Position numbers and translations under genes: made by a program
In this document: positions 1-63,604 of the stretch, one piece after another
How the letters are laid out: each line of letters begins with the position of its first letter
Numbering within the stretch: position 1 is the stretch's first letter
The notes under the pieces: generated by a model
Told to the model about the DNA's origin: nothing
The model's input: only the letters and a program-made list of their open reading frames with translations
Database searches by the model: none
DNA from: a virus
Virus record (IMG/VR): IMGVR_UViG_3300021368_002416
Span: 1-63,604 of that record
Reading direction: 5' to 3' (one strand)
DNA length: 63,604 nucleotides

Positions 1-141
1 ACCATGAACGAGATTCTCTCTCTTCTCTCCATTGTTCGAATATGTCTTTTTCTGGTTCCATGCTAATCTCTTTAATTCTTCGTGTTCTAAAATAGCTTTT
101 TGGCTTGGTTTATTATATCCCGCCCATCGATTTGGTTTCAT
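1..141 (-). CDS. Small hypothetical protein, runs off the left edge
   Basis: An open frame starting MKPNRWAGYNK reads leftward for 47 codons without a stop and leaves the window. It follows the small membrane protein gene by 12 nt. A second frame starting at 61 (MEPEKDIFEQWREERE) has a better purine-rich leader (AAAGAGA) and also runs off the edge, so only one of the two may be real. I do not recognise a family. Confidence 0.4.
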   Translation of the reverse strand, partial: MKPNRWAGYNKPSQKAILEHEELKRLAWNQKKTYSNNGEKRENLVHG

Positions 142-153
142 CTTTATTTTGTT

Positions 154-255
154 CTATTTAGAAACTCGTTCATTATCTTCTTTACCCGTTAAGTAAATAA
201 ATAGTGCACTGACAACAATTGTCAATATCACTACTGTCCATTTAAACTCTATCAT
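154..255 (-). CDS. Single-pass membrane mini-protein (33 aa)
   Basis: The frame MIEFKWTVVILTIVVSALF gives one hydrophobic helix followed by a charged tail ending ERVSK. It starts 7 nt downstream of the conserved junction ATG at 262; that first ATG would give only six codons, so the second ATG was chosen. Function unknown; likely inner-membrane. It belongs to the tiny-gene array. Confidence 0.5.
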   Translation of the reverse strand: MIEFKWTVVILTIVVSALFIYLTGKEDNERVSK

Positions 256-258
256 TAA

Positions 259-321
259 TCATCTCTCTTTGGTGTTAATAGTCTTACCAATACATTTAGG
301 TCCTGTATTTGTTTTGGTCAT
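259..321 (-). CDS. 20-aa peptide ending in the junction-encoded tail
   Basis: The frame reads MTKTNTGPKCIGKTINTKER and stops at the TGA that overlaps the next junction ATG. It begins 2 nt after the stop of the 67-aa gene upstream. Its last residues, NTKER, are encoded by the repeated junction, as in several larger neighbours. It may be a real mini-gene or the remnant of a deleted cassette. Confidence 0.35.
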   Translation of the reverse strand: MTKTNTGPKCIGKTINTKER

Positions 322-323
322 TG

Positions 324-527
324 TTAGTTTTTTATCACTTTGTGAGATGCTTCGTCACAAAAATATGCTTCATTGCTACCTTCATCAATACCACATGCAG
401 TTATTGGTTTATCATGCGCTAACCAATGTTCAAGATCACCAGGTATTATTTTACGAAATACCAAATTGTGTTCGTCAAGTTCTTGTGGTAATGTATCTAA
501 CCACTCTCTCAAATGTTTAATTTTCAT
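324..527 (-). CDS. Small hypothetical protein (67 aa)
   Basis: It starts MKIKHLREWLDTLPQELDEH and has a well-behaved, charged, soluble composition. Small proteins of this general look (KIxxLRxWLxxLP) are common in large phages, but no function is known to me. It is the second-last complete cassette of array I, and its 5' leader lacks the junction repeat. Confidence 0.7.
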   Translation of the reverse strand: MKIKHLREWLDTLPQELDEHNLVFRKIIPGDLEHWLAHDKPITACGIDEGSNEAYFCDEASHKVIKN

Positions 528-561
528 ATTGATTTTTTTGTTGTTTGGTATGAATTAGTAG

Positions 562-777
562 TTAGGCACCATTAAGGTATCCTTGTGTTTTTAAAAACTC
601 CCTCATAGCATCAACAACTTCTTTGTCATTTTCTATTAGTTTTCCTTTAACGAAAATATCGCCATTATCACAAAGTTTTATTATCTCTATCTCATTATTT
701 CCATTAGTAAAAAACTGTATTGTATTACTTTCAAATTCTTTACCTTTTAATTTTAATTCGTGTATTTCGTTTTTCAT
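562..777 (-). CDS. Small hypothetical protein (71 aa)
   Basis: MKNEIHELKLKGKEF begins directly at a junction ATG. The middle (FTNGNNEIEIIKL, GDIFVKGKLIENDKEVVDAM) looks like a small beta-rich domain followed by a helix. It ends NGA, followed by TAACTACTAAT, a second boundary motif also seen after other cassettes. Function unknown. Confidence 0.7.
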   Translation of the reverse strand: MKNEIHELKLKGKEFESNTIQFFTNGNNEIEIIKLCDNGDIFVKGKLIENDKEVVDAMREFLKTQGYLNGA

Positions 778-818
778 CTCTCTTTGGTGTTAAATTAGTT
801 TATGTTTTATAAAAGGAG

Positions 819-947
819 TTATGCACCATTATATATGGTCACTTTATCAAATTTTAATCCACCCCAATATCTAATAATTACAGCTTTAGTTTTAAAAGCA
901 ATTTCAATACTTGGGTATATACATTTTAAGTCTAATAATATTTTCAT
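819..947 (-). CDS. Small hypothetical protein (42 aa)
   Basis: The frame MKILLDLKCIYPSIEIAFKT ends YNGA and is followed by TAAC. It has no junction repeat at its start; the leader instead carries the second boundary motif (TAATAAACACCATT). It shares the NGA terminus with the genes ending at 562 and 2294, which suggests a common cassette end. Function unknown. Confidence 0.5.
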   Translation of the reverse strand: MKILLDLKCIYPSIEIAFKTKAVIIRYWGGLKFDKVTIYNGA

Positions 948-989
948 AATGGTGTTTATTAGTAGTTAGGCGGCCAGATTTAGGCACAA

Positions 990-1166
990 TTAAGATTTAA
1001 TTCTTTCATCGTAGCACTTTTCACATTCAATATAACCTGATTCTGTAAAATATTCAGTTACATAAACTTCATCTTTTGTAAACCCGCAACTTTCGCATCT
1101 ATTATGTGTCAAGGCTTTTTTAACTGTGCCTAACACTAAATAAAAAACATAGCTTAATTTCTTCAT
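990..1166 (-). CDS. Zinc-ribbon mini-protein (58 aa)
   Basis: MKKLSYVFYLVLGTVKKAL is followed by CESC and, about 24 residues later, CEKC, giving two CxxC knuckles typical of a zinc ribbon. A hydrophobic N-terminus precedes them. It is one of at least four CxxC mini-proteins in the accessory regions. A nucleic-acid or protein-binding role is inferred only from the knuckles. Confidence 0.55.
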   Translation of the reverse strand: MKKLSYVFYLVLGTVKKALTHNRCESCGFTKDEVYVTEYFTESGYIECEKCYDERIKS

Positions 1167-1184
1167 ATCCGTAATTTTAAAAGA

Positions 1185-1307
1185 TTACAAACTGATTGTT
1201 GGGTGTACATAAACATAGACTAAAGCCAATACACTTAATGCAAACATCGATATCGTAAAGGCTAATAAGTAGAATAGGATTTTTGTGGCTTTCTCTTGCT
1301 CATTCAT
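1185..1307 (-). CDS. Single-pass membrane mini-protein (40 aa)
   Basis: MNEQEKATKILFYLLAFTIS continues into a hydrophobic helix and ends VHPTISL. It starts exactly at a junction ATG, overlapping the TGA of the upstream 86-aa gene by 4 nt, so the two are probably translationally coupled. Inner-membrane location is inferred; function unknown. Confidence 0.6.
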   Translation of the reverse strand: MNEQEKATKILFYLLAFTISMFALSVLALVYVYVHPTISL

Positions 1308-1564
1308 CTCTCTTTGGTGTTAAAGGTTATACTTTCTTTTATATATTGTGGAGGAGTATGAGTTCCCTGTATTGTTTCTGCTAATGTGATTACTCCATCT
1401 TCAACAGAATAAACTTCTTTCCACACTTTATCAGGTGCTGATTGAGTTGGGTTACTTGCGTAAACTATATTAGATGCTTCTCTGAATACCACTTCAATGG
1501 TATTTGTTTCTTTAAAGTGGTGAAAGCTTTCTATTTTTAAACTTGGGTTGTATAACTTTATCAT
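1304..1564 (-). CDS. Hypothetical protein (86 aa) with junction-encoded tail
   Basis: MIKLYNPSLKIESFHHFKET starts at a junction ATG, and its C-terminus SITFNTKER is encoded by the next junction. It therefore has repeats at both ends and is a complete cassette. The body is beta-strand-rich (NTIEVVFREAS, NIVYAS). It loosely resembles a KTSC-like single domain, but I do not assign it. Confidence 0.65.
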   Translation of the reverse strand: MIKLYNPSLKIESFHHFKETNTIEVVFREASNIVYASNPTQSAPDKVWKEVYSVEDGVITLAETIQGTHTPPQYIKESITFNTKER

Positions 1565-1605
1565 CTCTCTTTGGTTTTAAATTAGTTTATGGTGTTTATT
1601 AGTAG

Positions 1606-1845
1606 TTATATGGCATTTAGCCTATCTACTTGTTCATAACTTACCTTCTTATTCAAAACATTTACCACCCCATCAACTTTTTCAGCTAAACAAGTTCCGT
1701 AAAAGTACGAGCAGTTGTGTATATTATTATACTTCTCTCGTGCCTCATCTTGGCTATCTGCTTCAATAATATCAAAATCTTGGTAAGTTATTTCTGGCAT
1801 CTCCATCAATCCACCTACGCTTAATGCAACTAAATATTTATTCAT
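1606..1845 (-). CDS. Hypothetical protein (79 aa)
   Basis: MNKYLVALSVGGLMEMPEIT leads into DFDIIEADSQDEAREKYN, a pattern like small alpha/beta phage proteins that carry a (D/E)A(R/K)EKY helix. No catalytic motif is visible. It sits between the junction at 1562 and a membrane mini-gene. Function unknown. Confidence 0.65.
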   Translation of the reverse strand: MNKYLVALSVGGLMEMPEITYQDFDIIEADSQDEAREKYNNIHNCSYFYGTCLAEKVDGVVNVLNKKVSYEQVDRLNAI

Positions 1846-1876
1846 AATAAAATATGTTATCTAACTTATAAAACAT

Positions 1877-2014
1877 TTACAAGTCGTATCTATCCTTTAA
1901 ATGCTTTCTAAATTTAGGGTGTGTTTTCTCCATGTCTTTTAAGTCTTTTTGGAATGCCAAACCCATAACATACATAAATCCAAACAAGACACATATTCCT
2001 ATTAATATTTCCAT
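1877..2014 (-). CDS. Membrane mini-protein (45 aa)
   Basis: MEILIGICVLFGFMYVMGLA forms one transmembrane helix, followed by a basic tail (KTHPKFRKHLKDRYDL). This arrangement predicts an inner-membrane protein with a cytoplasmic positive tail. The start was chosen as the only ATG preceding the helix. Function unknown. Confidence 0.5.
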   Translation of the reverse strand: MEILIGICVLFGFMYVMGLAFQKDLKDMEKTHPKFRKHLKDRYDL

Positions 2015-2096
2015 AATTAAAACGTTTTATAACAATGTATATAATTAACTTCATTTCATTCCGCAAATCATATACGGAACGTTGTAGGTAATAAGC

Positions 2097-2249
2097 CTAC
2101 TTTTGTTTCAGTTCCTTAATTTCCTTTTTTAATTCAGCTATTTTTTCAAGAATAAAACCTTGATTACGTGTTGCTGTACCACCTCCTATGTAGTAGGATA
2201 CAATTAAAAAAAGTAGTAACCCTATAATTATTATTTCTGCTATTGTCAT
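2097..2249 (-). CDS. Membrane-anchored coiled-coil mini-protein (50 aa)
   Basis: MTIAEIIIIGLLLFLIVSYY is a transmembrane helix. It is followed by GGGTATRNQ and a short heptad-like helix, ILEKIAELKKEIKELKQK. A membrane anchor plus coiled coil recalls small phage membrane modulators, but no family is recognised. It ends in TAG near a weak inverted repeat (TTCCG/CGGAA). Confidence 0.5.
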   Translation of the reverse strand: MTIAEIIIIGLLLFLIVSYYIGGGTATRNQGFILEKIAELKKEIKELKQK

Positions 2250-2293
2250 AATTTATCTGTTTAGGTCGTAGGCTAACTACCCACAACAATGTT

Positions 2294-2617
2294 TTATGCA
2301 CCATTATTTCTCACATCAATTTTATTCTTATCACAGTAATCTACTACCGCAGAAAAATTGACGCAGTTTACATTGTGCTTTACTCCTTGCTTATCAATTA
2401 CCCAAGCGTACCAATGCCATCCTCTGTCTTTTGCTTCACCACTTATTTCAAAGTAGTTCTTTTCACCATCTTGCATCCATTCCACAAGCCTTCTTCTTCC
2501 GTAACCACCTGTCTCAATTTCTTTTTGATAAGATGCAAACTCAGATTTAAAGCAGTTTCCTGTGCTAATGCTAGCAATTTCAAATAAGTGTTCTTCTGTT
2601 AAGTTTTTTATATTCAT
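2294..2617 (-). CDS. Hypothetical protein (107 aa)
   Basis: MNIKNLTEEHLFEIASISTG starts at a junction ATG, and the protein ends VRNNGA. The segment RRRLVEWMQDGEKNYFEI is typical of small soluble phage proteins. Its 3' end shares the NGA plus TAA boundary with other cassettes. Function unknown. Confidence 0.7.
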   Translation of the reverse strand: MNIKNLTEEHLFEIASISTGNCFKSEFASYQKEIETGGYGRRRLVEWMQDGEKNYFEISGEAKDRGWHWYAWVIDKQGVKHNVNCVNFSAVVDYCDKNKIDVRNNGA

Positions 2618-2841
2618 CTCTCTTTGGTTTTAAAGGTTTCATCCCAACATTTCTCAATGCTACGCTCAAGGTTTACTCTGCACTCTCGCTCATAATCTGT
2701 AGCAAACTCTTGCATCACCTCTTTCTCTTCCTCAAGCATATTACTCAAAATAGATTCAATGACTCCTATTGGATTGATAACTGCATCAATTTGTCTTAAC
2801 GATTGTACTTTTTCAATCGCTTCTTGTATTGGTGTTTTCAT
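2614..2841 (-). CDS. MKTPxQE-family small protein (75 aa)
   Basis: MKTPIQEAIEKVQSLRQ is mostly helical and contains EEEKEVMQEFATDYER. It ends DETFKTKER through the junction. Two paralogues occur in array II (20418..20723 and 19434..19697), sharing the N-terminus MKTP(M/I)(Q/E)E and an EKE helix. This is a recurrent cassette family; function unknown. Confidence 0.7.
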   Translation of the reverse strand: MKTPIQEAIEKVQSLRQIDAVINPIGVIESILSNMLEEEKEVMQEFATDYERECRVNLERSIEKCWDETFKTKER

Positions 2842-3029
2842 CTCTCAAAGTGTTCTTTCAGTGCTTCGTATAGTTTATCTAAATCAGTGTAATGTTGTAT
2901 TATTTCATCAACATCAAATTCGTTCAGCACTTCATCTAAGTGGTCCGTTTCAACTTCTACTGTTAAATAATTAGCAGTTCGTACTATTGTTGTTACTTCA
3001 CTTGCATCAAATGATAATGTCTTTGTCAT
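2838..3029 (-). CDS. Hypothetical acidic protein (63 aa)
   Basis: MTKTLSFDASEVTTIVRTAN starts at a perfect junction ATG. It is followed by TVEVETDHLDEVLNEFDVDE and ends YEALKEHFER. The junction at its own 3' end is degenerate (AGAGATGA preceded by a different stretch), but still gives a 4-nt stop/start overlap. Function unknown. Confidence 0.7.
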   Translation of the reverse strand: MTKTLSFDASEVTTIVRTANYLTVEVETDHLDEVLNEFDVDEIIQHYTDLDKLYEALKEHFER

Positions 3030-3041
3030 CTCTCTTTGGTT

Positions 3042-3206
3042 TTAATCCATGTCGTCTTTAGACATATGGTTATTAGGTATTCCCCATAAGTCCGTTCTCT
3101 CGTTTCTCTTTTCCTTATTATAACCCCATCTGAAGAGTTCCAATATTCCATAGCCACTAAACATAACAATGGCGATAAGTAATAATATGAATACGACGTC
3201 TATCAT
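3042..3206 (-). CDS. Membrane mini-protein (54 aa)
   Basis: MIDVVFILLLIAIVMFSGYG is a transmembrane helix with a charged cytoplasmic-type tail. Its start overlaps the TGA of the upstream gene (ATGA). Its stop is followed within a few bases by the junction repeat of the next gene. Function unknown. Confidence 0.6.
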   Translation of the reverse strand: MIDVVFILLLIAIVMFSGYGILELFRWGYNKEKRNERTDLWGIPNNHMSKDDMD

Positions 3207-3541
3207 TTGTAAAGTCTATTGAGTGTCTTTAACCAGAACATTTCCCATTTGGTTAGGGTCGAACCCCAAAGCTTTCTTTCATCAGTGTCACTAATCCACT
3301 TCCAAAGTGGAGTGCTTAAGAACAAGAAGTCCCAATTGTCTATTGTAAACTTTTTAACCTCAGCTCCATTTGGTAATCTACACTCAAATGCGAGTAGTGC
3401 ATATGGTCGATAGCCATTTACAACTTCAAATAGTGTAAAACCCCAACATCTATCACCATCATGGAGATAAATGTCAAGTAGGTTAATTTTAAGGTTCCAC
3501 TTGCGGGTTCTCCATGCTATTTTTTGCAGTAACTTATTCAT
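3203..3541 (-). CDS. Hypothetical protein (112 aa)
   Basis: The start was placed at MNKLLQKIAWRTRKW rather than at an upstream TTG, because this ATG overlaps the stop of the preceding gene (AATGAATAA). The body is tryptophan-rich (DNWDFLFLSTPLWKWIS), with motifs reminiscent of small phage proteins of unknown function. Confidence 0.65.
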   Translation of the reverse strand: MNKLLQKIAWRTRKWNLKINLLDIYLHDGDRCWGFTLFEVVNGYRPYALLAFECRLPNGAEVKKFTIDNWDFLFLSTPLWKWISDTDERKLWGSTLTKWEMFWLKTLNRLYK

Positions 3542-3758
3542 TATTAAATCTTTTATCAGCAATACCCCCTGTAAGTTGATATGCTTTCCATAAATATTCT
3601 ATCGCCTTCTCAACGTTTTGTTTCACCTCTAATTCTATTTTAATTACAGGATGTTGCATTAAATGACCTTCACAATTACTCATAATAACATTAAGGCGGT
3701 CAACTGCTTCATGATAGTGAAATTTATCTAGGTGCTTTTTAATCTCTTCGTTCGCCAT
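3534..3758 (-). CDS. Hypothetical helical protein (74 aa)
   Basis: MANEEIKKHLDKFHYHEAVD is an all-helical, charged small protein. The C-terminal helix LEVKQNVEKAIEYLWKAYQL looks amphipathic. It is flanked on both sides by overlapping genes, consistent with translational coupling. Function unknown. Confidence 0.65.
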   Translation of the reverse strand: MANEEIKKHLDKFHYHEAVDRLNVIMSNCEGHLMQHPVIKIELEVKQNVEKAIEYLWKAYQLTGGIADKRFNNE

Positions 3759-3892
3759 TATGCTAGCGAATTAACGATGAGGGCGACAACAACTATGACT
3801 AATAGCATAGCCATTCCATAAAATACAGCCTCATATGAGTCTTCGATGCTTTTCTGGCTTTTACCTTGCCAGTATTTAGGATTCCATTTCAT
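3758..3892 (-). CDS. Membrane mini-protein (44 aa)
   Basis: MKWNPKYWQGKSQKSIEDSY is followed by one hydrophobic helix near the C-terminus (MLLVIVVVALIV). This reads as a tail-anchored membrane protein. The stop shares bases with the next start. Function unknown. Confidence 0.55.
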   Translation of the reverse strand: MKWNPKYWQGKSQKSIEDSYEAVFYGMAMLLVIVVVALIVNSLA

Positions 3893-3897
3893 ATTAA

Positions 3898-4149
3898 CTA
3901 TTCTGTAATTCTTCTAATGATAACTTCAGTATCGACTGCGCTTTCAAGTTCAAGTCCAAAATGCTCAAATACGATTTGAAAGTATCGGTGTGTTTTATAG
4001 AGCTTTGAGAAAAACTCGCGCCATTCTGGTGCCTTAAAATCAGCAGGATCGAGGTTAATAAAACCACAATAGTCCTCATGTTCTGGATCTAGTTGGAAAT
4101 CCTTTGCTACCCATTCAAGGCAGTCGATTGCTACTTCTAGATTAGTCAT
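3898..4149 (-). CDS. Hypothetical protein (83 aa)
   Basis: The start at MTNLEVAIDCLEWVAKDF was chosen because it lies 8 nt after AAGGA and overlaps the upstream stop; an ATG three codons earlier is also possible. It contains aromatic and acidic runs (EWREFFSKLYKTHRYF). Function unknown. Confidence 0.65.
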   Translation of the reverse strand: MTNLEVAIDCLEWVAKDFQLDPEHEDYCGFINLDPADFKAPEWREFFSKLYKTHRYFQIVFEHFGLELESAVDTEVIIRRITE

Positions 4150-4435
4150 TGGTCTCATCCTTAGCGTACTTTTTACGATTCTCTTCCATGTTATTTAACA
4201 TCTCAAGAAGACCATTTAACTCTTTTCTACTCATTTGATAGAGTACATTCTTATCCATTGGAAGTTTAATCTCTTGAAGAGTTTCCTCGATTTGGATAAT
4301 CAACATTGCTTTAACGTTCATCTTGTCAAGAAGAATCTTTTCACTTTCAGTCAATTCTTGTTTATCCATCCAGGGGTGCTTATAAACTGAGTCCTTTGTT
4401 TGACGCAGTTCATTGATTGTTCTTTTGCGTGCCAT
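4142..4435 (-). CDS. Hypothetical helical protein (97 aa)
   Basis: MARKRTINELRQTKDSVYK is basic at the N-terminus, then helical with coiled-coil-like stretches (IEETLQEIKLP, LNGLLEMLNNMEENRKKY). No known motif. It is coupled to the downstream gene by overlap. Confidence 0.65.
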   Translation of the reverse strand: MARKRTINELRQTKDSVYKHPWMDKQELTESEKILLDKMNVKAMLIIQIEETLQEIKLPMDKNVLYQMSRKELNGLLEMLNNMEENRKKYAKDETND

Positions 4436-4437
4436 TT

Positions 4438-4773
4438 TTACTTAACTTGATTTTTACGATAATTAACTACTCCACGGGCGATCATGTCGATCCGTACATC
4501 TGGGTTCGGTTCAAGGATTCGCTCAACACATTCATATTCTCTTCCCGACCATTCAGAAACTCGAGTAACTTTACGTGTCTTGTTTAGTTGATAAATTGCT
4601 TGATAGCCGCGGCCTATATATGATGTTGTTTTATAGGCTCGACGTACATAACCACTTTCGTAGCTCATATAATCGCATCCTGTTACGGGATCATGGAAAC
4701 AAATAGTTCCATTGTCTGCTTGGCGTTGACTTGTAACTTCTACTAGCCCTAGGGTTGATAATTTTCTGCTCAT
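4438..4773 (-). CDS. Hypothetical protein (111 aa)
   Basis: MSRKLSTLGLVEVTSQRQAD leads into a beta-rich, arginine- and tyrosine-rich body (YMSYESGYVRRAYKTTSYIG). The high positive charge suggests nucleic-acid binding, but no family is recognised. Confidence 0.65.
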   Translation of the reverse strand: MSRKLSTLGLVEVTSQRQADNGTICFHDPVTGCDYMSYESGYVRRAYKTTSYIGRGYQAIYQLNKTRKVTRVSEWSGREYECVERILEPNPDVRIDMIARGVVNYRKNQVK

Positions 4774-4790
4774 TTTATTTATAATTTAAT

Positions 4791-5069
4791 TTATACTAAG
4801 GTAACTCCTTCTCCATTAGCTTCAATGTGGTCGGTAATCTTTTTCAAAGTCTTGGTAAGGTTACAAAAAACCTTGAAGTCTAAGACTTGATAGAGTTCCT
4901 CATCGATACCGTCATAAAGATAACCATCGTAGAGGCCATAGAGTGAGTTTACAAGAGGACTCATCATGCTATAATCTTTTTCAAATTGTAGATTATTGAT
5001 AGCTTCTCTGACGTTTGTTAAATCTTCAGCGGTGAAAATCTCATGTCGATTAAAATTCTTGTAACTCAT
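4791..5069 (-). CDS. Hypothetical protein (92 aa)
   Basis: MSYKNFNRHEIFTAEDLTN is acidic and helical with a tyrosine-rich centre (LYGLYDGYLYDGIDEELY). It belongs to the early operon read from the promoter at 5375-5406. Function unknown. Confidence 0.65.
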   Translation of the reverse strand: MSYKNFNRHEIFTAEDLTNVREAINNLQFEKDYSMMSPLVNSLYGLYDGYLYDGIDEELYQVLDFKVFCNLTKTLKKITDHIEANGEGVTLV

Positions 5070-5074
5070 ATGCT

Positions 5075-5353
5075 TTAATATGCTTTAATTCTCTTGATTT
5101 GTTCAGCAATTCTATTAGCCTGTTCTGTCATTGCTTTGTCTTCTGGGTTCTTAAACGCCGCCCATAAAATATCGATGTTAAATCGACTAGCTCCGCCAAT
5201 CTCTTTATCAATCCACTTACAAAACTCAAAGATTTCTTGAGCCTCATCGGCGAAAAGAGATTCTTCAGCATATTCATATGCTTCAGTAAAGTTTCCAGAC
5301 ATTCCAGCTCCCATTAAGAGTAGAGCTTTAGTTTTTTCAGATAGATTTGTCAT
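5075..5353 (-). CDS. Hypothetical protein (92 aa), first gene of early operon
   Basis: MTNLSEKTKALLLMGAGMSG starts 22 nt downstream of the early promoter-like element at 5375-5406. The protein is helical and acidic (FADEAQEIFEFCKWIDKE). It is probably the first gene of the operon that reads into array I. Function unknown. Confidence 0.7.
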   Translation of the reverse strand: MTNLSEKTKALLLMGAGMSGNFTEAYEYAEESLFADEAQEIFEFCKWIDKEIGGASRFNIDILWAAFKNPEDKAMTEQANRIAEQIKRIKAY

Positions 5354-5374
5354 AATTGTATCTTTTAATTATAG

Positions 5375-5406
5375 TATAAATATAATCATTTTTTACGACA
5401 TAAAAA
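5375..5406 (-). promoter_or_regulatory. Early promoter-like element E1
   Basis: The coding strand shows an upstream box ending TTTTTTTATGTC, then 12 nt, then TATATTTA, 22 nt before the start at 5353. The box, spacer and distance match ten other copies in the window. Confidence 0.65.
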
Positions 5407-5425
5407 AATGCCGACTCAATTATTT

Positions 5426-5644
5426 TTAACTTTTTTTCCAACAAGTGATACCCTCTAATTTGACCTCAATTATTTCAGCATCCCGTTCTACTATTTTTTC
5501 AATGTAATTCTGAGGGTACTTAATCTTATCATAGACTCGAAAATGATTCGGGTAAATGACTTCGATCTTGTAGCCGCCAGGTTTTAAACTTAAGTGACTT
5601 GTACGATATGCATCGCCTACATAATATCCTTTGTTCTTACTCAT
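5426..5644 (-). CDS. Hypothetical protein (72 aa)
   Basis: MSKNKGYYVGDAYRTSHLSL is beta-rich and basic (GGYKIEVIYPNHFRVYDK). It is the last gene of the ligase operon, overlapping the gene upstream by 8 nt. Function unknown. Confidence 0.65.
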   Translation of the reverse strand: MSKNKGYYVGDAYRTSHLSLKPGGYKIEVIYPNHFRVYDKIKYPQNYIEKIVERDAEIIEVKLEGITCWKKS

Positions 5645-5837
5645 TGATTAATTCTTTTATGTCTGAAACTGCTAATTCACATTCATTCCATTCAGATTCT
5701 CCATCTTCTACTTCCATTTCTGCAAGATCATAAAATGAATTGATTTCTTCGGCATGTTCTGGATGTTTCTCTGCCATTTCGTTGCAATAATTGCGTAAAT
5801 CTGTTAGTGTCATATTAAAAATCTCTATTGTTTTCAT
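5637..5837 (-). CDS. Hypothetical acidic protein (66 aa)
   Basis: MKTIEIFNMTLTDLRNYCNE overlaps the end of the ligase gene. An AAGG motif lies 7 nt before this start; a second ATG at 5813, just after the ligase stop, is an alternative. The protein is strongly acidic and helical. Function unknown. Confidence 0.65.
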   Translation of the reverse strand: MKTIEIFNMTLTDLRNYCNEMAEKHPEHAEEINSFYDLAEMEVEDGESEWNECELAVSDIKELINE

Positions 5838-7113
5838 AAATTGCCTTAATCACTGGGAATCTTAATGAGTGATTTCCATTCTGATCGGTTGTTTCTTCAA
5901 AGTACTGCACTGTAATGGTCTTGCCCAAGATCTCTTCTGGATTCTGATAGTAATAACGCTTCTGGCTCTGACTGAATCCACTTCCAACCTGAACCCTGTT
6001 TCCTTTGTGCTCTACAATAACATTTCGTAGCATCTCCTCTTCAACCTCTCGTCCATTTACGATCACCCTGTTGATTGCATTCTCAGTGTCAATTACTACA
6101 TATTCAGCATCGTGAAACTTCTTTACCTTCATTATATCACTACTTCTCTTACCTTGGTAAGGTGCATCTTTACGGAGCATTAGTCCTTCCCAATTGAACT
6201 GAACTGCAGTGTCCATGTGGTCTTGAAGATCCTCTTCACTATCAACATAAAACTGGTAAACTTGTTCTATGAACCCATCAAAATCATAGGTATTAAAAAA
6301 GGTCTCAAGTTCATCTTGTCTCTCACTAAAGATCCTATCTGAAGTCTTGTTGTCAAACTCGTCTTGGTGTAGAATGTCAAACACTAGGAATTTTGGAGTC
6401 TGAATAGTATGGTCTTTACGTTTAATCTCCTTAATGATTCCTTGGAAATCCTCGTCTCCATTATCGTCGACCATACAGATCTCACCATCAAGAACGATCT
6501 TGCGTAGGCCAGCCTTCTTAATTTGTTCTGCAATTTTACCAAGAGTATCGAACTCTTTTCCAGATCTAGAGAAGAACTTTGGCTCTCCAGACTCATCGAC
6601 ATATGCAATACAACGAACGCCGTCAAGTTTACGACTAACATACCAACTGTCTTTATTAAAGTCAACCTTTTTCTTAGTTGAATCTTTGTATGTGTCAGCA
6701 AGTGCTACGTCGAAAGTTGGAACCAGTCCAGGTACGATCTTATTAATCATTGAAGTGGTCGATCTGGTCTTGAGATTACGGTCGATAATATTGAAGATCA
6801 AGTCTTCGTATTCTTTATTCGCTTCAATAAACGCATTAACCTCTGAAATGGCTTGATGTCCCGTGATCTGACGGCCGTCAAGATCGTCCAACATATCAAA
6901 AAGGTTATCATAAGCTGATTGTTTTGAACACAGGTCACTTCTCTTCTTACAATTTTTTGAAGTAACATAATATTGTTTGAAGGGGGTATAGGTGTACCTG
7001 AGTGCTTGCATGACCTCAGCGTCATCACTAAAGTCCTTAATCACTTGCAACTTATCGCTATTTGAATTAGTTGCATTTGATTGATCTACAAATTGTTGAA
7101 GTCTATTTAGCAT
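5815..7113 (-). CDS. 30: ATP-dependent DNA ligase (gp30-like, 432 aa)
   Basis: It would seal 3'-OH/5'-phosphate nicks during phage replication and repair. The nucleotidyltransferase motif I KLDG (active lysine at about residue 162, in SRKLDGVRCIAY) is intact. It is followed by LDGEICM (motif III-like), EGLMLRK (motif IV) and DIMKVKKFHD (motif V). The C-terminal part (VQVGSGFSQSQK, ITVQYFEET) fits the OB-fold. The length matches viral ligases, with an added N-terminal helical domain. It sits in an early region with small hypothetical genes. I am confident of ligase; the gp30 name follows the T4 context. Confidence 0.93.
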   Translation of the reverse strand: MLNRLQQFVDQSNATNSNSDKLQVIKDFSDDAEVMQALRYTYTPFKQYYVTSKNCKKRSDLCSKQSAYDNLFDMLDDLDGRQITGHQAISEVNAFIEANKEYEDLIFNIIDRNLKTRSTTSMINKIVPGLVPTFDVALADTYKDSTKKKVDFNKDSWYVSRKLDGVRCIAYVDESGEPKFFSRSGKEFDTLGKIAEQIKKAGLRKIVLDGEICMVDDNGDEDFQGIIKEIKRKDHTIQTPKFLVFDILHQDEFDNKTSDRIFSERQDELETFFNTYDFDGFIEQVYQFYVDSEEDLQDHMDTAVQFNWEGLMLRKDAPYQGKRSSDIMKVKKFHDAEYVVIDTENAINRVIVNGREVEEEMLRNVIVEHKGNRVQVGSGFSQSQKRYYYQNPEEILGKTITVQYFEETTDQNGNHSLRFPVIKAIYENNRDF

Positions 7114-7131
7114 ATCTATTATATGTTTATT

Positions 7132-7455
7132 TTAAGAATTTGTTTTAACCAGCCAAAGTTCTTCTGGCATTGAATTATTATACATTAATTGCACATAAAA
7201 TTTTAGTGCATGTATGTTGGTTGAATCGGCTGAACTTACGGCTTGCATCAAATTATTATTAACGACCGCCTGTACAAAGCTTCCTCCAGGATAACCAATG
7301 TCCCATCTAGTACATAGAACCGATGTTCCGATGTCTACAATATGAGCCCTTTCCCAAGTACGAGTTGCCTTATCTTGAATCGAGTATTCGGCATTCTTAT
7401 CGAAATAGTCTTCGACAAGTCCTCTGACAATTCTGATTTGATCTTCTACTTTCAT
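7132..7455 (-). CDS. Hypothetical protein (107 aa)
   Basis: MKVEDQIRIVRGLVEDYFDK has a helical start, then beta-rich segments (AHIVDIGTSVLCTRWDIGYP). It lies directly upstream of ligase in the same operon. No family recognised. Confidence 0.65.
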   Translation of the reverse strand: MKVEDQIRIVRGLVEDYFDKNAEYSIQDKATRTWERAHIVDIGTSVLCTRWDIGYPGGSFVQAVVNNNLMQAVSSADSTNIHALKFYVQLMYNNSMPEELWLVKTNS

Positions 7456-7461
7456 TAATAT

Positions 7462-7647
7462 TTACTTATTAGGTGAAAAAGATGCAATAAGAGACCCTCC
7501 AAATAACATGCTGATTAAAACACAGAAGAAGATCTCATTAAGAGGATCTGCAAATGGAATTACAGTTTGAACAGTTCCAGTAACCATACCGACTAGGATA
7601 AGTACTGAAATGATTGTAATTAGGAAAGGTTTAATGTTGAATTTCAT
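7462..7647 (-). CDS. Two-helix membrane protein (61 aa)
   Basis: MKFNIKPFLITIISVLILVG and the later FFCVLISMLFGGSLIASF are two transmembrane helices. The start lies 23 nt after the early element at 7670-7701, so this is the first gene of the ligase operon. Function unknown. Confidence 0.65.
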   Translation of the reverse strand: MKFNIKPFLITIISVLILVGMVTGTVQTVIPFADPLNEIFFCVLISMLFGGSLIASFSPNK

Positions 7648-7669
7648 ATCTTTATCTTTTATTACTATA

Positions 7670-7701
7670 CTAATATAAACAAAAAAGCCGACATAAAAAA
7701 A
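7670..7701 (-). promoter_or_regulatory. Early promoter-like element E2
   Basis: TTTTTTTATGTC, 12 nt, TATATTAG. The upstream box overlaps a hairpin, GCCGGCAT/ATGTCGGC, followed by T6, so the terminator of the previous gene and this promoter appear merged into one short module. Confidence 0.7.
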
Positions 7702-7717
7702 TGCCGGCTAAAGTTTT

Positions 7718-7876
7718 TTAACCAAGTGTGTAAAGATCTACGTCATGGGTTGATGTTCTATATTTATGAATCAACAATCCTCCGGTTTTTGTTACCTTCC
7801 ATCCTCTGTTTTCCATTGCGTTCTTAAAAAATAGACTTAAAAAGAATGGTACTTTGTAGTATCTCCAATATTTCAT
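7718..7876 (-). CDS. Hypothetical basic protein (52 aa)
   Basis: MKYWRYYKVPFFLSLFFKNA is followed by a basic C-terminus ending DLYTLG. It is a single-gene unit: an early element lies 26 nt upstream and a terminator-like hairpin directly downstream. Function unknown. Confidence 0.6.
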   Translation of the reverse strand: MKYWRYYKVPFFLSLFFKNAMENRGWKVTKTGGLLIHKYRTSTHDVDLYTLG

Positions 7877-7901
7877 AATGCTTATTGCTTTAATTACAGT
7901 A

Positions 7902-7933
7902 CTAATATAAACAAAAAAGCCGACATAAAAAAA
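7902..7933 (-). promoter_or_regulatory. Early promoter-like element E3
   Basis: TTTTTTTATGTC, 12 nt, TATATTAG, nearly identical to E2, including the GCCGGC hairpin. It precedes the 52-aa gene. Confidence 0.7.
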
Positions 7934-7973
7934 TGCCGGCTAAATTTTTTTACATTTCTCTACCAGAAGTGCA

Positions 7974-8013
7974 TAAAAAAGGAGAGCTAGCTTTACCGAA
8001 GCCATGCTCTCCT
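7974..8013 (-). terminator. Rho-independent terminator
   Basis: AGGAGAGC pairs with GCTCTCC around a loop, followed by TTTTTT on the coding strand. It closes the non-coding RNA unit 8014-8266. Confidence 0.8.
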
Positions 8014-8266
8014 TGTCATCCCGCCGTCGTGGGACCCTCATACTAGTTTGATTTTCCATAGGAACCGGTTGCACCTGTTTGGAACCTTTTTCACGGACAG
8101 ACATTACTGTCACGGTCAAATTGGTAGTCTGCTCTCTCTACCTATAACCAAGCACAAACGTCTTTTGTTTCTAGGGACAATTATGACGCTCTGCTCTGGA
8201 GCCATTCCTAAACCCTCGGTAAAACTGTTCTCTAGTTATTTTTGAGTATTATAACCTTGAACAGAA
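8014..8266 (-). ncRNA. Candidate structured non-coding RNA, late-transcribed
   Basis: About 250 nt between a late promoter-like GATATATA and a strong terminator, with no convincing reading frame. Several local helices are visible, such as GGTAG/CTACC and GACAG/CTGTC, along with TTCC/GGAA. It resembles in position the small stable RNAs (C and D) of the T4 tRNA cluster. No known RNA family was recognised. Confidence 0.5.
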
Positions 8267-8269
8267 TCT

Positions 8270-8277
8270 TATATATC
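8270..8277 (-). promoter_or_regulatory. Late promoter-like GATATATA
   Basis: The same octamer that precedes the tail and head genes lies here, upstream of the non-coding RNA unit. Confidence 0.5.
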
Positions 8278-8314
8278 ATTTAGAAGATTTGTTTCAAGAC
8301 ATATTGGCAAAAAA

Positions 8315-8391
8315 TGGTGGGCCCTGCAGGGCTCGAACCTGCGACCTACTGATTATGAGTCAGTTGCTCTAACCGGCTGAGCTAAGAGCCC
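8315..8391 (-). tRNA. tRNA with CAT anticodon, probably Ile2 (k2C-type)
   Basis: The loop CTCATAA and the elements GGTCGCAGG and TTAGCTCAG resemble bacterial Ile2 rather than elongator Met. The acceptor is GGGCTCT/AGGGCCC, and the 3' ACCA is encoded. Confidence 0.85.
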
Positions 8392-8396
8392 ATTAG

Positions 8397-8470
8397 TGAA
8401 CCAGACAGGATTCGAACCTGTGACCGTCTGCTTAGAAGGCAGATGCTCTATCCAGCTGAGCTACTGGTCC
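8397..8470 (-). tRNA. tRNA-Arg(TCT)
   Basis: Full cloverleaf with loop CTTCTAA and acceptor GGACCAG/CTGGTTC; discriminator A and no encoded CCA. Confidence 0.93.
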
Positions 8471-8484
8471 ATTCATTAAATTTG

Positions 8485-8570
8485 TACTCGAGGACGGGCT
8501 CGAACCGTCACGGACATTACTGCCCAAGGGATTTTAAGTCCCTCGTGTCTACCAATTCCACCACTCGAGC
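8485..8570 (-). tRNA. tRNA-Leu(TAA)
   Basis: Type II tRNA with long variable arm, anticodon stem GGGAC region and loop with TAA, acceptor GCTCGAG/CTCGAGT. Confidence 0.92.
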
Positions 8571-8572
8571 AT

Positions 8573-8810
8573 AAAGGTCCTAATTTCGTTTAGGACCAGG
8601 ACGTGATCGGTTTAGGCTCTCAGCTCTAAACGATCAGCGGCTTATGCCGCTAATGCAAAGTTGTCGTTTGCGTAGATTAACCCACTCTCACTATCGCTAT
8701 CAACCAATGTCAAAAGCCGGTCATCCCCATTGTAATTAATGCCTTTGTGGAGATGGCGGGATTCGAACCCGCGTCCATCGATCCGCCAATAATGGTCATC
8801 GAAGATTAAT
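8573..8810 (-). ncRNA. ssrA: Circularly permuted tmRNA (acceptor piece upstream of tag piece)
   Basis: tmRNA rescues stalled ribosomes together with SmpB. Reading the minus strand, the 3' tRNA-like part comes first: GGACGCGGGTTCGAATC, then CCGCCATCTCCA, ending at 8748. A 19-nt linker (8729-8747) follows, then the 5' part GGGGATGACCGGCTTTTGAC from 8728, then the tag. GGGGATG pairs with CATCTCC to close the acceptor stem across the junction. The tag reading frame (8642-8671) encodes ANDNFALAA and stops in a GCGGC-ATAA-GCCGC hairpin. Two strong hairpins follow, at about 8605-8640 and 8576-8600. No acceptor piece lies after the tag, so the gene is permuted, as in alphaproteobacteria and some cyanobacteria. 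CCA is not encoded. The 5' and 3' limits are approximate. Confidence 0.88.
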
Positions 8811-8813
8811 TTG

Positions 8814-8887
8814 TGGAGAATATCGGAGTCGAACCGATGACCTCCTGCGTGCAAGGCAGGCGCTCTAGCCAGCTGAGCTAATTCCCC
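8814..8887 (-). tRNA. tRNA-Ala(TGC)
   Basis: Loop CTTGCAC, acceptor GGGGAAT/ATTCTCC, discriminator A. It lies directly upstream of the tmRNA acceptor piece. Confidence 0.93.
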
Positions 8888-8894
8888 ATTTAGT

Positions 8895-8972
8895 TGGCGG
8901 TCTGGACGAGACTCGAACTCGCGACCCCTTGCGTGACAGGCAAGTATTCTAACCAAACTGAACTACCAGACC
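8895..8972 (-). tRNA. tRNA-Asp(GTC)
   Basis: Loop CTGTCAC; acceptor GGTCTGG/CCAGACC with discriminator G and encoded CCA. Confidence 0.93.
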
Positions 8973-9240
8973 AAATTACACTTAGCGAGATTGACTAAGC
9001 TAGATTTTAACGGTTTTCTTTCCTCTTGAATTAAACCATTAGTGTCTTACCACATAAAAACAAGTCAAGCTTTTGGGAGGCTCTGCTACCTGCCTTGATT
9101 CCCATTCCCAGTATTTTAATCTTAAAGACCAGCTACTACCTGTCTGATAGTCTTTCCTTCAATAAGAATTTCAGTTGCCACCTGGGCATTAACTGAGGTA
9201 TGTTAATGTTACCTAAACATCCAAGTATCTCTAACTTGGC
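8973..9240 (-). ncRNA. Spacer with possible structured RNA
   Basis: About 270 nt without a tRNA or a credible gene. On the minus strand I see hairpins CTTAG/CTAAG, AGGTA/TACCT, CCAAG/CTTGG and an AAAGAC/GTCTTT pair enclosing a longer segment. It lies inside a continuous tRNA transcript, so it would be transcribed. It may be a stable RNA or only a processed spacer. Confidence 0.35.
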
Positions 9241-9241
9241 T

Positions 9242-9331
9242 TGGCGGAAGGGGTGGGATTCGAACCCACGGTACGCTTTCACGTACGCCGGTTTTCAAGA
9301 CCGGTCTCGTAAACCACTTGAGTACCCTTCC
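9242..9331 (-). tRNA. tRNA-Ser(TGA)
   Basis: Type II, anticodon stem CCGGT/ACCGG with TGA, acceptor GGAAGGG/CCCTTCC, discriminator G, encoded CCA. Confidence 0.93.
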
Positions 9332-9335
9332 AATG

Positions 9336-9418
9336 ATAGTGACCGTTTAACCCTCGGATTACAGGTGTTAAAATCACTAGGTCCAAGAATACTATTCTTG
9401 GAGGGGTTCATCCGATTT
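9336..9418 (-). ncRNA. Small hairpin RNA between tRNAs
   Basis: A perfect hairpin, CCAAGAATA/TATTCTTGG, is enclosed by CGGAT/ATCCG, giving a closed two-stem fold of about 60 nt. No tRNA signature. Function unknown. Confidence 0.35.
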
Positions 9419-9420
9419 AG

Positions 9421-9494
9421 TTGCGGGAGACGGACTCGAACCGCCGACCTCGAGCTTATGAGGCTCGCGAGCTACCAACTGCTACCATCCCGCT
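9421..9494 (-). tRNA. Initiator-like tRNA-fMet(CAT)
   Basis: GGTAGCTCG, CTCATAA and AGGTCGGCGG follow the bacterial initiator pattern. The acceptor leaves position 1 (A) opposite position 72 (A), an unpaired 1-72 position, which is the hallmark of formylated initiators. The anticodon stem is CGAGC/GCTCG, not the three G-C pairs usual for initiators, so the call is strong but not certain. Confidence 0.75.
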
Positions 9495-9499
9495 ATGTT

Positions 9500-9575
9500 T
9501 GGAGCCTTCTGAGGGACTTGAACCCACGACCTGCTGATTACAAATCAGCTGCTCTACCAGCTGAGCTAAGAAGGC
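9500..9575 (-). tRNA. tRNA-Thr(TGT)
   Basis: Loop TTTGTAA, acceptor GCCTTCT/AGAAGGC, discriminator T, encoded CCA. Confidence 0.93.
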
Positions 9576-9582
9576 AAAAGGG

Positions 9583-9646
9583 GGACTTAGAACCTTGGTC
9601 TTATGCAACCTAGGATTTTCTGCAGCCTGTTCATAGTCCCCAGTAA
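9583..9646 (-). pseudogene. Degenerate tRNA-like element
   Basis: A perfect 7-bp acceptor (GGGGACT/AGTCCCC) encloses only about 61 nt. There is no proper T arm (the GGTTC remnant lacks its stem) and no clear anticodon arm. It could be a decayed tRNA or a minimal structured RNA kept in the cluster. Confidence 0.4.
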
Positions 9647-9651
9647 AATTG

Positions 9652-9724
9652 AGCAGAAGACGAGATTCGAACTCGCAACTTCCAGCTTGGAAGGCTGGCG
9701 CTCTACCAATTGAGTTACTTCTGC
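9652..9724 (-). tRNA. tRNA-Gly(TCC)
   Basis: Acceptor GCAGAAG/CTTCTGC, anticodon stem CCAGC/GCTGG with TCC, discriminator T. Confidence 0.93.
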
Positions 9725-9731
9725 CAAATAG

Positions 9732-9813
9732 TGCGGATGAAAGGACTCGAACCTTCACGCGATAAAGCACTAGTGCCTAAAACTAGCGTGTCTACCAATT
9801 TCACCACATCCGC
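9732..9813 (-). tRNA. tRNA-Leu(TAG)
   Basis: Type II tRNA, anticodon stem CTAGT/ACTAG with TAG, acceptor GCGGATG/CATCCGC. Confidence 0.92.
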
Positions 9814-9820
9814 ATATTTG

Positions 9821-9892
9821 TAGCCCCTAGGAGAATCGAACTCCTCTTTCTAGGATGAAAACCTAACGTCCTAACCGATAGACGAAGGGGCC
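9821..9892 (-). tRNA. tRNA-Glu(TTC)
   Basis: Loop TTTTCAT, acceptor GGCCCCT/AGGGGCT, discriminator A. First tRNA after early element E4. Confidence 0.92.
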
Positions 9893-9935
9893 ATGGTGCC
9901 AATATGTCAAAGAACTTCTTCTTTTAATTATATTG

Positions 9936-9968
9936 CTAATATAAACAAAGTTTTTTAAACCTGAAAAT
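9936..9968 (-). promoter_or_regulatory. Early promoter-like element E4 in the tRNA cluster
   Basis: An upstream box CAGGTTTA is followed by 12 nt and TATATTAG. It lies about 45 nt before the tRNA-Glu block. Confidence 0.6.
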
Positions 9969-9986
9969 ATTTTGCAACTTTTTTTG

Positions 9987-10060
9987 CTCTTCCTCTTGGG
10001 CTCGAACCAAGGACCCTCTGATTAACAGTCAGATGCTCTAACCAACTGAGCTAAGGAAGA
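9987..10060 (-). tRNA. tRNA-Asn(GTT)
   Basis: Loop CTGTTAA, acceptor TCTTCCT/AGGAAGA, discriminator G. Confidence 0.93.
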
Positions 10061-10094
10061 ATGTGAGTATTATATAACCCTTTTCCTAAATTGT

Positions 10095-10556
10095 TTATTG
10101 AATCGTATCGGAATCTAAGATTACTACGTCTGGAATAACGATCGGTCTTATTTCAATATGGTCCTCTTGTCCTCTAACTGGCTTTTGAGTGTAGCAGTAG
10201 ATTGGGTGGCCGTCCATATCATAGTAAAAGTATTCCTTCGTTGTTGGATCTAAGAATGCCCTGTAGATACCATTATTTTCATCAACATAGATAATTTTAC
10301 CCGTTTCTGTGTCCGATCTGAGGCCGATGGAAAAGCTTTTACCTTTATTAGCCCTTGCCTCTTCGTAATCTTTAATGTGTTGTTCGATCTTTTCCATTGA
10401 TTCATTAATTTGTTGATATTGATGAACTAATTTATTAAGATCGCTGGCATAATTAATTACAGGGCGCACATAGCTAATCAGGGTTATCAGTGCCCCGATT
10501 GCAGTGATTACAAAGATCACGTTGCTTGCCTTGTCTTTAAATACCTTAAATGCCAT
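10095..10556 (-). CDS. Membrane-anchored coiled-coil protein in the tRNA cluster (153 aa)
   Basis: The N-terminus NVIFVITAIGALITLISYV is one transmembrane helix. A coiled coil follows (QQINESMEKIEQHIKDYEEA), then a beta-rich soluble domain (GKIIYVDENNGIYRAFLDPT). It is the only sizeable protein gene among the tRNAs. A late promoter-like GATATATA lies only 5 nt before the ATG, which would give a leaderless or nearly leaderless transcript. The topology suggests an inner-membrane protein with a large domain on one side, possibly a lysis or superinfection factor, but nothing identifies it. Confidence 0.75.
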   Translation of the reverse strand: MAFKVFKDKASNVIFVITAIGALITLISYVRPVINYASDLNKLVHQYQQINESMEKIEQHIKDYEEARANKGKSFSIGLRSDTETGKIIYVDENNGIYRAFLDPTTKEYFYYDMDGHPIYCYTQKPVRGQEDHIEIRPIVIPDVVILDSDTIQ

Positions 10557-10560
10557 ACAT

Positions 10561-10568
10561 TATATATC
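10561..10568 (-). promoter_or_regulatory. Late promoter-like GATATATA
   Basis: The octamer ends 5 nt before the ATG of the 153-aa membrane protein, so transcription would begin at or next to the start codon. Confidence 0.5.
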
Positions 10569-10578
10569 ATTCAGTTTG

Positions 10579-10652
10579 AGGCGAAGGTTGGATTCGAACC
10601 AACGAATAACGGGTTTGCAAGCCGCTCCCTTCGACCGCTTGGGTACTTCGCC
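10579..10652 (-). tRNA. tRNA-Cys(GCA)
   Basis: AGCGG...CCGTT surrounds TTGCAAA, as in bacterial tRNA-Cys, with one C-C mismatch closing the loop. Acceptor GGCGAAG/CTTCGCC, discriminator T. Confidence 0.88.
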
Positions 10653-10654
10653 AA

Positions 10655-10732
10655 TGGGGTGAATGATGGGGTTCGAACCCACGACCTCTGGAACCACAAT
10701 CCAGCGCTCTAACCAGCTGAGCTACAATCACC
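10655..10732 (-). tRNA. tRNA-His(GTG)
   Basis: Extra 5' G (G-1) opposite C73, loop TTGTGGT, one T-T mismatch in the acceptor, encoded CCA. Confidence 0.9.
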
Positions 10733-10736
10733 ATAT

Positions 10737-10813
10737 TGGTTGGAAAGGGCGGGCTCGAACCGCCGACCTCTACATTATCAGTGTAGCGCTCTAACCAACT
10801 GAGCTACATTCCA
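10737..10813 (-). tRNA. tRNA-Ile(GAT)
   Basis: Loop CTGATAA, acceptor TGGAATG/CTTTCCA with one mismatch, discriminator A, encoded CCA. Confidence 0.92.
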
Positions 10814-10820
10814 ATTTTTG

Positions 10821-10894
10821 TCGGGTAAGCAGGATTCGAACCTGCGACCCCCTGGTCCCAAACCAGGTGCGCTACCGGACTGCGCCATTACCCG
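10821..10894 (-). tRNA. tRNA-Pro(TGG)
   Basis: Anticodon stem CCTGG/CCAGG with TGG, acceptor CGGGTAA/TTACCCG. Confidence 0.93.
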
Positions 10895-10969
10895 TGGTCC
10901 GTATTTAGGGATATTTCTTAACCACCTCCTCAGCTCGGCAGCGGACATATCTGTCTCGTCTCGGTGGTA

Positions 10970-11050
10970 AATACTTCATAGTAGGATTCGAACCTACACC
11001 TAGCCTTACATTCTAGACTGCAGTACTAGTGCCAACTTTTCCAGAAGCAT
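10970..11050 (-). ncRNA. Aberrant tRNA-like RNA 1
   Basis: The acceptor ATGCTTC/GAAGTAT and T arm GTAGG-TTCGAAT-CCTAC are intact. The 5' half is about 8 nt too long and has no regular D arm. A CTAG/CTAG hairpin with ATGTAAG in its loop could present GTA, but a canonical tRNA-Tyr(GTA) exists at 11801, so this may be a decoy or a decaying duplicate. Confidence 0.5.
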
Positions 11051-11053
11051 TTG

Positions 11054-11126
11054 TGGATTTGGACAGAATCGAACTGCCGACACGAGGATCTTCAATCCTC
11101 TGCTCTACCAACTGAGCTACAAATCC
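11054..11126 (-). tRNA. tRNA-Phe(GAA)
   Basis: Anticodon stem GAGGA/TCCTC with GAA, acceptor GGATTTG/CAAATCC, discriminator A. Confidence 0.94.
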
Positions 11127-11131
11127 AAACT

Positions 11132-11235
11132 CGTTCTATTGTGGGACTCGAACCCACATCCAGCCTCTCTGTTACTCTGTTCTACAGAGCATTCGGATTC
11201 GAACCGAAGTGTTGCCTAATTACACCAAATAGAAC
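11132..11235 (-). ncRNA. Aberrant tRNA-like RNA 2 (about 104 nt, two T-arm-like hairpins)
   Basis: A perfect acceptor GTTCTAT/ATAGAAC, a good D arm (GTGT/ACAC) and a normal 3' T arm (GTGGG-TTCGAGT-CCCAC) are present. In the anticodon position sits a hairpin, TTCGG-TTCGAAT-CCGAA, which itself looks like a T arm and would present CGA. An unusually long variable region holds a 6-bp hairpin, CTCTGT/ACAGAG. It may be a type II Ser(CGA)-like tRNA or a non-translating mimic. Confidence 0.5.
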
Positions 11236-11239
11236 TTTG

Positions 11240-11313
11240 TACACCAGGAAGGATTCGAACCCTCAACCCCTTGATCCGTAGTCAAGTACTCTATCCAGTT
11301 GAGCTACTAGTGT
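11240..11313 (-). tRNA. tRNA-Arg(ACG)
   Basis: Loop CTACGGA; reading of CGN codons would need host A34-to-inosine editing. Acceptor ACACTAG/CTGGTGT. Confidence 0.9.
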
Positions 11314-11492
11314 ATGGCGGGCCGGCTTTTTGTGATGGAAACTCGCCCACGAAACCATTTTTTAACACCTCTTGGCAACCTACCAATTAAAAACACAACT
11401 CTATCTCCTTTGAGTGTTCAGGGTTGACATTGCCATTTTTCAGGTATTCTTACATATCCATGCTCCCTTAGTTGCGTTACAGGTGTATTTAG
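11314..11492 (-). ncRNA. Spacer with possible structured RNA
   Basis: About 180 nt with no tRNA. Minus-strand helices include ACACTC/GAG(T)TGTGT, TTGG/CCAA and ATGG/CCAT, along with a G/C-rich stretch near GCCGGCCCGCC. Two ATG codons occur, but no frame of useful length. Kept as a possible stable RNA within the cluster. Confidence 0.3.
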
Positions 11493-11567
11493 TGGCGGGA
11501 GTGGGACTCGAACCCACGTCATTCGGCTTATGAGACCGAGCTGGAACCACCTCCAGTCCATCCCGCT
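11493..11567 (-). tRNA. tRNA-Met(CAT), third CAT tRNA
   Basis: Anticodon stem TCGGT/GCCGA with CTCATAA loop and a 5-bp D stem CTGGA/TCCAG. The acceptor core GCGGGA/TCCCGC is clear, with position 1 (A) opposite C. With an Ile2-like and an initiator-like CAT tRNA already present, elongator Met is the likeliest role, but the unpaired end leaves some doubt. Confidence 0.8.
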
Positions 11568-11573
11568 ATATTG

Positions 11574-11648
11574 TGGGAAATATAGGATTCGAACCTATGA
11601 CCCCTTGCTTGTAAGGCAAGTGCTCTGAACCAACTGAGCTAATTTCCC
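11574..11648 (-). tRNA. tRNA-Val(TAC)
   Basis: Anticodon stem CTTGC/GCAAG with TAC, acceptor GGGAAAT/ATTTCCC, discriminator A. Confidence 0.93.
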
Positions 11649-11651
11649 GTT

Positions 11652-11742
11652 TGCTAGGGCAGGATTCGATACCTGCACGAAATGCCTCCACTCGAGTTGG
11701 ACATTTTACGGAAGTCCGCACCTCTATCTTGGGCTACCTAGC
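11652..11742 (-). ncRNA. Aberrant tRNA-like RNA 3
   Basis: The acceptor GCTAGG/CCTAGC and a T arm GCAGG/CCTGC are present, but the T loop has eight nt (TATCGAAT) instead of seven. The anticodon region offers GGAC/GTCC with an 11-nt loop. A long variable arm contains TCCA/TGGA. Length (91 nt) fits a type II tRNA, yet no convincing anticodon can be read. Confidence 0.45.
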
Positions 11743-11800
11743 GCTTTGCAAAATTTCTATGGTAGTGGCACCTTTACGCGGCCAATTGCTCTACTTGCGA

Positions 11801-11886
11801 TGGTTGGAGAGGAGGGACTCGAACCCCCAAGGTCGTGAGACGGCAGATTTACAGTCTGCTGAGCCAACCAATTGCTCAACTCTCCA
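11801..11886 (-). tRNA. tRNA-Tyr(GTA)
   Basis: Type II tRNA, anticodon stem GCAGA/TCTGC with CTGTAAA loop, acceptor TGGAGAG/CTCTCCA, encoded CCA. Confidence 0.93.
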
Positions 11887-11893
11887 TTATTTG

Positions 11894-11966
11894 TGACCCC
11901 TCAGGGGCTCGAACCCTGGACTCTCACATTAAAAGTGTGATACTCTACCAACTGAGTTAAGAGGTC
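11894..11966 (-). tRNA. tRNA-Lys(TTT)
   Basis: Loop CTTTTAA, acceptor GACCTCT/AGGGGTC, discriminator A. Confidence 0.94.
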
Positions 11967-11970
11967 AAAT

Positions 11971-12060
11971 ATAGATGAATAGAGGATTCGAACCTCGCTA
12001 CAATTTAACTCCATTATAACAACCTGAATTGAACAGGCCACGACCAACTCGCTTCATCTA
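11971..12060 (-). ncRNA. Aberrant tRNA-like RNA 4
   Basis: An 8-bp acceptor (TAGATGAA/TTCATCTA) and a good T arm (GAGG-TTCGAAT-CCTC) are present. GCCTG-TTCAATT-CAGGT could act as an anticodon arm presenting CAA (Leu), but the D region is about 4 nt short and the variable region is AT-rich and lacks a clear arm. Confidence 0.5.
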
Positions 12061-12064
12061 TTAG

Positions 12065-12135
12065 TTGTCCCGCAGAGACTCGAACTCCAATCTTCTGGAC
12101 CAAAACCAGACGTGCTGCCATTACACCACAGGACA
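12065..12135 (-). tRNA. tRNA-Gln(TTG)
   Basis: Anticodon stem TCTGG/CCAGA with TTG, acceptor TGTCCTG/CGGGACA, discriminator A. Confidence 0.92.
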
Positions 12136-12176
12136 ATTTTACCAATATGTCAAAGAACTAATCTTTAATTACAGTG

Positions 12177-12208
12177 CTAATATAAAAATTATATCTGACA
12201 CTGAAAAA
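12177..12208 (-). promoter_or_regulatory. Early promoter-like element E5
   Basis: TTTTTCAGTGTC, 12 nt, TATATTAG, about 42 nt before the tRNA-Gln block. Confidence 0.6.
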
Positions 12209-12238
12209 CTTTTTTACAACTTTTTTCAAAGTTTTTTG

Positions 12239-12325
12239 CGGAAAGTAGAGGATTCGAACCTCTGGATCCCTATCGAGATCAACTCCTTAGCAGGGAGCCA
12301 CAATCGACCGCTCTGTCAACTTTCC
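12239..12325 (-). tRNA. tRNA-Ser(GCT)
   Basis: Type II tRNA, anticodon stem GCTCC/GGAGT with GCT, acceptor GGAAAGT/ACTTTCC, discriminator G. Confidence 0.92.
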
Positions 12326-12331
12326 AATTTG

Positions 12332-12402
12332 CACGTCCACAAGGATTCGAACCCTGATCAACGGTTTTGGAGACCGCTATTCTACCATTGAACTATGGAC
12401 GT
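12332..12402 (-). tRNA. tRNA-Trp(CCA)
   Basis: Anticodon stem GCGGT/ACCGT region with CTCCAAA, acceptor ACGTCCA/TGGACGT, discriminator G. First tRNA of the cluster in transcription order. Confidence 0.93.
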
Positions 12403-12433
12403 ATGTAAAGAACATTGTTTTCTAATTGTTATG

Positions 12434-12465
12434 CTAATATAAACATTATTTTTTGAACCGGAAAA
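12434..12465 (-). promoter_or_regulatory. Early promoter-like element E6, head of the tRNA cluster
   Basis: CCGGTTCA, 12 nt, TATATTAG, about 32 nt before tRNA-Trp. With E4 and E5 it splits the cluster into three separately started blocks. Confidence 0.6.
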
Positions 12466-12483
12466 CTTTTACTAAAAAAGTTC

Positions 12484-12516
12484 AAAAAAAATGGGTCCCA
12501 ATTTCTTGGAACCCAT
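12484..12516 (-). terminator. Rho-independent terminator
   Basis: ATGGGTTCC/GGGACCCAT hairpin followed by T8 on the coding strand. It closes the 31-aa unit. Confidence 0.85.
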
Positions 12517-12542
12517 GTTAAATTAGATATGTTAAAAATATA

Positions 12543-12638
12543 CTACATCTTAACGGCAACACGGGTTCCATCCTGGCAAGGACTCCAATCCTTAACCAGT
12601 TGAATATAAAACGGAATATGTGTTACGTTTAGTTGCAT
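12543..12638 (-). CDS. Small late protein (31 aa)
   Basis: The frame MQLNVTHIPFYIQLVKDWSP ends TRVAVKM. It stands alone between a late GATATATA 22 nt upstream and a strong terminator downstream, which supports a real monocistronic gene despite its size. Function unknown. Confidence 0.5.
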   Translation of the reverse strand: MQLNVTHIPFYIQLVKDWSPCQDGTRVAVKM

Positions 12639-12659
12639 TGTTTTCTAATTTTTAGGTAG

Positions 12660-12667
12660 TATATATC
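12660..12667 (-). promoter_or_regulatory. Late promoter-like GATATATA
   Basis: 22 nt before the 31-aa gene, the same spacing as before structural genes. Confidence 0.55.
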
Positions 12668-12692
12668 ACCTAATCTTAAAAAGTTTCAAATT

Positions 12693-12911
12693 TTAATTTA
12701 TTTTTTTACCAAATGGTATTTTATACCATGCCCGTTCATGTAGATAGTATAGAATCATTTTTGTAAAAACCTCGACTCCTCCTATCTTTAATCCCATCAT
12801 TGGATCTCCAGTAATAAGCCATGCAAGACCCATTGTATCTAGCGTTCCAATAATTCTCCATGTGATAGTTTTAGCAATATGCCTTACTCTATCAAGCCGT
12901 CTCTTACTCAT
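12693..12911 (-). CDS. DUF2061-like small membrane protein (72 aa)
   Basis: MSKRRLDRVRHIAKTITWRI, then GTLDTMGLAWLITGDPMMGL, GVEVFTKMILYYLHERAW. This pattern (conserved K-x-xTWR, GDP, HER-W) is that of the DUF2061 family of small predicted membrane proteins. The start overlaps the TGA of the nucleotidyltransferase gene by 4 nt. It is the last of four tightly coupled genes with an APS-kinase-like enzyme, so a shared pathway is likely; its biochemical role is unknown. Confidence 0.75.
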   Translation of the reverse strand: MSKRRLDRVRHIAKTITWRIIGTLDTMGLAWLITGDPMMGLKIGGVEVFTKMILYYLHERAWYKIPFGKKIN

Positions 12912-13312
12912 AATTCACCTCTCTTTTTCATCTCCTCTCGAATCTTAGTTGCTGAGATCTTACCTATTTTTTGAGGAGGGATTCTTTCTATTATATCATA
13001 TCCAACTCCGCGACCAAACTCGACTGAACAGATGTCTGGTATAACCATCACTTTAACTTTACCGACCGAAACCTCATCTACATAGTGTGTTTCAATATTT
13101 TGCTTTACCTCACTTGCTGAGAATGGATTCTTTTCATTTGGTTCGATATCTCTAATACAGATTAAGATGTTCTTACCCTCATCCATTGCTTGTTTAAAAA
13201 GTGTTTGATGTCCTTCGTGTAATGGCTGCCATCTTCCGACAAACATTGCAAATTGTCCTTCTTTTGGGGGTAGAGAAGATTCTACGTGTGTTGTTTTGTT
13301 CCAATTGTTCAT
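12908..13312 (-). CDS. Nucleotidyltransferase of the HxGH superfamily (134 aa)
   Basis: FVGRWQPLHEGHQTL carries the HxGH signature and GKISATKIREEM the ISxTxxR motif, both diagnostic of adenylyl/cytidylyltransferases (NMNAT, PPAT, glycerol-3-phosphate cytidylyltransferase, and the sulfurylase fold). It should transfer a nucleotide monophosphate to a phosphorylated small molecule. The start at MNNWNKTTHVE was chosen because it lies just after the stop of the upstream phosphatase gene. The length is near the short end for the family. The substrate cannot be read from the sequence; NMN is possible but not shown. Confidence 0.8.
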   Translation of the reverse strand: MNNWNKTTHVESSLPPKEGQFAMFVGRWQPLHEGHQTLFKQAMDEGKNILICIRDIEPNEKNPFSASEVKQNIETHYVDEVSVGKVKVMVIPDICSVEFGRGVGYDIIERIPPQKIGKISATKIREEMKKRGEL

Positions 13313-13313
13313 T

Positions 13314-13670
13314 TTATATGTTATAATTAAAGCCTTCATCTCTTTTGAGAGGAAGTGCAGTTGCTCTTACTATATTAGGATCTTCACTATCATTTATAAG
13401 GTATCTTGGGCCTCGTCCTATACCCATTATTAATTGATGATATGGTATACCGCTTATATTCAACTCTTCAATAGTGTGATCTCTAAGGCTCTCAGGTCTT
13501 GCAGTCGTTAGTACAATATAGACTCCTGACTCTAGCCAAGAATGCATCGATTCTTTTACTCCTGGAAGAACCTCGGGTTTAGTTGAAAGGTACGTTTCAA
13601 ATTTGCGGTACTTAAAGATTGTACCATCAATATCACAAAATACCGTAGGATTTTTGATTACTTTATCCAT
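13314..13670 (-). CDS. HAD-superfamily phosphatase (118 aa)
   Basis: VFCDIDGTIFKY is the DxDGT motif I with the nucleophile and acid/base aspartates. VLTTARPESLRDHT supplies the threonine of motif II. The C-terminal INDSEDPN may contribute motif IV. The compact size lacks a large cap domain. It overlaps the APS-kinase-like gene by 13 nt. Kinase next to HAD phosphatase recalls T4 polynucleotide kinase split in two, but the kinase here is of the CysC type. Substrate unknown. Confidence 0.8.
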   Translation of the reverse strand: MDKVIKNPTVFCDIDGTIFKYRKFETYLSTKPEVLPGVKESMHSWLESGVYIVLTTARPESLRDHTIEELNISGIPYHQLIMGIGRGPRYLINDSEDPNIVRATALPLKRDEGFNYNI

Positions 13671-14110
13671 TCTAATATTTTTGCTAAACTTTCTTCTGGA
13701 GAATCTTTAGTCGTATCTATGTCGACAAAGTTTTCTTGAGGAGCTTGATAGCCCTTAACTGCAAAATGATCTCTTTCTCTTGGTTCGGATGTATGAACGT
13801 AGAATTCAACCATTCCTTCTCCAATAGTTTCTTTAAACTCTTCTCGCTGATCTAGATATGGAGAAACTAATGAGACAATTACAATTTTACCCTGGTTATG
13901 TAAGTAATGCGCGATTTTTTGGGCTGCGTCAATATTCTTTACCCGACCACCCATTGAATAGTCTTTATTTGTAAAAAGGTCCCGCATTTCATCACCATCG
14001 ATTCTAAAAAGATCTTGCGCAGAAATTCCATGGTCAAGAAGCGATTCTTTTAATAAATTAGCCAATACGGTTTTACCGTGAGAAGGCTGTCCTGTAAACC
14101 AATATATCAT
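13658..14110 (-). CDS. cysC: Adenylylsulfate (APS) kinase-like protein (150 aa)
   Basis: APS kinase phosphorylates adenosine 5'-phosphosulfate to PAPS. Visible motifs are the P-loop FTGQPSHGKT (residues 5-14), FRIDGDEMRDLF, YSMGGRVKNI and IVSLVSPYLDQREEFK, all in the order seen in CysC. The C-terminal part is somewhat shorter than cellular enzymes. It begins just after a terminator and leads a four-gene operon with a HAD phosphatase, a nucleotidyltransferase and a DUF2061 protein. A related kinase acting on another substrate cannot be excluded. Confidence 0.82.
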   Translation of the reverse strand: MIYWFTGQPSHGKTVLANLLKESLLDHGISAQDLFRIDGDEMRDLFTNKDYSMGGRVKNIDAAQKIAHYLHNQGKIVIVSLVSPYLDQREEFKETIGEGMVEFYVHTSEPRERDHFAVKGYQAPQENFVDIDTTKDSPEESLAKILEWIK

Positions 14111-14134
14111 AATTTTATTGTTTGTTATTCTACA

Positions 14135-14160
14135 TAAAAAAGGAGGGCAAAGCCCTCCTT
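14135..14160 (-). terminator. Rho-independent terminator
   Basis: AGGAGGGC/GCCCTCCT hairpin followed by TTTTTT; ends the sigma-factor transcript. Confidence 0.88.
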
Positions 14161-14183
14161 CATTTTAGTTATTTATCCTATTT

Positions 14184-14792
14184 TTAAGACATTGCATTTG
14201 CTACCAATGATTTTCCTCTACGAATTCTGTTCTTCACGGTTTGTAATGGCACATTGTGTTTATCGGCAATATCTTCATATTTCATTTTACCAATCAATCG
14301 ATCTTCGAGTATATCACGATACATCGGTTTCAAATTGCTAATACATCTTAAAGCGGTATTATATCTGTCCATCAGTTCGTTCTCTTCTTCCCAATAGTCA
14401 GATTCAGTCATCATGGTTTCAGCATCTTCTAATAACATCGCCAAATTTTCATTTAGAGAATTGTTTGAAGTTACCTCCATGCCAAACTCTTCCATTGCAC
14501 TTAGGCTGTATTTCTTGTTTCTTTCACGAATGTAACCTAAACTCTCATTGAATGCAATACGGTAGAGCCATGTTGTAATTTGATATTCTGGCTTGTATTG
14601 ATCGATTTTAGTCCAAAGTTTTAGAAGAGTATTTGCTAAGACATCTTCTACTGCCTCGTTATCCTTTAAGATTTTCCATACATAGCTTTTCAGACCTGGA
14701 CGAACCTTGTCATAGAGTGCTTTGTAAGATTTTTCAGTACGATTGTTGTAGAATTCTAGTCCTAATTGTTTGTAAGATTTTTCTTTGCTCAT
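14184..14792 (-). CDS. ECF-type sigma factor (202 aa)
   Basis: It would direct RNA polymerase to a subset of promoters. Region 2 is visible as KALYDKVRPGLKSYVWKI, DVLANTLLKLW and ITTWLYRIAFNE, the classic ECF order. Region 4 is LKPMYRDILEDR, MKYEDIADKHNV, PLQTVKNRIRRGK, a helix-turn-helix. An acidic linker of about 45 residues separates them. The start at MSKEKSYKQLGLE was preferred over an upstream ATG, since it sits 25 nt after early element E7. It is a second sigma gene besides the gp55-like one, so middle-gene control is a reasonable guess. Confidence 0.88.
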   Translation of the reverse strand: MSKEKSYKQLGLEFYNNRTEKSYKALYDKVRPGLKSYVWKILKDNEAVEDVLANTLLKLWTKIDQYKPEYQITTWLYRIAFNESLGYIRERNKKYSLSAMEEFGMEVTSNNSLNENLAMLLEDAETMMTESDYWEEENELMDRYNTALRCISNLKPMYRDILEDRLIGKMKYEDIADKHNVPLQTVKNRIRRGKSLVANAMS

Positions 14793-14816
14793 GTATTTTT
14801 TATTAGTTATTAAGTA

Positions 14817-14848
14817 CAAATATAATCATTATTTCCTAAACCGGAAAC
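14817..14848 (-). promoter_or_regulatory. Early promoter-like element E7
   Basis: CCGGTTTA, 12 nt, TATATTTG, which fits the Bacteroidota -7 consensus TAnnTTTG; drives the ECF sigma gene. Confidence 0.7.
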
Positions 14849-14874
14849 ATTCATTGAAAATATTTTCAAAAAAT

Positions 14875-15390
14875 TTACAGATCTTTAAAGATGCCTAACA
14901 TCTTTGATAATTCTTGAGGCTTAAAAGCCCACAGATCTGTAGAGACATTGATTGTCTTTTGCTTTGGGTCAGACTTGTAATCCCTGTTCGGATGTCCAAT
15001 AATTGACCAGAAACCGTCGCTCTTTTTTGGCCAATCTTTAAGTGGCCAATATGAAATAGTAACTTCCATCTTATGGAGAGGCATAATTTGTCTCTCGAGC
15101 CTGGATCCATTTGATAGCATTTTCTTGGCAGCAAGTTCTCCGACTGGAGTATCGTGCTCTCCTGGAATAAACCAAATAGTTCCATTTAATCTTGAGATAG
15201 CGTCTTGGGCGGTCTTAGGATCCCATGCAAAATTACCGAGGTGATAAACAAGATCGTCTTTACCAACAACTGAATTCCAGTTCTCGATTAGCTTTTCTGT
15301 CATCTCATCGACACTATTAAATGGGCGATCGTAAATTTCTATCGCATTCGGTCTGCCCAACTGTAGGTTTGAAGTTACAAATCTCTTCAT
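14875..15390 (-). CDS. Degenerate metallophosphoesterase-like protein (171 aa)
   Basis: The fold follows the calcineurin-like family and aligns by eye with the protein at 23750..24370, but almost all metal ligands are changed. SDxH becomes TSNLQLG, GDFA becomes GNFAW, GNHD becomes GEHD and GHxH becomes GHPN. That predicts a catalytically inactive paralogue, perhaps a binding protein or a regulator. Its start overlaps the upstream stop. The identity of the fold is moderately certain; loss of activity is inferred. Confidence 0.7.
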   Translation of the reverse strand: MKRFVTSNLQLGRPNAIEIYDRPFNSVDEMTEKLIENWNSVVGKDDLVYHLGNFAWDPKTAQDAISRLNGTIWFIPGEHDTPVGELAAKKMLSNGSRLERQIMPLHKMEVTISYWPLKDWPKKSDGFWSIIGHPNRDYKSDPKQKTINVSTDLWAFKPQELSKMLGIFKDL

Positions 15391-15929
15391 TAAACGGTAA
15401 TGAACTTAATGTTAAACTGATCCCAAAGAAGTTCAACGAATTCAGTCTCGTTAACTCCTCCTTGGGCATTAAATATCTTTTTGTCTTTTGATGTGTCAAT
15501 AAACAGGTAAAGTACAAAGTCGTAATGTGTTGAATAGATCATTGATTGACCTACTCCAGAACGAAGATCTGAACCCTTTTCACCTCTCTTAAATTCAATG
15601 GCTATTCTAAGACCATTAATTTCAAGAACCATATCAGGTCGATTCTGAGTCCCCATAAATAGGATATGGTTAATTGTCGTCTTGACATTACCCTCCCATT
15701 TAAGTGACTTTTGAATCTTCTCTTTTGCCTTTGTCTTTTCAAGACCACCTTCCTCTACCAGGTAGTTAGTAAGAGACTCGACAAGGTGAGGATAGATGAA
15801 TTGCTTAATCTGATCCTCACTCTTGTTTCGATAGTCTATGACTGTAAATACGTCATCCTGTGTAATTGATTCAGAAACAAGTTCCAGAAGTTCTATTCTC
15901 TTCTGACTCTTACTTTTCTGTTTCATCAC
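15390..15929 (-). CDS. PD-(D/E)xK nuclease-like protein (179 aa)
   Basis: NRPDMVLEINGLRIAIEFKR shows D...ExK on adjacent strands, and GSDLRSGVGQSMIYS follows with the conserved glutamine-bearing helix. This order is that of restriction-endonuclease-fold proteins. The N-terminal 80 residues are helical (EDQIKQFIYPHLVESLTNYL). It could cut host or competing DNA or act in repair. No cognate methylase lies nearby. Fold call moderately sure; role unknown. Confidence 0.65.
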   Translation of the reverse strand: MMKQKSKSQKRIELLELVSESITQDDVFTVIDYRNKSEDQIKQFIYPHLVESLTNYLVEEGGLEKTKAKEKIQKSLKWEGNVKTTINHILFMGTQNRPDMVLEINGLRIAIEFKRGEKGSDLRSGVGQSMIYSTHYDFVLYLFIDTSKDKKIFNAQGGVNETEFVELLWDQFNIKFITV

Positions 15930-16440
15930 TTACTACTTCTAGTTCAGGCTCTACCTGCTCTGCACTATTCTCAGCCTCTAGTTGATCGATTTCTTGATCG
16001 ATTTCAGAAAGTTGTTGGTGTAGTTGACCAATCTCTTGATTCATGTCTGAAAGTTCTTTCATCGCATCAGTTACCGCTGAACCTACGTTAGTAAGCATCT
16101 TAATAAAACGTCTTGCGCTTTCGATTCCGGTTCCTTCTACGTTTAGAAGTGCTTGATAAAGACCATTTAATTCATGACCTCTCAGCTTAACAATTGCCTC
16201 ATCATCCGCAGAAAGCTCTCTATACTGATCTTTTAGGCGGTCATGTAGTGTTACGACTACCGCAGCATTTTGAGTCTTCCAAGTGTAACCTTTGTTAAGG
16301 TGCTCGGTGATTGTCTTAATGTCAGCTCTGCTATCAAGCTTGATTTCAAATTGATGTTCTGCTGATTTAATCTGAAGATCTTCAGATTGCGTGTTGAGAG
16401 TTGCTCTCTCTTCTTTTAGTTGTTCGAGTCTGTTGCTCAT
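15910..16440 (-). CDS. Coiled-coil protein (176 aa)
   Basis: MSNRLEQLKEERATLNTQSE and a C-terminal heptad region (DMNQEIGQLHQQLSEIDQEI) flank a globular centre. The tail is very acidic. A late-like GAATATATA lies 27 nt upstream, although its neighbours are early-type genes. It overlaps the nuclease-like gene by 20 nt. Function unknown. Confidence 0.65.
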   Translation of the reverse strand: MSNRLEQLKEERATLNTQSEDLQIKSAEHQFEIKLDSRADIKTITEHLNKGYTWKTQNAAVVVTLHDRLKDQYRELSADDEAIVKLRGHELNGLYQALLNVEGTGIESARRFIKMLTNVGSAVTDAMKELSDMNQEIGQLHQQLSEIDQEIDQLEAENSAEQVEPELEVVSDETEK

Positions 16441-16475
16441 ATTTAGAAAAATTAAAATTTAGGTTTTATATATTC

Positions 16476-16949
16476 TTAAAAATTTGGATTTGTTATGTGA
16501 ATTTCAAAGTCTTTAAATCCTTTGAATTGTTCTTCGTCTGCATTTAATCTTCGCACTATAGTGTCGTTTACATCATTGCGATAGTTAAGTCTTTCAATTC
16601 TGGTTTTACGATCAATATCAAGATAGATTACAACACACTGCTTACGATATTCTTCTGGCAAAATATCAAGGCCGTCCTTACTCATAATCATAACATCTGC
16701 AGCTGCAAAGTCATCTTTAGTTTGACCATAGTACCATCCATTAAAATACATATACTCTACAAATTCATCCGCTTCGATCATTTGTTTAAAAAGATCCTCA
16801 TCAATAAAGTGATAATCAACACCGTCTTGTTCTCCTTCTCTAGGTTTTCTGGTAGTGTGACTAACACCGATTTTAAATCCTCTATTTTTGAGTCTGTTCT
16901 TTAAATAGTCTTTGCCTGATGCTGCTTTTCCTACTAGTACTAATTTCAT
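16476..16949 (-). CDS. gmk: Guanylate kinase-like (deoxy)nucleoside monophosphate kinase (157 aa)
   Basis: MKLVLVGKAASGKDYLKNRL has the P-loop; VSHTTRKPREGEQDGVDYHF is the GMP-binding segment of guanylate kinases; FVEYMYFNGWYYGQTKDDF follows in the right order. It would phosphorylate (d)GMP to feed DNA synthesis. It is shorter than cellular Gmk at the C-terminus. The start overlaps the glycosylase stop by 4 nt. Confidence 0.9.
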   Translation of the reverse strand: MKLVLVGKAASGKDYLKNRLKNRGFKIGVSHTTRKPREGEQDGVDYHFIDEDLFKQMIEADEFVEYMYFNGWYYGQTKDDFAAADVMIMSKDGLDILPEEYRKQCVVIYLDIDRKTRIERLNYRNDVNDTIVRRLNADEEQFKGFKDFEIHITNPNF

Positions 16950-17809
16950 GTGTTTTTATATGCTTTTGGATTAGGTAAGCCTGAATAGTAATCCCATTCA
17001 GAATTCATATCTATCGTGTCCCACTTTGGATCATACCAAAATCTTCTACCTGTTTTATCCACAACTTGTGCCATTGTTTCATTTCCGTAGCATAAAAAGA
17101 ACGTAGATCTTGTCCTAATGTAGTCGGTGTCGTTCTTAAATGGATTCTTCCAGTCCTTGATTTCTCCACCTCCCATAATATATGCAAGTTCTGGAACAGC
17201 TTTACATAACATAAAGAGTTCCTTTCCGTGCTCTTTGATTATTTGACGAGACTCCATAAATGGGTAAACATCTTCCATTCGGTAGAGAATCTCTGCTCTC
17301 AAATAATTACCAATCCCGTTAAAGTACTTTTGGTTCATTAGCACCTCATTGATTGGCTTATTAAATTCCTTTTTGTCTAGATTAGATAAGATGTTCTCCT
17401 TAAAGTCTTCAAATTCTTTTACTGGGCAGGGTCCTCGATTTTCAGACCAAACAAACCCAGGCTTCCATTTACCAAATCGACGAACATCAACAAATGAGAG
17501 AGTATGGTTGTCCTCTGACATGAACATAAAGTGTGCATGCTTGTTCTCATCTCCGGTCTTTGATAGCCTGAAGTGGCCCGCCATTCCCATTGTCCATCGC
17601 ACAGGAAGAACCTCGTCTGAATTATAGTCATATAGGTAGACTATCAATTCCTTTCCTCGACTCATCGCTTGAATATTGAACTTCTCAAACGGAACTTCAA
17701 ACATCTCGCCCTTGTGTTGAGGGTTCTTTTTAACCCCAGTATATGTTCTGCCCTCGGATGCTTTATTAATATAATCGGCGGTAAGTCTAAGTTCAGCTAA
17801 TTCAGGCAT
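16946..17809 (-). CDS. Fpg/Nei-family DNA glycosylase with zincless finger (287 aa)
   Basis: It would remove oxidised bases and cleave the resulting abasic site. MPELAELRLTADYIN keeps the catalytic Pro2-Glu3, SRGKELIV the catalytic lysine, and NQKYFNGIGNYLRAEILY the H2TH motif. The C-terminal fin (STFFLCYGNE, KTGRRFWYD) keeps the arginine but has one cysteine instead of four, as in NEIL1 and mimivirus Nei1 'zincless fingers'. It is coupled to guanylate kinase. The family is clear; substrate preference is not. Confidence 0.9.
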   Translation of the reverse strand: MPELAELRLTADYINKASEGRTYTGVKKNPQHKGEMFEVPFEKFNIQAMSRGKELIVYLYDYNSDEVLPVRWTMGMAGHFRLSKTGDENKHAHFMFMSEDNHTLSFVDVRRFGKWKPGFVWSENRGPCPVKEFEDFKENILSNLDKKEFNKPINEVLMNQKYFNGIGNYLRAEILYRMEDVYPFMESRQIIKEHGKELFMLCKAVPELAYIMGGGEIKDWKNPFKNDTDYIRTRSTFFLCYGNETMAQVVDKTGRRFWYDPKWDTIDMNSEWDYYSGLPNPKAYKNT

Positions 17810-18140
17810 ATACTTTCTTGTTTATTTCCTCCATAATATCTTCAACGAACCGTCCGGCATATGTTTTACCACCAATATTCCATCTTTTAAGCTCATTGAT
17901 TGTATACTCAATGTCATAAGTCTTCCAATCATACAGTGTGAATACTTCACCATTGTGTAAGAAAACCCATTCAAACTGGACCTTGCCATCTCCTGAATCC
18001 TGAGGACTATAGAGAGGCTGTCCAAATGTTTTTACCAATTGGGCATAGGTTACTCCAGTAAGATAGTCTTTAAGACTGGAACCTGTTGTTAGGTCCCAGC
18101 CCTCTTCTTTATCTTTGATAAGTTCTAGTGTATTACGCAT
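17802..18140 (-). CDS. Hypothetical protein (112 aa)
   Basis: MRNTLELIKDKEEGWDLTTG is followed by VTYAQLVKTFGQPLYSPQDSG, FEWVFLHNGEVFTLYDWKTY and WNIGGKTYAGRFVE. This is a recurrent arrangement in T4-like phages of unknown function. It overlaps both neighbours. Confidence 0.7.
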   Translation of the reverse strand: MRNTLELIKDKEEGWDLTTGSSLKDYLTGVTYAQLVKTFGQPLYSPQDSGDGKVQFEWVFLHNGEVFTLYDWKTYDIEYTINELKRWNIGGKTYAGRFVEDIMEEINKKVYA

Positions 18141-18525
18141 TTACTTGACGATTTACAAGATTGATAGGAAATTTGTAACGCTTACCATCTCTAGCACTTT
18201 CAACTAGGATTGGATATTTAGAACTTCTGGCTTTGTAACCTACTATGGTATATGTCTTACCTTCAAACTCGAAAGAATCACCCAGATTTGCTTGGATGCC
18301 TTTGTAGTTCTTATAACGATTAAAATCGATAGCCTCTTTCGACATAACTTGACCTCCTTCTGAAACGGTCATCATCTCAAATTTTGAGCTTGCATTACGA
18401 CCAGAGAAGCGAGTGTTACCCATCTTGATCTCAAGACCATACTTAGCAGCGACTGCCTTCATTGCTTCTTCCATTTCATTGTTGATTTGGCGAAGATTGA
18501 CTTTGTTAAATTCTTGTACTTTCAT
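18133..18525 (-). CDS. Hypothetical protein (130 aa)
   Basis: MKVQEFNKVNLRQINNEMEE is followed by a beta-rich body (FEFEGKTYTIVGYKARSSKY) that may bind nucleic acid. It lies 24 nt after early element E8 and heads the glycosylase-guanylate kinase operon. Function unknown. Confidence 0.7.
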   Translation of the reverse strand: MKVQEFNKVNLRQINNEMEEAMKAVAAKYGLEIKMGNTRFSGRNASSKFEMMTVSEGGQVMSKEAIDFNRYKNYKGIQANLGDSFEFEGKTYTIVGYKARSSKYPILVESARDGKRYKFPINLVNRQVNA

Positions 18526-18548
18526 GTGTATTGCTTTTAATTATAGTA

Positions 18549-18580
18549 CTAATATAAACAAAAAACTTGACATAAAAAAA
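18549..18580 (-). promoter_or_regulatory. Early promoter-like element E8
   Basis: TTTTTTTATGTC, 12 nt, TATATTAG; precedes the operon 18525-14875. Confidence 0.7.
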
Positions 18581-18611
18581 TCTGGAGTGAATTATTTTTG
18601 GTTTTTAATTA

Positions 18612-18794
18612 CTACTTTTTAGCCAACCATTCTTGGTAAAGGTTTTCTATTTCTTTGCAGTCGTATAATTGTTCATCACTTTCACCCATTGTTACAGTCC
18701 AATTATCAGCACCATACCTTTTATATTCATTCCAAGATTCTTCATCTGTTTCAATCAAGAAACATACTATCTTAGTTACTTTTGTTATCTTCAT
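18612..18794 (-). CDS. Hypothetical protein (60 aa)
   Basis: MKITKVTKIVCFLIETDEES is the last cassette of array II and starts at a perfect junction ATG. The body is acidic and aromatic (YGADNWTVTMGESDEQLYDC). Function unknown. Confidence 0.65.
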   Translation of the reverse strand: MKITKVTKIVCFLIETDEESWNEYKRYGADNWTVTMGESDEQLYDCKEIENLYQEWLAKK

Positions 18795-18812
18795 CTCTCT
18801 TTGGTTTTAATA

Positions 18813-19190
18813 TTATCCATGCACCAACTTATCAATAAAACTTTTGCTTGTCATCACACCAAATGCGAATATGCGATTCAATACTTTGCTTATCAAAAAG
18901 TCTTCAATTATTTTTTCAGTATTTACAGTTAAATCCTCAAATACATTTTCTGGCAGCACATAAGTTTCTCTGAATATACACTCACCATCAACCAACAACT
19001 CAACAAACCAAGCCATCCGAACCCTATCAGGGATACTACTTGTTGTGCCTATGTGCATCGCTGGAGTAAAATAGTTTTCGGGCTTTAACCCGCTCTGCAA
19101 TTCTACTTTATGTGATTGCTCTCCCTCTCTTTCATTAAGTTCTTTTTCAAGATTATCGCAAAGTTCAATTAGTAATTCTTTTTGTCTCAT
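18813..19190 (-). CDS. Hypothetical protein (125 aa)
   Basis: MRQKELLIELCDNLEKELNE, then a central AMHIGTTSSIPDRVRMAWFV and ECIFRETYVLPENVFEDL. It starts at a junction ATG and is one of the larger cassettes. No family recognised. Confidence 0.7.
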   Translation of the reverse strand: MRQKELLIELCDNLEKELNEREGEQSHKVELQSGLKPENYFTPAMHIGTTSSIPDRVRMAWFVELLVDGECIFRETYVLPENVFEDLTVNTEKIIEDFLISKVLNRIFAFGVMTSKSFIDKLVHG

Positions 19191-19222
19191 CTCTCTTTGG
19201 TTTTAAAGGTTTTGTTTAAATG

Positions 19223-19414
19223 CTACCTTTTTAAAAATTCAGAAACACCACCTTTTATTTTGGTGTATTCTAAATGTAACTTTGTCTCACAATTAGTGCA
19301 ATACAAATGATAGGTTACATCTTTGTAATCTTTTGGGTGTTCTTTATTGTCTTTCTCTGTACTATCACAATAAACAACTAAGTCACTAAATTTATGTTTA
19401 CATTTAAAAATCAT
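19223..19414 (-). CDS. Zinc-ribbon-like small protein (63 aa)
   Basis: MIFKCKHKFSDLVVYCDSTE and a distal LYCTNCETKLHLEYT give a CxxC plus a C/H pair, so a metal knuckle is likely. The start is at a junction ATG. Function unknown. Confidence 0.65.
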   Translation of the reverse strand: MIFKCKHKFSDLVVYCDSTEKDNKEHPKDYKDVTYHLYCTNCETKLHLEYTKIKGGVSEFLKR

Positions 19415-19433
19415 CTCTCTTTGGTTTTAAAGG

Positions 19434-19697
19434 TTAATCAACAGGGCAGCCACCCCAATTTTTACAACTGCATTTACTTCTATCGTTACTACAACCATCT
19501 GTATCTTGTAGCATATGAGGTGAGTTGTTTCCATTACACCAATCACACTTTGGTCTTAACCAATAAAAAGCCTTCTCTTTCTCAAGCATTGATTCTGCCA
19601 ACGCAATTATCTTATCATTGTACATAAACGGCATTGCCTCATCATCTTCTTGACGCTTCTTGATTATCTCAATCAACTCTTCCATTGGTGTTTTCAT
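19434..19697 (-). CDS. MKTPxQE-family protein with cysteine cluster (87 aa)
   Basis: MKTPMEELIEIIKKRQEDDE is the shared N-terminus of the MKTP family. The C-terminal half is different: it carries CDWCNGNN and CSCKNWGGC, a likely metal-binding module. This looks like a cassette fusion of the family's helical start to a cysteine domain. Confidence 0.7.
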   Translation of the reverse strand: MKTPMEELIEIIKKRQEDDEAMPFMYNDKIIALAESMLEKEKAFYWLRPKCDWCNGNNSPHMLQDTDGCSNDRSKCSCKNWGGCPVD

Positions 19698-19813
19698 TTC
19701 TCTTTGGTTTTATCGCTTTCCTCCCAAAAGTGAAAGCACTCATTACACTCTTTATAATCGGTGTGTATCGCTACACGAACATCTTTACTATTGCATTCGG
19801 GACAATTATTCAT
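19694..19813 (-). CDS. Zinc-ribbon mini-protein (39 aa)
   Basis: MNNCPECNSKDVRVAIHTDY is followed by KECNECFHFWEE: two CxxC knuckles, a minimal zinc ribbon. It ends DKTKEK, the junction-encoded tail, and its TGA overlaps the next ATG. Confidence 0.65.
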   Translation of the reverse strand: MNNCPECNSKDVRVAIHTDYKECNECFHFWEESDKTKEK

Positions 19814-19865
19814 CTCTCTTTGGTTTTAAATTGTTGAACTTTATGTTTTATAAAAGGGGTTAGCA

Positions 19866-20027
19866 TTAATTTCGTTTAGATATGCGGTATTTAGCTCTTG
19901 CTATTTCAATGTAGTCATAAGCGTCAGGTGATGGGTAAAAATGTATCAAACCTGTTCCATTGCAAAAACCACAACCTTTCTTTTTACATTCAGGGCAATC
20001 CATTGTAGCGTAACTTACACTTTTCAT
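19866..20027 (-). CDS. DnaJ-type zinc-finger mini-protein (53 aa)
   Basis: CPECKKKGCGFCNGTG resembles the CxxCxGxG repeats of the DnaJ zinc finger. It starts at a junction ATG. A redox or binding role is possible but not shown. Confidence 0.6.
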   Translation of the reverse strand: MKSVSYATMDCPECKKKGCGFCNGTGLIHFYPSPDAYDYIEIARAKYRISKRN

Positions 20028-20051
20028 CTCTCTTTGGTTTTAAAGGTTCTT

Positions 20052-20219
20052 TTACACACCTAATTTTTGCGATATTTTTGCACCTATGTTTGAATATTTA
20101 TCGTGGTGCAGTTTCCAATTTCTATCAAAGTAAATTCGGTGCGTTACTTTAGACAAATGAATGTATACACCTTTCCATTGTTTATGCCAACTAACAAACA
20201 AATATTTGTTCCACTTCAT
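20052..20219 (-). CDS. Hypothetical basic protein (55 aa)
   Basis: MKWNKYLFVSWHKQWKGVYI is basic and aromatic, ends AKISQKLGV, and starts at a junction ATG. Function unknown. Confidence 0.55.
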   Translation of the reverse strand: MKWNKYLFVSWHKQWKGVYIHLSKVTHRIYFDRNWKLHHDKYSNIGAKISQKLGV

Positions 20220-20265
20220 CTCTCTTTGGTTTTAAAGGTTTCTGTTTTATAAAAGGTGTTAGGTA

Positions 20266-20421
20266 TCATTTTCTTACCAAGTATTTATTATTAGGTCTTT
20301 GTTTGTTGCCATCTTGGTCATACATATAAAAACCATCTCTATCAAAATAAGCTGTATCATCATAGTAAGCAAAATCACTTTCACCATCTGGAATATCAAA
20401 ACGATACCTAATTATATTCAT
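20266..20421 (-). CDS. Hypothetical protein (51 aa)
   Basis: MNIIRYRFDIPDGESDFAYY, aspartate- and tyrosine-rich (FDRDGFYMYDQDGN), starts at a junction ATG. Function unknown. Confidence 0.55.
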   Translation of the reverse strand: MNIIRYRFDIPDGESDFAYYDDTAYFDRDGFYMYDQDGNKQRPNNKYLVRK

Positions 20422-20723
20422 CTCTCTTTGGTGTTAAAGGTTTCGTTGTAGTAGTCCTTGCATTCATATAAGGCTCTTCCATTGTCCACGCCATCAGAAT
20501 AAGCATCCATAATCACATCTTTCTCTTTCTTAAGCGTTGCTTCTGCTGTTAGTATAGATGCCTCCAATTCTTTAATCTGTGCTTCTAGACGGAACAACCA
20601 ACTCGAATCCAAAAATTTGAATTGTCCTCTTGCCGATTTAGGTCGGTGATTGTCTCGCATTTCTTTAAATAATGATAGTCTATTTTCAAATTGCTCTATC
20701 AACTCTTGCATTGGTGTTTTCAT
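20418..20723 (-). CDS. MKTPxQE-family protein (101 aa)
   Basis: MKTPMQELIEQFENRLSLFK, a long helical body, EKDVIMDAYSDGVDN and a C-terminal YYNETFNTKER, where NTKER comes from the junction. Small Bacteroidota phage proteins commonly end YYNETF, so the natural end of the gene appears extended by the repeat. Function unknown. Confidence 0.7.
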   Translation of the reverse strand: MKTPMQELIEQFENRLSLFKEMRDNHRPKSARGQFKFLDSSWLFRLEAQIKELEASILTAEATLKKEKDVIMDAYSDGVDNGRALYECKDYYNETFNTKER

Positions 20724-20776
20724 CTCTCTTTGGTGTTAAATTAGTTTATGGTGTTTATTAGTAGTTATAAGTAATA

Positions 20777-21070
20777 TTATTTTTGTTTTGAGTTTATTAA
20801 ATGTTCTATTGAACTTTTGTAGAAATCATCATCAAAAAATTTGAGTGCTCCTATAATTCTACTTTCTAATTCATCGGAATTTTCTATTAAATTGCTATTA
20901 TCGTCTTTAGGTATCCCATTATATAACCTACCTTCTGTTGTAGTTCCTAATCTGTGGTCAAAACAGAAAATCCCTTCGTCTGTAGTTATCTTTATAGTTC
21001 CACCATCAAGGAACATTTCAAATTTTTTAATTTCCATAATTTTACTCATTTTATACCTACCATTAGGCAA
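20777..21070 (-). CDS. Hypothetical protein (97 aa)
   Basis: The frame can start at MPNGRYK or, more likely, 21 nt later at MSKIMEIKKFEMF, which has GGTAGG 5 nt upstream. Beta strands (GGTIKITTDEGIFCFDH) are followed by a helical end. It is one of few array genes without a junction leader. Confidence 0.6.
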   Translation of the reverse strand: MPNGRYKMSKIMEIKKFEMFLDGGTIKITTDEGIFCFDHRLGTTTEGRLYNGIPKDDNSNLIENSDELESRIIGALKFFDDDFYKSSIEHLINSKQK

Positions 21071-21072
21071 CC

Positions 21073-21171
21073 TTATGTAATTTCTAATCCTCTTCTTTTA
21101 GCTTCTTTTCGCATAAGAGCTACTTGGATTTTTCTAGGGGTATTTAGATTATTAGATAAGTCAAATGTCAT
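21073..21171 (-). CDS. Mini-protein (32 aa)
   Basis: MTFDLSNNLNTPRKIQVALM, then RKEAKRRGLEIT. It starts at a junction ATG and ends just before the 97-aa gene. Basic helical tail; function unknown. Confidence 0.5.
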   Translation of the reverse strand: MTFDLSNNLNTPRKIQVALMRKEAKRRGLEIT

Positions 21172-21183
21172 CTCTCTTTGGTG

Positions 21184-21369
21184 TTAAAAGATTTCAATTA
21201 CTTTCATTGTTAATCCCCAAAAAAGAACTAAACTAAATAGTTGTCCTATAATCACTAGTACCATCGGGATTTCTTTATCATCATTTCTATATCCCCAATT
21301 TAGTAAGTGTTGAAATGCTATCAGCAATATATACATTATTACCGCTCCTAAAATTGCTAATTCTTTCAT
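21184..21369 (-). CDS. Two-helix membrane protein (61 aa)
   Basis: MKELAILGAVIMYILLIAFQ and MVLVIIGQLFSLVLFWGL are transmembrane helices joined by a charged loop. Junction start. Function unknown. Confidence 0.65.
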   Translation of the reverse strand: MKELAILGAVIMYILLIAFQHLLNWGYRNDDKEIPMVLVIIGQLFSLVLFWGLTMKVIEIF

Positions 21370-21788
21370 CTCTCTTTGGTGTTAAAGGTTTCTATTTCTC
21401 TTTGAAGACTTTGCCATTTTTTAAAGTGTCGCTCACATATATCTTTATAATCTTCATCAGTAACGGGGATGACTTTAGATATCATATATAAATCTTGAAC
21501 TGATGCTGATTTATAGTAACTTTCACGCTTTATTGTAAAATCAATAGCGTCAGGATGATTTTCCTTTAATGTATTTATAAAAGACTCAATATTTACTTGA
21601 TTTCCAATTAATGTTTTATGTTCTTTTACTAAATGATATCCCCTTATAATCGTAACACTACTTGTATAATTGCTCCTCTCAGGGTCTTTATATCCTTCAA
21701 GTTTAGCTGCTCTAACACATTTGTTATACATTTCTTGAGCTTCTTTTTCTGATTTACGTTGCTTGTATTTTTTAAATAACTTTATCAT
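21366..21788 (-). CDS. Hypothetical protein (140 aa) with junction-encoded tail
   Basis: MIKLFKKYKQRKSEKEAQEM, later NHPDAIDFTIKRESYYK, ends EIETFNTKER via the repeat. Both ends lie in junction copies. No family recognised. Confidence 0.7.
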   Translation of the reverse strand: MIKLFKKYKQRKSEKEAQEMYNKCVRAAKLEGYKDPERSNYTSSVTIIRGYHLVKEHKTLIGNQVNIESFINTLKENHPDAIDFTIKRESYYKSASVQDLYMISKVIPVTDEDYKDICERHFKKWQSLQREIETFNTKER

Positions 21789-21800
21789 CTCTCTTTGGTT

Positions 21801-21980
21801 TTAAAATTCTTGATTTATCATTTCCATAACCCCTTCTTCAGAAAATCCCGCACCTTTAAGTACTTGTTCTAAAAGTTCTGCTACTTCGGACAAATTAACA
21901 TCGGAGTGGTCTACTTCCACGCTGATTTTTTGGTCGTACTGCTCAATAGTAATTCTAAATGGTTTTTTTAAATCTCTCAT
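21801..21980 (-). CDS. Hypothetical acidic protein (59 aa)
   Basis: MRDLKKPFRITIEQYDQKIS, then SDVNLSEVAELLEQVLKGAG. One beta hairpin and two helices are likely. It starts at a junction ATG; its own stop lies within the next junction region. Confidence 0.6.
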   Translation of the reverse strand: MRDLKKPFRITIEQYDQKISVEVDHSDVNLSEVAELLEQVLKGAGFSEEGVMEMINQEF

Positions 21981-21992
21981 CTCTCTTTGGTT

Positions 21993-22220
21993 TTAGTAGA
22001 TTTTAATTGTAGGGTACTCTATAATTGTTGTAGTGTCTCTTCTAAGCTTTAATGCTTTAAGAGCAGACTCTAAAGCTTCTTCTTTAGAAGGTTCATTTAC
22101 TTCAAAAAAAGCATCACCTGCATAACCACTTTGCCAATGCCCTACATACTTCCACTTAAACCAAGTTTTTCTTTCAATAAACCAATAATCTCCCTGTTTA
22201 ACAAATCTTATTTTAATCAT
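21993..22220 (-). CDS. Hypothetical protein (75 aa)
   Basis: MIKIRFVKQGDYWFIERKTW is tryptophan- and lysine-rich, then EEALESALKALKLRRD. The alpha/beta pattern resembles small phage proteins of unknown role. Junction start. Confidence 0.65.
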   Translation of the reverse strand: MIKIRFVKQGDYWFIERKTWFKWKYVGHWQSGYAGDAFFEVNEPSKEEALESALKALKLRRDTTTIIEYPTIKIY

Positions 22221-22232
22221 CTCTCTTTGGTT

Positions 22233-22448
22233 TTAGTATTGGTCGGGATGATGCACATCCTTTTCAATGTTTATAAATGAATCTGCTTCAAGTTCGTGAT
22301 ACTCATTCTCGTCTATTTCAATCTTAATTTCTTCTACGCTTTTTCCGTACTTAATAGAAGCATCACAATCGTTTAAGTTAGTCGCTTCGTAATAACCTAT
22401 TGCGTAATCAGATTTTCTTATTTCCCAATTCTTGTAAATCTCTTTCAT
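22233..22448 (-). CDS. Hypothetical protein (71 aa)
   Basis: MKEIYKNWEIRKSDYAIGYY, then VEEIKIEIDENEYHELEADS. A short beta sheet plus helix. It starts at the first junction copy of array II in transcription order. Confidence 0.65.
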   Translation of the reverse strand: MKEIYKNWEIRKSDYAIGYYEATNLNDCDASIKYGKSVEEIKIEIDENEYHELEADSFINIEKDVHHPDQY

Positions 22449-22500
22449 CTCTCTTTGGTGTTAAAATTAGTTTATGGTGTTTATCAGTAGTTATGTGCCA

Positions 22501-22704
22501 TTAGGTCTTAATAGCATCGCCATTCATTTTTACAAAGTCAAGTTGCAATCCATCTCTAAATCTTATCAAATATCCTGCTCGCCAATCAAGTCCTCTGCTT
22601 TCAATTTGGCTTTCAATGTATTCTTCAATTTCTGCCTTTGTAGAAAACTGTCTAAAAGTTTCACCTTTCTGTGTTATAGCTTTATGTCTATAAATTCGTT
22701 TCAT
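22501..22704 (-). CDS. Hypothetical protein (67 aa)
   Basis: MKRIYRHKAITQKGETFRQF, AEIEEYIESQIESRGLDWRA. It precedes array II and lacks the junction leader. Function unknown. Confidence 0.65.
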   Translation of the reverse strand: MKRIYRHKAITQKGETFRQFSTKAEIEEYIESQIESRGLDWRAGYLIRFRDGLQLDFVKMNGDAIKT

Positions 22705-22719
22705 ATTTCAAATTAAAGG

Positions 22720-22977
22720 TTATTTTTCAATCCAAACTTCTCCATCCTCTGCTTTACGAACGATTCCATAAATAGAGACTGGATAATACATCGTCCTGTT
22801 ATGGCCTTGGCTGCCCTTTTCTACCGTCATCGTGAACCACGGTTCTTTGTAGAATTCTTCGAGCTTTTCGCTTCTGCACTTAAGAGTTCCCATCAAGGTT
22901 CCACCTGCAAAATTAAAGATATACTTCTCTCCAATTTTTGGTTTCTTAACTGCAACTACCTTCTTTTTCTTAGCCAT
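22720..22977 (-). CDS. Hypothetical basic protein (85 aa), first gene of array II operon
   Basis: MAKKKKVVAVKKPKIGEKYI is strongly basic at the start, followed by a beta-rich body (TLMGTLKCRSEKL, YPVSIYGIVRKAE). The start lies 24 nt after early element E9. A small nucleic-acid-binding protein is possible. Confidence 0.7.
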   Translation of the reverse strand: MAKKKKVVAVKKPKIGEKYIFNFAGGTLMGTLKCRSEKLEEFYKEPWFTMTVEKGSQGHNRTMYYPVSIYGIVRKAEDGEVWIEK

Positions 22978-23000
22978 ATTGGTTATGTTTAATTACTATA

Positions 23001-23032
23001 CAAATATAAACAAAAAACTTGACACGGAAAAA
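23001..23032 (-). promoter_or_regulatory. Early promoter-like element E9
   Basis: CCGTGTC, 12 nt, TATATTTG; the -7 box matches TAnnTTTG exactly. It would drive array II. Confidence 0.7.
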
Positions 23033-23052
23033 TCCAGAGCAAATTATTTTAA

Positions 23053-23739
23053 TTAATATCCTGGATTATATTCCTTTCTTAACAATAGAATTACGTCAAT
23101 TGCATCTTCAACTGCGTCATGAGCAACCTCTTCTGGTAAGTTAGCCCTCTTCTTACAGGCTCCAAGTCCTGGTAGACTTGTGTCCTCTTTCCAATTAACA
23201 TATAATATGCTTGGATCCAAGATTCTCTGGCGAACCCTAACTAGTTGTTTCCATCTTGGCAACCTCTCTAAGAATTTAAGGTCAAACGTACCGAAGTTCT
23301 TTCCAGCAGCTGTGATATTAACTGGTTTGGTCTTATTAGTAATCATTGGTAACATTTTACCATTCTCCATTCTCCCATAGCCAGCAGAATTTATGTCATC
23401 AAATTCCACAAACCCATTCTCAGCTAGCCAGTAATAAAATGCCTCGACAATATCTTCCTTCTTATAAAATTTCATACCACTCGTTGCTTCAAGTAGGTCT
23501 CTGTCCTCTTTAGTCTTTGAAGTTTGGTATCTAACCATTAATTCAATTAGATCCTTATTCATGTTGATAGCGTATGGATCTCCTGAAATTTCTCTGCTCG
23601 AAATAACACCATGAAATGTTGGTAAATCTTTGACCGGCATGATATTATCAGTGTCTTCGATAACTGCACCAATACTTAATACCTGGCATGTTTCTGGGTT
23701 GAGCCCTGTTGTTTCAATGTCTATACTTACGTATTTCAT
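23053..23739 (-). CDS. DnaQ-like 3'-5' exonuclease (228 aa)
   Basis: YVSIDIETTGLNPETCQV is Exo I (DxE). AAGKNFGTFDLKFLER is the Exo II region. HDAVEDAIDVILLL gives the H...D of Exo III, so it is a DEDDh exonuclease. It could proofread or degrade RNA/DNA ends. This is notable because the polymerase fragment in this window lacks its own exonuclease domain. It lies next to a phosphoesterase gene, separated by 10 nt. Confidence 0.88.
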   Translation of the reverse strand: MKYVSIDIETTGLNPETCQVLSIGAVIEDTDNIMPVKDLPTFHGVISSREISGDPYAINMNKDLIELMVRYQTSKTKEDRDLLEATSGMKFYKKEDIVEAFYYWLAENGFVEFDDINSAGYGRMENGKMLPMITNKTKPVNITAAGKNFGTFDLKFLERLPRWKQLVRVRQRILDPSILYVNWKEDTSLPGLGACKKRANLPEEVAHDAVEDAIDVILLLRKEYNPGY

Positions 23740-23749
23740 AATCTTCTAT

Positions 23750-24370
23750 TTAATATTTCTCAGGAAGTACCGTATGTCTGCAAGGATCCTTATCCTTCAT
23801 TAAGCTTACTATTAATTCCATTGAAATTGGTTTAAAATTGTTACCTTCAACTCCAACGTCCATTGACATATTGTTATGCATTCTGAGGTGCGGAGGAAGG
23901 TGTAGGTGTCCGTGTAGATGAATAACTCCATGACAAAGTCCATACCAACTTGCGATTGGATAATGGCAAAGTACAAATCGTTGATCTAAATCACCTTTCT
24001 TTACTGTCAATAACAAATACTCATGAACTGATGAAAACTCATCTTGAACCAGGTCGACGTCTTCTTTAATTCGATGGTCGTGATTGCCTAGGATTAGATG
24101 AAGATTCTTACAATTAATTTGCTGCCTAAAATCCCGCACTGCTTCAACTCCACCAAATGCAAAGTCTCCTAAATGAAAAAGATAGTCATCTTCTGCAACT
24201 CTTTCATTAATAGCATCTACGAGGAAGCCATTCATCTTCTCAAGGCTTTCAAAGTCTCTTGTTTTGGATTTATTGTCCCATTTTGAAGTTGCCTTACAGA
24301 TGTTCCCATGATTATAATGGGAATCGCTGGTAAACCAGACCTTCTGACCCTTTTTTAACTGTATCTCCAC
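23750..24370 (-). CDS. Calcineurin-like metallophosphoesterase (206 aa)
   Basis: VWFTSDSHYNHGNICK, HLGDFAFGG, LILGNHDHRI, LCHYPIASW and LHGHLHLPP are the five metal-binding motifs in order, all intact. The enzyme should hydrolyse a phosphodiester. It is the intact counterpart of the degenerate protein at 14875..15390. Substrate unknown. Confidence 0.9.
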   Translation of the reverse strand: MEIQLKKGQKVWFTSDSHYNHGNICKATSKWDNKSKTRDFESLEKMNGFLVDAINERVAEDDYLFHLGDFAFGGVEAVRDFRQQINCKNLHLILGNHDHRIKEDVDLVQDEFSSVHEYLLLTVKKGDLDQRFVLCHYPIASWYGLCHGVIHLHGHLHLPPHLRMHNNMSMDVGVEGNNFKPISMELIVSLMKDKDPCRHTVLPEKY

Positions 24371-24380
24371 CTATATTATA

Positions 24381-25442
24381 TTAAAGGGACTTAATAAGTT
24401 TCAAATAGTCAGTAATCATTTTGCGAATTTTTACAATCGTCTTTTTAGCCTGATCACTCTCGGCTTTGTTGAATTTCTGAGAGTTATAAGTTTTCATCAT
24501 CTTTTGCTCATACCTATTAATGACTGCCTTTAAGAACTGGTCCTTTGACTTATATTTAATAGAACCGCCAAATTCATCCAATCCGTCAAGCGTATCAGCA
24601 AGTGCTTTAATTCCTCCGAACAATTCCTGCATCGATGGGTTGTGAGTGTTCATTTTCCAGTTAACCAGAGCATCGCCAGGTGAAAATGGTTCTGTTGATG
24701 ATTGTTCCCAAAAGAATTTTGCAATGTCAACCAGAAAGCTTCTGATGTCACTAGAAACTAATATTTCTTCGACACCTGCTCGTTTAGAATATGGAACAAG
24801 AATTCCATCCTTTACCTTTGCCCTAACTCCTTTAAGGTGAACTGACAGGTCTAATACTTCACCAAATGAAGAATATAAATTTCCAAGTACAAATCCTTTT
24901 ACATTTCGAATAGGAGTTAGCCTAGAAAGAGCCCAGTCTCTATATTCTTCATGACTTACTACAAGATCCACTTGTACATATCCATCAGTACCGTCATTGT
25001 CAATTATTGCAACTAATTTAACCGAGGACGGGTTTGAAATCGCAACGCTCTCTTCAGGGTCTATTCCTTCAGGTCTATCCTTTTTAAGCCATGTTAATAG
25101 CTCATCATTATAGATCTTAACACTTTCTGCCTCATTCTTTTTAGTATTTTCACCGTGAATTTTAAGAGTTGGGTAGATTGTTAAGACGTCGACATCCCCA
25201 TAAAGCTTATCTGGATTATTTTCAAGGTCGTCTTGCCACCAGGTTCCTGAGCCAACCGGTTGACCAAAGTCCATTGGTGGAAGATCAATTGATTCTAAGT
25301 GCTTATTAAATTGAGCATTTACCCGTGCTAAAACTTCAACGGTCTTTTTAATCGCCATTGGGTTCAAGACGGTGTTTTGAGTTTTGACAGTACTCCAGCC
25401 TCCCTCTGCAATAAATTGCTCAAATAATAATACCTTCTTCAT
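24381..25442 (-). CDS. Capsid-targeted nucleotidyltransferase-like protein (353 aa)
   Basis: The N-terminus MKKVLLFEQFIAEGG closely parallels the T4 internal-protein targeting signal and has a predicted prohead-protease site after IAE. The body shows a Pol-beta-type nucleotidyltransferase pattern: GQPVGSGTWW, KLYGDVDVLTIYP (DxD) and GYVQVDLVV (third Asp). The rest is helical. I infer a protein packaged in the head, processed, and injected to modify a host molecule, in the manner of T4 Alt. Fold moderately sure; function inferred. Confidence 0.7.
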   Translation of the reverse strand: MKKVLLFEQFIAEGGWSTVKTQNTVLNPMAIKKTVEVLARVNAQFNKHLESIDLPPMDFGQPVGSGTWWQDDLENNPDKLYGDVDVLTIYPTLKIHGENTKKNEAESVKIYNDELLTWLKKDRPEGIDPEESVAISNPSSVKLVAIIDNDGTDGYVQVDLVVSHEEYRDWALSRLTPIRNVKGFVLGNLYSSFGEVLDLSVHLKGVRAKVKDGILVPYSKRAGVEEILVSSDIRSFLVDIAKFFWEQSSTEPFSPGDALVNWKMNTHNPSMQELFGGIKALADTLDGLDEFGGSIKYKSKDQFLKAVINRYEQKMMKTYNSQKFNKAESDQAKKTIVKIRKMITDYLKLIKSL

Positions 25443-25452
25443 ATCTTATATA

Positions 25453-25480
25453 TTAAAAAAAACGGGAGTCTAAACTCCCG
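25453..25480 (-). terminator. Rho-independent terminator
   Basis: AAACGGGAGT/ACTCCCGTTT with a T8 tail directly after the phosphoesterase gene. Confidence 0.88.
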
Positions 25481-25481
25481 T

Positions 25482-26165
25482 TTACAAGAATTCGATCTCG
25501 TTTGTATCTGGATCCCATTCTACAGTTAATGGATCATTTACCACACTGTATCTTTCATTTAGAACAGATGCATTGATAAAGTGAGTACCATTATGGAACT
25601 TATATCCATAGCTTCCGTGAATGTGTCCAAATACATGGATCTTTGGCTTAATTGTATCAACTCGATGTCTTAATATTTCACAGCCAAGGTCTCCTTCATA
25701 CCAGGGTTCTCCACTAATATCAAGATGTCCTTGTGGAGGTCCATGAGTTACCAAAATATCAACGTCTTCTGGGATATTGTTCCAAACCTTTTCAAGTTCT
25801 TCACCACATCTTGGAAGATTGAATGCCCAATTGTAGAATTCAGGCTGCCATGGGCTACCATAGATCTTAACCATTTCATCTGGAAAGTCACCATATTCAA
25901 AACCACTGTCCTGTATATAATCAACTCCATATGAATTGACGATCTCAGCCACCTTTTCAGGTTCATTCTCAAACATTCGGTCATGATTACCAGCAATAAA
26001 GGCACAGACATCATAGTCCTGAGATTCAAACCAATTACAAAAGTCATCTATCTCTTGTACATTGTACCCATTCATAATGTCTCCGGCATGAATGAGGAGG
26101 TCTCCTCCCTCCAAATAGAGCTGGCGATGTTTTGCGTGGGTATCGCTAATAAAAGTTATCTTCAT
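25482..26165 (-). CDS. Calcineurin-like metallophosphoesterase, second type (227 aa)
   Basis: The start at MKITFISDTHAKHRQLY follows the zinc-ribbon gene with a 4-nt overlap. Motifs DTHAKH, HAGDIMNG, IAGNHDRMF, THGPPQG and FGHIHGSYG are intact and of a different subfamily from the protein at 23750. It resembles UPF0046/MPPED-type phosphoesterases. Substrate unknown. Confidence 0.9.
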   Translation of the reverse strand: MKITFISDTHAKHRQLYLEGGDLLIHAGDIMNGYNVQEIDDFCNWFESQDYDVCAFIAGNHDRMFENEPEKVAEIVNSYGVDYIQDSGFEYGDFPDEMVKIYGSPWQPEFYNWAFNLPRCGEELEKVWNNIPEDVDILVTHGPPQGHLDISGEPWYEGDLGCEILRHRVDTIKPKIHVFGHIHGSYGYKFHNGTHFINASVLNERYSVVNDPLTVEWDPDTNEIEFL

Positions 26166-26269
26166 TTCTTTGGCCTTGTTAAACAATCATAACATATTCT
26201 TGTAGTATTTAACCCTGCTGGAATTACGCTTCCACAAACACTACATCTATTAATATGCTCCTTTTTCAT
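26162..26269 (-). CDS. Zinc-ribbon mini-protein (35 aa)
   Basis: MKKEHINRCSVCGSVIPAGL is followed by RICYDCLTRPKK: CxxC, 13 residues, CxxC. The early -7 box ends only about 5 nt before this ATG, so the transcript may be leaderless. Its stop overlaps the phosphoesterase start. Confidence 0.65.
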   Translation of the reverse strand: MKKEHINRCSVCGSVIPAGLNTTRICYDCLTRPKK

Positions 26270-26273
26270 AATT

Positions 26274-26305
26274 CAAATATAATAAAAAAGAGTCAAATAA
26301 AAAAA
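26274..26305 (-). promoter_or_regulatory. Early promoter-like element E10
   Basis: TTTTTTTATTTG, 12 nt, TATATTTG, directly before the zinc-ribbon gene. Confidence 0.65.
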
Positions 26306-26312
26306 TATTTAC

Positions 26313-26378
26313 CTACTTATTTTGAGAATTGTTGTCAAAATTCCACTGGTCGTCCCAATAAACGAAATTATTATCCAT
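26313..26378 (-). CDS. Possible 21-aa peptide
   Basis: MDNNFVYWDDQWNFDNNSQN starts within the stop region of the KTSC gene (AATGGATAA) and ends in TAG. Overlap favours coupling, but the length makes it uncertain. Confidence 0.3.
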   Translation of the reverse strand: MDNNFVYWDDQWNFDNNSQNK

Positions 26379-26607
26379 TCTGTGTTTCTAGATTAATCTT
26401 ATCAAATTCAAACTTACCTTTAATAAATTCATTTAGAGCTTTGCCCTGTGATTCAGCATTTGCAAAGTCAGAATGGGTTTGTGGATCAACATTATGATAT
26501 ACATAAGTCGCTCCAGTAAAATGAACTGTAAGTGTTTTGTGTTTAAAATCGTAAGAGCTCGATTCGATCATCGAGGAGTCATAATGGTTGGTCTGCTTCG
26601 TTACCAT
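26371..26607 (-). CDS. KTSC-domain protein (78 aa)
   Basis: SSMIESSSYDFKHKTLTVHF, TGATYVYHNVDPQTHSDF and NAESQGKALNEFIKGKFE follow the KTSC domain pattern (a small domain often fused to lysyl-tRNA synthetase-like or stand-alone in phages). RNA binding has been suggested for the family; role here unknown. Confidence 0.8.
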   Translation of the reverse strand: MVTKQTNHYDSSMIESSSYDFKHKTLTVHFTGATYVYHNVDPQTHSDFANAESQGKALNEFIKGKFEFDKINLETQNG

Positions 26608-26640
26608 AAAATATCAATTTAGAACTTATATTCTAAATCT

Positions 26641-27342
26641 TTAACGAAGTTTCATCTTTGGAACTGAAAATTTAGGAACGCTTAATTTTGGTCCTGTCTT
26701 TCCCGGTCCAGTTGAAATATTGGGTGTTGTAGGATGAGGTCTTTTACTTATATCTGGAACACTAGTCTTGTCCCTATTTCTATCAAGTGCTGGAACCATA
26801 CCAACACTCGTCTTTTTACTTTTTTTGGTTGACGTATCTGGGTCCTTTGGTTCTTCTCCATCCGTTTCTTTCATATTCGAGCCCGCATCGGCCATCCAGC
26901 CGTTAATTTTTTTCATTGCGGTTCTCTCCAACCAACCCTGTTCAGAGTCTGAATTTTCTCTAGATGTTTTAATTTCTGTAGTTTTAACCTCACTTGGTTG
27001 TGGTGGTTCTTTACTGATATTTTCTGTTTGAATCTCAGTATCGATTGCTTTTTGAGGATTTACCGGCTTTGGTTCCTTAATGTTATTATTAATCTCTTTA
27101 TTTGCATCTATGTTTGGATCGACCATCTCTTTTTCTCGAGTAGATCTATACTCCGAATTTGAAGCATCCATCATTCCCTCAGCCTGGGTTGTTTGACTAT
27201 TTATTCCAGTAGTCGTATCTATCTTTGAAGAAAATTGTGTTGGTCCTATCCCACTAAGTGAAACTGTTTCCGGTTCTCCACTCTTATTTAATTGAGCAAA
27301 TACACTTCCCGGTTCATTAAATCTTGTGGATTGTTCAGCCAT
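26641..27342 (-). CDS. Low-complexity tail-associated protein (233 aa)
   Basis: The protein is Thr/Pro/Lys-rich and disordered (KTTEIKTSRENSDSEQGW, TSTKKSKKTSVGMVPAL). Its C-terminus ends PKLSVPKFSVPKMKLR. The chaperone candidate at 29998 ends with the same VPKxSVPK motif, which suggests a common partner, probably the tape measure. It lies directly downstream of the tape-measure gene. Confidence 0.6.
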   Translation of the reverse strand: MAEQSTRFNEPGSVFAQLNKSGEPETVSLSGIGPTQFSSKIDTTTGINSQTTQAEGMMDASNSEYRSTREKEMVDPNIDANKEINNNIKEPKPVNPQKAIDTEIQTENISKEPPQPSEVKTTEIKTSRENSDSEQGWLERTAMKKINGWMADAGSNMKETDGEEPKDPDTSTKKSKKTSVGMVPALDRNRDKTSVPDISKRPHPTTPNISTGPGKTGPKLSVPKFSVPKMKLR

Positions 27343-27344
27343 TA

Positions 27345-29918
27345 TTAAAATCCATTATTTCTTCTAACAATTCTTTGTAGTTCTTCAATTGCATCAACAA
27401 CTGGCTCGATATCAACGTCGACTGTTCCTCCAGCAGATGAAGATCCTCCACCGCCTCCAGATTTATTAAGGTTTGCAGTTGCTTTTGAAAGTTCAGAAGC
27501 ACTCTTCTTACCGGCTTCGGTTTGTGCATCAACACTTCCACTAAACTGTCCAATCATTGCTGATAATTCTTTAACTGCATTTATAAGCGCGTCTCCAAGT
27601 TTTGCCATTGCGTTGTCACCTCCAACCTCATTAAGGTATGCAAGTGCTTTAACAAGATTCGTAGTCTTTTCTAAAATCTGTCCATCCATCGATCCTTGTG
27701 CCTCTGCAATATTCATATATCCGCCTGCAACTTGATTTAAAAATCTAGGATATGCATTAAAGTAATCTCTTACACTAAATCCATTCGACATCATCATTTC
27801 TAAATCAGTAAGTAATGTTGCCTTTATAAGATCATTAATTTTTGTAATATTTCCTAATGTTGATAATGATACAACCCTAGCTAATGAACCCGCAAGAGTG
27901 TCCATTCCATTGGCAAGAGTACCAATTCTAGGACCCATTCTTACAAGATCTTCTAGAATATCCATCGGTCCCTTTGATTTCTCAGCACCAAAGAAACCTG
28001 CAATACCATCAAAGAATGCTTTACCGAGGTTTGCAACACCTGCAATTAATCCACCAGCTGCAACCCCAGCAGTTGCACCGGCAAGGGCTAAAAGAGATAC
28101 TGAAACTGCAATAATACCACCAGCAAGGGGTAATAGGTTTTCAATACCAATTTCATTTTTTAAACGGGCAAGAACATCAACAATACCATTTACCGGCGCA
28201 AGAAGAGCGTCAGTTAATCCTGCAGCAACTTGTGCTAATTTTCCTGCAGGTATGTATGATAATATCCAAGAAACTGCAAGAATACCAGCTGCAATAATAA
28301 TCATACCAATAACTCCAAGTACAATAGCTCCTAGGCCTGTTCCTCCAGATGCCATAATAATAGCTCCAATAATTCCAACAACGATACCAAATCCAACAAT
28401 GGCTACAACTGCTCCAAGAACCCAATCCATCGGCGGAGCTAAGAAAGTACTTGGTAAAATACTGAAAATCCAAGCAGTTGCTAAAATCGCAACAGCAATT
28501 GCAGCAACTCCAATTACTCCGAATATCATATCCTTTAGTGGAAGTTTAGCAACCGTATATGTAAGCGCGGCAAATACAAGTCCAAAGATTCCAATTGCAG
28601 CTCCGGCCTTAAGAGTCCAATCATATTCTGGAACCTTCATCGCATCTGGTAGCCAGTTAAATATCCATGCAGCTGCTGTTAAACCAATTGCAATAAGTGG
28701 AATTCCCGCGGCTGTCATTAGCATATCTTTTATCTTCATACCCTTGACTGCCTGCGAAATTAACCAAAATGCAGCCGCAGCTGGAATCATAACAAGGCTA
28801 ATTAAAAATGCGGTATATAGTTTATCCTCTTTTACCGGCATGATAAGTTGCATAATCCAAGAACTTACCGTTACTGCTGCTGACATACCAATTACAGATA
28901 AAAGAGCTCCTTCAATCACAGAGAACATATCCTTTGGATTAAATTTACCCTTTTTACCACCTTTAGTATTTTTAAGGGTTTTCATTATCATTGAATAACC
29001 ATATGCAAGTCCAACGAATGCAAGTCCTATAAAGAATGCTGTACCTAATTTTGGAAGAGAGACTGGCATAATAGCCTGCATAATCCAAGAACTCATTGTT
29101 ACTGCTATGGCCATACCAACCATTGAGATAAGAGCACCTCCAACCATTGAGAATATATCTCCGGTATTTACAGACCCAGTCTCTTTATTTTTTACCTTTG
29201 CAAGTGCCCTAACTATTTCAGCGTATCCATATGCAAGTCCAACCATTGCAAGTCCTATAAAGAATGCAGTTGCTGCCTGGGCTGGCGATACTGGAACGAT
29301 CGCCCGCATAACCCATGAAGACATAGTAACTGCTGCTGCCATACCAATCATCGATATCATAGCAGCCCCAGCCAGTCCTAGCATTGGTCCAAACATACCA
29401 GTTCCCGATGCACTAACTCCAATTCCCATAATATCTGCTTTTCCTTCAGTCTTTATTCCTTTAAGAACTTGAGCTATCCTCGTGAAAGCCATTGCCATTG
29501 GAATAAATGCTACTGAAATTGCTATTGCCGTGAGAATTTGCATTGGTTTTACAACTGGTATGAATGAGAATATTCCAGCTGCTGCAACAATTGCGGCCGC
29601 CATACCAACCATTGCAAGTGCTGCTATACCGACATCGGCTGCTGTAAGTTTACCAAACCCAGCATATGTAACAGCCTTTCCTTTTCCGCCCTCTTCTTTG
29701 CTACCTTTTGATTCGGTAGCTTTTTTACCCTGTAAAGTATCTCTAATTTGTTTTAATAGAGAAGTTTGCTCCTTCATTTCAGAAGTATAGGTTTCGCTAC
29801 GTTTTAAGCTTTCAACTGTAAGCTCATATATCATAGACACCTTCTCTTCGGTCTTTTCAGAGAGCTGGGCTAGTTTTTCTACGGGCGAAAGTAATCGCAC
29901 GAGTTGTTTATCGGTCAC
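27345..29918 (-). CDS. Tape-measure protein candidate with hydrophobic repeats (857 aa)
   Basis: It starts with GTG (MTDKQLVRLLSPVEKL), has an N-terminal coiled coil (LLKQIRDTLQGKK), then about 500 residues of tandem hydrophobic segments. The repeat core (MVGMAIAVTMSSWIMQAIM, FFIGLAFVGLAYGYS) recurs at least three times with about 75-85 residue spacing. The C-terminal part is soluble. A long, helical, hydrophobic protein just after the gp26-like/chaperone pair fits a tail tape measure. A late GATATATA lies 41 nt upstream. Confidence 0.65.
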   Translation of the reverse strand: MTDKQLVRLLSPVEKLAQLSEKTEEKVSMIYELTVESLKRSETYTSEMKEQTSLLKQIRDTLQGKKATESKGSKEEGGKGKAVTYAGFGKLTAADVGIAALAMVGMAAAIVAAAGIFSFIPVVKPMQILTAIAISVAFIPMAMAFTRIAQVLKGIKTEGKADIMGIGVSASGTGMFGPMLGLAGAAMISMIGMAAAVTMSSWVMRAIVPVSPAQAATAFFIGLAMVGLAYGYAEIVRALAKVKNKETGSVNTGDIFSMVGGALISMVGMAIAVTMSSWIMQAIMPVSLPKLGTAFFIGLAFVGLAYGYSMIMKTLKNTKGGKKGKFNPKDMFSVIEGALLSVIGMSAAVTVSSWIMQLIMPVKEDKLYTAFLISLVMIPAAAAFWLISQAVKGMKIKDMLMTAAGIPLIAIGLTAAAWIFNWLPDAMKVPEYDWTLKAGAAIGIFGLVFAALTYTVAKLPLKDMIFGVIGVAAIAVAILATAWIFSILPSTFLAPPMDWVLGAVVAIVGFGIVVGIIGAIIMASGGTGLGAIVLGVIGMIIIAAGILAVSWILSYIPAGKLAQVAAGLTDALLAPVNGIVDVLARLKNEIGIENLLPLAGGIIAVSVSLLALAGATAGVAAGGLIAGVANLGKAFFDGIAGFFGAEKSKGPMDILEDLVRMGPRIGTLANGMDTLAGSLARVVSLSTLGNITKINDLIKATLLTDLEMMMSNGFSVRDYFNAYPRFLNQVAGGYMNIAEAQGSMDGQILEKTTNLVKALAYLNEVGGDNAMAKLGDALINAVKELSAMIGQFSGSVDAQTEAGKKSASELSKATANLNKSGGGGGSSSAGGTVDVDIEPVVDAIEELQRIVRRNNGF

Positions 29919-29958
29919 AGTACTGTTTTATTTTTCTAAAGACCATATAATCTAATAG

Positions 29959-29966
29959 TATATATC
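29959..29966 (-). promoter_or_regulatory. Late promoter-like GATATATA
   Basis: 41 nt before the tape-measure candidate; immediately after a terminator hairpin. Confidence 0.6.
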
Positions 29967-29971
29967 AAAGA

Positions 29972-29992
29972 AAGGGGAGTTAAACTCCCCTC
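29972..29992 (-). terminator. Terminator hairpin
   Basis: AGGGGAGTT/AACTCCCCT followed by TTCTTT; ends the gp26 operon. Confidence 0.7.
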
Positions 29993-29997
29993 TCAAT

Positions 29998-30246
29998 TTA
30001 GAATTTTGGAACGCTCATTTTAGGTACTTTAATATTTGGTACCTTCATGCCTCCCATTGCAGAGTTGGTCTGCTCTTGTTGTCCTTTTTGTGCTTCGCTT
30101 TCCTTCTTAACATATTCTGCCAAGTCTTTAACAACATAGAAATATTCATAGTATTCCATATTATTAAGTTCGCTAGGCTGGATATGTAAATGTTTATAGA
30201 TCCAGAATCTAATCTTAAAGAAGTTCTCCAGCGAGATCTTGAACAA
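29998..30246 (-). CDS. Tail assembly chaperone candidate overlapping gp26 (82 aa)
   Basis: This frame overlaps the end of the gp26-like gene by 32 nt in the +1 (or -2) frame. It has no ATG until MEYYEYFYVVKDL (about residue 29), and the overlap frame is open well upstream, so it may be made as a frameshift extension of the gp26-like protein, as in G/GT-type tail chaperones. The C-terminus MKVPNIKVPKMSVPKF matches the tail-associated protein at 26641. Separate TTG initiation is the alternative. Confidence 0.65.
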   Translation of the reverse strand: MFKISLENFFKIRFWIYKHLHIQPSELNNMEYYEYFYVVKDLAEYVKKESEAQKGQQEQTNSAMGGMKVPNIKVPKMSVPKF

Positions 30247-31192
30247 TGAAAAGAGATTTGATGCCGTCGCGAAAGTTAATAGGAATAGAGGCCTCCTCGT
30301 CCTCTATGGTAACTAGCAACTCAGGCTTGATACCAACTTTCACTTTTTCAGCTAACTTATATAACAATAAGTACTGTCCGTTAGACCATCCGTTCATCTC
30401 TACTTCAAGTTCGAAAAGTCTTTTCTGGTTAAATCTTCTCCAGTCAGTAGCAACATATGGAGCAATTTGAATAAGTGACTGATCGATTTCTTGACCATTA
30501 TCTCTTCTGTCTCTGATATATGTTGTAATTTCTTGCATTACACCAATTGATGGTGGACGCATAAAGATTTCGCCATAGCTCTTTGTTCTAATTACATAAC
30601 CTCGAGCCTCTGCATCGTAGTATTTTTCAACATCTGCAGGAACTCTGAAGTAATCAAAGTATTCTCTCTTGATTTCAACTTCATGCTTCTTTCCAGTTTT
30701 TGAAGTATAATCAACCTTTAGACTGTTTTCTGGTTCAGGGAACGTAAGATCTCTAATTTGAAGAATTAAGATAAATCTGTCCTCTTCACAAATATCTTTG
30801 TAAGATACTCTGGTAGACTTTGAACTTACCATTGTACATGATTCTACAATTGCATTTAACTTTGAATCAACATCTAAAATATTATTCTCATCAATTGTTG
30901 AGAAATGTCTAATTTCAGCAACCTTTGCAGCTCTAATTTTAAGTACTGTATCGGCTGGATAGAATCTACCCTCAGATGGTAAGCTGCTCATCGGGATCTC
31001 ATGCCATCCAAGTGCAAGGTCAGGAGCTGTAGCCGTATCTGGCTTAAACTTATCCATATTTACGCTTCCAAGGCCTTCTCTATCGATTGCCTCTTCCATT
31101 GCTTCTACATCTGGCGTTTCAACTGTAGCTTGTTTTTCTCTAGCAGCTAATTCTTTTTCTAGAGCTTCATTATTTTTGTTTTCTTCTACCAT
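30215..31192 (-). CDS. 26: Baseplate hub protein, gp26-like (325 aa)
   Basis: After a charged N-terminal segment comes MSSLPSEGRFYPADTVLKI, the signature start of the T4 baseplate gp26 family, followed by IVESCTMVSSKSTRVSYKD and DWRRFNQKRLFELEVEMNGW. It lies between the tube gene and the tape-measure candidate, as T4 gene 26 lies near the hub genes. It is longer than T4 gp26 because of its N-terminal extension. Confidence 0.78.
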   Translation of the reverse strand: MVEENKNNEALEKELAAREKQATVETPDVEAMEEAIDREGLGSVNMDKFKPDTATAPDLALGWHEIPMSSLPSEGRFYPADTVLKIRAAKVAEIRHFSTIDENNILDVDSKLNAIVESCTMVSSKSTRVSYKDICEEDRFILILQIRDLTFPEPENSLKVDYTSKTGKKHEVEIKREYFDYFRVPADVEKYYDAEARGYVIRTKSYGEIFMRPPSIGVMQEITTYIRDRRDNGQEIDQSLIQIAPYVATDWRRFNQKRLFELEVEMNGWSNGQYLLLYKLAEKVKVGIKPELLVTIEDEEASIPINFRDGIKSLFIVQDLAGELL

Positions 31193-31193
31193 T

Positions 31194-31424
31194 TTATTTT
31201 TCTTTTAGTTTATTAATGTGTTTTTTAACAATTGAATCCTGTTCTCCTCTCGAGTTACTTTGCAACTCTTTCTGTATTAGTGACCGAATAAATGCACTTA
31301 CCGAAACTGGTCTTGTTTGATTTATAATCGCGTCATTTAATATCAGTCGATTAACTTCGTCAACTTCGTCCTCAGTTAGAAGAACTTGAAGCTTCTTAGT
31401 TAATTTGTGATTTTTTATAGACAT
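31194..31424 (-). CDS. Ribbon-helix-helix-like small protein (76 aa)
   Basis: KLTKKLQVLLTEDEVDEVNR is followed by PVSVSAFIRSLIQKELQ, a beta strand then two helices as in RHH DNA-binding proteins. It sits in the late structural operon next to gp26, so it might regulate late genes or act as an assembly factor. Confidence 0.55.
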   Translation of the reverse strand: MSIKNHKLTKKLQVLLTEDEVDEVNRLILNDAIINQTRPVSVSAFIRSLIQKELQSNSRGEQDSIVKKHINKLKEK

Positions 31425-31456
31425 AATATCTTGATATTTTAATATATTTTCGGTGC

Positions 31457-31490
31457 AAAAAGAAGGGAAGGACCCTGGGACCCTTCCCTT
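31457..31490 (-). terminator. Rho-independent terminator
   Basis: AAGGGAAGG/CCTTCCCTT hairpin then TTTTT, after the tube gene. Confidence 0.88.
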
Positions 31491-31502
31491 ATTTAATTAA
31501 TC

Positions 31503-32060
31503 TTAGTTTAATTCTTCTGAGAATGTATCACATCTCCAGCTTACCTCTAGTGTTTGAGGGTCTGTAGTTTCATATGATAATTCACCAGTAAATCCAAGTG
31601 CTGAAGTAATGAAACAATCTTCAAGTGTTACTTTTCTGTAAATGTCTCCAGCTCTATTGAACTGTACAATAACAATTGTTCCAACATAGTCTTTCTTAAG
31701 ACCCATCTCACCAGTTTCTGGATTGTACTGTTTTCTATACCATTCTCTCATTGTTTTGTAAACATATGCCTGATTTGAATCATTCAGGTTCAATGAGAAG
31801 TTGATGGTTACATCATTCGCAGTTCCATCTGGCATACCAGCATAAGAACGAGTAGCGAACTTGTATTTTTGTTCAACAGCCGCAACCTCTCTGTAAAGTG
31901 TCTCAAGACCAGAGATTGAGTTGACATGTTGTAGTAGCAAATCAGCTCCTGCTACTCCATCTGGTGGAAGAATACTTACTTCAAACAGGTTAGCCTGTAC
32001 TGGCTCGAAGTGTTTACTCTTCTTACTTGTTTGATCTTCTCTATAATGTGGTAAAGCCAT
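31503..32060 (-). CDS. 19: Tail tube protein gp19-like (185 aa)
   Basis: It forms the inner tail tube. FEPVQANLFEVSILPP, QKYKFATRSYAGMPDG, NFSLNLNDSNQAYVYKTMREW and DCFITSALGFTGELSY follow the T4-type tube fold, ending TLEVSWRCDTF. The length is typical. It directly follows the sheath gene, as in T4. A late GATATATA is 22 nt upstream. Confidence 0.92.
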   Translation of the reverse strand: MALPHYREDQTSKKSKHFEPVQANLFEVSILPPDGVAGADLLLQHVNSISGLETLYREVAAVEQKYKFATRSYAGMPDGTANDVTINFSLNLNDSNQAYVYKTMREWYRKQYNPETGEMGLKKDYVGTIVIVQFNRAGDIYRKVTLEDCFITSALGFTGELSYETTDPQTLEVSWRCDTFSEELN

Positions 32061-32081
32061 AATTCTTTATATTATTTTATT

Positions 32082-32089
32082 TATATATC
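32082..32089 (-). promoter_or_regulatory. Late promoter-like GATATATA
   Basis: 22 nt before the tail tube gene. Confidence 0.65.
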
Positions 32090-32093
32090 TTTC

Positions 32094-34973
32094 TTATCCA
32101 AAGTTACCTGCTTCGATATCTCCAGTGTTTAGTACTGTTACACGAGAAACTAAGATTTCAAGACCTTTAACTGGCTCGACATAAGTATCAAGGATACCCA
32201 TATTATTATCGATCACTTCAGTTGTATTGTTGGTCGTGTCCATGATATTTCTATAGTCGTAAATACCTTGGTCAGTTCTTACTGATTCCATAAATGAATC
32301 TGCAAGAGTCTTAATTTCAAGTCTTGTCTGTGCAGTATTAAACTCGAACAGGTAGTTCTGTAAGATCGCTGCTAGACCATCTTCGATATAGATCAATACC
32401 TCTCTTACGTGGGCTGAAGAAAGAGCTGATTGAATACTTTGTTGAGCAGTCTTGTTACCTTTAATTACGATACCTGCACCTCTTTCGAATACGATTGGGT
32501 TGATACCAAATGGTTCAAGAACGTCTCTGTCATTTTTATCGAATGGATATTCAACACCTTGTACTCCAGATCCTCCGACTGCTCCTCTTCTTGGACCAGC
32601 TACGATTGACCACGGCAGAGAATCAGTGTACTTATCGATGTAATTGTTCGATACGTAAGCTGCTGGTGGAATCACTTTAGTTTTTCCATTCTCTAGTACA
32701 TTTAGACCTGGACCGTAGTAGAATCCATAGCTTGCTCCTTCGTTAATAGAAGGTAGAGTGTATAGAGCTTCTGGGTTCAGGTTTAGGTTACCTCCAGTTC
32801 CAACGTAACGTGTATTAAATGCTCCTGTATTTTCATCAAGGAATGATGGGTTAGTAGAAGCTTTTAGTTCTTTTACCATCGGTGCGTTTAGAATCGCTGA
32901 AACATTTTGTCTCTCTTTTGCAAGTAGAGTAAATTGTTCTTTGTTTAAGATTCCGCTTGCAGCTTCGTAAGATCCAAAGGTATCTACTAAATATCTGAAC
33001 GTGATTGCGTCTTTGTCTGCTAATGTATTTGAAACTCCATTTCCAGGTGTTAATACGTCTAGTAGTTCCTTGATTGTTTTGTCGCTGTTTTCAGCAGCTT
33101 CAAGAACGAATACTTTATAAGCATCTGATGCAGAATCAAAAGATCCAAGTGCATATCCAGGAGCTTGTGTTACGTCTCTGTGACAGATGAACGTATACGT
33201 GTATTTGTCGTTTGCACCTCCGTTAATTCCAAGCTCTGCCTTCTTTCTAATCTCTAGGATTCTTGCAAGTTTATCAGAACCAGTAACTGGAACGTACATT
33301 CCTACTTTAATATTATCGCTAATAACTTTAGATTCAGCACCTCCAGCAGTGGTAGTGTAGATGTATTTGAATTCTCCAGCAGTTGCTGCATTTTCAAATG
33401 TCCATCCAGAAACATCATTCGGGAAGAATACTGTTCTCTCATTTACTGCAATTGAGAATAGGTCAAACGCTAATTGTGGAGTTTGATCGTAAACTGCTAA
33501 TTCTACTTGACCGATTGAAGGTGTTGCAAATTGTCCATTTCCAGAAGGTACGATTGTAAGTGTACCGGCACCATCATCAGTTACGTTAAGAATTTCAACA
33601 TATTCTCCAGCGTTTGAACCTGCTAGGTATTTACCTCCTGCAAGTGCTCCGGCTGCAGCTCCTGTTAGAACTAAGTTAGCTCCAGAAAAACTAAATCCTG
33701 CGAATGTTGCGTTATTTTGTTCGTCTACAAATGCTTCATATTTTGCTTTGCTAATATCTTCAATCGCAACAACGGTTACGTCTTGTGTTGCAGCTGACCA
33801 GCTTTCATCAGCAACTGATACTGAAGCGATTTGAGTATATTCTCCATCGATTGAAGCATATAAGAAGTTGTCTTCTACAAGACCTGATGAAACCATTGCA
33901 CTGTAGTGTGCTAATGTAACGTCTTTAATAGTCATTGTATCTCCGTTAACTTCAACAACTTTTTCAAATGCAGCATCTCTACCTTCATTTAGGTTTAGTG
34001 GCTGTTGTTGAATTACAACGTGAGAAAGAAGTTCGTAATCTTGGTGAATATCAAATGATTCTCCTACAAAATCAATTCTATCAAGTGCATCTTCGTTAAC
34101 TGCACAGAAAAGTCCAGTTCTTCTTGATTCAGCGTTAATTAGAGTCTCAATGTAGTACATTCTTCCTTCATTATCTTGGAAGTCAGGAATTAGAGAACCT
34201 GTGTACTTAGCAACTAGAGTAACTTCTCTTAAGTTGGTAAATGCATTGAATTGTTCTGGAATAATTCCGTTTGAATTAAAGTAGTTACCGTAAGTCGGAT
34301 CGTTATTTAATTCAGAAGTTACAAATCTTCCTTTGTAAACGTATACATCAATCATATAATCTGAGATGTAATCTAAATCGTCGATTCCTTCAGGTACATT
34401 TCCTTCTCCGTACCATTCTCTTGCAGTAACATTAAAACCTCTTGTATCTTCAGCTTGTCTTGCGACAACTGTGATCGGGTCTTGTTTAATGTTAGTAAAT
34501 GTAAGAGCGTTATCTGAAGTTTCAGAAGTATTACCTGCTAAATCAAGTAGCTTTGCATCTTCTGGAATCCAGAACTTATCTCTGTTAAATACATTTTTGT
34601 AGTAGTCCGTACCTTCAACTGCTTCATTATCGTTTTGTGAACCATTTGTTGTAGGTGAAGCCCACCATATCTTGTCAGTATCGTTAGCAGAAGTAAGATT
34701 CAGCGCAATGATTGGACCTCTTGAAAGAGTTTCAATCGCCGATCTGTGGAAGTACATTCCCTTTCTTTCAAGTGCTTTATCAATAGAACCAAACACTTGG
34801 ATAAAAGTCTCAGTATCTTCAATGAAAACTGGTGTGTTGTAAGGACCCTTCTTTGAGTGACCTACCACCAATCTAATAGTCTCTGCAGGAATACTTACAG
34901 TTTGTGACTTGTCGAATTCAAGACGGTAAACACCTGCACTCTTGAATTGCTGTAATTGAGGACTTAATGCCAT
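32094..34973 (-). CDS. 18: Tail sheath protein gp18-like (959 aa)
   Basis: The contractile sheath. FKSAGVYRLEFDKSQTVSI and SKKGPYNTPVFIEDTETFIQ are the conserved N-terminal sheath segment. The C-terminal third (PSINEGASYGFYYGPGLNVL, ARRGAVGGSGVQG-type region, VSRVTVLNTGDIEAG) contains the helical domain. It is much longer than T4 gp18 (659 aa), with a variable beta-rich middle region that probably decorates the outside. Late promoter 31 nt upstream. Confidence 0.93.
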   Translation of the reverse strand: MALSPQLQQFKSAGVYRLEFDKSQTVSIPAETIRLVVGHSKKGPYNTPVFIEDTETFIQVFGSIDKALERKGMYFHRSAIETLSRGPIIALNLTSANDTDKIWWASPTTNGSQNDNEAVEGTDYYKNVFNRDKFWIPEDAKLLDLAGNTSETSDNALTFTNIKQDPITVVARQAEDTRGFNVTAREWYGEGNVPEGIDDLDYISDYMIDVYVYKGRFVTSELNNDPTYGNYFNSNGIIPEQFNAFTNLREVTLVAKYTGSLIPDFQDNEGRMYYIETLINAESRRTGLFCAVNEDALDRIDFVGESFDIHQDYELLSHVVIQQQPLNLNEGRDAAFEKVVEVNGDTMTIKDVTLAHYSAMVSSGLVEDNFLYASIDGEYTQIASVSVADESWSAATQDVTVVAIEDISKAKYEAFVDEQNNATFAGFSFSGANLVLTGAAAGALAGGKYLAGSNAGEYVEILNVTDDGAGTLTIVPSGNGQFATPSIGQVELAVYDQTPQLAFDLFSIAVNERTVFFPNDVSGWTFENAATAGEFKYIYTTTAGGAESKVISDNIKVGMYVPVTGSDKLARILEIRKKAELGINGGANDKYTYTFICHRDVTQAPGYALGSFDSASDAYKVFVLEAAENSDKTIKELLDVLTPGNGVSNTLADKDAITFRYLVDTFGSYEAASGILNKEQFTLLAKERQNVSAILNAPMVKELKASTNPSFLDENTGAFNTRYVGTGGNLNLNPEALYTLPSINEGASYGFYYGPGLNVLENGKTKVIPPAAYVSNNYIDKYTDSLPWSIVAGPRRGAVGGSGVQGVEYPFDKNDRDVLEPFGINPIVFERGAGIVIKGNKTAQQSIQSALSSAHVREVLIYIEDGLAAILQNYLFEFNTAQTRLEIKTLADSFMESVRTDQGIYDYRNIMDTTNNTTEVIDNNMGILDTYVEPVKGLEILVSRVTVLNTGDIEAGNFG

Positions 34974-35003
34974 AATTTTATCTTTTTATTTTTTTTCGTA
35001 TAG

Positions 35004-35011
35004 TATATATC
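35004..35011 (-). promoter_or_regulatory. Late promoter-like GATATATA
   Basis: 31 nt before the sheath gene. Confidence 0.65.
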
Positions 35012-35026
35012 TTCTAACATCTTGTT

Positions 35027-36856
35027 TTATTTAAGAAGATCGTAAATATCATATTGTAAGTCTCCATCACCGTCCAGATCTTTATAAAGAATCCTTTCCA
35101 TCGATTCGTGGAGTTGCGGATCGATAAAGTCTAAAAGTTCTTCGATATAATCCGCATAATCGGTAGTATTAAAGAATTCAGTTGCTGTAATGCATGTCAT
35201 AACAAGGTCATCGTTACCCATTTGAGCACCATAACTTCCATTTGGTAGGACACCGAACAGGCTTGCTTCCGTAACTGTCTCTTCATCAGTTATATCGATC
35301 CTATTAGTTTTATATAACTTAGCAAAATTCTGACAGAAGATTGTTTTGTTGTCTGCTTTTAATTTAATTCCGGGCTTCAATGATCTACTATCATGCCTGT
35401 GCTTAAATCTAAGAATCATTTCATCCTCAAAGTCATTTTTCTGAGGAAATACTGTTCTTAAATACTGAAATAGTGTTGTTCCATACGTATTGTATTCAAC
35501 GATCATTTTCACATTCTCATTATAAAAAACATCGACTGCTAGCGTATATAAGACCTTTGCAAAATCTTCAATGATGTGTTCATTGCTTCTGAATCGTGCA
35601 ACTTGCTTTAATTTAAAGAAGTCATACATTGCTCCTGGATTATTTACATTCTCTATTTCTTTTAAATCCATTGGAGAAACCTGGAACACATTAATTACTG
35701 AATAGTCTCCACCATTTCCTTCTGCAATATCAACGTCAAATAGCCAATAGTTTTCACTATATCTGGCATCTTCAACATCAAAGTCAGGATCCCAAGCTAA
35801 GAACCCTTCGACATCAATTCCAATATTATCAAATTCTTCAAGATCGTGATAGACATACTTCTTCATCCTCTTTCTCATCCTCTTCATATCGACAGGATCC
35901 ATTAACAGATTTGAAGAACTTACGAATTCATTACCATATTGCTTATTGAATGCTTCAATTGAACAAAGGTTTGCAAGTTCTCGTTGATACCATGCATCAT
36001 CGCGCTCTGGATGTTCCCACCAATCAATTCGCATTGACTTATACTCATTATCACCGCGTTCCGCAGCAGCATAGATTTCATAGAACTTATTAAAACCATT
36101 CGGAGTTGAGGTAATCGTTAGCCTTGATACTTTCGAAGCTGAAAGTGTAGGATAAACATTTTCATAAAAAGAATCGGCAATCGATGGGTGAATGTGTGCG
36201 AACTCATCAATGTATAGGTTATGAATGGTAAAACCAATACCTGCCTTTGCCGTTGTAGATTGTCCAATTAAACGACAACCATTATCACAACGAACATTCA
36301 TTACATCATACTTAATAATACCTGGCTTCATAAAGAATGGAAGGTTCTCAAGTACAACCTTTGCCTTATCAATGATTTCTTTTGTCGTATCACTTTTGTT
36401 TGCAAGAAGCAGTGTATTCTTATCAGTATTAAACGTAACGTACCATGCATTATAAATTGATGCTGTTACTGTTTTACCCATCTGACGAGAGGCTAGTACG
36501 ATATTAAATCTTTCATGTTGAAAGTTACGTAGCATCCTTTTTTGGTATTCGCGAAGTTTTACTCTCTTGATACCATCATCAGTCATTACCACCGCATACT
36601 TTTCGGCAAAATATACAATATCAGTCGCACATCTTGCCAGTTCCGCTATCTCTTCATCAGTGTACTCAAAGACTATATTACCCTTTCTCAAGAATTGTTT
36701 TCCCTCGTAAAAGGGCATCTTGACCTTTGGTCTGTAACCCTGGTCAAGCGCAAGTAGGAGGTCATTGATTTGTCGAGAAGACCAAACAATTCTTGATGAT
36801 TCAACGTCACTTTCCTCTTTCGGAATCCATCTATTATCTCCTACGTAATCACTCAT
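35027..36856 (-). CDS. 17: Large terminase subunit gp17-like (609 aa)
   Basis: The DNA-packaging motor and headful nuclease. LASRQMGKTVTASI is Walker A (about residues 122-129), NLYIDEFAHIHP Walker B, and ITSTPNGFNKFYE the coupling motif. LFDVDIAEGNGGDYSV and MIVEYNTYGTT carry the RNase-H-type nuclease aspartates. The start overlaps the small-subunit stop. Length equals T4 gp17. Confidence 0.96.
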   Translation of the reverse strand: MSDYVGDNRWIPKEESDVESSRIVWSSRQINDLLLALDQGYRPKVKMPFYEGKQFLRKGNIVFEYTDEEIAELARCATDIVYFAEKYAVVMTDDGIKRVKLREYQKRMLRNFQHERFNIVLASRQMGKTVTASIYNAWYVTFNTDKNTLLLANKSDTTKEIIDKAKVVLENLPFFMKPGIIKYDVMNVRCDNGCRLIGQSTTAKAGIGFTIHNLYIDEFAHIHPSIADSFYENVYPTLSASKVSRLTITSTPNGFNKFYEIYAAAERGDNEYKSMRIDWWEHPERDDAWYQRELANLCSIEAFNKQYGNEFVSSSNLLMDPVDMKRMRKRMKKYVYHDLEEFDNIGIDVEGFLAWDPDFDVEDARYSENYWLFDVDIAEGNGGDYSVINVFQVSPMDLKEIENVNNPGAMYDFFKLKQVARFRSNEHIIEDFAKVLYTLAVDVFYNENVKMIVEYNTYGTTLFQYLRTVFPQKNDFEDEMILRFKHRHDSRSLKPGIKLKADNKTIFCQNFAKLYKTNRIDITDEETVTEASLFGVLPNGSYGAQMGNDDLVMTCITATEFFNTTDYADYIEELLDFIDPQLHESMERILYKDLDGDGDLQYDIYDLLK

Positions 36857-37521
36857 TCTTCAGTCTCGTCTATTTCAACATCTGTAATGTCATCGTCTTC
36901 TTCAGATCCATTCTTAATTCCTGCTTGAATTGCAGCCATTAAGTCTTTTGTACCTCTCTGAATATTACCATCCTTAGAATCTCCACCGCTTGCTTCGATT
37001 TCTCGAGTGTCGTCTCTCTTTTTATAGAGTTCAATGTCTCTTGCAATTCTCTTGGTAGATTCTTCAGCTGCCATTAAATACATTGTTTGAGATTTGATAA
37101 TGTCTAACATTGACTTTTGTAATGTCGCAAGTACCTCGAACATTCTTGGCGCAAGTTCTCCAGCCTCAATTGTTTCTAATAAAGTTGTAAGTGCTCTTTC
37201 ACCGGCCTGTAATTGATAGATGAGAGAACTCATTGTCATCTCATCCATCTTTTTCTTAGCTTGAATATATTCGTCCTTCTCGATAATATCTGCATCAAGA
37301 TAGAATTTCATCAAACTGGTAATGGTCTTCTTAGCCTTATTGGTTGAAGTTGACTTTATATCGGCATAATTAACTGGAGGCAAAGAAGTAGGCTGCTGGA
37401 CTAGACCCGCATCTTTCGGATCCTGTTCAACTTCTAATCTTTCATCATCTCCAATTAAATTATCAAGCTCTCTACGGATTTCGTCGGCCTGATCTTTTAT
37501 TGTTCTCTTGTTTTCGCTCAT
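36853..37521 (-). CDS. 16: Small terminase subunit candidate gp16-like (222 aa)
   Basis: An all-helical protein (IKDQADEIRRELDNLIGDD, MSSLIYQLQAGERALTTLLE) with acidic C-terminus. Direct overlap with the large terminase and the order 16-17-18-19 support the call more than sequence does. Confidence 0.65.
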   Translation of the reverse strand: MSENKRTIKDQADEIRRELDNLIGDDERLEVEQDPKDAGLVQQPTSLPPVNYADIKSTSTNKAKKTITSLMKFYLDADIIEKDEYIQAKKKMDEMTMSSLIYQLQAGERALTTLLETIEAGELAPRMFEVLATLQKSMLDIIKSQTMYLMAAEESTKRIARDIELYKKRDDTREIEASGGDSKDGNIQRGTKDLMAAIQAGIKNGSEEDDDITDVEIDETEE

Positions 37522-37552
37522 AAAATGTTCTTTAACAAGTTATGTATCTAAA

Positions 37553-39511
37553 TTATTTGGGATTGCTATATCTTCTTAACCTAATTGATGGAATCGCATT
37601 ATCAGTAATTATTGCTAGATCTGAGTCTCTAACTACATATTGTTGAATTACGTTTATTTGCTGCTCCTCTTCAATTACCCTTTCAAAGACTCTAAAATTA
37701 CTAAAGTTAATTGGCGCTGCAGAAAGGCTCCATCCTTTTTCAGCGTCCCATTCTTGCGATCCGTTTAGTGTAAATGTCTGGTCAACAACACTAGCAAGAG
37801 TTTCCATCTTTTTATGTGGAAGTCCTCTATTGGAATCTGGATCGAGTCTGTAAAGAGCGACTCCAAGATCGTTTGATTCATTATTTAAGTTAACTACTAG
37901 ACCATACCAGACGTCTTTTTCAAGTGGAGTGTCATATGTTATTAATTTAGTGACTCCATTAACCTTGATTTCCATTGCGGTCTTGCTAGTTGCAATTGAT
38001 ATTCCAGAATTAGGGTTTGCCTCCGCGGTACCGTCAATAAATACGTAACTTGAATTGTCGGTTTCAGTAAACTGTGGTCTAATCCAACCTGTAACTGCTA
38101 AGTTCTGGGATGTTGTTAATTTTGAATGCGCCTTATACGTTAATGCAAATCTTTCACCTACTGTAACCTGGTCAAGTGCATAGTGATTCTTTGTAATCAT
38201 CGTCCACTTGTTTCTGATCTCAGCATCTACGATAGTCAAGCTAGAATGCTTACTAAATCTAACATTATCCTCAAGCTCTTGATATGTTGTCTTATATTGG
38301 TCAGGCTTGGTAACTTTTTCAAATTCTTGTTGGATCTCTTCACCAAAGATTTCTTCAACTCCAACCGTCAAATCATCTACCTCTTGTTCGATCACAGTAT
38401 CTGTATGAATTGAGCTTGTTCTGTCTTCCCATTTTCTCAATTGAACTCTCCAATATGTCATTTGAAGATTAAATTCATCGGCAAGAGCAACTGTACTCAC
38501 CTCATACATTCTATTAATTAATGGAAAATAAAGATAGTCTCTATTTCTTGGTTCTTTGTTTAATCCAAACTTATTTGTGAACTCATCTCCTGTGATATGA
38601 ACCTCAAACTCTTCAAAGTCCATACCAAAAATATCGAAGTTAAATTCTCTGGTAGGGAAGGAATTATCAGGAACCATAATTTTTAAAGTATTCTCTGCAA
38701 CAACATTATAGAGTGAGTATTCTTTCAGGATTACATCCCTGCTTCTTTGATCTGGCTCGACTCTAAAATATTTTACGTCATGTCCCCACATTTGATTTGT
38801 TAAAGCACTTAACTGGCGATAAATAGCCGTCGGCTTTCTTAAGTTATATGGGTTCCAAACCTCATCTGTACAATCAATTATGATGTTTGCACAGCCGTCC
38901 ATCGCATATGGATCTGAGCAATCCTCGCACCAGTTAGGACAAGATTCAATAATACCATCACTAGTCTCAAGTTCAAATGTAATACTAAGTAGAGAAATTG
39001 AGTGTCCATCAGACAATCTATCGACTTCTAGGCGAATATCTAACCAAAGCGGTAAATTATCATCAAATGTCTTTCCAAATAAATCGCTTGGGTCACTATT
39101 CTTATTTAAGTCTCTAAATTCACTAAACTCTCCTCCATCTGGAAGTTCGCTTTGAGAATATCTGTACTTATATGTAAAATAATTGTTTGGATTTTCTGAA
39201 AGATAGAAGTTAAAGTCTCCACCTACTGGAGCCTCTTCTGTAATTGTAAATTGCGTAGCACTAATTACTTGGTCTACGGTAAATGTCAAGTTACCGACAA
39301 TAAATTTGTCTCCCGATGTAAGGTTAAGATTTGTTCCTATTCCAGTTACGGTAGTATCTCCAAGTACAAGCCTTAACTTACCGACGGTATTGGCATTACT
39401 CACACCAACCACAATGGTCCAGTCAGTTACTCTAACTACCCTTTCATATGGATCTTTTAACCTGGCAATAAAACTATCGCCTATCTGAGTTGCTGTGAAA
39501 TTATTTACCAT
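37553..39511 (-). CDS. Large structural protein with C-terminal LamG-like domain (652 aa)
   Basis: MVNNFTATQIGDSFIARLKD begins a beta-rich protein. A cysteine cluster (SCPNWCEDCSDPYAMDGC) near residue 190 may bind metal. The C-terminal 200 residues (FALTYKAHSKLTTSQNLAVTG, KDVWYGLVVNLNN, FSNFRVFERVI) look like a concanavalin/LamG sandwich. It lies between a holin-like gene and terminase, where T4 has neck proteins, so neck or fibre attachment is plausible. Confidence 0.7.
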   Translation of the reverse strand: MVNNFTATQIGDSFIARLKDPYERVVRVTDWTIVVGVSNANTVGKLRLVLGDTTVTGIGTNLNLTSGDKFIVGNLTFTVDQVISATQFTITEEAPVGGDFNFYLSENPNNYFTYKYRYSQSELPDGGEFSEFRDLNKNSDPSDLFGKTFDDNLPLWLDIRLEVDRLSDGHSISLLSITFELETSDGIIESCPNWCEDCSDPYAMDGCANIIIDCTDEVWNPYNLRKPTAIYRQLSALTNQMWGHDVKYFRVEPDQRSRDVILKEYSLYNVVAENTLKIMVPDNSFPTREFNFDIFGMDFEEFEVHITGDEFTNKFGLNKEPRNRDYLYFPLINRMYEVSTVALADEFNLQMTYWRVQLRKWEDRTSSIHTDTVIEQEVDDLTVGVEEIFGEEIQQEFEKVTKPDQYKTTYQELEDNVRFSKHSSLTIVDAEIRNKWTMITKNHYALDQVTVGERFALTYKAHSKLTTSQNLAVTGWIRPQFTETDNSSYVFIDGTAEANPNSGISIATSKTAMEIKVNGVTKLITYDTPLEKDVWYGLVVNLNNESNDLGVALYRLDPDSNRGLPHKKMETLASVVDQTFTLNGSQEWDAEKGWSLSAAPINFSNFRVFERVIEEEQQINVIQQYVVRDSDLAIITDNAIPSIRLRRYSNPK

Positions 39512-39897
39512 TATGCTTTAATCTTATCTTGTGGCGTATAAACCTCTCCAGCCAACCAACTAGCTACAAAACCAGTTAATGAAACAAAGTAAACCGCCAG
39601 GTCAGTAAGACTTGAACCAAACCAAATCGCTACTCCACCTGCAATGGCCCATAGACCGACAACAGCATAGATCATTACCTCTCTTCTAGAGTTTGGACCC
39701 TTTTTCATGATACCTGTCTTTCCAGAAGGTCTTTTTGATTCTCCCCAAATATATGTTGCTACGTATGCAGTTAGGGATCCAAAATAAACTGCAAGTTCTT
39801 TTAGGTCAGCGCCTTTTAGAGCTCCTAGAATTCCCATCACTACCCATAAAAATACTGTGATGTAAACTAGTCCCTCTCTTTTTCCGAGATTTGACAT
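39511..39897 (-). CDS. Duplicated two-helix membrane protein, possible holin (128 aa)
   Basis: Two tandem copies of one module are visible: LVYITVFLWVVMGILGALKG...LAVYFGSLTAYVATY and VMIYAVVGLWAIAGGVAIWF...LAVYFVSLTGFVASW. The linker is basic. Four membrane segments and late control (GATATATA 23 nt upstream) make a holin or antiholin attractive, but no holin family is recognised. Confidence 0.7.
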   Translation of the reverse strand: MSNLGKREGLVYITVFLWVVMGILGALKGADLKELAVYFGSLTAYVATYIWGESKRPSGKTGIMKKGPNSRREVMIYAVVGLWAIAGGVAIWFGSSLTDLAVYFVSLTGFVASWLAGEVYTPQDKIKA

Positions 39898-39918
39898 AAT
39901 GATTCAAGATCTTTTTCT

Positions 39919-40569
39919 TTATATATCTGAATCATAATCTGTAATCACCAATACTTCAGGATCATCGTTTTCATATGCTTCTAATACTTCAATGATTCTC
40001 ATTATCACCGTTGCATTTTCACTAGTATTGTGTTCGCTCAAAAAGATGTCAAGTGAGCGTAGCATTGATTGTAATTTAATTACATTATAATGTTTATTGT
40101 CCTTTAAGATTCCTGATCTAAGAAGAATCATATTAACATGGGGTAGTTGTTGTGTTGAAAAATAGTCAAACGTTCTAAAAGTACCTCTAATTATCTTGAT
40201 TGAAAATTTAATGGTCTTCATCTCGTCGACTGAAACGATTCTCGAATAACCAGCGTTTCTAATATAGTCGATTTTAATCCATTTCAGGTTCGGCATGTCC
40301 TCCAACATTCTCCATATAAAATAGGTTGAAGTTGCCTCTTTGTAGATCATCGCAGTTTCAATTGCTTGAAACTTATTGATTTCTTTTCTGAAATTATTTA
40401 GGAGTATAGATCTTACAGCAGACGCTTCTACAAGAATTGAGTCACTATCAAGATTTCTAAAACTATTTGTTTTTCTGATAAGTGCCCAAATCTTTGAATC
40501 TACAGAATTATACCGGTAAAGTACAATGTCTGTAATTTCTGAAAAAGTATCTCTATTCTGTGTAAACAT
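39919..40569 (-). CDS. Hypothetical protein (216 aa)
   Basis: MFTQNRDTFSEITDIVLYRY leads into a helical and beta mixture (NLKWIKIDYIRNAGYSRIVS). Its stop overlaps the late promoter octamer of the next gene (GATATATAA), so this gene marks the end of the replication operon. Function unknown. Confidence 0.7.
   Translation of the reverse strand: MFTQNRDTFSEITDIVLYRYNSVDSKIWALIRKTNSFRNLDSDSILVEASAVRSILLNNFRKEINKFQAIETAMIYKEATSTYFIWRMLEDMPNLKWIKIDYIRNAGYSRIVSVDEMKTIKFSIKIIRGTFRTFDYFSTQQLPHVNMILLRSGILKDNKHYNVIKLQSMLRSLDIFLSEHNTSENATVIMRIIEVLEAYENDDPEVLVITDYDSDI
39920..39927 (-). promoter_or_regulatory. Late promoter-like GATATATA overlapping a stop codon
   Basis: The TAA stop of the upstream gene is part of the octamer's 3' flank; 23 nt before the holin-like gene. 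Confidence 0.65.
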
Positions 40570-40981
40570 TAATTTGCTTCTCTATTTTCTGTAAGTCTTG
40601 ATAAAGATCTTCCTTCGCGAATTTTTTCATTTCTTCAAACTCGCGATTTCCGATCTCATTACGGTCCATGTATATTTGAACTGCAGATTGGTCGGGAATA
40701 TATTTATCCTTTTCATTCTTTGCAGCCCGCTTGGTCTTTGTGTAGATCCAACCTGGAACGCTTTTAAATCGAGAAGCAACTAGTGACCAACATTCAACAA
40801 CATTTCCACCATCAATTCCATTGATATTAAATGCCTCAGCATTTGCTGGATATTTAATAGCAAAGAAACGATTAATCATAAAGTGGTGGCGCTTCTTGTT
40901 AACCTGTTTAATCTTTTTATAGTCTGATGGCCTCGTGAACATAATCTTCACGAAGTCAAATAGTTTAGTTTCGTCTAACAT
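40553..40981 (-). CDS. 62: Clamp-loader small subunit candidate gp62-like (142 aa)
   Basis: KKRHHFMINRFFAIKYPANA, EAFNINGIDGGNVVECWSL and SVPGWIYTKTKRAAKN match the gp62 pattern (FMxNxxxxxFP...AxNxxG...Y/PxWxxK) in the right order. The length is shorter than T4 gp62 (187 aa) but near that of marine T4-like phages. The nearby gp44 and RNase H support it. Confidence 0.6.
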   Translation of the reverse strand: MLDETKLFDFVKIMFTRPSDYKKIKQVNKKRHHFMINRFFAIKYPANAEAFNINGIDGGNVVECWSLVASRFKSVPGWIYTKTKRAAKNEKDKYIPDQSAVQIYMDRNEIGNREFEEMKKFAKEDLYQDLQKIEKQINVYTE

Positions 40982-40994
40982 GTTATTTAACTTA

Positions 40995-42260
40995 TTAGAA
41001 TAAGTTGTTTAGATTTTTAGTCTTTGGCTTTGCTTTTGTTTCAACCTTCTTTTTTCCAACCGTCTTTATTGGCTTTGGATCTTCAGGAATGTCCATGCCT
41101 GCAAAAGGATCCGAACCTGCTGGAGCATCTGAGCCCTTAAGCCATTGCGTTCCTTCAAGTATTTTATCTTTATCGAATAAAACATTCATATTATCAACGG
41201 CTCCTTCCCATTCCTGATCAATCTCCTTATAAATTGCCTTTTGAATAGCCTCTGGGATAATTCTATTATGAAGAACCATTAATGCCATATTATTATTAAG
41301 ACTAGACTTAATTAGGTTTTTAGAACTCTTTCCAACTACTCGATAAATTACCTCTGATAGAATATTTTTTTGTTCATCTGAGAAAAGATATTCGATTGAG
41401 AAGTTATCAAACTCCTTGATATATTGTTCCCATATTTTTGAAGCCATCTTATCAGTAATTGAATAGTTGCGAAGCTTTCCATTCTTCATTTCTTTTTGCC
41501 AAGTAACTACCGATGGGATATTATCGCTGCTATCTCCTGTTAGAACCTTCTTAAAGATAAACTCATCACAATTAACCTCATTTACTTCAATTTTATACTT
41601 ATTGATCCAGTTAAGAATATTGTGCTGATATTCATCGCGACCCATGTGTTCGCCACCCATATTGAATAATAGATCGTCGGTACTTAACTGTTCTGAAGCC
41701 ATTAATTCCATGTCAGCTTTAAAACCTTCATAAACATAGAGAGACTTTTTGGTATTCCAATACCAAATTGTGTGTGCATCATTTGGCTTTGAGTGATTGA
41801 CTAATTGAATCAAGTCACGATCACCTGTCCAAACAATACATGATTTACCACGACCGTTTAGCGCAACTGACCAACCAAAGATAACATCATCTGCTTCGGC
41901 ACCTGATGTTTGCTGTACCGTTACTCCTCTTGTTTTTAGAATCTTTTGAAACTCTCCGTATACCTCATAAACATTTGCCCAATCAACACTACTATCACTC
42001 TTTCTTGTTCCCTTATAGTCTGCTTCTGGATAGAGATCTTTTCTCCATGATTTTGAATCTACTGCGATAACGACATCATCGACAAAATCTTGCAACTTTC
42101 TTAATTCTGATGCAAGATCAATCGACAACTTACGCATAAATTGTGCTTTTTGTTTTTCGTCTCCTAATAACTTACCAGTTTTTGGTCTAGGCATAACGAA
42201 AAGTCTACTATATACAAAATAGTTACCGTCTATTAATAGTGTATGTTTTCCCACTTTCAT
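40995..42260 (-). CDS. rnh: RNase H / 5'-3' flap exonuclease (421 aa)
   Basis: It would remove RNA primers and flaps. HTLLIDGNYFVYSRLF, VIAVDSKSWRKDLYPEADYK, TSGAEADDVIFGWS and IVWTGDRDLIQL carry the conserved acidic metal ligands of the FEN/T4 RNase H family. It is longer than T4 RNase H (305 aa) and ends KTKNLNNLF, a hydrophobic tail shared with polymerase (ASALF) that may bind the sliding clamp. Early element E11 lies 21 nt upstream. Confidence 0.92.
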   Translation of the reverse strand: MKVGKHTLLIDGNYFVYSRLFVMPRPKTGKLLGDEKQKAQFMRKLSIDLASELRKLQDFVDDVVIAVDSKSWRKDLYPEADYKGTRKSDSSVDWANVYEVYGEFQKILKTRGVTVQQTSGAEADDVIFGWSVALNGRGKSCIVWTGDRDLIQLVNHSKPNDAHTIWYWNTKKSLYVYEGFKADMELMASEQLSTDDLLFNMGGEHMGRDEYQHNILNWINKYKIEVNEVNCDEFIFKKVLTGDSSDNIPSVVTWQKEMKNGKLRNYSITDKMASKIWEQYIKEFDNFSIEYLFSDEQKNILSEVIYRVVGKSSKNLIKSSLNNNMALMVLHNRIIPEAIQKAIYKEIDQEWEGAVDNMNVLFDKDKILEGTQWLKGSDAPAGSDPFAGMDIPEDPKPIKTVGKKKVETKAKPKTKNLNNLF

Positions 42261-42280
42261 TTTAATCTTGTTTTACAGAT

Positions 42281-42312
42281 CTAATATAATCATTTTTCAT
42301 GACATAAAAAAA
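42281..42312 (-). promoter_or_regulatory. Early promoter-like element E11
   Basis: TTTTTTTATGTC, 12 nt, TATATTAG; 21 nt before the RNase H gene and directly after the clamp-loader stop. Confidence 0.7.
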
Positions 42313-42326
42313 TCTGGCTAATATTT

Positions 42327-43283
42327 TTATGACCTTATAATTGTCTGTAAAGAATAAACACAACTCAACATTGTTATTACAGGATCAATTACATGAACTC
42401 TTTGTGCTTGGTGTTGAGCTACTGTAATAATAATTTGAGGAATGTGTTGTACATTCTTTTGTTTTTCCTGTTGTATGTATTCTATAAATTCTGCGCCAAG
42501 TGCCGCAAGAACCTCATCAATTCTATTTGAATAGTTACTTACCAACATTTGATAATTCTTTGCAGGATCAGTTTCATTAAATATCAATTCAAATACATCT
42601 TTGAAGACTGAATTGAATCGCTTAACGTCATTGATTGTAATGTTTGATGTTCCTTGCGTCTTAAATCCTTGAAGTTTATTTAAGGTATTTCGAAGATCAG
42701 GAAAGTTTCTTCGTACAAATTCAACAAGCGCATCTTTTTCAATACTTAGTCCTTCATTCTTACAAACTTGATAAACTCTCTTAATATACTTTTTTGTAAG
42801 TTCACTCTCTTCCTCTTTATCGAAATCAAAATTAATTACTTCGAATCGTGAAAGTACTGGATCCGGTATTTTATTGATGTAATTACAAGTCGCGATAAAT
42901 CGAGAGTTGCTTGCAAATTGTTCCATTGTAGCACGAAGTGCTTTAAAAAACTGATCACTTACACCATCAACCTCATCTAAAATTACCACCTTAAAAGCTC
43001 CAGGTTTATCCATGATCGAAACAGTAGAACAAAAGTCAATGATTCGGGTTCTAATCACGTCAACCGAAGTATCGGTAGATGCATTAATATAAAGATATGG
43101 AAGTTCAAATTGATTTACAATAGCCTTTGCCGTCGATGTTTTACCAGTACCTGGGCTACCAGCAAATAACATGTTCTGGACCAAACCATCATTAAACTTC
43201 TTCATAACTCGATCCGGTAGGATCAATTCGTCTAAATTTTTTGGACGATACTTCTCTGTGAAAAGTTGATTTATTGATTGCAT
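42327..43283 (-). CDS. 44: Clamp-loader large subunit gp44-like (318 aa)
   Basis: An AAA+ ATPase that loads the sliding clamp. The start at MQSINQLFTEKYRPKNLDEL was preferred over an upstream ATG, because it gives the family's usual start and length (T4: 319 aa). LFAGSPGTGKTSTAK is Walker A, VILDEVDGVS Walker B, and FIATCNY...LSRFE the sensor and arginine finger. Confidence 0.95.
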   Translation of the reverse strand: MQSINQLFTEKYRPKNLDELILPDRVMKKFNDGLVQNMLFAGSPGTGKTSTAKAIVNQFELPYLYINASTDTSVDVIRTRIIDFCSTVSIMDKPGAFKVVILDEVDGVSDQFFKALRATMEQFASNSRFIATCNYINKIPDPVLSRFEVINFDFDKEEESELTKKYIKRVYQVCKNEGLSIEKDALVEFVRRNFPDLRNTLNKLQGFKTQGTSNITINDVKRFNSVFKDVFELIFNETDPAKNYQMLVSNYSNRIDEVLAALGAEFIEYIQQEKQKNVQHIPQIIITVAQHQAQRVHVIDPVITMLSCVYSLQTIIRS

Positions 43284-43345
43284 ACAAAAGTCTTTGATAA
43301 TTATATTAAGAGATGTTGCTCTTGTTTCTAAAATAAATATAGAAT

Positions 43346-43858
43346 ATGGCGATAAATTACTCAAAGATCACGATTAAAAGAACTAACAATCCAAGAGGTG
43401 GGTGTAGGTTTGGAGTCGTGCTGAAGCACTTGCCAAAATCATTTCGCCAATTTTTAATTAAGAACAAGAATATGTCAAGATGGGCAGAGAGCGACCAATG
43501 GGTTGAGTGCGCCTTGAAAATCCAGAGACCTAGGATAAAAGATTCTTCGGCATTAAAGATATATTGGGACTGGGAAAGCAGTTCCGTCGTGGATAAGCAG
43601 ACACTTGAAAGCAACTACAATACAATAGATTGGATTTGTGCCGTATCTGGTAAACCAATCAGGTCTAAATTTATGAACTTTGACCTTGAGAATTTTATTC
43701 ACTCAGAATATCTTGATGTTTTAAAAGCTCCGATGGTCGATAGCCGAATCTTAAAGAGTTCGATAGAATTTCGCAAGAAATGCAAAGAACTCCTGCTCAA
43801 TGAGAGGCAGGAGTTCCTTAATATGGCCCGTAAGAATGCTAAAAAGAGGTTAGACTAA
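43346..43858 (+). CDS. Hypothetical protein on the plus strand (170 aa)
   Basis: It is the only credible plus-strand gene in the window. It is divergent from gp44 and converges on the capsid-targeted protein, overlapping its end by 9 nt. MAINYSKITIKRTNNPRGGC is followed by KSFRQFLIKNKNMSRWAESD, LKIYWDWESSSVVD and a basic C-terminus. Composition is coding-like, rich in Arg/Lys/Trp. Function unknown. Confidence 0.72.
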   Translation: MAINYSKITIKRTNNPRGGCRFGVVLKHLPKSFRQFLIKNKNMSRWAESDQWVECALKIQRPRIKDSSALKIYWDWESSSVVDKQTLESNYNTIDWICAVSGKPIRSKFMNFDLENFIHSEYLDVLKAPMVDSRILKSSIEFRKKCKELLLNERQEFLNMARKNAKKRLD

Positions 43859-45271
43859 ATCTAATTCTAATTCTAGTATTGATATTTGATTTTCAAAAAT
43901 CATTACGTCAAAATCATAAAGGTTCCAAGATTCTTTTGCACTAATTTTATCTTTTAATGCTTTGGCTTTTTTGATTTTATCTTCATTTCCGCTCTCTTCT
44001 GCTTTTTTGATAATATCGTCAATTCTTTTGAGTTGATCCTCTTTAGAATTTTTCTTAGTAGAATTAGTATCTTCATTATCTTTTTTAGAAGTTAATCCCT
44101 CTTTATCGGCTAATTCTTCACGTTCTTTCTTTAACCCATCTAGTTTTTTCTGAGCCTGTTCGATCTTTTCAGAGTCTCCGGATGCTTGTTCCTTTTTCAA
44201 TTCAGCGGCAGCAACCGCAATTTCATATCCTTTAATCACAGACGGAGAGTTTGTATCGTCTTTCTTTGCGTTTTCGAGCTTTTGTTTATTAGTTTCAATT
44301 TGCTTATCTAGCTTATCGATCTTTCCTTTAGTTTGATCTCCCTTCTCTTCTTTCTTTCCTTGAGTTCCAAGTGCTTGCTGAAGTTCTTCATCATTCTTAA
44401 CTGTCTCTTCATGATTTGCAATCTCTTGTTGAGTTTTTTCTGGGGATCCTTTCTTTGCCGCCTCAGCTTCTTTTTTCGCCTTTTCAACTTCTTCGGCATA
44501 TTTGGCGTCCGCTTCAACTGCATTATTATACATCTGTTCATATCTTTCTTTCTCAGATGGCGTAAGTCCTTTTTCATTATCAAGCATCAATTTTGCAATT
44601 TGCATGTTTGACTCTGCATTAAGGGCTGCAATTATATCCTTATCTTTTGGATATTTTGAAGAAAGGGCAGTTGCATAATCTTCGGCCGACTTTTTTAACT
44701 TTTCTATCTTTTGTTTATATTGGTCAACCTTGCTTTTACGTGAGGCTGCTTTTTTCTGTGCAATTGCCTTAGTTTTATCTTGTTTTACCGAAGGTGCTTT
44801 TTTAGGAGTTGCCTTTGGCGCTGCTACCTCAGCCTCTGTCAAATTATCCATTGCTATTTCCATCTTAGCAGCTTGTAACTTTGGCTTTCGTACATTCTTT
44901 TCAAAGTTCTTTCTAATCTTTGCTCTCCTAATAGCCTTCTTGATTAAGACTCCAATTCCGACTGCTGATCCACCAACAACCCCTGCTGCAATAAGTGGGA
45001 TCATATATAATTCAGCAGACATCATTGAGGAAACTGCACCGTCAGCCTCTGTAATTAAGGCAGACTCGTTAGCCTCTTCTTCTTGACCAATTCCTCTTGC
45101 AAGATCTTCTAACTTGCTAATAATTGAATCAACATCGCTTACAATATCTGTTCTAACAGAATCAGTTGGTTGAGAAACTTGTGTCGTTGTATCAATAGCT
45201 ACTTCGGTTGCAACTTCAGTTCCCGTTTGAGTAAACTCTTCAAACAACATTAATTTTTTAGATAACTTCAT
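43850..45271 (-). CDS. Capsid-targeted internal head protein (473 aa)
   Basis: The N-terminus MKLSKKLMLFEEFTQTGTEV is a variant of the LFEQF targeting signal. One membrane-like segment (MIPLIAAGVVGGSAVGIGVL) and a long lysine/glutamate coiled coil follow. A late GATATATA lies 28 nt upstream. It directly follows gp23. A packaged core or injected protein is inferred. Confidence 0.65.
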   Translation of the reverse strand: MKLSKKLMLFEEFTQTGTEVATEVAIDTTTQVSQPTDSVRTDIVSDVDSIISKLEDLARGIGQEEEANESALITEADGAVSSMMSAELYMIPLIAAGVVGGSAVGIGVLIKKAIRRAKIRKNFEKNVRKPKLQAAKMEIAMDNLTEAEVAAPKATPKKAPSVKQDKTKAIAQKKAASRKSKVDQYKQKIEKLKKSAEDYATALSSKYPKDKDIIAALNAESNMQIAKLMLDNEKGLTPSEKERYEQMYNNAVEADAKYAEEVEKAKKEAEAAKKGSPEKTQQEIANHEETVKNDEELQQALGTQGKKEEKGDQTKGKIDKLDKQIETNKQKLENAKKDDTNSPSVIKGYEIAVAAAELKKEQASGDSEKIEQAQKKLDGLKKEREELADKEGLTSKKDNEDTNSTKKNSKEDQLKRIDDIIKKAEESGNEDKIKKAKALKDKISAKESWNLYDFDVMIFENQISILELELDLV

Positions 45272-45298
45272 TACTGTGTATTTGTGTTTATTATAGTC

Positions 45299-45306
45299 TA
45301 TATATC
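45299..45306 (-). promoter_or_regulatory. Late promoter-like GATATATA
   Basis: 28 nt before the capsid-targeted head protein. Confidence 0.6.
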
Positions 45307-45317
45307 CATAAAACTTA

Positions 45318-45355
45318 GGGCAAAAAGAAAGGGACCCCTTACGGAGTCCCTTAAT
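45318..45355 (-). terminator. Rho-independent terminator of gp23
   Basis: AAGGGACTCC/GGGGTCCCTT hairpin followed by TCTTTTT. Confidence 0.88.
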
Positions 45356-45377
45356 ATCTAAAGTCTTGGACTATTTA

Positions 45378-46865
45378 TTATAGTTCTAGACCTGTTACCT
45401 CGAATGAGTAGTACATAGTCTCTGGGTGGAAACCTGCTTCAACTAGAGCGAATCTAGATTTAACAGCTACCTTAGGAGCCATTGTACCTTCAGCGATAGC
45501 TTGTACGCTTTCAGCCATTAGGTAAGGCATGAATACAAGACCAGCACCATTTCCATCACCTTTTCTACCAACGATAACTCTGTGAGTTTCAACTGCTGGT
45601 GAACCAGCTTGGTAACCTGAGAATGGAATTCTTGGGTCAGTGTAAACATTGATACCAGCTACAGAACCTACTGGGTAGATTGCACCTGCAACTTGTGATA
45701 CAGTGTTTGCCATTGGGTTAGGAACGAATCCTGCAACTCCTTGTAGAGCTGAAGCTACTTTAGCATCAACAACTGCGAAGTTACCAGCACCTCTTCTACC
45801 TCTGTTAGCGATTAGGTTAGCAGAAGCTAAGATGTGAGTAAGGATTCTTCTGTTTACGTCACCGTAAGTGTTACCACCAGCGCCGTAAGTTAGAGCTAGA
45901 TCTAGAGAAGTGTTAGCAGCTGCTTTGTTCTCTAATGCTAGTTCGTTGATTCTTCCTAGGATGAAGTCGTTGATTGACTGAGTTAATTCGTTAGTTAATA
46001 CAGCCTCTACTTGAGCTACTGCGTCAACTCCGAATTGCTTAAGATCCTGAACCTGCTCTCTAGTTACTGCAGCAGCAACTTGGAAAGTTTCAGCCTCTAC
46101 AGACTTGCTGAATAGAGATAGACCCATTAGCTTGTCAGCAGTTCTTTCACCACCTTCTCTTGAGAAAGGCTTAGCGAAAGTTGCGTAAGGATCGTTACCA
46201 GTGTTAACTCCATCACCAGAGAATCCTGGGATGTGGTCTTCTAGAGCCTTCACTAATTCAACTGCTGCTGAATTGTTACCTGAAGCCGCTCTGAAGTCAG
46301 CTAGTACGTTAGCCTCAACTAGATCACCAGTTACAGAGTAGATAGCGTATCCATCAATTCTTGAGTAACCTACTCTTGTGTAAGTTGCTGAAGTTGCTGG
46401 AGAACCTGGACCGAAAGATGCAGCGTCCTCATCAGACTTGATGTAAGTAGGAGCAGTTGCACCTAATTCGATAGTACCTCCTTCGTAAGTGAAGTCTAGG
46501 TAAGAAAGTAATCCCATAGGACCTGCCATTGGAATAACTGGTACAAGGTCAAGAGCGATAGTTTGAGCTGCAACTTGCATCGCTAGTGGAAGTAAAGTTG
46601 GAGCCTTATCACCAGAACCTACAGCACCAGAAGTATCACCGTTCTGTGCAGTCTGTGTTGGGAAAGAAACCGCGCCCATACCTGTTAGGTTCATTGGGCC
46701 AGGGTTGTTGCTTAATGACATGATGTTAGCATCTTCATAAAGCTTGTGATTGTGACAGTAAGTTGACATCCATGCCAGCTTTTCAGAATCGTTAATACCT
46801 GTAGCCTCCTCGATAATTGGAGCCCAAGTTGTTCTGATTTCTGCCTCGTTAATTAAATTAGCCAT
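45378..46865 (-). CDS. 23: Major capsid protein gp23-like (495 aa)
   Basis: MANLINEAEIRTTWAPIIEE and QTIALDLVPVIPMAGPMGLL are typical of T4-like gp23. Later features are GERTADKLMGLSLFSKSVEA, ANRGRRGAGNFAVVDAKVA and the C-terminal FEVTGLEL. The length is slightly below T4 gp23 (521 aa). The codon choice is markedly regular, as in highly expressed genes. It would be processed by the fused gp21-like protease. Confidence 0.97.
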   Translation of the reverse strand: MANLINEAEIRTTWAPIIEEATGINDSEKLAWMSTYCHNHKLYEDANIMSLSNNPGPMNLTGMGAVSFPTQTAQNGDTSGAVGSGDKAPTLLPLAMQVAAQTIALDLVPVIPMAGPMGLLSYLDFTYEGGTIELGATAPTYIKSDEDAASFGPGSPATSATYTRVGYSRIDGYAIYSVTGDLVEANVLADFRAASGNNSAAVELVKALEDHIPGFSGDGVNTGNDPYATFAKPFSREGGERTADKLMGLSLFSKSVEAETFQVAAAVTREQVQDLKQFGVDAVAQVEAVLTNELTQSINDFILGRINELALENKAAANTSLDLALTYGAGGNTYGDVNRRILTHILASANLIANRGRRGAGNFAVVDAKVASALQGVAGFVPNPMANTVSQVAGAIYPVGSVAGINVYTDPRIPFSGYQAGSPAVETHRVIVGRKGDGNGAGLVFMPYLMAESVQAIAEGTMAPKVAVKSRFALVEAGFHPETMYYSFEVTGLEL

Positions 46866-46894
46866 TTTTTCAGTTTATTTTTTTTAATGGTTAT

Positions 46895-46945
46895 TTTCGA
46901 CATTATCGGGGCTTTCTGCTTCTGTCGCCCTTATCGTCGATATTC
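46895..46945 (-). promoter_or_regulatory. Stem-loop leader of the major capsid gene
   Basis: TCGAC/GTCGA outer and GGGC/GCCC inner stems form a hairpin between the protease stop and the gp23 start. It likely protects or tunes this abundant mRNA. A weak late-like AAATATATA lies just upstream. Confidence 0.55.
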
Positions 46946-46954
46946 TTTATATAT

Positions 46955-48880
46955 TTACTTGTTAAATCTTTTCTTTAACTCTGTAGCGTAGTTAGAAACA
47001 TCATAACCAAGTCCGTTAGCTTCTTCTTTCTTAGATTCTGTTACCATTTCGATTTTTTCCATCTTTGGTGCAGTTTCTCTAAGATCTCTAGTTTGCCAGA
47101 AGTCTCTTACTTGATATTCTGTCTCTAGTCTGCGGTAATTAGCCTGAGCCTTGATTTGATTTTGTTTTCCTTCAGAAAGAGCTTCCCAAGTTTCTTTATA
47201 TTCAGTTGGCATAACTTCAATAAAGTAAGGGGTTGCGTTTCTGTTTTCTACGATTAGAGTTGAGCTCTCGATAAGTGATTCGATTTGAGATTCAGTCATA
47301 AAGCCTCTCTTAGAAACATTATATCTAACCTCTTTCTTAGCATCTTCGTTAAGAGCATTGTATTTCTCTTGTACTTTAGAAGAAACAACTTTAAAGAATG
47401 AAGGATTTTCATTCTCCTTTTTCGTAGCAGCTTCTACTAGGGTGTTAAGTTTTTCAGAGATTTCATTTTTGTATGCGTCAGCTGCTGAAACTTCTTCAGC
47501 CTCTGCTACTTCTTTACCAGCACCATCAGCTCCACCTTCTAGATCTGCTTCTAGTTCGTCTGACTTATCTTCAGCGTCATCTCCTTCTGGAGCAACTTCT
47601 TGTTTGCTGTTATCTAGTTCAGAATCCATATCTTCTGTAGGGGTTGCTGCTTCTTCGCCTTCAACATCTCCTTCTTTAGAGTTATCACCAACTTCAACAT
47701 CTTTTTCAAGATCTTCAACTTCTACACCAGCTTCAACTCCTTCTTCTTCAACTACTAGATTTTCATTGATAGATTCAGCAATATACTCAGCATATTCAGT
47801 AACTGATTGTAAGTTCTCTTTCAAGTAGTTAGTGTACTCGATAAGTTTTTCAGCTGACTCAGTGTTTTCGTTGTGCGCTTCTGCTAAATAATTAGCATAT
47901 TCCTTAACCTTTGATAGTGATTCAGCAACGTGCTCGCTGTATTGAATTGATTGATCTAGTTTTTCAGCAACGTGCTCGCTGTATTGAATTGACTGATCTA
48001 GTTTTTCAGCAACTGATTCACTGTACTGGATTCCTTGATCTGCTTTTTCAGCAACGTGCTCGCTGTATTGAATTGATTGATCTAATTTTTCAGCAAGATA
48101 CTCAACGTATTCTGAAATGTTATTTACGTTTTCAACGATGTGGTCATTGTGAGCTTTGATTCCATCTAGCTCATTGTTTTCATTTGCTTCGGTCTCTTTA
48201 GTATCTAACGTCTCTTTTAATGATTTAATCTCATTAGCAAGATATTCTGTGTACTTATTAAAGTCTTCAGCTTTTACAAAATCTGCCATGTCTTTATTTT
48301 CTATGATTTGTGTTTGTTCGTTATTTGATTTATTTATCTCATAAATATAGAGACCGTTCTCGTTATTGAATCCATAAGATTCATTAACTCTTTTCAGCTC
48401 TGCATTTTCGAATCCAGGGTCTGCAACTAAGTCATAAGTAAATAGCTGCTTAATTTTTACTTTACCATTTGATTCAACAGCACCAGCTGCTCTAGAAGAA
48501 ATTTGTAGAGGAACTCCAGCGTCAACAAGAGCTTTCGCCTGTCTACCTGCATCAGTATCTAATAGTCTGATACGTCCCTTTACCTGCTTGGTTTCTTTCT
48601 CATAAAATAAATCTTCAATGATGTGTGAGACGTTCTTCAGAGATACGTCAAACTGCGATGGGTGATCTAACTCCCCTAAAAGCTTTCCAGACTTAATCTT
48701 ATTCTGAAGTGCTTCGATTTGTGGAACGTATTCATCCTCGCTGTAAATTCTTTGATTCTTATTCTTTACATCGATTTCTCCGAAAATACCTTCCAAAACA
48801 TATTCTTTTGTTCCACCGTCAGCCACCGAAAGAGTTTTCGAAGACATCTCGACGATCAAAAGATCCTTTATATTTTCCAT
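46955..48880 (-). CDS. 21: Prohead protease-scaffold fusion, gp21 plus gp22-like (641 aa)
   Basis: The first ~190 residues are the prohead serine protease: YVLEGIFGEIDVKNKNQR, KLLGELDHPSQFD (catalytic His near 73) and PLQISSRAAGAV (catalytic Ser near 128). The remaining ~450 residues are acidic, helical and repetitive, with 14-residue repeats (DQSIQYSEHVAEK) and a C-terminal scaffold-like domain. T4 encodes these as separate genes 21 and 22. An internal ATG at 48289 (MADFVKAEDFNKYTE), after an A-rich leader, could make scaffold alone. Confidence 0.88.
   Translation of the reverse strand: MENIKDLLIVEMSSKTLSVADGGTKEYVLEGIFGEIDVKNKNQRIYSEDEYVPQIEALQNKIKSGKLLGELDHPSQFDVSLKNVSHIIEDLFYEKETKQVKGRIRLLDTDAGRQAKALVDAGVPLQISSRAAGAVESNGKVKIKQLFTYDLVADPGFENAELKRVNESYGFNNENGLYIYEINKSNNEQTQIIENKDMADFVKAEDFNKYTEYLANEIKSLKETLDTKETEANENNELDGIKAHNDHIVENVNNISEYVEYLAEKLDQSIQYSEHVAEKADQGIQYSESVAEKLDQSIQYSEHVAEKLDQSIQYSEHVAESLSKVKEYANYLAEAHNENTESAEKLIEYTNYLKENLQSVTEYAEYIAESINENLVVEEEGVEAGVEVEDLEKDVEVGDNSKEGDVEGEEAATPTEDMDSELDNSKQEVAPEGDDAEDKSDELEADLEGGADGAGKEVAEAEEVSAADAYKNEISEKLNTLVEAATKKENENPSFFKVVSSKVQEKYNALNEDAKKEVRYNVSKRGFMTESQIESLIESSTLIVENRNATPYFIEVMPTEYKETWEALSEGKQNQIKAQANYRRLETEYQVRDFWQTRDLRETAPKMEKIEMVTESKKEEANGLGYDVSNYATELKKRFNK
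47921..48130 (-). repeat. 42-nt in-frame tandem repeats in the scaffold
   Basis: Units begin at about 47921, 47963, 48005, 48047 and 48089. Each encodes L-D-Q-S-I-Q-Y-S-E-H-V-A-E-K or a close variant. The high DNA identity between units suggests recent expansion. Confidence 0.9.
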
Positions 48881-48902
48881 ATTTGTGGTTTATTTGTTTC
48901 TT

Positions 48903-48910
48903 TATATATC
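48903..48910 (-). promoter_or_regulatory. Late promoter-like GATATATA
   Basis: 23 nt before the protease-scaffold gene. Confidence 0.65.
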
Positions 48911-48931
48911 TAATGACAATTCTAAAGTTTT

Positions 48932-49324
48932 TTACATGTTTTCAAGGTCTGCTAATTCACTTTCGATATCATCTCCGCCCTCTTCAGAATCTTCAGCTCC
49001 CGCCTCTGCTTCAGCTCCGGCAGGTGCCTCTTCTTCTTTCTCTGCGTCGGCCTCTTCCTCTTTCTGTTCAGCATACCATTCGTTCCACTTTTGCTTGATT
49101 TCAGCAAGTTCGCCCTGTTTAAATGCATTTTGACCATATTTGTCGAAGAAGTAGTCTTCCAATTGCTTTTCATTCTCAGAATTAACAATTGCTCCAACTA
49201 TCTCCGCAGATGGTATTGTTTTACCGTCCTCTAGTGTGATGTCGTCTACTGTAACCTCAGATTCTTCTCCAGGTTTCATAGTGTCTTCCTTAATGAATTG
49301 TTCAAATAATTTTACGTATTTCAT
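48932..49324 (-). CDS. Prohead core protein with targeting signal (130 aa)
   Basis: MKYVKLFEQFIKEDTMKPGE has the LFEQF targeting signal with a predicted cleavage site after IKE. The C-terminal half is extremely acidic (AEKEEEAPAGAEAEA). Its place between portal and protease is that of T4 genes 67/68, prohead core components. Confidence 0.75.
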   Translation of the reverse strand: MKYVKLFEQFIKEDTMKPGEESEVTVDDITLEDGKTIPSAEIVGAIVNSENEKQLEDYFFDKYGQNAFKQGELAEIKQKWNEWYAEQKEEEADAEKEEEAPAGAEAEAGAEDSEEGGDDIESELADLENM

Positions 49325-49343
49325 TTTGTATTTATCTTTTTAT

Positions 49344-50942
49344 TTACATCATTCCACCCATCATATCCATTGCATCTGGTTCGTCTGCGCTTTCGGCGTC
49401 ATCTTTAGCCTTAGCCGCTGCATTTGCTGCCAAGTCATCATCAGATACTTTAAGATATTTTTTAACAAGGAAGTCCATGTCAAAGAAGTATTCTTCTTCC
49501 ATCGTCGCTGGGTTTGTTGTCATTAAGCTGTCTCTCATCTGTCCAATAAAGTCTAATCTACGCTCCATGATTTCGTAGTTCTTTAATTCTGCAAATACAT
49601 TTTCTTCATTAAATCGAAGTGCAACTTGCGTTTTGAATTGTGGATCGTTCTCGAACTCAGGGTATTTAAGACACATTTGTAAGTAGAGTGGCTTTACCAA
49701 TACCTCTTGGAAAACTGATCTAAGTCTATTAATAAACTTAGAGAATTTAATTTCATCTCTAATCATTCCATCAGCAGCAAGGTTAAAATCACCACCACCA
49801 TCTTCATATAGGAAACGTGAGTAAGGAATTTTAGAAACGTGTTTTAATTTATCACTAAAGTATTTAAGTGCTTCTGTGTCTGAAAGGTCAGGTCCATCGC
49901 CTCCAAGCGTTTCAATTTCTGGCTGTTCACCATCTTTTGAAGGTAACCAATATTCTTTATTGAATTGTAACATTGGTTTTCCATCAGTTTGAAGCGAAGC
50001 ACTTTCCCAGTCAAAATCAACATTTTCTTTATATGAGTGCATCAGTTGAGCAAGAGATTGTTTTGCTCTTGTCTTTGATTTACCACCAACCGGAATAATG
50101 AACTTCATTCTAAAGCTCGAGTTTGTTGTTGCCCAAATAACTCGAGTGTGTTCCATAATTCTCAATAGGTTAAATGCTCTAACAAGTCTTTCAATATATG
50201 AAACTCTACTTGCAGTCGTGATTGAAGAATATGAAATATAGATGATTTGAGAGTCGTATAATTTTCTCTCTTTTACTGGATCGTCTTTATATTGTACCCA
50301 AACTTTTTTACCGTCTTCGTGATTATATCCAGGAATAAGTGTAATTGGATCAAGTTCTTTAAAACCAATAATCTCCTTTTGATCTGGAGAATATACAATT
50401 TCGAATGCAAGATAACCATCAACTAAGAATTTTCTATAGTAATACCAAGCTGATTGATCTTGTGTAAATCCAAAGTACTGATAAAGTTGCTTATAATATT
50501 TGTTAAGATCTTTTTCAACTTCATCGCTAACTTCCATTCCAATGATTTCAGGTTGAGCAAAGAAATTTCTTTCATCATAAACTACAGTCTCATCACACAT
50601 AATATCGAGAATATCCTCGATCTCGTCGTTAAGTGAAAATCTTCTTAGTTCATCTCTTTTACCTTCATAATCCTTATCAAAGAATGGGATGTTTTTCTTT
50701 AGGTTGACATCAGTCATCGACAGAGCGGCAAACGCTCCATAGATGTCATCATTATCAAGACCCATCGGATTCATTTGACCATAGCCAAGTTGATCCTCCA
50801 TCGGCCCAATTGCTTGAGACTGTCGAAGAACCAAGTCATCGTATCTCATTCCAAACGATGATAGATTTTTCAATGCGGTAGAGATCCTAAATGGTCTCTT
50901 TCCCGTACTTAATGGTCCATTTCTATCAGTAAATCCTGCCAT
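49344..50942 (-). CDS. 20: Portal protein gp20-like (532 aa)
   Basis: The head vertex ring for DNA packaging. ISYSSITTASRVSYIERLVRAF, IEHTRVIWATTNSSFRM-type segments, RFLYEDGGGDFNLAADGMIRD and FSKFINRLRSVFQEVLVKPL are strongly gp20-like. Length matches T4 (524 aa). Acidic C-terminus. A late variant, GAATATATA, is 23 nt upstream. Confidence 0.95.
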   Translation of the reverse strand: MAGFTDRNGPLSTGKRPFRISTALKNLSSFGMRYDDLVLRQSQAIGPMEDQLGYGQMNPMGLDNDDIYGAFAALSMTDVNLKKNIPFFDKDYEGKRDELRRFSLNDEIEDILDIMCDETVVYDERNFFAQPEIIGMEVSDEVEKDLNKYYKQLYQYFGFTQDQSAWYYYRKFLVDGYLAFEIVYSPDQKEIIGFKELDPITLIPGYNHEDGKKVWVQYKDDPVKERKLYDSQIIYISYSSITTASRVSYIERLVRAFNLLRIMEHTRVIWATTNSSFRMKFIIPVGGKSKTRAKQSLAQLMHSYKENVDFDWESASLQTDGKPMLQFNKEYWLPSKDGEQPEIETLGGDGPDLSDTEALKYFSDKLKHVSKIPYSRFLYEDGGGDFNLAADGMIRDEIKFSKFINRLRSVFQEVLVKPLYLQMCLKYPEFENDPQFKTQVALRFNEENVFAELKNYEIMERRLDFIGQMRDSLMTTNPATMEEEYFFDMDFLVKKYLKVSDDDLAANAAAKAKDDAESADEPDAMDMMGGMM

Positions 50943-50973
50943 TTTTTTACTATTATATTCTGTTTATATATTC

Positions 50974-51576
50974 TTAATTACCTATGTGCTTTCTAAATTG
51001 TCTTCTGACCTTTCCGACTGTAGATCCATTTAGATCTATAAAGTCACAAAGTGCTATTGTACTCCAATTCTCATATGAAATCACTGCTTGTCCGCTCTTT
51101 AAATTTGGTATATATTGTCTAATTGCAAAGTCAAATCCAAATCTACCCAAGAACTTTTTTGCTCCAGAATATGAAAGGTTTATTTGTCCTTGTCTTATTG
51201 CATCTCCAGACTTACGGCCTTTCATTTGGTTTTTAATTTGGTTTTGCATAATTGTATAGACATAATCAAGAAGTTCTTCCTTTACTTTAACTGGAAGTAA
51301 ATTAAGATTAATACCCACGTCATTTCCATTATATGGGTCGAGAGCCAATACCACTGGATTTTTATCCCACCATTCCAATTTATCTGCCCATTTCGGTGAG
51401 GTGTACTCAAAGACATATATCTTTCCAGGTCTAAATCTCTTTCCGGTAGCGGCAACTGACTTTTCATTCATCATCTTTTTGCCATTCTCAAACCAAGCAT
51501 GTGCCTTTACTCTAGCAAGTCTTTTACCACCAGCCTCTTTACTAAGTTTTCTAATTTCAGTCTTAATAACTCCCAT
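50974..51576 (-). CDS. Conserved T4-like phage protein of unknown function (200 aa)
   Basis: KIYVFEYTSPKWADKLEWWD, NPVVLALDPYNGNDVGINLN and LLDYVYTIMQ follow a pattern found in many marine T4-like phages (YxFxYxPK...PYWDxxPLV...GxNLHYL). The basic C-terminal region suggests nucleic-acid contact. Its place between gp4 and portal suggests head maturation or packaging. Confidence 0.75.
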   Translation of the reverse strand: MGVIKTEIRKLSKEAGGKRLARVKAHAWFENGKKMMNEKSVAATGKRFRPGKIYVFEYTSPKWADKLEWWDKNPVVLALDPYNGNDVGINLNLLPVKVKEELLDYVYTIMQNQIKNQMKGRKSGDAIRQGQINLSYSGAKKFLGRFGFDFAIRQYIPNLKSGQAVISYENWSTIALCDFIDLNGSTVGKVRRQFRKHIGN

Positions 51577-52049
51577 TATTTAAGAGATTTTTCAGTTAGG
51601 ACTACGAATCTCCAGCCTCTCTCTTCGGCCCATTTTTTAGCATATGCATATTTATCTCTATTTTTAACAAACTGCTCTGCTAGAAACTTATATGATGCAA
51701 GTGCCTTCTTTGAGTTCTTTTTTGGAGGCTGTGGCTTCTTGATTTGTTCAGAAGGTTTAATCTCAACTAAGAACTCTTCATAACTATCCCCTTTTTGGAC
51801 TTTCATATAAAAGTCAGGATAATATTTGCGCTCTTTTTTATCGAGAGTAGACCAGTACTTAATTTCTACCGGTTCAGATGACCAATGAATAACATCATCT
51901 CTATTGTCACATAAAACCATAAACTTTCGCTCCCATGAGGAACGAAAGATAATTGGGGTCTTTCCTAAATATTTGTTTGGATATTTTGGTTCGAAATAAC
52001 CTTGTATAAACCCTGAATTTTTGGTTGGCTTTACGTTTTTTATTGACAT
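51576..52049 (-). CDS. 4: Head completion nuclease gp4-like (157 aa)
   Basis: FRSSWERKFMVLCDNRDDVI, HWSSEPVEIKYWSTLDKKER, KYYPDFYMKV and FLVEIKPSEQIKKPQPPK match T4 gp4 (gp50/65), a TnsA-like endonuclease fold with D...ExK. It would finish the head before tail joining. The start overlaps the gp55 stop. Confidence 0.92.
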   Translation of the reverse strand: MSIKNVKPTKNSGFIQGYFEPKYPNKYLGKTPIIFRSSWERKFMVLCDNRDDVIHWSSEPVEIKYWSTLDKKERKYYPDFYMKVQKGDSYEEFLVEIKPSEQIKKPQPPKKNSKKALASYKFLAEQFVKNRDKYAYAKKWAEERGWRFVVLTEKSLK

Positions 52050-52423
52050 TAAATATTGAACAGTCCTCCCTCTTCTCCATAGGATCCGCTTGATTTATCA
52101 AGACTTAGGGTTGACTTGTATTTTTTAGGGTGGATTTTATTCCAACCTTTTGCATATCCACGTTTAGCAATTTCAGTAAAATATGCGAATGCATTAGTAT
52201 ACTTAGGATTAAAGTTTCTCCAGTATTTAAGAAGATCCAATAGAGCAAATTGTAAACAGTCCTGTCGATCGTCCTCGTTTACATAAGACAATTTTCTAAT
52301 AGCCCGCTCAGCTAGGAGAACCAACATCTTTTCTGCGTCTGGTGTTAATTTGTCCTGTTCTTTTGATAAAACTATTTGATCGTACAGGTCTCTATTATTT
52401 AGATAATTCTTCTTTCTTGCCAC
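52049..52423 (-). CDS. 55: Late sigma factor gp55-like (124 aa)
   Basis: KKNYLNNRDLYDQIVLSKEQ, AERAIRKLSYVNEDDRQDCLQ, ALLDLLKYWRNFNPKYTNAF and AYFTEIAKRGYAKGWNKIHP follow T4 gp55 (NYVNNKEL...[21 protein letters not shown]). It keeps only sigma region 2, enough for -10-only promoters such as GATATATA. The C-terminus GGLFNI may serve as the clamp-binding tail. Shorter than T4 gp55 (185 aa). Confidence 0.85.
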   Translation of the reverse strand: MARKKNYLNNRDLYDQIVLSKEQDKLTPDAEKMLVLLAERAIRKLSYVNEDDRQDCLQFALLDLLKYWRNFNPKYTNAFAYFTEIAKRGYAKGWNKIHPKKYKSTLSLDKSSGSYGEEGGLFNI

Positions 52424-52448
52424 GGTTGGATTATTATTTTAATTTTAT

Positions 52449-52482
52449 ATACAAAAAAGGCCAATTGTTTCCAATTGGCCTC
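52449..52482 (-). terminator. Rho-independent terminator
   Basis: AGGCCAATTG/CAATTGGCCT hairpin followed by TTTTT, after the 400-aa structural gene. Confidence 0.88.
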
Positions 52483-52505
52483 TAGATATTATGTATGTGA
52501 ATCAA

Positions 52506-53708
52506 TTAGATTGAATCGTCAACCATAAGGTCAACGTGTCTCTTAACAACCTTCATTGGTTTGTCTTCTACAATCACCGTAATCATATCATCTTTTGCGG
52601 CTGATGTATAGTCAAGGGCATCGACTTTAATTGATGTACCTTCTGGGGCTCCGTCATATCCAGATCCTAAAGTAGCATCCATATAACCGTCATTCTTAGT
52701 TAACTCATCATTTTCTAAAATAGAAACGACTGCCTCGAACTTTTTAATCTCATCATTAATTAGCTTATCCGCCTCTTTAATTTCAGTGATGTTTTTATTT
52801 GCTCCGGCAAGAATATTTCTCTGGTCCTTTAAGAATGCAATTAACTCATAGGTCTCTTCTAACTTCGCATCTATTCTTGACTTTAAGTCTTCATTTGATT
52901 GAAGAACATCTTCGAACATGAATGATACATCCTCTCCTGTTTTTTCAGCAACATAATTAATCGTTGCAAGTGGAGAAAATTCATTAAATTCTTCTAGTCT
53001 AGTTTCTGTGTTATTTCTAAAAGCGTATCCTTTATTTCCAACTCTAAAAGTAGAATAAGATACACCTCCTTCCTTAACCTCTACTAGGTTTTCTACAACT
53101 GAAAAGCTATTAAAGTTTTTAGCAGCTATTTCAAAAGCAGATAGAATAGATTTGTTCTTAAGATTTACATATCCTGTAGCATATGCTTCATCTGCAAATC
53201 CTTCAAGAACCACCTCTCTATTATTAACGTATACTTTGTTTTCTTCTGCGATATATGAATATTTTACGTATGTCGCGCTCTTCTTTAATTCTTCGATCTT
53301 TTTAGTTAGATCTTCGATGATCGTTACTGCTTCAGAAACTGCAACTTCATTGTTTGCCAATTTATGTGTCTTTCTTAAGGCCTCAACTTCAATAAGTCTC
53401 TCATTTAATTCGAATAGTTCGAAATGAGCCTCTACTGATTCATTTAATTTATCATTTTGAAGGTCAGTTGAAATGCTTTCAACCACATGTTTGATGCTAT
53501 TTGCCTTAATATCGTAATAGAATTCGATTCCAGACCCAGTAACGTTGAAGTTTTCTAGTGTCCATGCTAGCGTTGATTCTAACTGTGTAGGGTTTGTTAG
53601 AATTACCCCATTTTCGTTAACTTCAAAGAATCTACCAGCAGAATAAACTCTACTAATTGAATCTTCATTAACACAAACCGTAAAGACATTTTTATTTAAT
53701 GCTGTCAT
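52506..53708 (-). CDS. Virion structural protein candidate (400 aa)
   Basis: MTALNKNVFTVCVNEDSISR, beta-rich ends, and a central coiled coil (IIEDLTKKIEELKKSATYV). A late GATATATA lies 24 nt upstream and a terminator downstream, so it is an independent late unit and probably abundant. No known family. Confidence 0.65.
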   Translation of the reverse strand: MTALNKNVFTVCVNEDSISRVYSAGRFFEVNENGVILTNPTQLESTLAWTLENFNVTGSGIEFYYDIKANSIKHVVESISTDLQNDKLNESVEAHFELFELNERLIEVEALRKTHKLANNEVAVSEAVTIIEDLTKKIEELKKSATYVKYSYIAEENKVYVNNREVVLEGFADEAYATGYVNLKNKSILSAFEIAAKNFNSFSVVENLVEVKEGGVSYSTFRVGNKGYAFRNNTETRLEEFNEFSPLATINYVAEKTGEDVSFMFEDVLQSNEDLKSRIDAKLEETYELIAFLKDQRNILAGANKNITEIKEADKLINDEIKKFEAVVSILENDELTKNDGYMDATLGSGYDGAPEGTSIKVDALDYTSAAKDDMITVIVEDKPMKVVKRHVDLMVDDSI

Positions 53709-53731
53709 TTTATCGTTTTTTTGATTTTTTT

Positions 53732-53739
53732 TATATATC
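53732..53739 (-). promoter_or_regulatory. Late promoter-like GATATATA
   Basis: 24 nt before the 400-aa structural candidate. Confidence 0.65.
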
Positions 53740-53745
53740 TCAATG

Positions 53746-54552
53746 CTATTCCTTAAATGGAAGCTCTCTTCCGATCACGTTATAGTTATCTCCAAGTACA
53801 GACTCGCTAGTCTTACCTGATCCGCTATTTCCAACACTTCCAATTTGATACATTCTATTTCCAGCATGTCTCTCCGTACTAAAGTCGAAAGAAGGAATGA
53901 ATGAATTAATTTCAAGAGGGAAAGTTACCCTAAAGTCCTCTTTTTCACCAAATCCAAATTCAACCGGTCTTTCCATCGAGTAATCGTCAGGTACTGCATA
54001 TTCGGATGATATTCTATATAGCCCTTCTTCAAGATGTCCAACCTCTACATTATAATAATTAGAGCGATACATCTTTTTGATGATTCCTTCGGTTACTTTA
54101 AATACGTCTAACTGGCTTGAAAGTACAATTACAACATCAACTCCTATCACGATTGGTATCATATCAAATTCTGCCATATAGCTCTGCATCGTACCGTTTT
54201 CGTCTAGTTTAGCATAGAATCCCTCATTTCTTTTGTTGACCAATTTTGAAGGGTCAACATTAAGTGACGTAACGTTAATCACACCTCTTGGGATTTGGTC
54301 ATAGTTTCCGTCTGCCTTTCCAACACCAGGAACACAATTTACTCCCTGTGCTGTCGAGAATAAGAAGTTGTCTCTTAAAAAGTTCTCATCTCCTGTAATA
54401 GAATAATAAAAAGGTACATCAACTTCAACCCTCTGGTCATTAGAGACCTGACGATAAAAGCTCATCTTTTCATTCAGGTCTGCAAGCAGCCCGATAATTA
54501 AGTGACGAACTACGCTATCGTCTTTGTTAAATTTAAGGTTATAAGTTGCCAT
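53746..54552 (-). CDS. Virion structural protein of T4-like phages (268 aa)
   Basis: DEKMSFYRQ-type start, then VEVDVPFYYSITGDENFLRD, PRGVINVTSLNVDPSKLVNK, VEFGFGEKEDFRVTFPLEIN and IGSVGNSGS. This arrangement recurs in T4-like phages of marine bacteria, where it is annotated as a structural or neck protein. Late promoter 25 nt upstream. Confidence 0.7.
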   Translation of the reverse strand: MATYNLKFNKDDSVVRHLIIGLLADLNEKMSFYRQVSNDQRVEVDVPFYYSITGDENFLRDNFLFSTAQGVNCVPGVGKADGNYDQIPRGVINVTSLNVDPSKLVNKRNEGFYAKLDENGTMQSYMAEFDMIPIVIGVDVVIVLSSQLDVFKVTEGIIKKMYRSNYYNVEVGHLEEGLYRISSEYAVPDDYSMERPVEFGFGEKEDFRVTFPLEINSFIPSFDFSTERHAGNRMYQIGSVGNSGSGKTSESVLGDNYNVIGRELPFKE

Positions 54553-54576
54553 CTAATATAGAATATTTCTACTAGG

Positions 54577-54584
54577 TATATATC
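54577..54584 (-). promoter_or_regulatory. Late promoter-like GATATATA
   Basis: 25 nt before the 268-aa structural gene. Confidence 0.65.
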
Positions 54585-56255
54585 CTATTCAATTCTTTCT
54601 ATTTCGAGCTTTGAGAATCCATTTTCTCTATAGATCTGGATCTTTTTATCAAATATCTCATGCGGTAGGACTGAGTGATTAATAACAAACGTATTAATTC
54701 TGTTTTCTTTAATTACCTGAGAAAGAATCTTTAAAATGTTATGAACTCCATCATTATCAACTGAACTCAATAACTCGTCCAAAAAGAGCAAGTTTAATTG
54801 TGGGAATCTCAACTTCAATATCTTAATAATCGCAATAATGATAATAAAGTCGGCCTTTTTACGTTCACCTGTTGAAAGAGTCATTGGATTGATCTCTTCT
54901 CCAAGGTGATTAATAATACAATTGAACTTTTCGTCAAATTTAATATGAAATGATAGATGCATCGTTTGAGTCATTGCTGCAATATTAGTATTAAGTCCAG
55001 GCAGGATAGTTTTAACCGCCAAATTCTTAACGCCATCTTCTCCCAAAATATTTTCAACCATTTCGGTGAATTGATATTCGTTCGAAAGTTTACTAGACTC
55101 TGCAGACTTATCAGCCTCTTTCTCTTCAAAATCAGAAATAAGTTTATTCAGATGCTCGAACTGATCCCCATCTGCAGTCTCCTTAATTTTAATCAATTCG
55201 TTCTTCAAAGATTGCATATCATACTTAATTTGAGAAATCTTTGACTCGATTTCTCTTTTACTATTATTAAGTTGATCAGTTTTTTCTTTTGCGACATCCA
55301 TCAATTCTTTTTGCTGCTTGATTTGATCAGCACTATCTTTGAGTTTATCGTTATATGTGTCTAGTTTTTGATTATGCCATTCACTATCAAGTTTAGTCTC
55401 ACAGGTTGGACAGTGGCCCTCTTCATAAAGATTAATCTTTTTCTTTAAGTACTCAATCTCATGCTTAAGTGTACTAGCCTCGCTTCTAGAGTTTTCATAC
55501 TCTTCCTTTGAAGTTCCTATCTGAGCAACTAAACCGTCTCGGTCAGCATTTAGACCTTTTACAGTATCATTTAGTTCTGTCAACTCCTCTTTTAATTGCT
55601 TAATTCTCTCCTTATTCTTTTGTGAAGATTCTTCGAGCAATGTATTTAGTTTAGATCTAACTGATTGGATTGACTCCATTATTTGATTGAGTTCACTATC
55701 ATATGCACTAATCTCAAGTTTAATATTTCGCCTTTCCTCTTTAATTTTTTGTTGCATTTCATTCAGGACAGAGAATCCAAACATCTTATCGATAATTTGT
55801 TTCTTATCACTATTATTCATTGTCAAGAAAGACTTAAAGTCATTAATTGATAGGATGATAATGTTCTTAAATACATGGTACGGAATTCCATACACCTCTT
55901 CTTCAAGATACTCCTGTACGCTCTTTTTACCAGCCTTGTCAAATTCAACTCCGTTTAATTTAACCGTAAAAATACCTGGATCTAGACCCCTTTCAATATC
56001 TACATCAATTGATCCACATCTTAATTTGATGTTAACCCAAAGTTCACGATTAATTCTATTTGGAAGATCGCCGAGCTTTACACCTTCTACCTTTCCGTAT
56101 AGAGCAAATATGATGGCGTTTGCGATAGTTGTCTTTCCATCTCCGTTTTTACCAAGCGTTAAGAACAGCTCAGAATGGTCCTGTTCGAACTCAATAGTCT
56201 GAAGTTTGTTTCCGTAGCTTGCAAAATTCTTAAATGTTATCGAATCTATTCTCAT
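54585..56255 (-). CDS. 46: Recombination nuclease subunit gp46-like (Rad50/SbcC, 556 aa)
   Basis: Walker A LGKNGDGKTT (about 35-43), a long coiled coil with the zinc hook CPTC near residue 285, and C-terminal MTLSTGERKKADFIII (signature) and LLFLDELLSSVD (Walker B). It works with gp47 to resect DNA ends for recombination-dependent replication. Length equals T4 gp46. Confidence 0.96.
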   Translation of the reverse strand: MRIDSITFKNFASYGNKLQTIEFEQDHSELFLTLGKNGDGKTTIANAIIFALYGKVEGVKLGDLPNRINRELWVNIKLRCGSIDVDIERGLDPGIFTVKLNGVEFDKAGKKSVQEYLEEEVYGIPYHVFKNIIILSINDFKSFLTMNNSDKKQIIDKMFGFSVLNEMQQKIKEERRNIKLEISAYDSELNQIMESIQSVRSKLNTLLEESSQKNKERIKQLKEELTELNDTVKGLNADRDGLVAQIGTSKEEYENSRSEASTLKHEIEYLKKKINLYEEGHCPTCETKLDSEWHNQKLDTYNDKLKDSADQIKQQKELMDVAKEKTDQLNNSKREIESKISQIKYDMQSLKNELIKIKETADGDQFEHLNKLISDFEEKEADKSAESSKLSNEYQFTEMVENILGEDGVKNLAVKTILPGLNTNIAAMTQTMHLSFHIKFDEKFNCIINHLGEEINPMTLSTGERKKADFIIIIAIIKILKLRFPQLNLLFLDELLSSVDNDGVHNILKILSQVIKENRINTFVINHSVLPHEIFDKKIQIYRENGFSKLEIERIE

Positions 56256-57358
56256 TGGTCAATATCGTGGTTATATGCGCAAAGATCGTGCAGTTGTTTT
56301 AACTTATGCTTTAGTTGTTCTTTCGTATCATCGTCATAGTTTAGATTATCAACGTAACTATCGCACAGGCTAAGTATATTATAGTTCTTATAGATTTCCT
56401 CGTCAAGGTCATGAAAGTCCTTGTCAATTATATCATCGTCCTGGTAAATGTTTGGTTCAAGTCTTCGGCCTATGTTCTGAATTTTATTAATTAATTGGCC
56501 AAGAGAATTTGATGCTGCAATTTTACTAGGAACAAATAGGTCAACAAAGTTATTCTTTATCTTTTCTTTAAAAACACCCAGAGGAACATCGTACAATTTG
56601 GTTATGTTATACTTTAAGAATTTTGGTGATATATTGTTGGGGAAGAAAGTTTCTTCCATATTGTCTAAATCAACTAGGTCAAATCCTTTTTGATTCCCTC
56701 TATCCGAACGAGTTAATTCATATGGTGTTCCAACCATTAAGAGCTTTTCTTTTTCTTGGCGATAGTGAATATGTCCGCTATAGACTCGAGTGTATTTGCG
56801 ATATGTTGAAGGTCTGGTACCATGTTCATTCTTAACCTTTTCGTTTAGATAGAGTCCACTTACTTCAGAATGACAAAACACTATCTCAGCATTTGGAAAT
56901 TCTGCAAGAGTCTCGATTTCATGGTCAACATCACGTCTCCAAGGCATTAAGAGTACCTTTCTTCCGTTCCAGTCTAATTGTTTTGGTTCTTTATATACCT
57001 GTACGTTTGGGATCCATTTCAAAGAGTCAATTGAACTTACGTCATTACTTTTCTTTGCCCATATATCGTGGTTTCCGACAATAACATGAACTGGTAAAAT
57101 CTCACCAAGTCTTTCAAATACTTCAACTGCATAGTTTAGTACTTTAATATTGATTGATTGTCTATTATCAAAGGTATCTCCGACTTGGACTAAAATATCT
57201 CCAGGTCTTACATTCTTTTTGAGTGTTGGAATAAAAAGGTTCTCAAAGAAGTCTTTTTGAATCTCGAGCCATTCTTGGGAATTTGCCCGCACTCCAAAGT
57301 GTAGATCACCAAGAATCCACACTCTTTTTACCCCTTCACTTAAATTTCCCTCAATCAT
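56252..57358 (-). CDS. 47: Recombination nuclease subunit gp47-like (Mre11/SbcD, 368 aa)
   Basis: WILGDLHFGVRANSQEW, VQVGDTFDNRQ, VIVGNHDIWAK, FCHSEVSG and YSGHIHYRQ are the nuclease motifs in order. The 4-nt overlap with gp46 implies coupled synthesis of the complex. Confidence 0.96.
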   Translation of the reverse strand: MIEGNLSEGVKRVWILGDLHFGVRANSQEWLEIQKDFFENLFIPTLKKNVRPGDILVQVGDTFDNRQSINIKVLNYAVEVFERLGEILPVHVIVGNHDIWAKKSNDVSSIDSLKWIPNVQVYKEPKQLDWNGRKVLLMPWRRDVDHEIETLAEFPNAEIVFCHSEVSGLYLNEKVKNEHGTRPSTYRKYTRVYSGHIHYRQEKEKLLMVGTPYELTRSDRGNQKGFDLVDLDNMEETFFPNNISPKFLKYNITKLYDVPLGVFKEKIKNNFVDLFVPSKIAASNSLGQLINKIQNIGRRLEPNIYQDDDIIDKDFHDLDEEIYKNYNILSLCDSYVDNLNYDDDTKEQLKHKLKQLHDLCAYNHDIDQ

Positions 57359-57798
57359 TAGAATAATTTATTGATGTTTTTGCGGTCTAATATTCCCGTC
57401 TTTCTATCAAGTTCTTCAATTAAATCCTCTTTGTATACATTTGAAAGAGAATTGTAGAACTTGGTTGGATTAATATCGAAGTATGTGCACATCTCACTAA
57501 AGATATCGATTCGGCTATAGTTCTTAACCATCTCTCCGACAACGTACCCGTATACATCGTTAATCTCGACCTTCTTTAACTTTGTGTTTCTTCCATGTTC
57601 ATCGATCTCATTAAACTTCTTAAATCTAGAGTTGATGACTAATTCGTGAATTGTTGTTGATATTAATTGGTAGTGAATCTTCTCCTCTTCTGACTTTGAA
57701 TCAGTCCAGCTAGGATCCAGATTAAATGAGAAGTTTGGAATTATCTCAAAATCTGGTGAATCAAAATTATTATCAAATATTTTATCTCTGTTTTCCAT
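57358..57798 (-). CDS. Possible late transcription coactivator gp33-like (146 aa)
   Basis: Helical protein; the C-terminal part (IDIFSEMCTYFDINPTKFYN, EDLIEELDRKTGIL) resembles the DIxPxSVxxL...LKEKLxxE region of proteins annotated as gp33 in T4-like phages. The terminus NINKLF is a hydrophobic tail like those of polymerase and RNase H and could bind the sliding clamp. Its place between gp47 and gp41 is neutral evidence. Confidence 0.45.
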   Translation of the reverse strand: MENRDKIFDNNFDSPDFEIIPNFSFNLDPSWTDSKSEEEKIHYQLISTTIHELVINSRFKKFNEIDEHGRNTKLKKVEINDVYGYVVGEMVKNYSRIDIFSEMCTYFDINPTKFYNSLSNVYKEDLIEELDRKTGILDRKNINKLF

Positions 57799-59114
57799 TA
57801 TATTCCGTGTAGATTGCTGTTTGTTATTTCGTCTGTTTCAATTAGACGCATATAATTCCAGTTTATATTTAACTTACATTTGGTGCCTTTGCCTTCACCG
57901 TCTCTCATCTTTAAGATTTTAAGCCAGTACTCTTCACTTGCTCGCATTAAATCGTCTTGAATAATACCAAGCATAACATCTGCCGTGTGTGAAAGACCTG
58001 CGGATTCAGCAATATCGCCCATCGTTATATCGCTTGAATTATAACCATTTCTAGTAATTTGTGTTGCCGTTACAATTAACCAATCATGTCTTTGACCCAT
58101 TGCTCTTAAATCTTCAGCAATTTGCTTAATCTTTAAGTACATGTTTTCACTATTTGGGTTTCGATAATTTGCTAAGATATTAATGTAATCAATTACAACT
58201 GCTCCGATCTTAATTTGCTTTTCTTCTTCAAGTTGTGTAAGATATGCATCAATATCAAGTACAGTTGCCTGTGAAGTTGGCATTTGCTTAATAAAAAGCT
58301 GACCGGGAGGAGTAAATCCGTCGCCAACGGTTTCAAGTCTTCTCTTAACATATTCATAGTTCTTTGCTTTCTCTGCATAATCATTGATGTCAATACTTAA
58401 AAGATTAGAACCAATTCTCTTTACAAATTTATGAGCTGCCATCTCCGCTGTAATGACGACGGTATTAACTCCCATCTTTACAAAATTAGCAGCATCATTT
58501 GCTAAATAAATTGATTTACCAATATTTTGCTCTCCAGCATATACAACTAAATTACCACCCTTATCATAACCGCCATTAAGTACTCGATTAATAAAATTAT
58601 ATCCTGAGTCTATTTTTTCGGTTTCTTTCTGGTCATGATCTTCTGCGTTAAAGAAGTCAAGTCCCAGGTCTGAGTTAAAGGTAATGTTGTTTCTATCATT
58701 AATAAGACCTTTTACCTTCTGGATAATACTATCAGCATTCTCAGGTGTAACCTGTGTTGTTTTAATAAATTCAATAGTATCAATCAAAGAAGTATCGAAG
58801 GTTCTCCATTTGATCCATGATTCAGCTGTCGATGTCAACCATTCTTCATCGTATTGTGCAAGGTCAACGTCAAAGATGACATCAAGAATTCCGTCGGTAA
58901 TCTTTTCTTTTGCCTTCTTGTAATTTTGTATTAGGAGTTTAAGTTGATCCTTTCCAGGAGTCTCGTTAAACTTAACATAGAATTTATTCGCAAGATAGCT
59001 TAAGACATCAATCTCTTCCGAAGTATAATATCCGGTTTTAATTGATTGAAGATACTTTGGCTTTTCTAATGATAGACGAAAGAATATTTTTTCGAAGTCT
59101 TGTCCGAACTGCAT
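57798..59114 (-). CDS. 41: Replicative helicase gp41-like (438 aa)
   Basis: A DnaB-type hexameric helicase. YAGEQNIGKSIYLAND is Walker A (about 194-201), VVITAEMAAHKFVKRIG the next motif, IGAVVIDYINIL Walker B, and WLIVTATQITR with GMLGIIQDDL-type motif 4 region follow. The N-terminal domain is present. Length near T4 gp41 (475 aa). Confidence 0.95.
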   Translation of the reverse strand: MQFGQDFEKIFFRLSLEKPKYLQSIKTGYYTSEEIDVLSYLANKFYVKFNETPGKDQLKLLIQNYKKAKEKITDGILDVIFDVDLAQYDEEWLTSTAESWIKWRTFDTSLIDTIEFIKTTQVTPENADSIIQKVKGLINDRNNITFNSDLGLDFFNAEDHDQKETEKIDSGYNFINRVLNGGYDKGGNLVVYAGEQNIGKSIYLANDAANFVKMGVNTVVITAEMAAHKFVKRIGSNLLSIDINDYAEKAKNYEYVKRRLETVGDGFTPPGQLFIKQMPTSQATVLDIDAYLTQLEEEKQIKIGAVVIDYINILANYRNPNSENMYLKIKQIAEDLRAMGQRHDWLIVTATQITRNGYNSSDITMGDIAESAGLSHTADVMLGIIQDDLMRASEEYWLKILKMRDGEGKGTKCKLNINWNYMRLIETDEITNSNLHGI

Positions 59115-59144
59115 ATTAATCTTATTTAAAGGTTATAGAGCGGA

Positions 59145-60254
59145 CTAGTCCTCTGTTTCTTCCATCAATTCTTCATAATCAAATTCAACTTCAGTGCTGT
59201 AGTTAAATATTGGTTTGATTTTCTCTTCTATTTTTTCAAGAACTTCTTGTGTAAATACCTTCTCTGTAAAGAATTCACTGTTTGGTACTGTGTGGTCAAG
59301 GTGCTTACAGATCCAATTACGTGCTGTTTTCTTAGGAACATATTCACCCTTTTCAATTGTACCTTTAGTTATACCAATATCTTCCCAGTCGATATAGTTT
59401 TCAAGCCCAACAAAACGGTTCATACCCTCACTAAAGTGTAAGTGGAATTTAATTGGCTGTGGTTTTGCAAAACGATTCTTATTTGGTCTTGCTGTAACAA
59501 TAATACCAGCCTTTTCTCCGCTTGAATCTTTAAGCTGTGCCTTATTAAGGAATAAAACGATAGATGCTGCGTATTCAGGACCGGTACCACCGCCCGCAAC
59601 TTGACGACTAATAAAGTCCTGTGTTTGGTATGTGTGATTTGTAAAAATAAAAGGTACCTTAAGATCTGCAAGTGGAGTCATAATAATACGGAAGATTGAC
59701 TTAAGAATCTTTGAACGTGTCATATCTGCCTTTTCAGAACCACTAACTGCGTCATCAATTTCTTTTTGAGTTGCAAGGTTACCAGCAGAATCAAGGATAA
59801 TCATCATCTTTGGAAGATCAGCTCCACCTCTCTTTGCCTCTTGCATTCTCTTTGTAATTGTAGTCACAGAAGATCTAAACTCTTGAACAGTATTGATCGG
59901 CTGATAGTTAACTTTATCGGTATCGATTCCAAATTTTTTCATTAAGGTTTTATCAACTGCCGCTTCTGAATCATAGAAGATCACGTTGTAACCCATATCA
60001 ATTGCTCTGCGGATAGAATTTAAAACTAGATAAGTCTTACCGGTACCTGAAGGTCCAGCAATTGAACATGATCTGTTATTTGGCCATCCACCAAATAGAC
60101 TTCCCGATACACATGCATTTAGATGATAATTACCAGTGTCGATCCATTCTGTAACATCGCTAAATGTTGAATTAGACATAACTGAACCTAGCGGGTTTAA
60201 TGTAGCCAGCTCTGCATTAATGTCGTCAAAACTAAATTGTTTACTTTTTGCCAT
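59145..60254 (-). CDS. uvsX: UvsX recombinase (369 aa)
   Basis: RecA-family strand exchange. Walker A GPSGTGKT (67-74), NVIFYDSEAAVDKTLMKKFG, KMMIILDSAGNLATQKEID (Walker B), FTNHTYQTQDF and AGGGTGPEYAAS (L2 region). Acidic C-terminus (EELMEETED) interacts with partners in T4. Length equals the family's. Confidence 0.95.
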   Translation of the reverse strand: MAKSKQFSFDDINAELATLNPLGSVMSNSTFSDVTEWIDTGNYHLNACVSGSLFGGWPNNRSCSIAGPSGTGKTYLVLNSIRRAIDMGYNVIFYDSEAAVDKTLMKKFGIDTDKVNYQPINTVQEFRSSVTTITKRMQEAKRGGADLPKMMIILDSAGNLATQKEIDDAVSGSEKADMTRSKILKSIFRIIMTPLADLKVPFIFTNHTYQTQDFISRQVAGGGTGPEYAASIVLFLNKAQLKDSSGEKAGIIVTARPNKNRFAKPQPIKFHLHFSEGMNRFVGLENYIDWEDIGITKGTIEKGEYVPKKTARNWICKHLDHTVPNSEFFTEKVFTQEVLEKIEEKIKPIFNYSTEVEFDYEELMEETED

Positions 60255-60432
60255 TTTTTTCGTTTATTTTTTTATCTTTTTCTCGAAGAGCTTCAAGCTT
60301 TCCGATTAGGTCTTTTGCCTCCGCGCTTAACTCTGACATCTGAGACTCCAGATCCTGTAGTCGAGAATGAATTTGTTGGTATTCATTAACGATTTGTTTT
60401 TGTTCTTCTGTGAGCTGATTAAAATCTATCAT
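60241..60432 (-). CDS. Coiled-coil protein (63 aa)
   Basis: A heptad helix (DLESQMSELSAEAKDLIGKL) with a lysine-rich tail. Overlaps the starts and stops of both neighbours. UvsX or helicase accessory role is possible only by position. Confidence 0.7.
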   Translation of the reverse strand: MIDFNQLTEEQKQIVNEYQQIHSRLQDLESQMSELSAEAKDLIGKLEALREKDKKINEKNGKK

Positions 60433-60596
60433 CTCTTTATCGAATCCATTTCTTTATTTAGAAAGATCGTAGGTTGGTTTGGGTCTACTTCTTGTTTTTC
60501 AAGAGACCATGCAATTTTTCTTACTTCTTCACCAAACTTAAAATTATTTGGATATTGCTTGTGTAGCTCTAAGATAAGTTGTTCTAAGTTTTCCAT
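60429..60596 (-). CDS. Hypothetical protein (55 aa)
   Basis: MENLEQLILELHKQYPNNFK ends MDSIKR. Its TGA overlaps the next ATG in AAAGAGATGA, close to the array junction sequence. It lies directly after the polymerase fragment. Function unknown. Confidence 0.6.
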   Translation of the reverse strand: MENLEQLILELHKQYPNNFKFGEEVRKIAWSLEKQEVDPNQPTIFLNKEMDSIKR

Positions 60597-60598
60597 AA

Positions 60599-61801
60599 TT
60601 AAAATAGTGCTGAAGCATAAATCAAATTAGTATCGAGAGTTTGAAGTCCAATTGCCTTTAAGACTCGATTAAGTGGATCAATCATTGACTTTTCAAATTG
60701 AGTGTCATAATCTACGGGTGGTGCAAATTCATAAGGATGCTCACTTGGCATATAGGCGAACATATCGCTAATATTACCTTTTACATGATAGATTTTTAAC
60801 TTCTCTCCATTACCAATTAATTTATACTTGTTCTTGTATTTTTTATTGTTATTCAATAGGTAATTATAAAATCCTGCCGCCTTTACATTTGGAGGACATT
60901 TAGATCCGAATTGTAGTTCGATCTGGTCATCAACAATATATTTTTCAATATTGTTTGTTCTCTTGTTAAATGCGATGTCATCAACATCTGCTAATTTAAA
61001 CTCTTTCTTTGCCTGTTTCATGAAATTAACCAACTCTTGTAAATCTTCTGCAGTCGGCTTTTCATGTTTCTTAAATAGAATCTTAAGTGCATCTACAAGT
61101 TTTGCTCTCGCGAAAGAAGGAGTAGAAGACTGAATTGTATCAAATCCGATTGTCTTAACTTTCTTTAGAGATGGATGTCTATCAGTAACCTCAAGTTTAT
61201 CATCCCATGCGATGTTTTGAATGTACTTCTTTTTACTCATCCAAATACCACTATATGCTATCGTCTCAAGTTCAAACATTAGGTAGTTATCAGTATTTCT
61301 CTTCTCAGCATACTTTTCCATCGCTTTAACGATGTATTCTCTAAGTCTAAGTGCATATAATTCTATGATAAAAGTATCGATGCTTAATTTTTCATCGAGC
61401 CATTCAATAGAATTATACATTTCTTCAAACTGAACATAACAAGAATCCGTATCAATATAGATTACTGATGGTCTTTCAAGCTTGTGCTTTACTTTAATAT
61501 TAAAGTGCTCATGTACAGCTGTGTCTTTATGAAAGAATTCTTGGAAGTATTTGTTTAAGATAGCTTCAGAATAGAGGATGGCATCTTGACCCTGTAGTGT
61601 GATCGATTCAGCCATGTCAATATTAAAGAAGTGAAACCACTTGTTACCAAATGCACCATAGATAGAGTTCAAAGTTACTTTTACCGCCTGTTCATAAGCC
61701 GTATACTTAGCAGAGAGCTCCTCATAATGCTTAATGAGGAGTTCTGCTTCGTCTTTGGTTAATTGATCAGTTGGTTTATTCTTTAACTCTTCTAGAATCA
61801 T
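60599..61801 (-). CDS. 43: DNA polymerase gp43-like, C-terminal half only (400 aa)
   Basis: Family B motifs B (KVTLNSIYGAFGN, about residues 41-53) and C (VIYIDTDSCYV) and the thumb are present. Motif A and the whole exonuclease domain are missing. The start MILEELKNKPTDQL lies directly after the sliding clamp stop, so no N-terminal half precedes it here. The partner must be encoded elsewhere. The end YASALF resembles the clamp-binding tail of T4 gp43. Confidence 0.9.
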   Translation of the reverse strand: MILEELKNKPTDQLTKDEAELLIKHYEELSAKYTAYEQAVKVTLNSIYGAFGNKWFHFFNIDMAESITLQGQDAILYSEAILNKYFQEFFHKDTAVHEHFNIKVKHKLERPSVIYIDTDSCYVQFEEMYNSIEWLDEKLSIDTFIIELYALRLREYIVKAMEKYAEKRNTDNYLMFELETIAYSGIWMSKKKYIQNIAWDDKLEVTDRHPSLKKVKTIGFDTIQSSTPSFARAKLVDALKILFKKHEKPTAEDLQELVNFMKQAKKEFKLADVDDIAFNKRTNNIEKYIVDDQIELQFGSKCPPNVKAAGFYNYLLNNNKKYKNKYKLIGNGEKLKIYHVKGNISDMFAYMPSEHPYEFAPPVDYDTQFEKSMIDPLNRVLKAIGLQTLDTNLIYASALF

Positions 61802-61802
61802 A

Positions 61803-62546
61803 TTAGGCAGTTTGGCAAGTAGATACGGTTAGAAGTGTTTCGCTATCTTTTGATGCGAATAGTACCTTTGAAGAAGAGATAAAAACATTTTGCTCTTCCT
61901 TATCAAGTAGATTCAAGTACTTCTTGTAAACCGTTACATCACCACTACCATTACTTTCTGGATTAATTACAACATTAAAAGATTTACCTTTAACGTTTAC
62001 TCCACTTCCATTTGCTTTGATTGCAAATGTTTCATCTTTATCAAGTGAGAAAAGATTCTTAACTTTGCTAATTGAATAAGTATCAAGTTCAAAGTTAAAT
62101 TCGCTACCATCTTTAGAGAAGATTCCTTCAATTTGGTCTTGTGTAAGATCTTTGAATCCAAGAGAAGGCTCTGAACATGCAAGAGTAATTTCAAGCTCGT
62201 CGTTATGTAGACGAAGTGTTGAAGCTACTAGATCTTCATCATTCTCGATAAATTCAATTTCACCTTTAATAGCATCAGTATCAAAGTGCTTAATTGCATC
62301 AATAACTTTTGCGCCGTCAAAAAATGCAATCTTCATCTCTTTGTCAGTCTCTGGGGCCGCGTTTAACTTAAAGATAGCATCAGTGTTAACAGCATGGTAC
62401 TTAACGGCATCTCTCTGTGGGAGATAAACTGCCGATGTGATGCGATTCGGATCCATCTTCATGTAGATGAATGAATCGATTAGCTTTACTCGATTGATAA
62501 AATCAGTCAAAGCATGTTGGTCAACTCGATCAATTACTAGTTTCAT
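61803..62546 (-). CDS. 45: Sliding clamp gp45-like (247 aa)
   Basis: The start at MKLVIDRVDQHALTDFINRV was chosen over an upstream ATG since it begins the clamp fold. VLQRDAVKYHAV-type strands, IAFFDGAKVIDAIKHFD and LRLHNDELEITLACSEPS follow the phage clamp pattern. Upstream of the polymerase half as in T4-like order. Confidence 0.85.
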   Translation of the reverse strand: MKLVIDRVDQHALTDFINRVKLIDSFIYMKMDPNRITSAVYLPQRDAVKYHAVNTDAIFKLNAAPETDKEMKIAFFDGAKVIDAIKHFDTDAIKGEIEFIENDEDLVASTLRLHNDELEITLACSEPSLGFKDLTQDQIEGIFSKDGSEFNFELDTYSISKVKNLFSLDKDETFAIKANGSGVNVKGKSFNVVINPESNGSGDVTVYKKYLNLLDKEEQNVFISSSKVLFASKDSETLLTVSTCQTA

Positions 62547-62606
62547 ATTTTTTATTTGTTTAAAGAATTTGATTATTATATGAGGGCTAGCCAAACTGTT
62601 TCACAT

Positions 62607-62640
62607 AAAAAAGCCAGGGAATAGTGAATTCCCTGGCACG
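62607..62640 (-). terminator. Rho-independent terminator
   Basis: GCCAGGGAAT/ATTCCCTGGC followed by TTTTTT. Confidence 0.9.
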
Positions 62641-62662
62641 CTCTTTAAAAAATAAAAATAAC

Positions 62663-63073
62663 TTATTTTATTGTTGAATAGGCTTCAAACCATTCAGGTG
62701 TTGAAATAATCTCGCTTATTACGCTTTTGTCATCGACATTGATTTGAATTAATCCACCTTGTTTTTGGATAGATTTCCAAAACTTCTTTACAACTCCGAT
62801 TTTTTTATATTGATTTTCATCAAATTCAAGAACTTCAATTCCAGTAATTTTTAAGACATCGGTCGGCCTAACAAAGGAATGCATTCCAGATCCAACTGCA
62901 TTTGTTTTTTCATCTCGACCCATTATTGTTCTTGAGTGAATAACTCCAAAATAGTTTAGTCTTACAAGGTCTGCTGGTTGAAAGGTTTTAGCATTCTTAT
63001 ATTTGCTTACAAAATCTTCTACCGACATATTTGCCTCGTTTACAAACTGTTCGAATAATTTTACGTGTTTCAT
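62663..63073 (-). CDS. Capsid-targeted small protein (136 aa)
   Basis: MKHVKLFEQFVNEANMSVED carries the targeting signal; cleavage after VNE is expected. The mature part (PADLVRLNYFGVIHSRTIMG, DVLKITGIEVLEFDENQYKK) is an SH3-like or beta-rich small domain. It stands in an early/replication neighbourhood but has a late-like GAATATATA 29 nt upstream and a terminator after it, so it is a separate late unit. Confidence 0.7.
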   Translation of the reverse strand: MKHVKLFEQFVNEANMSVEDFVSKYKNAKTFQPADLVRLNYFGVIHSRTIMGRDEKTNAVGSGMHSFVRPTDVLKITGIEVLEFDENQYKKIGVVKKFWKSIQKQGGLIQINVDDKSVISEIISTPEWFEAYSTIK

Positions 63074-63124
63074 GCTGTTACTTTTTATTTCTAACTTTAT
63101 CTATATATTCTTAATCTAAATAAA

Positions 63125-63199
63125 AAAGCCAGGAAGTAGCGAATCTTCCTGGCAAAATCCGTGAACTTTCACGGTCCTAAGACGAGGTCTTCAAACCTC
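63125..63199 (-). terminator. Terminator hairpins after the reductase gene
   Basis: GCCAGGAAG/CTTCCTGGC followed by TTTTTT is a clear terminator. Two further small inverted repeats, CCGTGAA/TTCACGG and GAGGT/ACCTC, lie before it. Confidence 0.85.
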
Positions 63200-63206
63200 A
63201 CCATCT

Positions 63207-63604
63207 TTATCCATCACATGATAAACAATCGGGATCCATTGCTCTTGTTGCAATATCTCCACGTAGAACGCTCTCCGTTCTCATGTAATAGAGTGTCTTA
63301 ATACCTTGGTCATATGCTTCGAGATGAACTTGGTTAATAAACTTAGGTTCAGCCTCTTTTGGAAATGCCAAGTTTAATGATACTGATTGGTCAACATATT
63401 GTTGTCTAACTCCTGCCTGTCTCACCAATTCCATTTGATTGATTTCTTTAAATGTTCTAAAAACATCTTTCATTGGAATAAAGTTATCTTGATCTGCTGT
63501 TAGTTTTGATAACTCTTTTTTATGAATAGGTGTACCAAGACCGTTATTATCATTATATAATGTTCCGTGATGTACAAAGTAATCATCCATCCAGGCAATT
63601 CCAT
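63207..63604 (-). CDS. nrdA: Ribonucleotide reductase large subunit, C-terminal end, partial
   Basis: The frame enters from beyond the right edge (GIAWMDDYFVHHGTL). VRQQYVDQSVSLNLAF, FINQVHLEAYDQGIKTLYYM and RTESVLRGDIATRA are the conserved end of class I reductase alpha subunits. The terminal CLSCDG gives the mobile cysteine pair that passes electrons to the active site. Confidence 0.9.
   Translation of the reverse strand, partial: GIAWMDDYFVHHGTLYNDNNGLGTPIHKKELSKLTADQDNFIPMKDVFRTFKEINQMELVRQAGVRQQYVDQSVSLNLAFPKEAEPKFINQVHLEAYDQGIKTLYYMRTESVLRGDIATRAMDPDCLSCDG

Follow-up and report, generated by a model that had tools for sequence, protein, structure and literature searches.

A circularly permuted tmRNA gene in a T4-like phage of a likely Bacteroidota host and its relatives among other viruses

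Background

The locus described here raises the question of whether a tmRNA gene whose acceptor and coding pieces are found in reversed order can be a working gene of a T4-like phage and, if so, to which tmRNA lineage such a gene belongs. The DNA analyzed, hereafter "the window", is a 63.6-kb fragment (63,604 nucleotides in all) from an uncultured virus in IMG/VR. A preliminary description, made from the sequence, proposed a permuted tmRNA at 8573-8810 with a 19-nt linker and an ANDNFALAA tag, and knew of none in a T4-like phage of a Bacteroidota-type host.

Permuted tmRNA in phages is already known. A survey of 133 unique phage tmRNA structures counted 53 as two-piece, of which 50 were marine or aquatic, and assigned the two-piece tmRNAs to alpha, cyano and gamma/beta lineages (PMC9004378). 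Three main bacterial permuted clades and a merged model have also been described (PMC11915505). The merged Rfam model, RF04321, combines RF01849 (alpha), RF01850 (beta) and RF01851 (cyano). The presumed novelty therefore has to be narrowed: permuted phage tmRNAs, including those of T4-like marine myophages, are published (PMC9004378), but no paper presenting permuted tmRNA as a feature of Bacteroidota phages was found within the open-access literature. What looks new is the lineage, a mainly viral permuted group of Bacteroidota type. On the sequence comparisons given below, we consider it probable that the window carries a functional, phage-borne two-piece tmRNA gene that would serve ribosome rescue together with host SmpB, and that belongs to a lineage carried by viruses of Bacteroidota.

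The permuted gene and its parts

A complete circularly permuted tmRNA gene occupies the minus strand from 8810 to 8573, in the order acceptor piece, 19-nt linker, coding piece, and all of the elements originally proposed are present (Table 1). A cmscan search with RF04321 (tmRNA_permuted) gave 62.7 bits for 8796-8642, with an E value of 9e-10 when the window is searched in full. As had been predicted for a permuted model, this match is above the curated cut-off (47 bits) and is full-length (model positions 1-213), which places the gene in the family. The acceptor stem, the T arm and the piece-joining helix P2 are all found, and in P1 the G3 of GGGGATG is paired with U70; a G3-U70 pair is an alanine determinant. 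The tag codons, GCA AAC GAC AAC TTT GCA TTA GCG GCA TAA, end in the hydrophobic AA terminus and stop codon expected of a tag frame. CCA is not encoded, the bases after the discriminator being CAA. The linker is presumably cut out by processing, and linkers of comparable shortness occur in both groups of related viral sequences considered below (groups 1 and 2). No conventional acceptor follows the tag: within 150-1500 nt downstream there is no acceptor 3' strand complementary to GGGGATG, and the order of the pieces is that of a permuted gene.

The stability of the folded tmRNA exceeds that of its dinucleotide shuffles by 4.8 s.d. ARAGORN missed the window tmRNA and detected most of its relatives, and when the gene was compared with phages and plasmids by BLASTN, most of the matches were short ones in the T arm. 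Among the relatives the 3' hairpin keeps its loop and varies in its stem; this CGAAA hairpin probably serves as a terminator in several members, and it counted for little in the assessment. An open reading frame at 8642-8956 that spans the tmRNA gene was rejected as a chance frame.

Table 1. Positions of the tmRNA gene, its component parts and selected neighboring or diagnostic genes in the window
Feature	Position	Strand	Basis or remark
Whole two-piece tmRNA gene	8573..8810	-	RF04321 match 8796-8642; flanking helix and 3' hairpin from alignment
Acceptor piece	8748..8810	-	sequence; pairs and covariation
P3 3' strand, acceptor piece	8810-8801	-	sequence, pairing
Helix strand, acceptor piece	8793-8785	-	sequence, pairing
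P2 3' strand GATCGAT, acceptor piece		-	sequence, pairing
T arm GGACGCGGGTTCGAATCCCGC, acceptor piece		-	sequence
Acceptor 3' strand CATCTCC	8755-8749	-	sequence
Discriminator	A8748	-	sequence
19-nt linker between acceptor and coding pieces	8729..8747	-	sequence
Coding piece (acceptor 5' strand, D arm, P2, P3, tag, 3' hairpins)	8573..8728	-	RF04321 match, alignment
Acceptor 5' strand GGGGATG	8728-8722	-	sequence
D arm ACCGGCTTTTGACA, coding piece		-	sequence
Acceptor stem P1, 7 bp GGGGATG/CATCTCC, closing on the linker	8722..8755	-	alignment, covariation
Tag frame ANDNFALAA, stop TAA	8642..8671	-	sequence; kept in relatives
Hairpin round the tag stop codon, TAGCGGC/GCCGCTG	8635..8652	-	alignment, covariation
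Post-tag hairpin GATCG...CGATC	8605..8635	-	folding
3' hairpin GGTCCTAA-ACGAAA-TTAGGACC, then TTT; terminator-like	8573..8597	-	alignment
Major capsid protein, T4 gp23 type	45378..46865	-	used to find related viruses
Portal protein, T4-like	49344..50942	-	
tRNA-Ala(tgc), upstream tmRNA neighbor in the tRNA array	8813..8887	-	
tRNA-Leu(taa), downstream tmRNA neighbor	8484..8570	-	

Conservation and covariation among related viruses

The same gene is present in a 166-kb virus with a 99% identical capsid protein (G003; RF04321 60.2 bits), in a 176-kb virus with a 71% identical major capsid protein (G017; 67.6 bits), where tRNA-Leu(taa) is again found downstream of it, and in several further viral contigs. 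In an alignment of eight related viral sequences, 99.4% of the cells of 43 pairs are paired, versus 94.6% after shuffling, and sliding the partners lowers pairing to 36-54%; compensatory cells number 20 versus 7.7 in shuffled alignments. Much of the covariation lies in helices formed between the acceptor piece and the coding piece, namely two outer helices and P2, which bears out the pairing of the two pieces that had been proposed. P2 is complete, with 7 of 7 pairs, in seven of the eight sequences and is made up of five different sequence pairs, and one P1 pair (alignment columns 70/109) covaries between U-A and C-G.

The relatives keep the tag, the acceptor stem, the T arm and the piece-joining helices, several of them through compensatory changes. 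The stop-codon hairpin, GCGGC/GCCGC in the window, is GCAGC/GCTGC in G003, and the G003 tag stays ANDEFALAA; tags in the relatives read ANDNFALAA, ANDEFALAA or DGEFALAA, and the changes are synonymous and conservative. A second group of 14 viral sequences gave the same outcome for pairing and covariation. Over all sequences taken in one fixed register the P2 signal is weakly positive, because the register differs between the groups. Judged by these patterns of substitution, the tmRNA gene is under selection across the related viruses.

The phage and its likely host

The T4-like nature of the phage, as first described, is borne out by a gp23-type capsid protein, a gp20 portal, a contractile sheath and replication genes of T4 type; the T4-like genes of the window comprise capsid, portal, sheath, terminase, clamp loader, helicase, UvsX, SbcC/D-like and DNA polymerase genes. 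Among annotated phages, the window is closest to LR756500 (uncultured, 462 kb; 51-59%), the Prevotella Lak phages and Tenacibaculum phage PTm1, and more distantly related to Sphingomonas phage PAU. Shine-Dalgarno motifs precede 2% of the window ORFs versus 4% in shuffled sequence, a lack of signal also seen in Bacteroidota loci and in the prophage of genome G317 (see below); in viruses with the TTCGAC permuted type the figures are 37% versus 10%. Because of the Lak and Tenacibaculum relatives, the lack of a Shine-Dalgarno signal and the Bacteroidota-type D arm, the suggested Bacteroidota host is likely.

Several other features of this genome were observed. The tmRNA gene is found inside an array of 26 tRNA genes (8315-12402) that spans nearly all amino acids. 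The tail sheath protein (32094-34973) has 959 aa, about twice the length of one PHROG sheath model that it matches (496 positions), with an apparent large insertion. The gene at 14184-14819 matches a phage RNA polymerase sigma-factor family, and the 400-aa DNA polymerase gene at 60599-61801 matches the C-terminal half of one model; the polymerase may be split.

Function of the window tmRNA

Ribosome rescue with host SmpB is the likely function of the window tmRNA and the simplest mechanism. The preliminary description had suggested that the phage may supply its own rescue and that smpB be sought elsewhere in its genome. The RNA is indeed encoded, but SmpB was found in none of 29 phage records, among them those of the 166- and 176-kb relatives, the former being the record with the 99% identical capsid and the window record itself a 63.6-kb fragment; SmpB was detected in 10 bacterial control genomes. 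Since no searched phage record encodes SmpB, "own rescue" must mean rescue with the SmpB of the host.

The tmRNA would be transcribed together with the tRNA array, and the precursor would fold with the linker as the loop of the acceptor stem. By analogy with known two-piece tmRNAs, it would then be cut to an acceptor RNA of about 63 nt and a coding RNA of about 155 nt, which would remain paired. An enzyme would add CCA, and host alanyl-tRNA synthetase would be expected to charge the molecule, as for other two-piece tmRNAs. During infection, host SmpB would bring the charged tmRNA to ribosomes stalled on broken mRNAs, the ANDNFALAA tag would direct the product to host proteases (the tagging step again modeled on known two-piece tmRNAs), and the ribosomes would be recycled for the phage.

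Other readings of the gene have been weighed against rescue. The phage RNA might act as a decoy that titrates host SmpB or alanyl-tRNA synthetase, a role proposed for an RNA of mycobacteriophage DS6A that consists of the tRNA-like domain only. The tRNA-like domain of tmRNA, when expressed alone, inhibits tmRNA (PMC4131195, PMC11915505), and a decoy would also agree with the lack of SmpB in the phage records; nevertheless we regard this role as improbable here, for the tag frame, the stop codon and the stop hairpin are kept with compensatory changes and would be superfluous in a decoy. Very improbable is a non-functional passenger, i.e., a decayed or hitchhiking fragment in the tRNA array. The location inside 26 tRNA genes is what such a fragment might show, and 62.7 bits is modest beside the 80-144 bits of TTCGAC-type viral permuted genes, but conservation and covariation extend across viruses that include those with 71% and 99% identical capsids, and the tag is kept through synonymous and conservative changes. 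That a one-piece tmRNA has been misread, with the upstream T arm belonging to another gene and the true acceptor lying downstream, can practically be dismissed: there is no such acceptor in the 150-1500 nt downstream, the one-piece model RF00023 is below its cut-off in the window, in G003 and in G017, and the covariation of acceptor and P2 pairs between the upstream and downstream pieces refutes this reading.

Affinities of the permuted gene

The D arm of the window tmRNA, GGGGATGACCGGCTTTTGACA, fits the Bacteroidota pattern GGGGNTGACCGG(N)TTTGACA with one extra base. At least 80 loci among 84,980 genomes have this pattern, and by record titles 77 of 80 among the matches listed are from Bacteroidota. 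All 90 of 90 distinct bacterial loci with this D arm and recognizable ends, nearly all of them Bacteroidota, are one-piece genes, an order confirmed by RF00023 above cut-off in 14 of 17 sampled genomes; the window gene, being permuted, departs from this order. Permuted TTTGACA genes numbered 0 in the 84,980-genome scan, a weak negative in that the pattern used (three bases from TGA to GG) would miss the window itself, and covariance-model searches of Bacteroidota genomes were used instead. RF04321 was run on 395 genomes from the phylum, and 396 from the order, of the Flavobacteriaceae genome G077, the two samples partly overlapping. About 790 draws yielded one permuted gene, in G317 (Flavobacteriales). 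This genome has its own one-piece tmRNA (160 bits); the permuted copy is next to tRNA genes and part of a prophage that has rIIA, rIIB, PolA and primase genes as well as an integrase gene adjoining chromosomal genes.

The window gene shares with the permuted tmRNAs of Rfam the acceptor-linker-coding order, a tRNA-like domain with G3-U70, a tag frame and a score that passes the RF04321 cut-off. It differs in falling below the cut-offs of all three lineage models (RF01850 gives a partial match of 49.4 of 84 bits, and RF01849 and RF01851 are not listed), in having TTTGAC rather than the consensus TTCGAC, in the absence of an encoded CCA, and in its occurrence in viruses of Bacteroidota. Likewise, no member of group 2 is above any lineage-model cut-off. 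The methylophage Melnitz and Pelagibacter phage Mosig are also marine myophages with T4-like genes and a permuted tmRNA (PMC9004378), but their tmRNAs are, unlike that of the window, of alphaproteobacterial type (for Mosig, 67.6 bits with RF01849 as computed here); a glutamine riboswitch has been reported for them (PMC9004378), whereas no riboswitch is found above Rfam cut-offs in the window. With the one-piece Bacteroidota tmRNA (RF00023) the window gene has in common the D arm and a CCA that is mostly unencoded, but the former is unpermuted and its tags mostly start with G (GENNYALAA-like). The AND... start of the window tag looks proteobacterial.

Distribution among viruses and changes of gene form

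Permuted tmRNAs are also present in other Bacteroidota viruses, including crAss-like phages and the Flavobacteriales prophage. In pattern scans of IMG/VR, classified by script, viral tmRNAs with TTTGAC were permuted in 49 cases and one-piece in another 49, of which at least 44 and 46, respectively, pass a strict arm filter; these counts are limited by the pattern and do not measure prevalence. Long-linker candidates, e.g., L320 and L370, are doubtful as permuted genes, and the count of 44 uses the stricter filter.

The tmRNA annotated by RefSeq in crAss-like phage cr60_1 (NC_055891.1; L531) is permuted according to ARAGORN, with the tag GNTSYVMDYTRLAA, and crAss-like phage cr53_1 (NC_055889.1; L532) also has a permuted tmRNA (50.3 bits). 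Like the window gene, those of cr60_1, cr53_1 and the G317 prophage are permuted, have a Bacteroidota-type D arm and/or tag, and come from Bacteroidota hosts; unlike it, they have long linkers, other tags and other 3' parts, and they reside in unrelated phage types.

Both gene forms are found among related viruses. In L422 (tmRNA at ~8.75-9.01 kb, minus strand) the gene is permuted, with 64.6 bits and no RF00023 match, while in L464 (~1224-1545) it is one-piece, with 93.7 bits and no RF04321 match; in both it lies between the same two genes, whose proteins are 83% and 91% identical. The two tmRNAs are too divergent to show rearrangement in place, and replacement is therefore equally possible. 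The two forms also occur in L132 (permuted) and L313 (one-piece), which have proteins of up to 70% identity in common. The huge phages LR756500 and Prevotella Lak-A2, larger relatives in the T4-like clade of the window (capsids 51% and 36% identical), have one-piece tmRNAs, with RF00023 scores of 95.5 and 58.2 bits.

The second group includes L132, L133, L134, L147, L407, L423, L498 and L502. Their tmRNAs are permuted, GEQVEYAMAA being one example of the tags, and have a 3' stretch, ACGG...CATGTCGTAAAA...CGG, that is conserved. Some Shine-Dalgarno signal is present in these viruses (30% versus 9% shuffled), in contrast to the window. Among isolates, the group is closest to Flavobacterium phage immuto, for which the tmRNA search yielded no passing match.

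Origin of the permuted gene

On the comparisons above, the window gene is outside the alpha-, beta- and cyanobacterial permuted models, in a lineage that appears to be carried by viruses of Bacteroidota. An independent permutation inside viruses is suggested, and the 92-column tree of the tRNA-like domain is compatible with one origin. In the fullest form of this proposal, permuted tmRNA would have a fourth home in Bacteroidota viruses, in addition to and distinct from its alpha, beta and cyano homes; the gene would have been permuted inside viruses from a one-piece Bacteroidota tmRNA, possibly repeatedly, and would be nearly confined to viruses, the hosts having the one-piece form. We hold this proposal tentatively, as having slightly less than an even chance of being correct.

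A known permuted tmRNA may instead have been transferred from an alpha-, beta- or cyanobacterial lineage, or from the phages of one, and then adapted to Bacteroidota translation with no new permutation, a real possibility that on balance we lean against. An AU test rejects neither a single clade of permuted genes (p 0.97) nor a grouping of group 1 with those of the TTCGAC type (p 0.94); its 92 columns are too short to decide the origin. ANDNFALAA resembles proteobacterial tags, whereas the usual Bacteroidota tags begin with G. Moreover, L290 and L334 are permuted and have TTTGAC, yet they have an encoded CCA, AND- tags and tails like those of beta-type viral genes; TTTGAC has thus apparently arisen by convergence on a beta-like permuted gene, and the D-loop signature alone is fallible. 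Against a transfer are the scores below the lineage-model cut-offs, the lack of an encoded CCA in the window gene, the 3' CGAAA hairpin, which is present in 0 of 14 TTCGAC permuted genes, and the Bacteroidota-like tags of other viral members, GNKTSYAMAA in L430 and GNTSY... in cr60_1. A transfer concerns origin and is compatible with the proposed rescue function.

Whether the permutation was independent is now testable, and related viruses with either form at one locus, as in L422 and L464, open the transition from one-piece to two-piece tmRNA to direct study. Bacteroidota phages, including crAss-like phages of the gut, would appear to bring into the cell their own rescue RNA with tags unlike that of the host.

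Two further observations were made on the more distant members. In the G317 prophage (L389/L393/L394; G317:C1 ~966-997 kb) the linker of the permuted tmRNA is about 110 nt and contains a long stem. In cr60_1, a RAGATH-20 RNA (122 bits) is located approximately 200 nt upstream of the permuted tmRNA.
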